11,371 nt of DNA from an uncultured Lachnospiraceae bacterium. Lineage in GTDB: Bacteria > Bacillota > Clostridia > Lachnospirales > Lachnospiraceae. Each line of letters starts with the position of its first letter. Within the stretch, counting starts at the first letter, position 1. The translations under genes and the position numbers were made by a program. Of this stretch, positions 1 to 11,371 are shown in pieces. The stretch covers positions 1 through 11,371 of the forward strand of contig CAKRRJ010000069.1 of assembly GCA_934394615.1 (NCBI GenBank), given 5' to 3'. The notes beneath the pieces were generated by a model. The model made no database searches. It was given only the letters and a program-made list of their open reading frames with translations, and was not told the origin of the DNA.

Positions 1-21
1 CCGAAAACGAGGAGGATAATT

Positions 22-279
22 ATGTTAAAGAAAACAATCACCATTGGACTTTCATCCGGACTTGAGGCAAGACCAGTTGCTATGCTGGTACAGATCGCGA
101 GCCAGTTTGACAGTCAGATCTATGTAGAGAACAACAATGCCCGCGTCAATGCGAAGAGCATTATGGGTATGATGACACTTGGCATGGGTGCTGGTGAGGA
201 GATTACCGTATCTGCGGACGGCGAGGACGAAAAGGAAGCGCTGGATAACATTGAAAAATACTTACAGGGAGAAAAGTAA
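22..279 (+). CDS. HPr-family protein, Crh-like (Glu15 replaces the active-site His)
   Basis: An 85-aa protein, the full length of HPr and Crh. HPr carries phosphate on His15 between enzyme I and the sugar-specific EIIA proteins of the PTS. Here the active-site loop reads GLEARPVAM, so residue 15 is Glu and PTS phosphotransfer should be impossible. The regulatory site is intact: AKSIMGMM places Ser46 exactly where HPr kinase/phosphorylase acts. This is the pattern of Bacillus Crh, which has Gln15 and Ser46 and acts only as a CcpA corepressor in carbon catabolite repression. I infer the same kind of role, in the cytoplasm. The start ATG 22 has AGGAGG at 10-15, six bases upstream. In many Firmicutes crh-like genes follow whiA, which would lie just off the left edge. 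Being an HPr-fold protein is near certain; the Crh-type function is inferred from residues 15 and 46. Confidence 0.9.
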   Translation: MLKKTITIGLSSGLEARPVAMLVQIASQFDSQIYVENNNARVNAKSIMGMMTLGMGAGEEITVSADGEDEKEALDNIEKYLQGEK

Positions 280-328
280 AAAGAAAACTTTCCCCGAAAG
301 TTGACTGATACAAATGAACGCAAAGCAG

Positions 329-361
329 CAGGGTGGAAATACAACGTTTCCGCCCTGTTTT
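329..361 (+). terminator. Terminator-like hairpin between the HPr/Crh-like gene and dnaE
   Basis: Bases 329-339 (CAGGGTGGAAA) pair with 347-357 (TTTCCGCCCTG), 11 pairs including one G-U, around a 7-nt loop. A short run of four T follows. This looks like a modest intrinsic terminator or attenuator that could partly uncouple dnaE from the upstream gene. A second small hairpin (286-292 with 296-302, 7 bp, CCC loop) precedes it but lacks a T tract downstream. I could not identify a promoter between this hairpin and the dnaE start, so partial read-through is plausible. The T tract is short, so termination may be weak. Confidence 0.5.
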
Positions 362-390
362 ACTGTAGAATTCAGGAAAGGGAGAAGAAC

Positions 391-2639
391 GTGGCATTTA
401 CACATTTGCATGTCCATACCGAGTACAGCCTGTTGGATGGTTCTTGTAAGATTAAGGAGCTTGCGGCGCGCGCAAAAGAGCTTGGCATGGACAGTATGGC
501 CATCACGGACCATGGCGTGATGTACGGCGTCATCGATTTTTACCGTGCGGCAAGGGAAGTGGGTATCAAGCCCATCATTGGCTGCGAGGTTTATGTGGCA
601 CCGGGATCACGCTTTGACCGGGAGAACACAAACGGCGAGGACCGCTATTATCATCTGGTCCTGCTTGCGGAAAATGATACCGGATACCACAACCTTATGA
701 AGATCGTGTCCAAGGGCTTTGTGGATGGCTTCTATTATAAACCCCGTGTGGATTATGAGGTGCTTGAGACGTACCACGAGGGCGTGATCGCGCTGAGTGC
801 CTGCCTGGCGGGTGAGGTGCAGCGCTACCTTGCGCGCGGCATGTACGAGGAGGCCTGTAAATCGGCCCGGCATTACGAGCAGATTTTCGGAAAGGGCAAT
901 TTCTTTTTAGAGCTTCAGGACCACGGCATTCCGACCCAGAAGACCGTAAACCAGGGGCTTATGCGCATGAGCCGGGAACTCTCCATGGATCTGGTGGCAA
1001 CGAATGATATCCACTATATTCTGGCGGAGGATGCGGCACCGCACGACATTCTCTTATGCATCCAGACGGGCAAGAAAGTGACAGATGAGAACCGCATGCG
1101 CTATGAGGGCGGCCAGTATTACGTAAAGTCGGAGGAGGAGATGCGGGCTCTGTTTCCGTACGCCCAGGAGGCCATCGACAACACGCACAAGATTGCGGAG
1201 CGCTGCAACGTGGAGATTGAGTTCGGTGTGACAAAACTTCCGAAGTACGAGGTGCCGGAAGGCTATGATTCCTGGAGTTACTTAAACAAACTGTGCCAGG
1301 ACGGCATGGCGAAGCGTTACCCGGATGATGACGGGACCTTACAGGAGCGTCTCAACTATGAGCTTGGCGTCATCCACAACATGGGATACGTCGATTACTT
1401 CCTGATCGTGTGGGACTTCATTCATTTCGCCCGCTCGCATGACATCATGGTAGGGCCGGGGCGTGGTTCCGCGGCAGGAAGCATTGTTTCCTACTGCCTG
1501 GAGATCACCAACATTGATCCGGTGCGCTACGACCTGCTGTTTGAGCGTTTCTTAAACCCGGAGCGCGTTTCCATGCCGGATATCGATATTGACTTCTGCT
1601 TCGAACGCAGACAGGAGGTCATCGACTACGTGGTGGAAAAATACGGCAAGGAACAGGTCGTGCAGATCGTCACATTCGGTACGCTGGCGGCAAAAGGCGT
1701 CGTGCGCGATGTAGGACGCGTCCTGGACCTTCCCTATGCCCGCTGTGACGCCATCGCGAAGACGATCCCGGGTGACCTTGGCATGACGCTCGACAAGGCA
1801 TTAAAACAGAGTCCGGACCTCAGAGAGGCATACCAGAATGATGATGAGGTGCGCTACCTCATCGACATGGCAAAGCGCCTGGAGGGACTTCCAAGGCACA
1901 CGTCCATGCATGCGGCAGGCGTCGTGATCGGCCAGCGTGCCATGGATGAGTTTGTTCCGCTTTCCCGCGCGTCGGACGGAACCATCACCACCCAGTTTAC
2001 CATGACGACGCTGGAAGAACTCGGACTGCTCAAGATGGATTTCCTGGGCCTTCGCACCCTGACGGTCATCCAGAATGCGGTGCGTCAGGCGGAGGAGAAC
2101 TATGGGGTTCATCTCGTGATGGAAGAAATCGACTACAACGACAAAGAGGTTCTGGCCTCCATCGGCACCGGAAAGTGCGATGGCATCTTCCAGCTCGAGA
2201 GTTCCGGCATGAAGAGCTTCATGAAGGAGCTGCGCCCGGAGAACCTGGAAGACATTATCGCGGGTATTTCCCTGTACCGTCCAGGCCCGATGGATTTCAT
2301 TCCGCGCTATTTAAAAGGAAAGAACGACAAGGCTTCCATCACTTATGAATGCCCGCAGCTGGAACACATTCTGGGACCGACCTACGGCTGTATCGTGTAC
2401 CAGGAGCAGGTTATGCAGATCGTGCGTGACCTTGCGGGTTATACCATGGGCCGAAGCGACCTGGTGCGCCGTGCCATGTCCAAGAAGAAAACGGCAGTCA
2501 TGGAGAAGGAGCGCCAGAACTTCGTGTACGGCAACCCGGAGGAGAACGTAAAAGGCTGCATCGCGAACGGCATCGATGAGAAGACGGCAAACCACATCTA
2601 CGACGAGATGATCGATTTCGCGAAGTACGCGTTTAACAA
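391..2639 (+). CDS. dnaE: DNA polymerase III subunit alpha (DnaE), exon 1, codons 1-749 plus two bases
   Basis: This is the N-terminal two thirds of the replicative polymerase DnaE, which extends DNA at the fork; in Firmicutes it works alongside PolC. The PHP domain comes first, with HLHVHTEYSLLDG (His7, His9), TDH (Asp40, His41) and GCE (Glu66), so its metal-binding residues look retained. The palm carries the catalytic aspartates in PDIDIDF (Asp397, Asp399, Asp401) and KMDFLGLRT (Asp550). I chose GTG 391 because GGAG lies at 381-384, six bases upstream, and because the protein then begins MAFTHLHVHTEYS as in relatives. An in-frame start at 301 would add 30 unrelated residues and translate the terminator hairpin. 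The exon ends two bases into codon 750, where a group II intron begins. If unspliced, the frame runs on for eight foreign residues after Lys750 and stops at 2667, giving a 758-aa truncated protein. Joined with exon 2 the protein is 1155 aa, a normal DnaE length. Confidence 0.95.
2626..2639 (+). other. Intron-binding sites IBS2 (candidate) and IBS1 in dnaE exon 1
   Basis: The last six exon bases, 2634-2639 (TAACAA), are the exact complement of TTGTTA at 3089-3094 inside the intron, as expected for an IBS1-EBS1 guide pairing. A weaker IBS2 candidate is 2626-2631 (TACGCG), which can pair with CGTGTG at 2909-2914 using two G-U pairs. IBS1 is well supported because it agrees with the splice point deduced from the dnaE reading frame. 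IBS2 is tentative: its partner is about 180 bases from EBS1 and the match relies on wobbles. Confidence 0.6.
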
Positions 2640-3396
2640 GTGTTCGACTCGTTCCAGCTTTAAATAAACAAAGAGCTGGCACACTCTGACAGATCTAATC
2701 TAAAAAGTAGAAATCATCAGAGCTGGAGAACTGATAACTCGACAGAACGGAATGACGAAGTAACGCCCTGAAACGTTCTACCTAATACTCCGACGGGCTG
2801 TATAAGACGAAAGTCTAACAGTTTGAAGTTCGGTGAAGTCGGCAGAAGTCGGCCTAAACCAAATAGCATTCGCTAGTAGCATTGGTATAAAAGTGGCTAG
2901 AGCCCGCCCGTGTGAATTGGATGTGAAAGGCATGGTCAGCGATATGCCGGGGTCTATAAAATACCTATGGCGAGAATGTCGTGGCATCTACACGGCTGAC
3001 GAACCAGCGAATTTAAGAGTCTAAATGAAGCTTGCTGGGAAACCAGTAAGGACGCAGAAGCGTCGTTAGTGTGGTCAAGTAAGAATTTTTGTTATGAAAG
3101 ACCATACAGTGTTACAGGCACTGTCAAGCTAACAGGATCAGAGCTAGGCGCCTAAGGGTATATATGTACAGATAGAGTTATTGGTACGAGGAAAGGTATC
3201 AGAGATGCGATTTTGTATCTAGGATGACGAAGAATAATAAGCATCCGAACTGGTGCTGAAAAGTAGAGATCGCACCTAGGAAGTTCCTGTAATGGGAATG
3301 GAGGAATGGTCTCAAGCCGGAAATAGAATAATAGGAATATCGAATCTACAACAAGGATTCCGAGTAAGACCAAAAAGTCACTCAATCTATATAATA
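2640..3396 (+). ncRNA. Group II intron ribozyme, 5' half (domain I through the start of domain IV)
   Basis: These roughly 760 bases have no convincing gene and are rich in stems, as expected for the catalytic scaffold. Examples: CCAGCT (2655-2660) with AGCTGG near 2674-2679, close to the 5' end; CTTGCTGG at 3029-3036 with CCAGTAAG at 3041-3048, closed by a GAAA tetraloop; GACGC and GCGTC (3051-3064) around an AGAA loop; and the 8-bp stem carrying EBS1 at 3069-3107. A 63-codon open frame at 2833-3024 crosses these structures, lacks a ribosome binding site and resembles nothing I know, so I treat it as chance. Domains I, II and III cannot be delimited precisely without folding. Confidence 0.75.
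3069..3107 (+). other. EBS1 hairpin of the group II intron
   Basis: GTGTGGTC (3069-3076) pairs with GACCATAC (3100-3107), 8 bp with one G-U, presenting a 23-nt loop. The loop holds TTGTTA (3089-3094), fully complementary to the last six bases of dnaE exon 1. The preceding base T3088 can pair with A5515, the first base of exon 2. Having the guide sequence in a terminal loop is the expected arrangement for EBS1, the element that sets the intron's DNA target. This is base-pairing logic only, without a full fold. Confidence 0.7.
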
Positions 3397-3412
3397 GAGG
3401 AGGTGATGCCTT

Positions 3413-5326
3413 GTGCCTACCGTGAAAGACAAAAGTAACGTTGTAGAAAATATAAGACACTCCGAATACTACGATATGCAGGGAACCTTTGATACTCTCT
3501 ACAAAGAGAGTCAAAATGGTACAGTATTTGATAACCTAATGGACATTATCTTATCAAAGGAAAATATCCTACTTGCCTATAGAAATATTAAAGCAAATAA
3601 AGGAAGTCAAACACCCGGCACAGACAAGCTCACAATGAAGGACATCGGAAACCTGCCAACAAATGAGGTAGTGGAACGAGTCAGATTTATAATGAGCGGT
3701 AGTAAACACGGATACAGACCAAAACCGGTCAGAAGAAAAGAAATTCCAAAGCCAAACGGAAAAACCAGACCGCTAGGCATCCCATGTATATGGGACAGAT
3801 TAGTGCAACAATGCATTAAACAAATATTAGAACCAATATGTGAAGCTAAGTTTTCCAAAAACAGTTATGGCTTTAGACCAAACAGATGCGTGGAACATGC
3901 AATAGCAGAAACACACAGACTGATGCAAAAGTCAAAATTAGGATATGCAGTTGAATTTGATATCAAAGGCTTTTTTGATAACGTAGATCACCAAAAACTA
4001 ATTAGACAGATATGGGCTATTGGCATACACGACAAAAGACTGATATTCATAATAAAAAGAATTCTGAAAGCACCAATAAGGCTGCCGAATGGAGATACAA
4101 TTCAACCCACCAAGGGAACTCCGCAAGGAGGAATAATATCCCCAATATTAGCTAACATTGTGCTCAATGAACTCGACCACTGGATTGATAGTCAATGGCT
4201 GGACTTTCCAGCAATTAACAATTTCAACCTTCCACATAATAAACAAGGTAAACTAATCAAATCAAATGCATATGCAGCGCTAAGAAAAACAAACCTCAAA
4301 GAGATGTATATCATAAGATATGCAGATGACTTCAGAATTTTCTGTAGAAACTATGAGGATGCAAAATGCGTTAAAGAAGCAGTGACTCAATGGCTAATGC
4401 AGCGATTGAAATTGGAAGTATCAGAAGAGAAAACCAAAATAACGAATCTGAGACGCGAATATATGGAATTTCTCGGTTTCAAACTGAAACTATATGACAA
4501 AGGAAATGGCTGGAAAGTCAAATCTCATGTAAGCGACAAAAAACTAAAAAGTGTAAACAAAGAGTTGAAGCATCAGTTCGCTAAAATAGCACATGCAAAG
4601 AACAAACAGCACACCACATCGATAGTACGAAAATATAACTCGATGGTGCTAGGAATTCAGAATTACTATAATATAGCGACTGATATATGTAAGGATTTCA
4701 GAATAATACAGCATCAAATAGATGTTGTAGCAAAGTCTAAGTTACACGCTAAAAACAGCAGAAAAAGTAAGCTGGGCAAAAGCGGACGAACGTTGACAGT
4801 GTTCGAAAAGGAAAAATATGGGCAATCTAGGACAATGAGATACATCAAAGCCAGTGGAGAGCCAATATACCCAATAGGATATGTTAAACCAAAGCCGCCA
4901 ATCTCCAAAGCCGAAAAAGTATGTGCGTATACGCAAAAAGGGAGAAAAGGTCTACATGATAATCTACGAATAGACATGAATATCCTAATAAACCTAATGA
5001 GAAATCCAAGCATCAACAGGAGTGCAGAATTTAACGACAACAAGCTGTCATTATATTCGGCACAAAAAGGTAAATGTGCAATAACGCAAAGAGTCTTCTG
5101 CTCAACAGAAGAAATCCATTGCCATCACAAAATCCCAAGGGAGTTGGGCGGAACAGATAAATACCAAAATCTAACGTTGGTGTTAGAACCGGTACATAAG
5201 CTGATACATGCGAAATCCCAAGAAACAATTGACAAATACCTCAAAACGCTTCAACTTACAAAAGCACAACTAGTCAAAGTCAACAGATACAGAGAAATGG
5301 CTGGCAACGAGCCTATCGTAGCATAA
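3413..5326 (+). CDS. ltrA: Group II intron-encoded protein: reverse transcriptase/maturase with HNH endonuclease
   Basis: A 637-aa multifunctional protein that helps fold the intron RNA for splicing and drives its retromobility. In order: RT0/RT1 (about 30-100, including RRKEIPKPNGKTRPLGIP), RT2 (YGFRPNR), RT3 with Asp183 (EFDIKGFFDN), RT4 (GTPQGGIISPILANI), RT5 YADD at 303-306 (Asp305 and Asp306, completing the catalytic triad), RT6-7 (EEKTKI, EFLGFKLK), then the maturase thumb domain X (about 390-440, containing YNSMVLGIQNYYNIA). The C-terminus is an HNH endonuclease: Cys555, Cys563, CHH at 570-572, Asn586 and His595. It would cut the second target strand to prime reverse transcription. All catalytic residues appear intact, so it looks functional. 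The start is GTG 3413 with AGAGGAGGTG at 3396-3405; it lies in domain IV as usual. Codon use (ATA, AGA, A-ending) differs sharply from dnaE. The symbol follows the lactococcal prototype. Confidence 0.95.
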   Translation: MPTVKDKSNVVENIRHSEYYDMQGTFDTLYKESQNGTVFDNLMDIILSKENILLAYRNIKANKGSQTPGTDKLTMKDIGNLPTNEVVERVRFIMSGSKHGYRPKPVRRKEIPKPNGKTRPLGIPCIWDRLVQQCIKQILEPICEAKFSKNSYGFRPNRCVEHAIAETHRLMQKSKLGYAVEFDIKGFFDNVDHQKLIRQIWAIGIHDKRLIFIIKRILKAPIRLPNGDTIQPTKGTPQGGIISPILANIVLNELDHWIDSQWLDFPAINNFNLPHNKQGKLIKSNAYAALRKTNLKEMYIIRYADDFRIFCRNYEDAKCVKEAVTQWLMQRLKLEVSEEKTKITNLRREYMEFLGFKLKLYDKGNGWKVKSHVSDKKLKSVNKELKHQFAKIAHAKNKQHTTSIVRKYNSMVLGIQNYYNIATDICKDFRIIQHQIDVVAKSKLHAKNSRKSKLGKSGRTLTVFEKEKYGQSRTMRYIKASGEPIYPIGYVKPKPPISKAEKVCAYTQKGRKGLHDNLRIDMNILINLMRNPSINRSAEFNDNKLSLYSAQKGKCAITQRVFCSTEEIHCHHKIPRELGGTDKYQNLTLVLEPVHKLIHAKSQETIDKYLKTLQLTKAQLVKVNRYREMAGNEPIVA

Positions 5327-5373
5327 CAGCGAATAACTAAGCCGTTCAAACAAGGTGATTCGTTAATTCCTAT

Positions 5374-5413
5374 ACCAATGTGTTAATTTCGCCGCGGTAC
5401 TAGTCACATTGGT
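5374..5413 (+). other. 9-bp hairpin after the maturase gene (3' part of domain IV)
   Basis: ACCAATGTG (5374-5382) pairs perfectly with CACATTGGT (5405-5413). It lies between the maturase stop codon and domain V and has no T tract behind it, so it is more likely part of the domain IV fold than a terminator. Confidence 0.55.
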
Positions 5414-5431
5414 TCAATTCTAATTTCGGTG

Positions 5432-5514
5432 GAGCGCCGGATGCGCTGAAAGGCGCATGTCCGGTGCGGATCGGGGGAAAATCTGGAGACAACTTCAAAG
5501 GATTACCTATCGAT
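5432..5514 (+). ncRNA. Group II intron domains V and VI
   Basis: Domain V, the catalytic heart of the ribozyme, is clear at 5432-5467. It has the AGC triad at 5433-5435, a lower stem CCGG (5437-5440 with 5461-5464), the characteristic two-base bulge (G5459, T5460), and an upper stem ATGCGCT/GGCGCAT (5441-5447 with 5452-5458) capped by a GAAA tetraloop. Domain VI follows to 5514; AATC (near 5480-5483) can pair with GATT (5501-5504), leaving A5505 as the candidate bulged branch-point adenosine. That A is nine bases from the inferred 3' end, slightly more than the usual seven or eight, so the domain VI pairing or the branch residue is less certain than domain V. Confidence 0.88.
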
Positions 5515-6733
5515 ATCACACGCGGCCTGCTACGCGGTGGTCGCATATCAGACAGCGTATTTGAAATACTATTACCCGAAGGAATTTTTCGCGGCGCTCA
5601 TGACTTCGGTCATGGATAACGTGAACAAGGTGTCGGAGTATATCCTGACCTGCCGCCAGATGGGCATCCGCATCCTGCCGCCGGATATCAACGAGGGACA
5701 GAGCGGATTCTCCGTTTCGGGTGACGCGATCCGCTACGGCCTGTCTGCTATCAAGAGCATTGGCCGCAATGTGGTGGACGAGATCATCCGGGAGCGAAAA
5801 AACAACGGACTGTTTACAGCGCTCGATGATTTTGTAGAGCGCATGGGCGGACGCGAGGTGAACAAGCGGACACTGGAAAACTTTATCAAGTCCGGTGCCA
5901 TGGACACCCTGCCGGGCAACCGCAGGCAGAAGACCATGGTGGCGCCGGAGATGCTGGACCAGAAGACCAAAGACCGCAAAAACGTGCTGGAAGGCCAGCT
6001 TAGCCTCTTCGACTTTGCCGGGGAGGAGGAGAAAAAGCAGTATCAGATCACCATGCCGGATGTGCCGGAGTTCCCGAAAGAGGAGCTGCTTGCGTTCGAG
6101 AAGGAAATCCTCGGCATTTACATCAGCGGGCATCCGATGGATGAGTACCTGGAAACCTGGAAGAACAGCATTACCGCGAAGACAAGCGACTTCATGGTCG
6201 AGGAAGAGAGCGGAAAAGCGCTGGTGGAGGATGGTTCCCGCGCCACCATCGGCGGCATGATCACCGCAAAGACCGTCAAGCTCACCAGAAACGGACAGCA
6301 GATGGCGTTCGTTACCGTGGAGGATATGGTGGGCTCTGTAGAGGTCATTGTGTTCCCAAGAGATTATGAGAGCAAGCGGAATCTGTTAAATGAGGATGCC
6401 AAGGTGTTTATCACCGGAAGAGTATCGGTCGGGGATGATCCGGTCGGCAGGCTCATCTGCGAGCAGGTGATCCCGTTTGAGGAAGTACCAAAGGATCTGT
6501 GGCTGAAATTTGCCGACAAGGCGCAGTACGATGCTCTGTGGACGGCTGCGGCGGAAACGCTGAAACTGTCGGACGGGCATGACCGCGTGATCATCTATCT
6601 GGAAAAAGAGCGGGCAAAAAAGGTGCTTCCGGCCAACTGGCAGGTAGCGGCAACGGCAGAGGTTATCCGTAAGCTCGGGGAACTGCTTGGTGAAAATAAT
6701 GTCAAACTTGTGGAAAAAGGATTGAAAAGATAA
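5515..6733 (+). CDS. dnaE: DNA polymerase III subunit alpha (DnaE), exon 2, last base of codon 750 to stop
   Basis: The C-terminal third of DnaE resumes at A5515, which completes codon 750 (AAA, Lys), followed by SHAACYAVVAYQTAYLKYYYPKEF, the conserved fingers segment. Next come the helix-hairpin-helix region (about 826-877), a clamp-binding motif QLSLF at 911-915 that should dock the polymerase on the beta sliding clamp, and an OB-fold (about 992-1075) for single-stranded DNA. The stop is TAA 6731-6733. This exon has no ribosome binding site or credible start of its own: the GTG at 5537 is simply a valine codon inside the conserved motif. It is therefore expressed only from spliced RNA. A naive annotation would call it a separate 398-aa or truncated polymerase gene, or a pseudogene. 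Composition and codon use match exon 1, not the intron. Confidence 0.94.
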
Positions 6734-6750
6734 GCAAAATGTTTTAGAAT
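6722..6750 (+). promoter_or_regulatory. Candidate SigA promoter for pfkA
   Basis: TTGAAA (6722-6727), a 17-bp spacer and TAGAAT (6745-6750) give a good match to the SigA consensus. The -35 box overlaps the last codons of dnaE and the -10 sits just past its stop. Transcription would start near 6757, leaving a leader of about 100 nt before pfkA. Read-through from dnaE is also possible because I see no U-tailed terminator between the two genes. Confidence 0.45.
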
Positions 6751-6758
6751 ACATTTTG
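6735..6758 (+). repeat. Perfect inverted repeat over the pfkA -10 box
   Basis: CAAAATGT (6735-6742) and ACATTTTG (6751-6758) are perfect 8-base inverted repeats around an 8-base centre that contains the candidate -10 hexamer. The arm centres are 16 bp apart. It could be an operator for a dimeric repressor controlling pfkA, or an RNA hairpin at the 3' end of the dnaE message. The absence of a following T tract argues against an intrinsic terminator. Confidence 0.5.
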
Positions 6759-6857
6759 TATGAAAAAAAGTGCATTTGACTGAATTTAAGAAATAAAAAA
6801 ATGGGATGGTGAATGGGTATAGGTCATTTCACCGGAAGATGACAGGAGGAGACAACT

Positions 6858-7832
6858 ATGGCAAAGCAGGTAAAGACAATCGGTGTCCTGACAAGCGGAG
6901 GCGATGCTCCGGGCATGAACGCGGCAATCCGCGCGGTAGTTCGTACTGCGATCAGCAAGGGAATGAAGGTAAAAGGCATCATGCGAGGATATGCAGGACT
7001 TCTTCAGGAAGAAATCGTAGACATGAGCAGCACCGATGTGTCTAATATTATTTTCCGTGGCGGTACCATCCTGTATACAGCAAGATGTATGGAGTTTGTT
7101 ACCCCGGAGGGACAGCAGCTTGGCGCGGATATCTGCCGCAAGCACGGTATCGACGGCATTGTGGTCATTGGCGGTGACGGTTCCTTCCGCGGAGCCGGAA
7201 AGCTGGCAGCCCTTGGAGTAAACACCATCGGTGTTCCGGGAACCATCGATCTGGATATCGCATGTACCGATTACACCATCGGCTTCGATACCGCAGTCAA
7301 CACCGCAATGGAGGCAATCGATAAGGTACGTGATACCTCTACCTCCCACGAGCGCTGCAGTATCATCGAGGTAATGGGACGTAATGCCGGCTACATCGCA
7401 CTGTGGTGCGGTATCGCGAACGGCGCGGAGGACATTCTGCTTCCGGAGCGCTACAACGGCAACGAGCAGGCGCTCATCGACCGCATCATTGAGAACCGTA
7501 AACGCGGCAAGAAGCATAACATCATCATCAACGCAGAGGGCATCGGACATTCCGCTTCCATGGCCCGCCGCATTGAGGCAGCCACCGGCATCGAGACCAG
7601 AGCAACCATTCTGGGCCACATGCAGCGAGGCGGCACCCCGACCTGTAAGGATCGTGTGTACGCGTCCATTATGGGCGCAAGGGCAGCAGAGCTTCTGTGC
7701 GAAGGAAAGAGCAACCGTCTGGTTGCTTACAAGCACGGTGAGTTCGTGGATTTCGACATCCAGGAGGCACTCCAGATGAAGAAGGATATCTCCGAGGAGC
7801 AGTTCGAGATCGCAAAGATGCTGGCAAGATAG
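6858..7832 (+). CDS. pfkA: ATP-dependent 6-phosphofructokinase
   Basis: A 324-aa enzyme of the usual bacterial PfkA length. It phosphorylates fructose 6-phosphate to fructose 1,6-bisphosphate, the committed step of glycolysis, in the cytoplasm, usually as a tetramer. The N-terminal nucleotide-binding loop is GVLTSGGDAPGMNAAIRAV (9-27). GGDGS (105-109) has Gly108, and PGTID (127-131) has Gly128; these two glycines mark ATP-using rather than pyrophosphate-using enzymes. Asp131 is the catalytic base. The substrate-binding segment SHERCSIIEVMGRNAGYIAL is conserved. One departure from the textbook TIDND motif is Leu132 in place of Asn (TIDLD). The ATG at 6858 is preceded by AGGAGG at 6844-6849. 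It sits downstream of dnaE, an order seen in many Clostridia, and ends before a strong hairpin. Confidence 0.96.
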   Translation: MAKQVKTIGVLTSGGDAPGMNAAIRAVVRTAISKGMKVKGIMRGYAGLLQEEIVDMSSTDVSNIIFRGGTILYTARCMEFVTPEGQQLGADICRKHGIDGIVVIGGDGSFRGAGKLAALGVNTIGVPGTIDLDIACTDYTIGFDTAVNTAMEAIDKVRDTSTSHERCSIIEVMGRNAGYIALWCGIANGAEDILLPERYNGNEQALIDRIIENRKRGKKHNIIINAEGIGHSASMARRIEAATGIETRATILGHMQRGGTPTCKDRVYASIMGARAAELLCEGKSNRLVAYKHGEFVDFDIQEALQMKKDISEEQFEIAKMLAR

Positions 7833-7909
7833 AGATAGTTCGAACCGGCAAAATGACATGCGTTCCGGCAATGGAAAGGACTGCATGATACAATCGAACA
7901 TGACACATT

Positions 7910-7945
7910 CGCCCGGCAGCATATCCGCCGGGCGTGTTTCGTGTT
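7910..7945 (+). terminator. Intrinsic terminator after pfkA
   Basis: CGCCCGGC (7910-7917) pairs perfectly with GCCGGGCG (7927-7934), an 8-bp GC-rich stem with a 9-nt loop. It is followed by the T-rich but interrupted stretch TGTTTCGTGTTT. It likely ends the pfkA transcript. It also implies that the next gene, starting at 7982, relies on read-through or on a promoter I could not recognise. Confidence 0.65.
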
Positions 7946-7981
7946 TGTGGATATGAAAACAGATTCAGGAGGACAACGCAG

Positions 7982-8479
7982 ATGAAGGGACAGGACGGAA
8001 ATATCGTTCTTTGTGGTTCTAACAGCTACGAAAAAAAGTATTATTTTAATGAAGAGTTTAACAGCCTCCCGGAGGCAGTAAGAAAGCAGCTTCATGTAAT
8101 GTGTGTCTGGTTCACGGAGGAGTGCGGCGGCATTCTGACCATGGAATTTGAGCCGGACGGTACCCTGGAGTTTAAGCATACCATTTCCGAGTACGACGGC
8201 TACTGCGATGAGATCGGCGCGGACTTAAAGATCAAACAGTACCGCCAGGAGGGACAGGAGTTCTTAAAGGCGCTGGAACTGTACTTTAAGGTATTTTATC
8301 TGGGCGAAGATGCAGAAGAAGTGGCAGAGAGCTACGGCATCGATACAGAGACATTCAAGGCAGGCTTTGCTGAGGATCATTCTGAGGCAGGGGAAACTTA
8401 TGAGCCAGAGGGATATTCCGAAATGGATGGCATCTATCCGGCAGATCTGGATGATACGGGTGAGGGTCCGGAAGAATGA
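7982..8479 (+). CDS. Small acidic protein resembling DUF6145, function unknown
   Basis: A 165-aa protein beginning MKGQDGNIVLCGSNSYEKKYYFNEEF. The opening (VLCG-N-YE-K-Y-N) and the segment MCVWFTEECGGILTMEFEPDGTLEFK resemble, from memory, the DUF6145 family found mainly in Lachnospiraceae. No catalytic motif, signal peptide or membrane segment is visible, so it should be cytoplasmic. The middle is probably mixed beta strands and helices; the last 40 residues are strongly acidic and likely disordered (DDTGEGPEE end). The start ATG 7982 has AGGAGG at 7967-7972. An in-frame start at 7934 would add 16 residues read from the terminator region and is unlikely. The stop overlaps the dusB start as ATGA, so the two are probably translated together. 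Function is not known. Confidence 0.85.
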   Translation: MKGQDGNIVLCGSNSYEKKYYFNEEFNSLPEAVRKQLHVMCVWFTEECGGILTMEFEPDGTLEFKHTISEYDGYCDEIGADLKIKQYRQEGQEFLKALELYFKVFYLGEDAEEVAESYGIDTETFKAGFAEDHSEAGETYEPEGYSEMDGIYPADLDDTGEGPEE

Positions 8480-9444
8480 AGCTGAAAATCGGAAATGTAG
8501 AACTGGACAACAACCTGGTTCTGGCGCCCATGGCGGGGGTTACAGATATGTCTTTCCGCCAGCTGTGCCGGGAACAGGGCTGCGGCCTGCTGGTCACTGA
8601 GATGGTGAGCGCCAAGGCCATCCTTTACAAAAACCGCAACACGAAGGACCTTATGGCCATCGGCGAGGGCGAGCGCCCGGTATCGCTGCAGCTGTTCGGC
8701 TCCGACCCGGAGATCGTGAGTGACATCGCGCATCAGGTGGAGGACGGGCCTTACGACATCATTGATCTGAACATGGGCTGCCCGGTGCCGAAGATTGTGG
8801 GAAATGGTGAGGGTTCCGCCCTCATGAAGAATCCGAAGCTGGTCGAGAAACTCTTATCCGCAATTGTAAAAAAGGTACACAAGCCGGTTACGGTAAAGTT
8901 CCGCAAAGGCTTTGACGATGACCATGTCAACGCCGTGGAGATCGCGAAGATCGCGGAGAGCTGCGGCGTGGCTGCGGTGGCAGTACACGGAAGAACAAGA
9001 GAGCAGTACTATTCCGGCAAGGCGGACTGGGACATCATCCGCCAGGTGAAAGAAGCCGTGAAAATTCCGGTCATCGGAAACGGAGACATCTTTGAGCCGC
9101 AGGACGCGAAGCGGATGTGGGAGGAGACTGGCTGTGACGGCCTGATGATCGGCCGTGGCGCTCGGGGAAACCCATGGCTTTTCCACCGGATCAACCATTA
9201 TTTTGAGACCGGGGAAGTGCTTCCGCCGCCGGGACCGGTGGAGGTCGGTGAGATGATCCTGCGCCACACCCGCATGCATGTGGCCTTAAAGGGTGAGTAC
9301 ATCGGCATGAAGGAGATGCGCAAGCACATCGCGTGGTACACCGCCGGACTTCCACATTCTTCCTCCATCCGCAGGGCGTGCAACATGCTGGAGACGGAAG
9401 AAGAACTGGTGGAGCTGCTGCGGCAGTACCGGATGCTGGCATAG
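8476..9444 (+). CDS. dusB: tRNA-dihydrouridine synthase (DusB type)
   Basis: A 322-aa flavoenzyme that reduces specific uridines in the tRNA D-loop to dihydrouridine using FMN and NADPH. It is a TIM barrel from its start: LAPMAGVTDMSFR (16-28) is the FMN-side opening signature, TEMVSAKA follows, and DLNMGCPVPKI holds the catalytic Cys102. VHGRTREQYYSGKADW and VIGNGDIF are family hallmarks. GCDGLMIGRGARGNPWLF forms the FMN-phosphate loop. The last 80 residues form the helical tRNA-binding domain. Start ATG 8476 overlaps the preceding stop (ATGA), indicating translational coupling; there is no strong separate ribosome binding site. DusB is favoured over other Dus paralogues from the signature spacing and length; the exact uridine targeted cannot be read from sequence. 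Confidence 0.94.
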   Translation: MKLKIGNVELDNNLVLAPMAGVTDMSFRQLCREQGCGLLVTEMVSAKAILYKNRNTKDLMAIGEGERPVSLQLFGSDPEIVSDIAHQVEDGPYDIIDLNMGCPVPKIVGNGEGSALMKNPKLVEKLLSAIVKKVHKPVTVKFRKGFDDDHVNAVEIAKIAESCGVAAVAVHGRTREQYYSGKADWDIIRQVKEAVKIPVIGNGDIFEPQDAKRMWEETGCDGLMIGRGARGNPWLFHRINHYFETGEVLPPPGPVEVGEMILRHTRMHVALKGEYIGMKEMRKHIAWYTAGLPHSSSIRRACNMLETEEELVELLRQYRMLA

Positions 9445-9533
9445 AGAACGGAGTCTGGCAAAGCGGCCGCATCCAGTGTGCAGCATATGCCGGAAACATT
9501 TGGTTTTAAGCGGTTTTCGGGCAGGAACAGCGC

Positions 9534-9562
9534 TTGACAAGGAAAGTGCTTTCAAGTATAAT
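9534..9562 (+). promoter_or_regulatory. Consensus SigA promoter for greA
   Basis: TTGACA (9534-9539), a 17-bp spacer, then TATAAT (9557-9562): both hexamers are perfect. Transcription should begin near 9569, leaving a leader of about 130 nt before greA. A full-consensus promoter suggests strong, largely constitutive initiation, so any control is likely exerted in the leader. Confidence 0.9.
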
Positions 9563-9568
9563 ATTCAG

Positions 9569-9688
9569 AATGTATGACCACGAGTCTCAGAATCTATTTG
9601 AACCCTGTGGTTTCAGGTGCAGAATATAAGCTGCTGCTATGGGTCTTGCGTAGTTACCGTGCAGGCAGCGGCGTAAATAAGGAAGGAA
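9569..9688 (+). promoter_or_regulatory. Structured 5' leader of greA
   Basis: A long untranslated leader with a strong hairpin next to the ribosome binding site: GCTGCTGC and ATGG (9630-9637, 9639-9642) pair with CCGT and GCA-G-GCAGC (9657-9669), about 12 pairs with single-base bulges at T38 and G64 (last two digits) and a 14-nt loop. Upstream, ACCAC (9577-9581) can pair with GTGGT (9607-9611), while CCTG (9604-9607) can instead pair with CAGG (9614-9617). These two choices exclude each other. It matches no riboswitch or T-box I recognise: there is no T-box core and no T tract. It may be a cis-regulatory RNA or simply a stable leader. Confidence 0.5.
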
Positions 9689-9697
9689 ATGAGCATC

Positions 9698-10183
9698 ATG
9701 GCAGATAGCAAGAAACACATTTTAACCTATGCTGGTTTAAAAAAGTATGAGGACGAGTTACAGGATTTAAAGATCCATCGCAGACAGGAAATCGCGCAGA
9801 AGATCAAAGAGGCGCGTGAGCAGGGCGACCTGTCCGAGAACGCTGAGTACGATGCAGCAAAGGACGAGCAGAGAGACATCGAGCTGCGTATCGAGGAGCT
9901 GGAGAAGCTGTTAAAGAACGCAGAGGTTGTAGATGAGGACGAGATCGACTTAGACAAAGTCAGCATTGGCTGCCAGGTAAAGGTTTACGATGTAGACTTC
10001 GACGAGGAGATGGAGTTTAGAATCGTTGGTTCTACCGAGGCAAACAGCCTGCAGAACAAGATTTCCAACGAGTCTCCGGTAGGCGCAGCATTAATCGGCA
10101 AGAGCGTTGGCGATGTTGTAGACGTAGAGACACAGGCCGGCGTACTTCAGTACAAGGTTCTGGAGATCCAGAGAGTATCATAG
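9698..10183 (+). CDS. greA: Transcription elongation factor GreA
   Basis: A 161-aa factor that enters the secondary channel of RNA polymerase and triggers cleavage of backtracked RNA so elongation can resume. Residues 1-75 form the antiparallel coiled coil. The tip contains [13 protein letters not shown], with Asp44 and Glu47 matching the acidic pair that holds the catalytic metal in GreA. The C-terminal half is the FKBP-like domain that binds polymerase ([18 protein letters not shown]...). Two in-frame ATGs compete, 9689 and 9698. I prefer 9698 because the protein then starts [11 protein letters not shown] as in relatives and GGAAGG (9681-9686) is a workable 11 bases upstream; 9689 would add three residues (MSI). 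It is driven by the consensus promoter at 9534 and is followed by lysS after 48 bases without a terminator. Confidence 0.94.
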
Positions 10184-10231
10184 TCACTAATATTTATTTA
10201 TAGAAGAAAGAAATAAGGAGCAAGGGAAAAG

Positions 10232-11371
10232 ATGGCAGAGCAGCAGAACGCAAAGCAGCAGAATGCGAAGGAGCCGGATCTCAACCAGCTTCTGAAGGTT
10301 CGCCGTGAAAAACTGGCAGAGCTTCAGGCAGCAGGCAAGGACCCGTTCCAGATCACAAAATATGACGTAACCGTACACAGCGAAGACGTAAAGGTAAATT
10401 ACGCAGAGTATGAAGGCAAAGAAGTATCCATCGCAGGACGTATGATGTCCAAGCGTGTTATGGGTAAAGCATCCTTCTGCAATGTTCAGGACTTAAAGGG
10501 CAACATCCAGTGCTACGTGGCACGCGATGACCTGGGTGAGGAGGCATACAAAGACTTCAAGCGCATGGATATCGGCGATATCGTTGGCATCAAGGGTATC
10601 GTATTCACCACCAAGATGGGCGAGATCTCCATCCACGCAACTTCCCTGATCCTGCTCTCCAAGAGCCTGCAGATCCTTCCGGAGAAGTATCACGGTCTGA
10701 CCAACACAGACATGCGTTATCGTCAGCGTTATACCGACCTGATCATGAACGAGGACGTTAAGAAGACTTTCGTAATGCGTTCCCGCATCATCAGCTGCAT
10801 CCGCCGTTACTTAGACGGACAGGGCTTCTTAGAGGTAGAGACCCCGATGCTGGTTGCAAACGCAGGCGGCGCTGCTGCAAGACCGTTTGAGACCCATTAC
10901 AACGCACTGGATGAGGACGTAAAGCTCCGCATTTCCCTGGAGCTCTACTTAAAGAGACTGATCGTAGGCGGTATGGAGCGTGTGTACGAGATCGGCCGTG
11001 TATTCCGTAACGAGGGCCTTGATACCCGTCATAACCCGGAGTTCACCCTCATGGAGCTGTACCAGGCATACACCGACTACTACGGTATGATGGACTTAAC
11101 CGAGAACATGTTCCGCCATATCGCGAACGAGGTTCTTGGCACCACCACCATCCCATACGCAGAGGTTGAGATTGACTTAGGAAAGCCGTTTGAGCGTCTG
11201 ACCATGGTAGATGCGATCAAGAAATATGCAGGAGTTGACTTCGACGAGATCCAGACCACCGAAGAGGCTAAGAAGCTGGCAGATGAGAAGGGCGTTCACT
11301 ACGAAGACCGTCATGTGCGTGGCGATATCATCAACCTCTTCTTCGAAGAGTTCGTAGAAGAAAACCTGATC
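10232..11371 (+). CDS. lysS: Lysyl-tRNA synthetase, class II (3' end beyond the window)
   Basis: The first 380 codons are present; the gene runs off the right edge (bacterial LysS is about 500 aa). It charges tRNA-Lys with lysine. The N-terminal anticodon-binding OB-fold spans about 60-145 (VSIAGRMMSKRVMGKASFCNVQD). Motif 1 lies around 185-206 with the conserved Pro205 in VETPML, and motif 2 is around 250-276 with VYEIGRVFRNEGLDTRHNPEFTLME, whose FRNEG and RHNPEFT residues bind ATP. Motif 3 is not yet reached. The ATG at 10232 is preceded by AAGGAG (10215-10220) and AAGGGA (10222-10227). Spacing from greA is 48 nt with no terminator, so co-transcription with greA is likely. Confidence 0.96.
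   Translation, partial: MAEQQNAKQQNAKEPDLNQLLKVRREKLAELQAAGKDPFQITKYDVTVHSEDVKVNYAEYEGKEVSIAGRMMSKRVMGKASFCNVQDLKGNIQCYVARDDLGEEAYKDFKRMDIGDIVGIKGIVFTTKMGEISIHATSLILLSKSLQILPEKYHGLTNTDMRYRQRYTDLIMNEDVKKTFVMRSRIISCIRRYLDGQGFLEVETPMLVANAGGAAARPFETHYNALDEDVKLRISLELYLKRLIVGGMERVYEIGRVFRNEGLDTRHNPEFTLMELYQAYTDYYGMMDLTENMFRHIANEVLGTTTIPYAEVEIDLGKPFERLTMVDAIKKYAGVDFDEIQTTEEAKKLADEKGVHYEDRHVRGDIINLFFEEFVEENLI
10241..10270 (+). repeat. 15-bp tandem duplication at the lysS N-terminus
   Basis: Two adjacent 15-base units (10241-10255 and 10256-10270) differ at only two third-codon positions and encode QQNAK twice, directly after MAE. It adds five polar residues to a non-conserved N-terminal tail and keeps the frame. 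Confidence 0.8.

Follow-up and report, generated by a model that had tools for sequence, protein, structure and literature searches.

Bacterial group II introns have been described as residing mostly outside housekeeping genes (PMC6003770, PMC4424553). Known cases in housekeeping genes are the recA intron of Geobacillus kaustophilus (Chee and Takami 2005) and an intron in a heat-shock operon, both cited by Zimmerly and Semper 2015 (PMC4424553). The intron Ll.LtrB of Lactococcus lactis lies within a gene for a conjugative relaxase, the expression of which it inhibits (PMC6003770). ORF-less group II introns are described in Thermosynechococcus elongatus (PMC2882425) and Trichodesmium (PMC4649490), where proteins from other loci work, or are believed to work, in trans. 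Phage group II introns lie in coding genes and were checked via exon joining and intronless homologs; some of them are ORF-less (PMC12350094). In the study of Swithers et al., group II introns showed no significant preference for conserved sites, and inteins occupied very conserved motifs (PMC2814812). Inteins in dnaE are reported in the same literature, and the cyanobacterial split DnaE inteins have the junction residues CFNK (PMC2664965). The open-licence subset of the literature that was searched contained no report of a group I or group II intron in dnaE, or of dnaE as a repeated target, although absence from such a subset is weak evidence.

We analysed an 11,371-nucleotide stretch of DNA from an uncultured Lachnospiraceae bacterium, the whole of which is called the window below. 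Like the recA and heat-shock operon introns, the intron found there lies in a core bacterial gene (PMC4424553). It differs from them in its host, the replicative polymerase gene dnaE, which in relatives has four separate sites and ORF-less forms, one of these (genome G135) with no group II maturase found. As with Ll.LtrB, a group II intron is situated inside a coding sequence, here that of dnaE rather than of a relaxase. The Ll.LtrB protein has reverse transcriptase (RT), maturase and endonuclease activity, and homing proceeds by EBS-IBS pairing. The insertion site, named D below, falls in the same motif of the same protein as the cyanobacterial split DnaE intein, the window intron following FNK plus one base; however, the intein acts by protein splicing and the intron would act by RNA splicing, in other bacteria. 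The split DnaE intein precedes the CFNK residues. Three relatives (G074, G135, G351) carry dnaE introns that have lost the ORF, as in Thermosynechococcus and Trichodesmium, but in place of trans-acting proteins no group II RT was found in G135 and only a sub-threshold one in G351. The phage introns likewise occupy coding genes and are partly ORF-less, and differ by their phage hosts (PMC12350094).

According to domain and family models, the window contains the HPr gene (22-279), a two-part dnaE, pfkA, the gene of a DUF6145 protein, dusB and greA; an open frame at its right edge presumably resembles lysS. The dnaE locus has the following features.

391-2641, plus strand: dnaE 5' exon, GTG start at 391, ending ...TTT AAC AAG T
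2636-2641, plus strand: IBS1 (ACAAGT), within the codons of the conserved Asn-Lys-Ser
2642-5516, plus strand: group II intron, 2875 nt, 5' GTTCG ... CGATAT 3'
2726-2961, plus strand: group II domains I-IV (RF02004), Rfam 109.6 bits, gathering threshold 34.5
3087-3092, plus strand: EBS1 (TTTTGT), 5 of 6 pairs with IBS1, mismatch at -1
3413-5326, plus strand: intron-encoded protein (IEP), 637 aa, RT/maturase with a C-terminal HNH-like domain, YADD present
5432-5516, plus strand: group II domains V-VI (RF00029) and intron end, Rfam 59.6 bits, gathering threshold 40; domain VI pairing
5517-6733, plus strand: dnaE 3' exon, beginning CA CAC GCG GCC ...

By protein models, the 5' exon encodes the PHP, NTPase and finger domains and the 3' exon the helix-hairpin-helix and OB domains. 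One model covers both parts, the N part at 3-752 and the C part at 758-1150. The GTG start at 391 was compared with DnaE relatives, which begin MAFTHLHVH. Spliced in silico, the exons form a single open frame of 1155 aa with no internal stop, and the joined gene reads AAC AAG T/CA CAC, so that Ser751 of 1155 is split after its first base. The sequence thus supports an interruption of dnaE, in sense, by an apparently intact and complete group II retroelement. This much of the preliminary description stands, as do the length of 1155 residues and, given an open exon frame of normal length, the expectation that full-length DnaE should need splicing.

Both Rfam group II models, RF02004 and RF00029, match on the plus strand, in agreement with the same description. 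TIGR04416 identifies the ORF at 3413-5326 as a group II RT/maturase (353 bits, cutoff 300), and the solved structures nearest to its RT part by sequence are group II RTs, including 7uim, 6ar1 (GsI-IIC) and LtrA (11 matches). The visible parts of the element had all been described as looking intact. EBS1, the RT/maturase, YADD and domain V were confirmed, but the HNH domain scores 20.8 bits, slightly below the Pfam cutoff of 21.4, and the 5' end GUUCG departs from GUGYG. PF01844 is a precomputed domain in 14 of the 120 listed relatives. The 3' end follows the AY rule, with CGAU-AU after domain VI. The GUUCG start is common to the window and genomes G001 and G309, that is, to all three introns read from DNA at site D. 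Among 25 aligned intron 5' ends these three begin GTTCGAC and the other 22 GTGYGAC; the 22 comparison introns had been located via GTGYGAC, so that this count is partly circular, and the GTGYG start was seen in 21 of them under anchoring on a domain I motif. Among the plasmid and phage records searched, none covered 80% of the window intron.

From the reading frame by itself the intron ends could not be placed, since the peptide NKSHAA is the same with either of the two sets considered. The preliminary description had set them at 2640-5514, implying AACAA + ATCACACG and a junction AAC AAA TCA CAC within codon 750; the NKSHAA peptide that it restored is right, while both ends are off by 2 nt. 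The ends 2642-5516, giving AACAAGT + CACACG and the junction AAC AAG TCA CAC, follow from four lines of evidence taken together. In 18 control introns EBS1, defined as the six bases preceding TAYGAA, forms on average 5.0 of 6 pairs with exon positions -6 to -1 and 2.3-2.7 when shifted; the site-D introns of the window, G001 and G309 form 5, 6 and 5 pairs with the ends 2642-5516 and 3, 2 and 3 with 2640-5514. A U-U mismatch occupies position -1 in the window and G309. This register comparison was tried on 25 introns, of which L003, L010, L015 and L027, having no motif under the rule, were left out, and the controls L012, L013 and L017 pair weakly (2, 1 and 3 of 6). The outer pairs of domain VI, directly before the final AU, covary in 16 introns (AUCG/CGAU, AGUG/CACU, ACCG/CGGU, AGCG/CGCU); 12 of the 16 had been chosen by a pattern containing AT, and in those only the pairing is independent evidence. 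The site-D boundary is AATAAAT/GTTCG in G309 and AACAAGT/GTTCG in the window, the pattern search that located G309 having left the two differing bases open. The base before T thus differs between AAA and AAG and is exonic, a codon base. Finally, the RF00029 match terminates at 5516.

The same site is occupied in relatives. The tail FNKCSTRS, which reads into the same 5' intron sequence, was observed in 16 of the best 120 of 7971 protein matches (P0001-P0007, P0011-P0018, P0028), all of them DnaE proteins that break off at the same residue; the remaining 104 run through FNKSH without interruption, and none of the 120 has a tail FNKCATRS. All 16 cut proteins carry Cys-Ser, as predicted by GTTC and not by GTGC, the query itself having carried that tail. 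P0001 is 97% identical to the window DnaE over 550 columns and has the same read-through, so the join in the window is not a one-off assembly error. Two site-D introns of relatives were read from DNA, both at the same base. The intron of G001 (locus L001) is 2879 nt long and its IEP is 75% identical to that of the window, the DnaE identity being 76%; the intron of G309 (L056) is 1320 nt long, with most of the IEP deleted and D5 kept. Searches by site-D patterns found the intron rarely, in 2 of 392 genomes from the order and in 1 of 397 from the family. The 5' exons of 19 related intron loci, scanned with Pfam, belong to genes of the RecD2 helicase (4), a T4SS coupling protein (6), anaerobic RNR (1), a VirB4-like protein (1), a C5 methylase (1) and a metallophosphatase/AAA protein (1), and 5 gave no Pfam match.

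The dnaE intron had been presented as a single curiosity; it is instead one case of a recurrent pattern in the dnaE genes of relatives. Besides D, there are group II sites A (KMD/FLGL) and C (VYQ-E), both read from DNA, and B (PMD-F), seen in protein tails only. Among the best 120 of 3449 protein matches, the tail of site A (KMDVR.V[RC]) was found in 43, that of site B (RPGPMDCATRF) in 9 and that of site C (YQGATR) in 6, and KMDFLGL was uninterrupted in 75, a number that includes proteins cut elsewhere. Because two conserved stretches served as seeds of the protein searches, sites there are favoured; sites B and C were by-catch. G309 has two dnaE introns, the one at site D and a full-length one at site A, which follows Lys-Met-Asp of KMDFLGL and whose IEP is 38% identical to that of the window.

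A DnaE survey that was not site-seeded covered 392 genomes of the order of G001. A match was found in 382, in 49 of them in two or more pieces. Follow-up was limited to these 49, with 47 re-examined beyond the known G001 and G309, so that the counts are a minimum: at least six genomes with group II and at least two with group I introns in dnaE.

G001: group II, site D
G309: group II, sites A and D
G074: group II, site A, 790 nt, no ORF
G135: group II, site A, 790 nt, no ORF
G351: group II, site C, 801 nt, no ORF
G159: group II, site A, 3139 nt, near a contig end
G194: group I, between FER and FLNPERVSMPDIDI, LAGLIDADG ORF
G151: group I, beside NKSH

Most of the 47 two-piece genes were attributed, by eye from coordinates, to frameshifts, contig breaks, small indels or paralogs. 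An intein was considered for the G351 insert, for which a 1432-aa frame had been reported, and rejected: Rfam assigns the insert to the group II introns, and dnaE has no continuous frame there. P0315 and P0316 were likewise dismissed as additional intron sites, their tails being what we take to be translations of sequencing adapters.

That no second dnaE is present mostly holds in the relatives: in five of the six interrupted genomes checked (G309, G074, G135, G351, G159) there is only one DnaE locus, the interrupted one, which in G159 spans two contigs, plus one PolC-sized frame; in G074, G135, G351 and G159, genomes of unstated completeness, this frame has 1488-1531 aa and is taken for PolC by size. 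G001 has one interrupted DnaE ortholog, a PolC-sized frame and a divergent DnaE-family protein of 1330 aa (about 28% identical). In G074, G135 and G351 the sole DnaE locus thus carries an ORF-less intron of about 0.8 kb, and no above-cutoff group II maturase was found in the genomes of G135 and G351, G074 having a damaged and distant one. The TIGR04416 search of G135 had no match. In G351 it returned one sub-threshold match (84.5 bits), a 326-aa frame beside which no group II ribozyme was found. The single above-cutoff match of G074 (318 bits, 35% identical to the site-A IEP) adjoins its own domain V, yet its RT consists of two separate frames, of 102 and 454 aa.

All four group II sites lie in or beside highly conserved motifs. 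Measured over 20 intact dnaE genes, nucleotide conservation in the target stretches of 19 nt stands at percentiles 92.5 (A), 97.6 (B), 99.4 (C) and 98.2 (D), and AAY AAR TCN is present at site D in 20 of 20. None of 20,000 random four-position sets reached the mean conservation of sites A-D, a comparison to be read with the seeding of the protein searches at two conserved stretches. These dnaE introns point the other way from the finding of no preference for conserved sites among group II introns, several of them occupying very conserved motifs in the manner described for inteins in the same source (PMC2814812).

In a DnaE tree of 101 rows (13 site-D, 43 site-A, 8 site-B, 5 site-C, 32 intact), built on residues up to site A only, the minimum number of changes is 7 for D (5 forced by supported branches), 14 for A (9), 4 for C (4) and 1 for B. 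The tree omitted rows of fewer than 480 residues and rows with identical sequence up to KMD, and the intact proteins from the site-D tail search were sampled every fourth id. For site C the clustering does not clearly exceed that of shuffled data, 27 of 500 shuffles being as low. The intact gene GL086 (G332) sits among the site-D rows on short branches, and together with the scattered changes it speaks for gain or loss having occurred repeatedly. On such data homing appears only partly separable from many losses.

The explanation that we consider very probable involves a mobile group II intron with an ORF of its own. Retrohoming to the DNA for the conserved peptide Phe-Asn-Lys-Ser-His would have brought it into dnaE, and maturase-helped splicing would leave DnaE unchanged. 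EBS1 would read AYAART, i.e. the Asn-Lys-Ser codons, making the dnaE genes of many relatives potential targets. Splicing in vivo, aided by the intron's own maturase, would remove the intron from the dnaE mRNA; what the sequence itself shows is its anatomy and ends, the EBS1-IBS1 and domain VI pairings and the open exons. Some introns of relatives, having lost the protein, appear to be splicing-only. Retrohoming is inferred as the route because same-site insertions are found in distant DnaE lineages, while close relatives have empty sites. Several observations were counted against this explanation, namely the similar DnaE and IEP identities between the window and G001, which fit old vertical descent as well as homing, the U-U mismatch at -1, the GUUCG start, the rarity of the intron, the three poorly pairing EBS1 controls and the four introns with no motif. 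A single early insertion at FNK-S, inherited vertically with many losses rather than spread by repeated homing between species, is rather unlikely in our estimate. It would account for those about equal identities, for the GUUCG start of all three introns read from DNA at site D and for Cys-Ser in all 16 cut proteins; however, the intron is rare and its occurrence scattered, the 13 site-D rows require at least 7 changes, with an intact gene among them, and the related introns with scanned 5' exons occupy other genes.

The host might instead gain from the intron, if splicing regulated the supply of DnaE and the intron were retained for this function. Group II introns can lower host-gene expression (PMC6003770), and several different introns have settled in dnaE. 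On the other hand, the patchy presence and the empty sites in close relatives suggest dispensability, and the conserved target DNA accounts for recurrence without regulation, so that a regulatory role seems very unlikely. That the interrupted copy is a dead insertion being lost, with another gene supplying the dnaE function, is highly improbable: both window exons keep a fully open frame and a normal length, other assemblies contain the same interrupted gene, and the five genomes noted above show a single DnaE locus plus a PolC-sized frame. The divergent 1330-aa protein of G001, present besides a PolC-sized frame, is an observation in its favour. Assemblers can be misled by multi-copy introns, and a chimera could have fused an intron copy with dnaE. 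However, intron rules are obeyed at both junctions, and the near-identical P0001 and P0002, of different sources and close to the window DnaE, share the read-through tail, which leaves an artefact of this kind hardly credible.

Returning to a mobile intron resident in dnaE, we tentatively suggest that the single-copy dnaE of this order may be a standing refuge for self-splicing introns. It would offer them at least four sites of group II, one of which is known by protein tails alone, and two of group I. Each lies within or next to a conserved motif, and one directly follows the Asp codon of KMD-FLGL. Several of the group II introns would then be organelle-like and splicing-only, and, with no group II maturase found in G135, chromosome replication may there rely on unaided or host-assisted ribozyme splicing. 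The introns in dnaE also account for the many truncated DnaE proteins of such bacteria in databases. An intron in dnaE is surprising, given that essential genes of bacteria are usually free of introns. With these cases two questions become testable: how a bacterial intron comes to be tolerated by an essential gene, and whether the loss of the maturase, the step taken by organelle introns, can occur in a free-living bacterium.

The third nucleotide of the window intron (2644) is U, not G, and the same holds for all three introns at the FNK|S site of dnaE that were read as DNA. The protein tails of this site (16 of 16) carry Cys-Ser at the intron start, as is expected from GTTC and not from GTGC. 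In 19 of 21 relatives of the window intron (5' exons, loci L002-L035) the insertion falls after the first base of a codon; the host reading frame was taken to be the longest one open in each exon, and one of these frames spans just 35 codons.

Besides the interrupted DnaE, the related genome G001 has a PolC-sized frame and a divergent polymerase:
L059:740-4729, minus strand: divergent DnaE-family polymerase, 1330 aa
The C-terminal tails of two database DnaE proteins, P0315 and P0316, resemble what we take to be translated sequencing adapters.

Another relative, G309, has two introns in one gene, a full group II intron at KMD|FLGL and, at FNK|S, a 1320-nt group II intron with most of the intron-encoded protein deleted:
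L056 (G309:C10:20000-33000), minus strand: the dnaE locus that carries both

ORF-less group II introns interrupt dnaE in three genomes:
L070 (G074): 790 nt
L071 (G135): 790 nt
L078 (G351): 801 nt
A TIGR04416 search for group II maturases found none in the G135 genome, and its sole reverse transcriptase match in G351 was sub-threshold. The maturase present in G074 is distant and frame-split, the reverse transcriptase being spread over two frames, one of 102 aa and one of 454 aa:
L103:524-2494: second, distant group II intron of G074
L103:2410-2494: its domain V

Group I introns were observed in dnaE of two further genomes, in one case with a LAGLIDADG ORF:
L074:442-690, plus strand: group I intron, ORF at 691-1470
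L075:1032-1392, minus strand: group I intron
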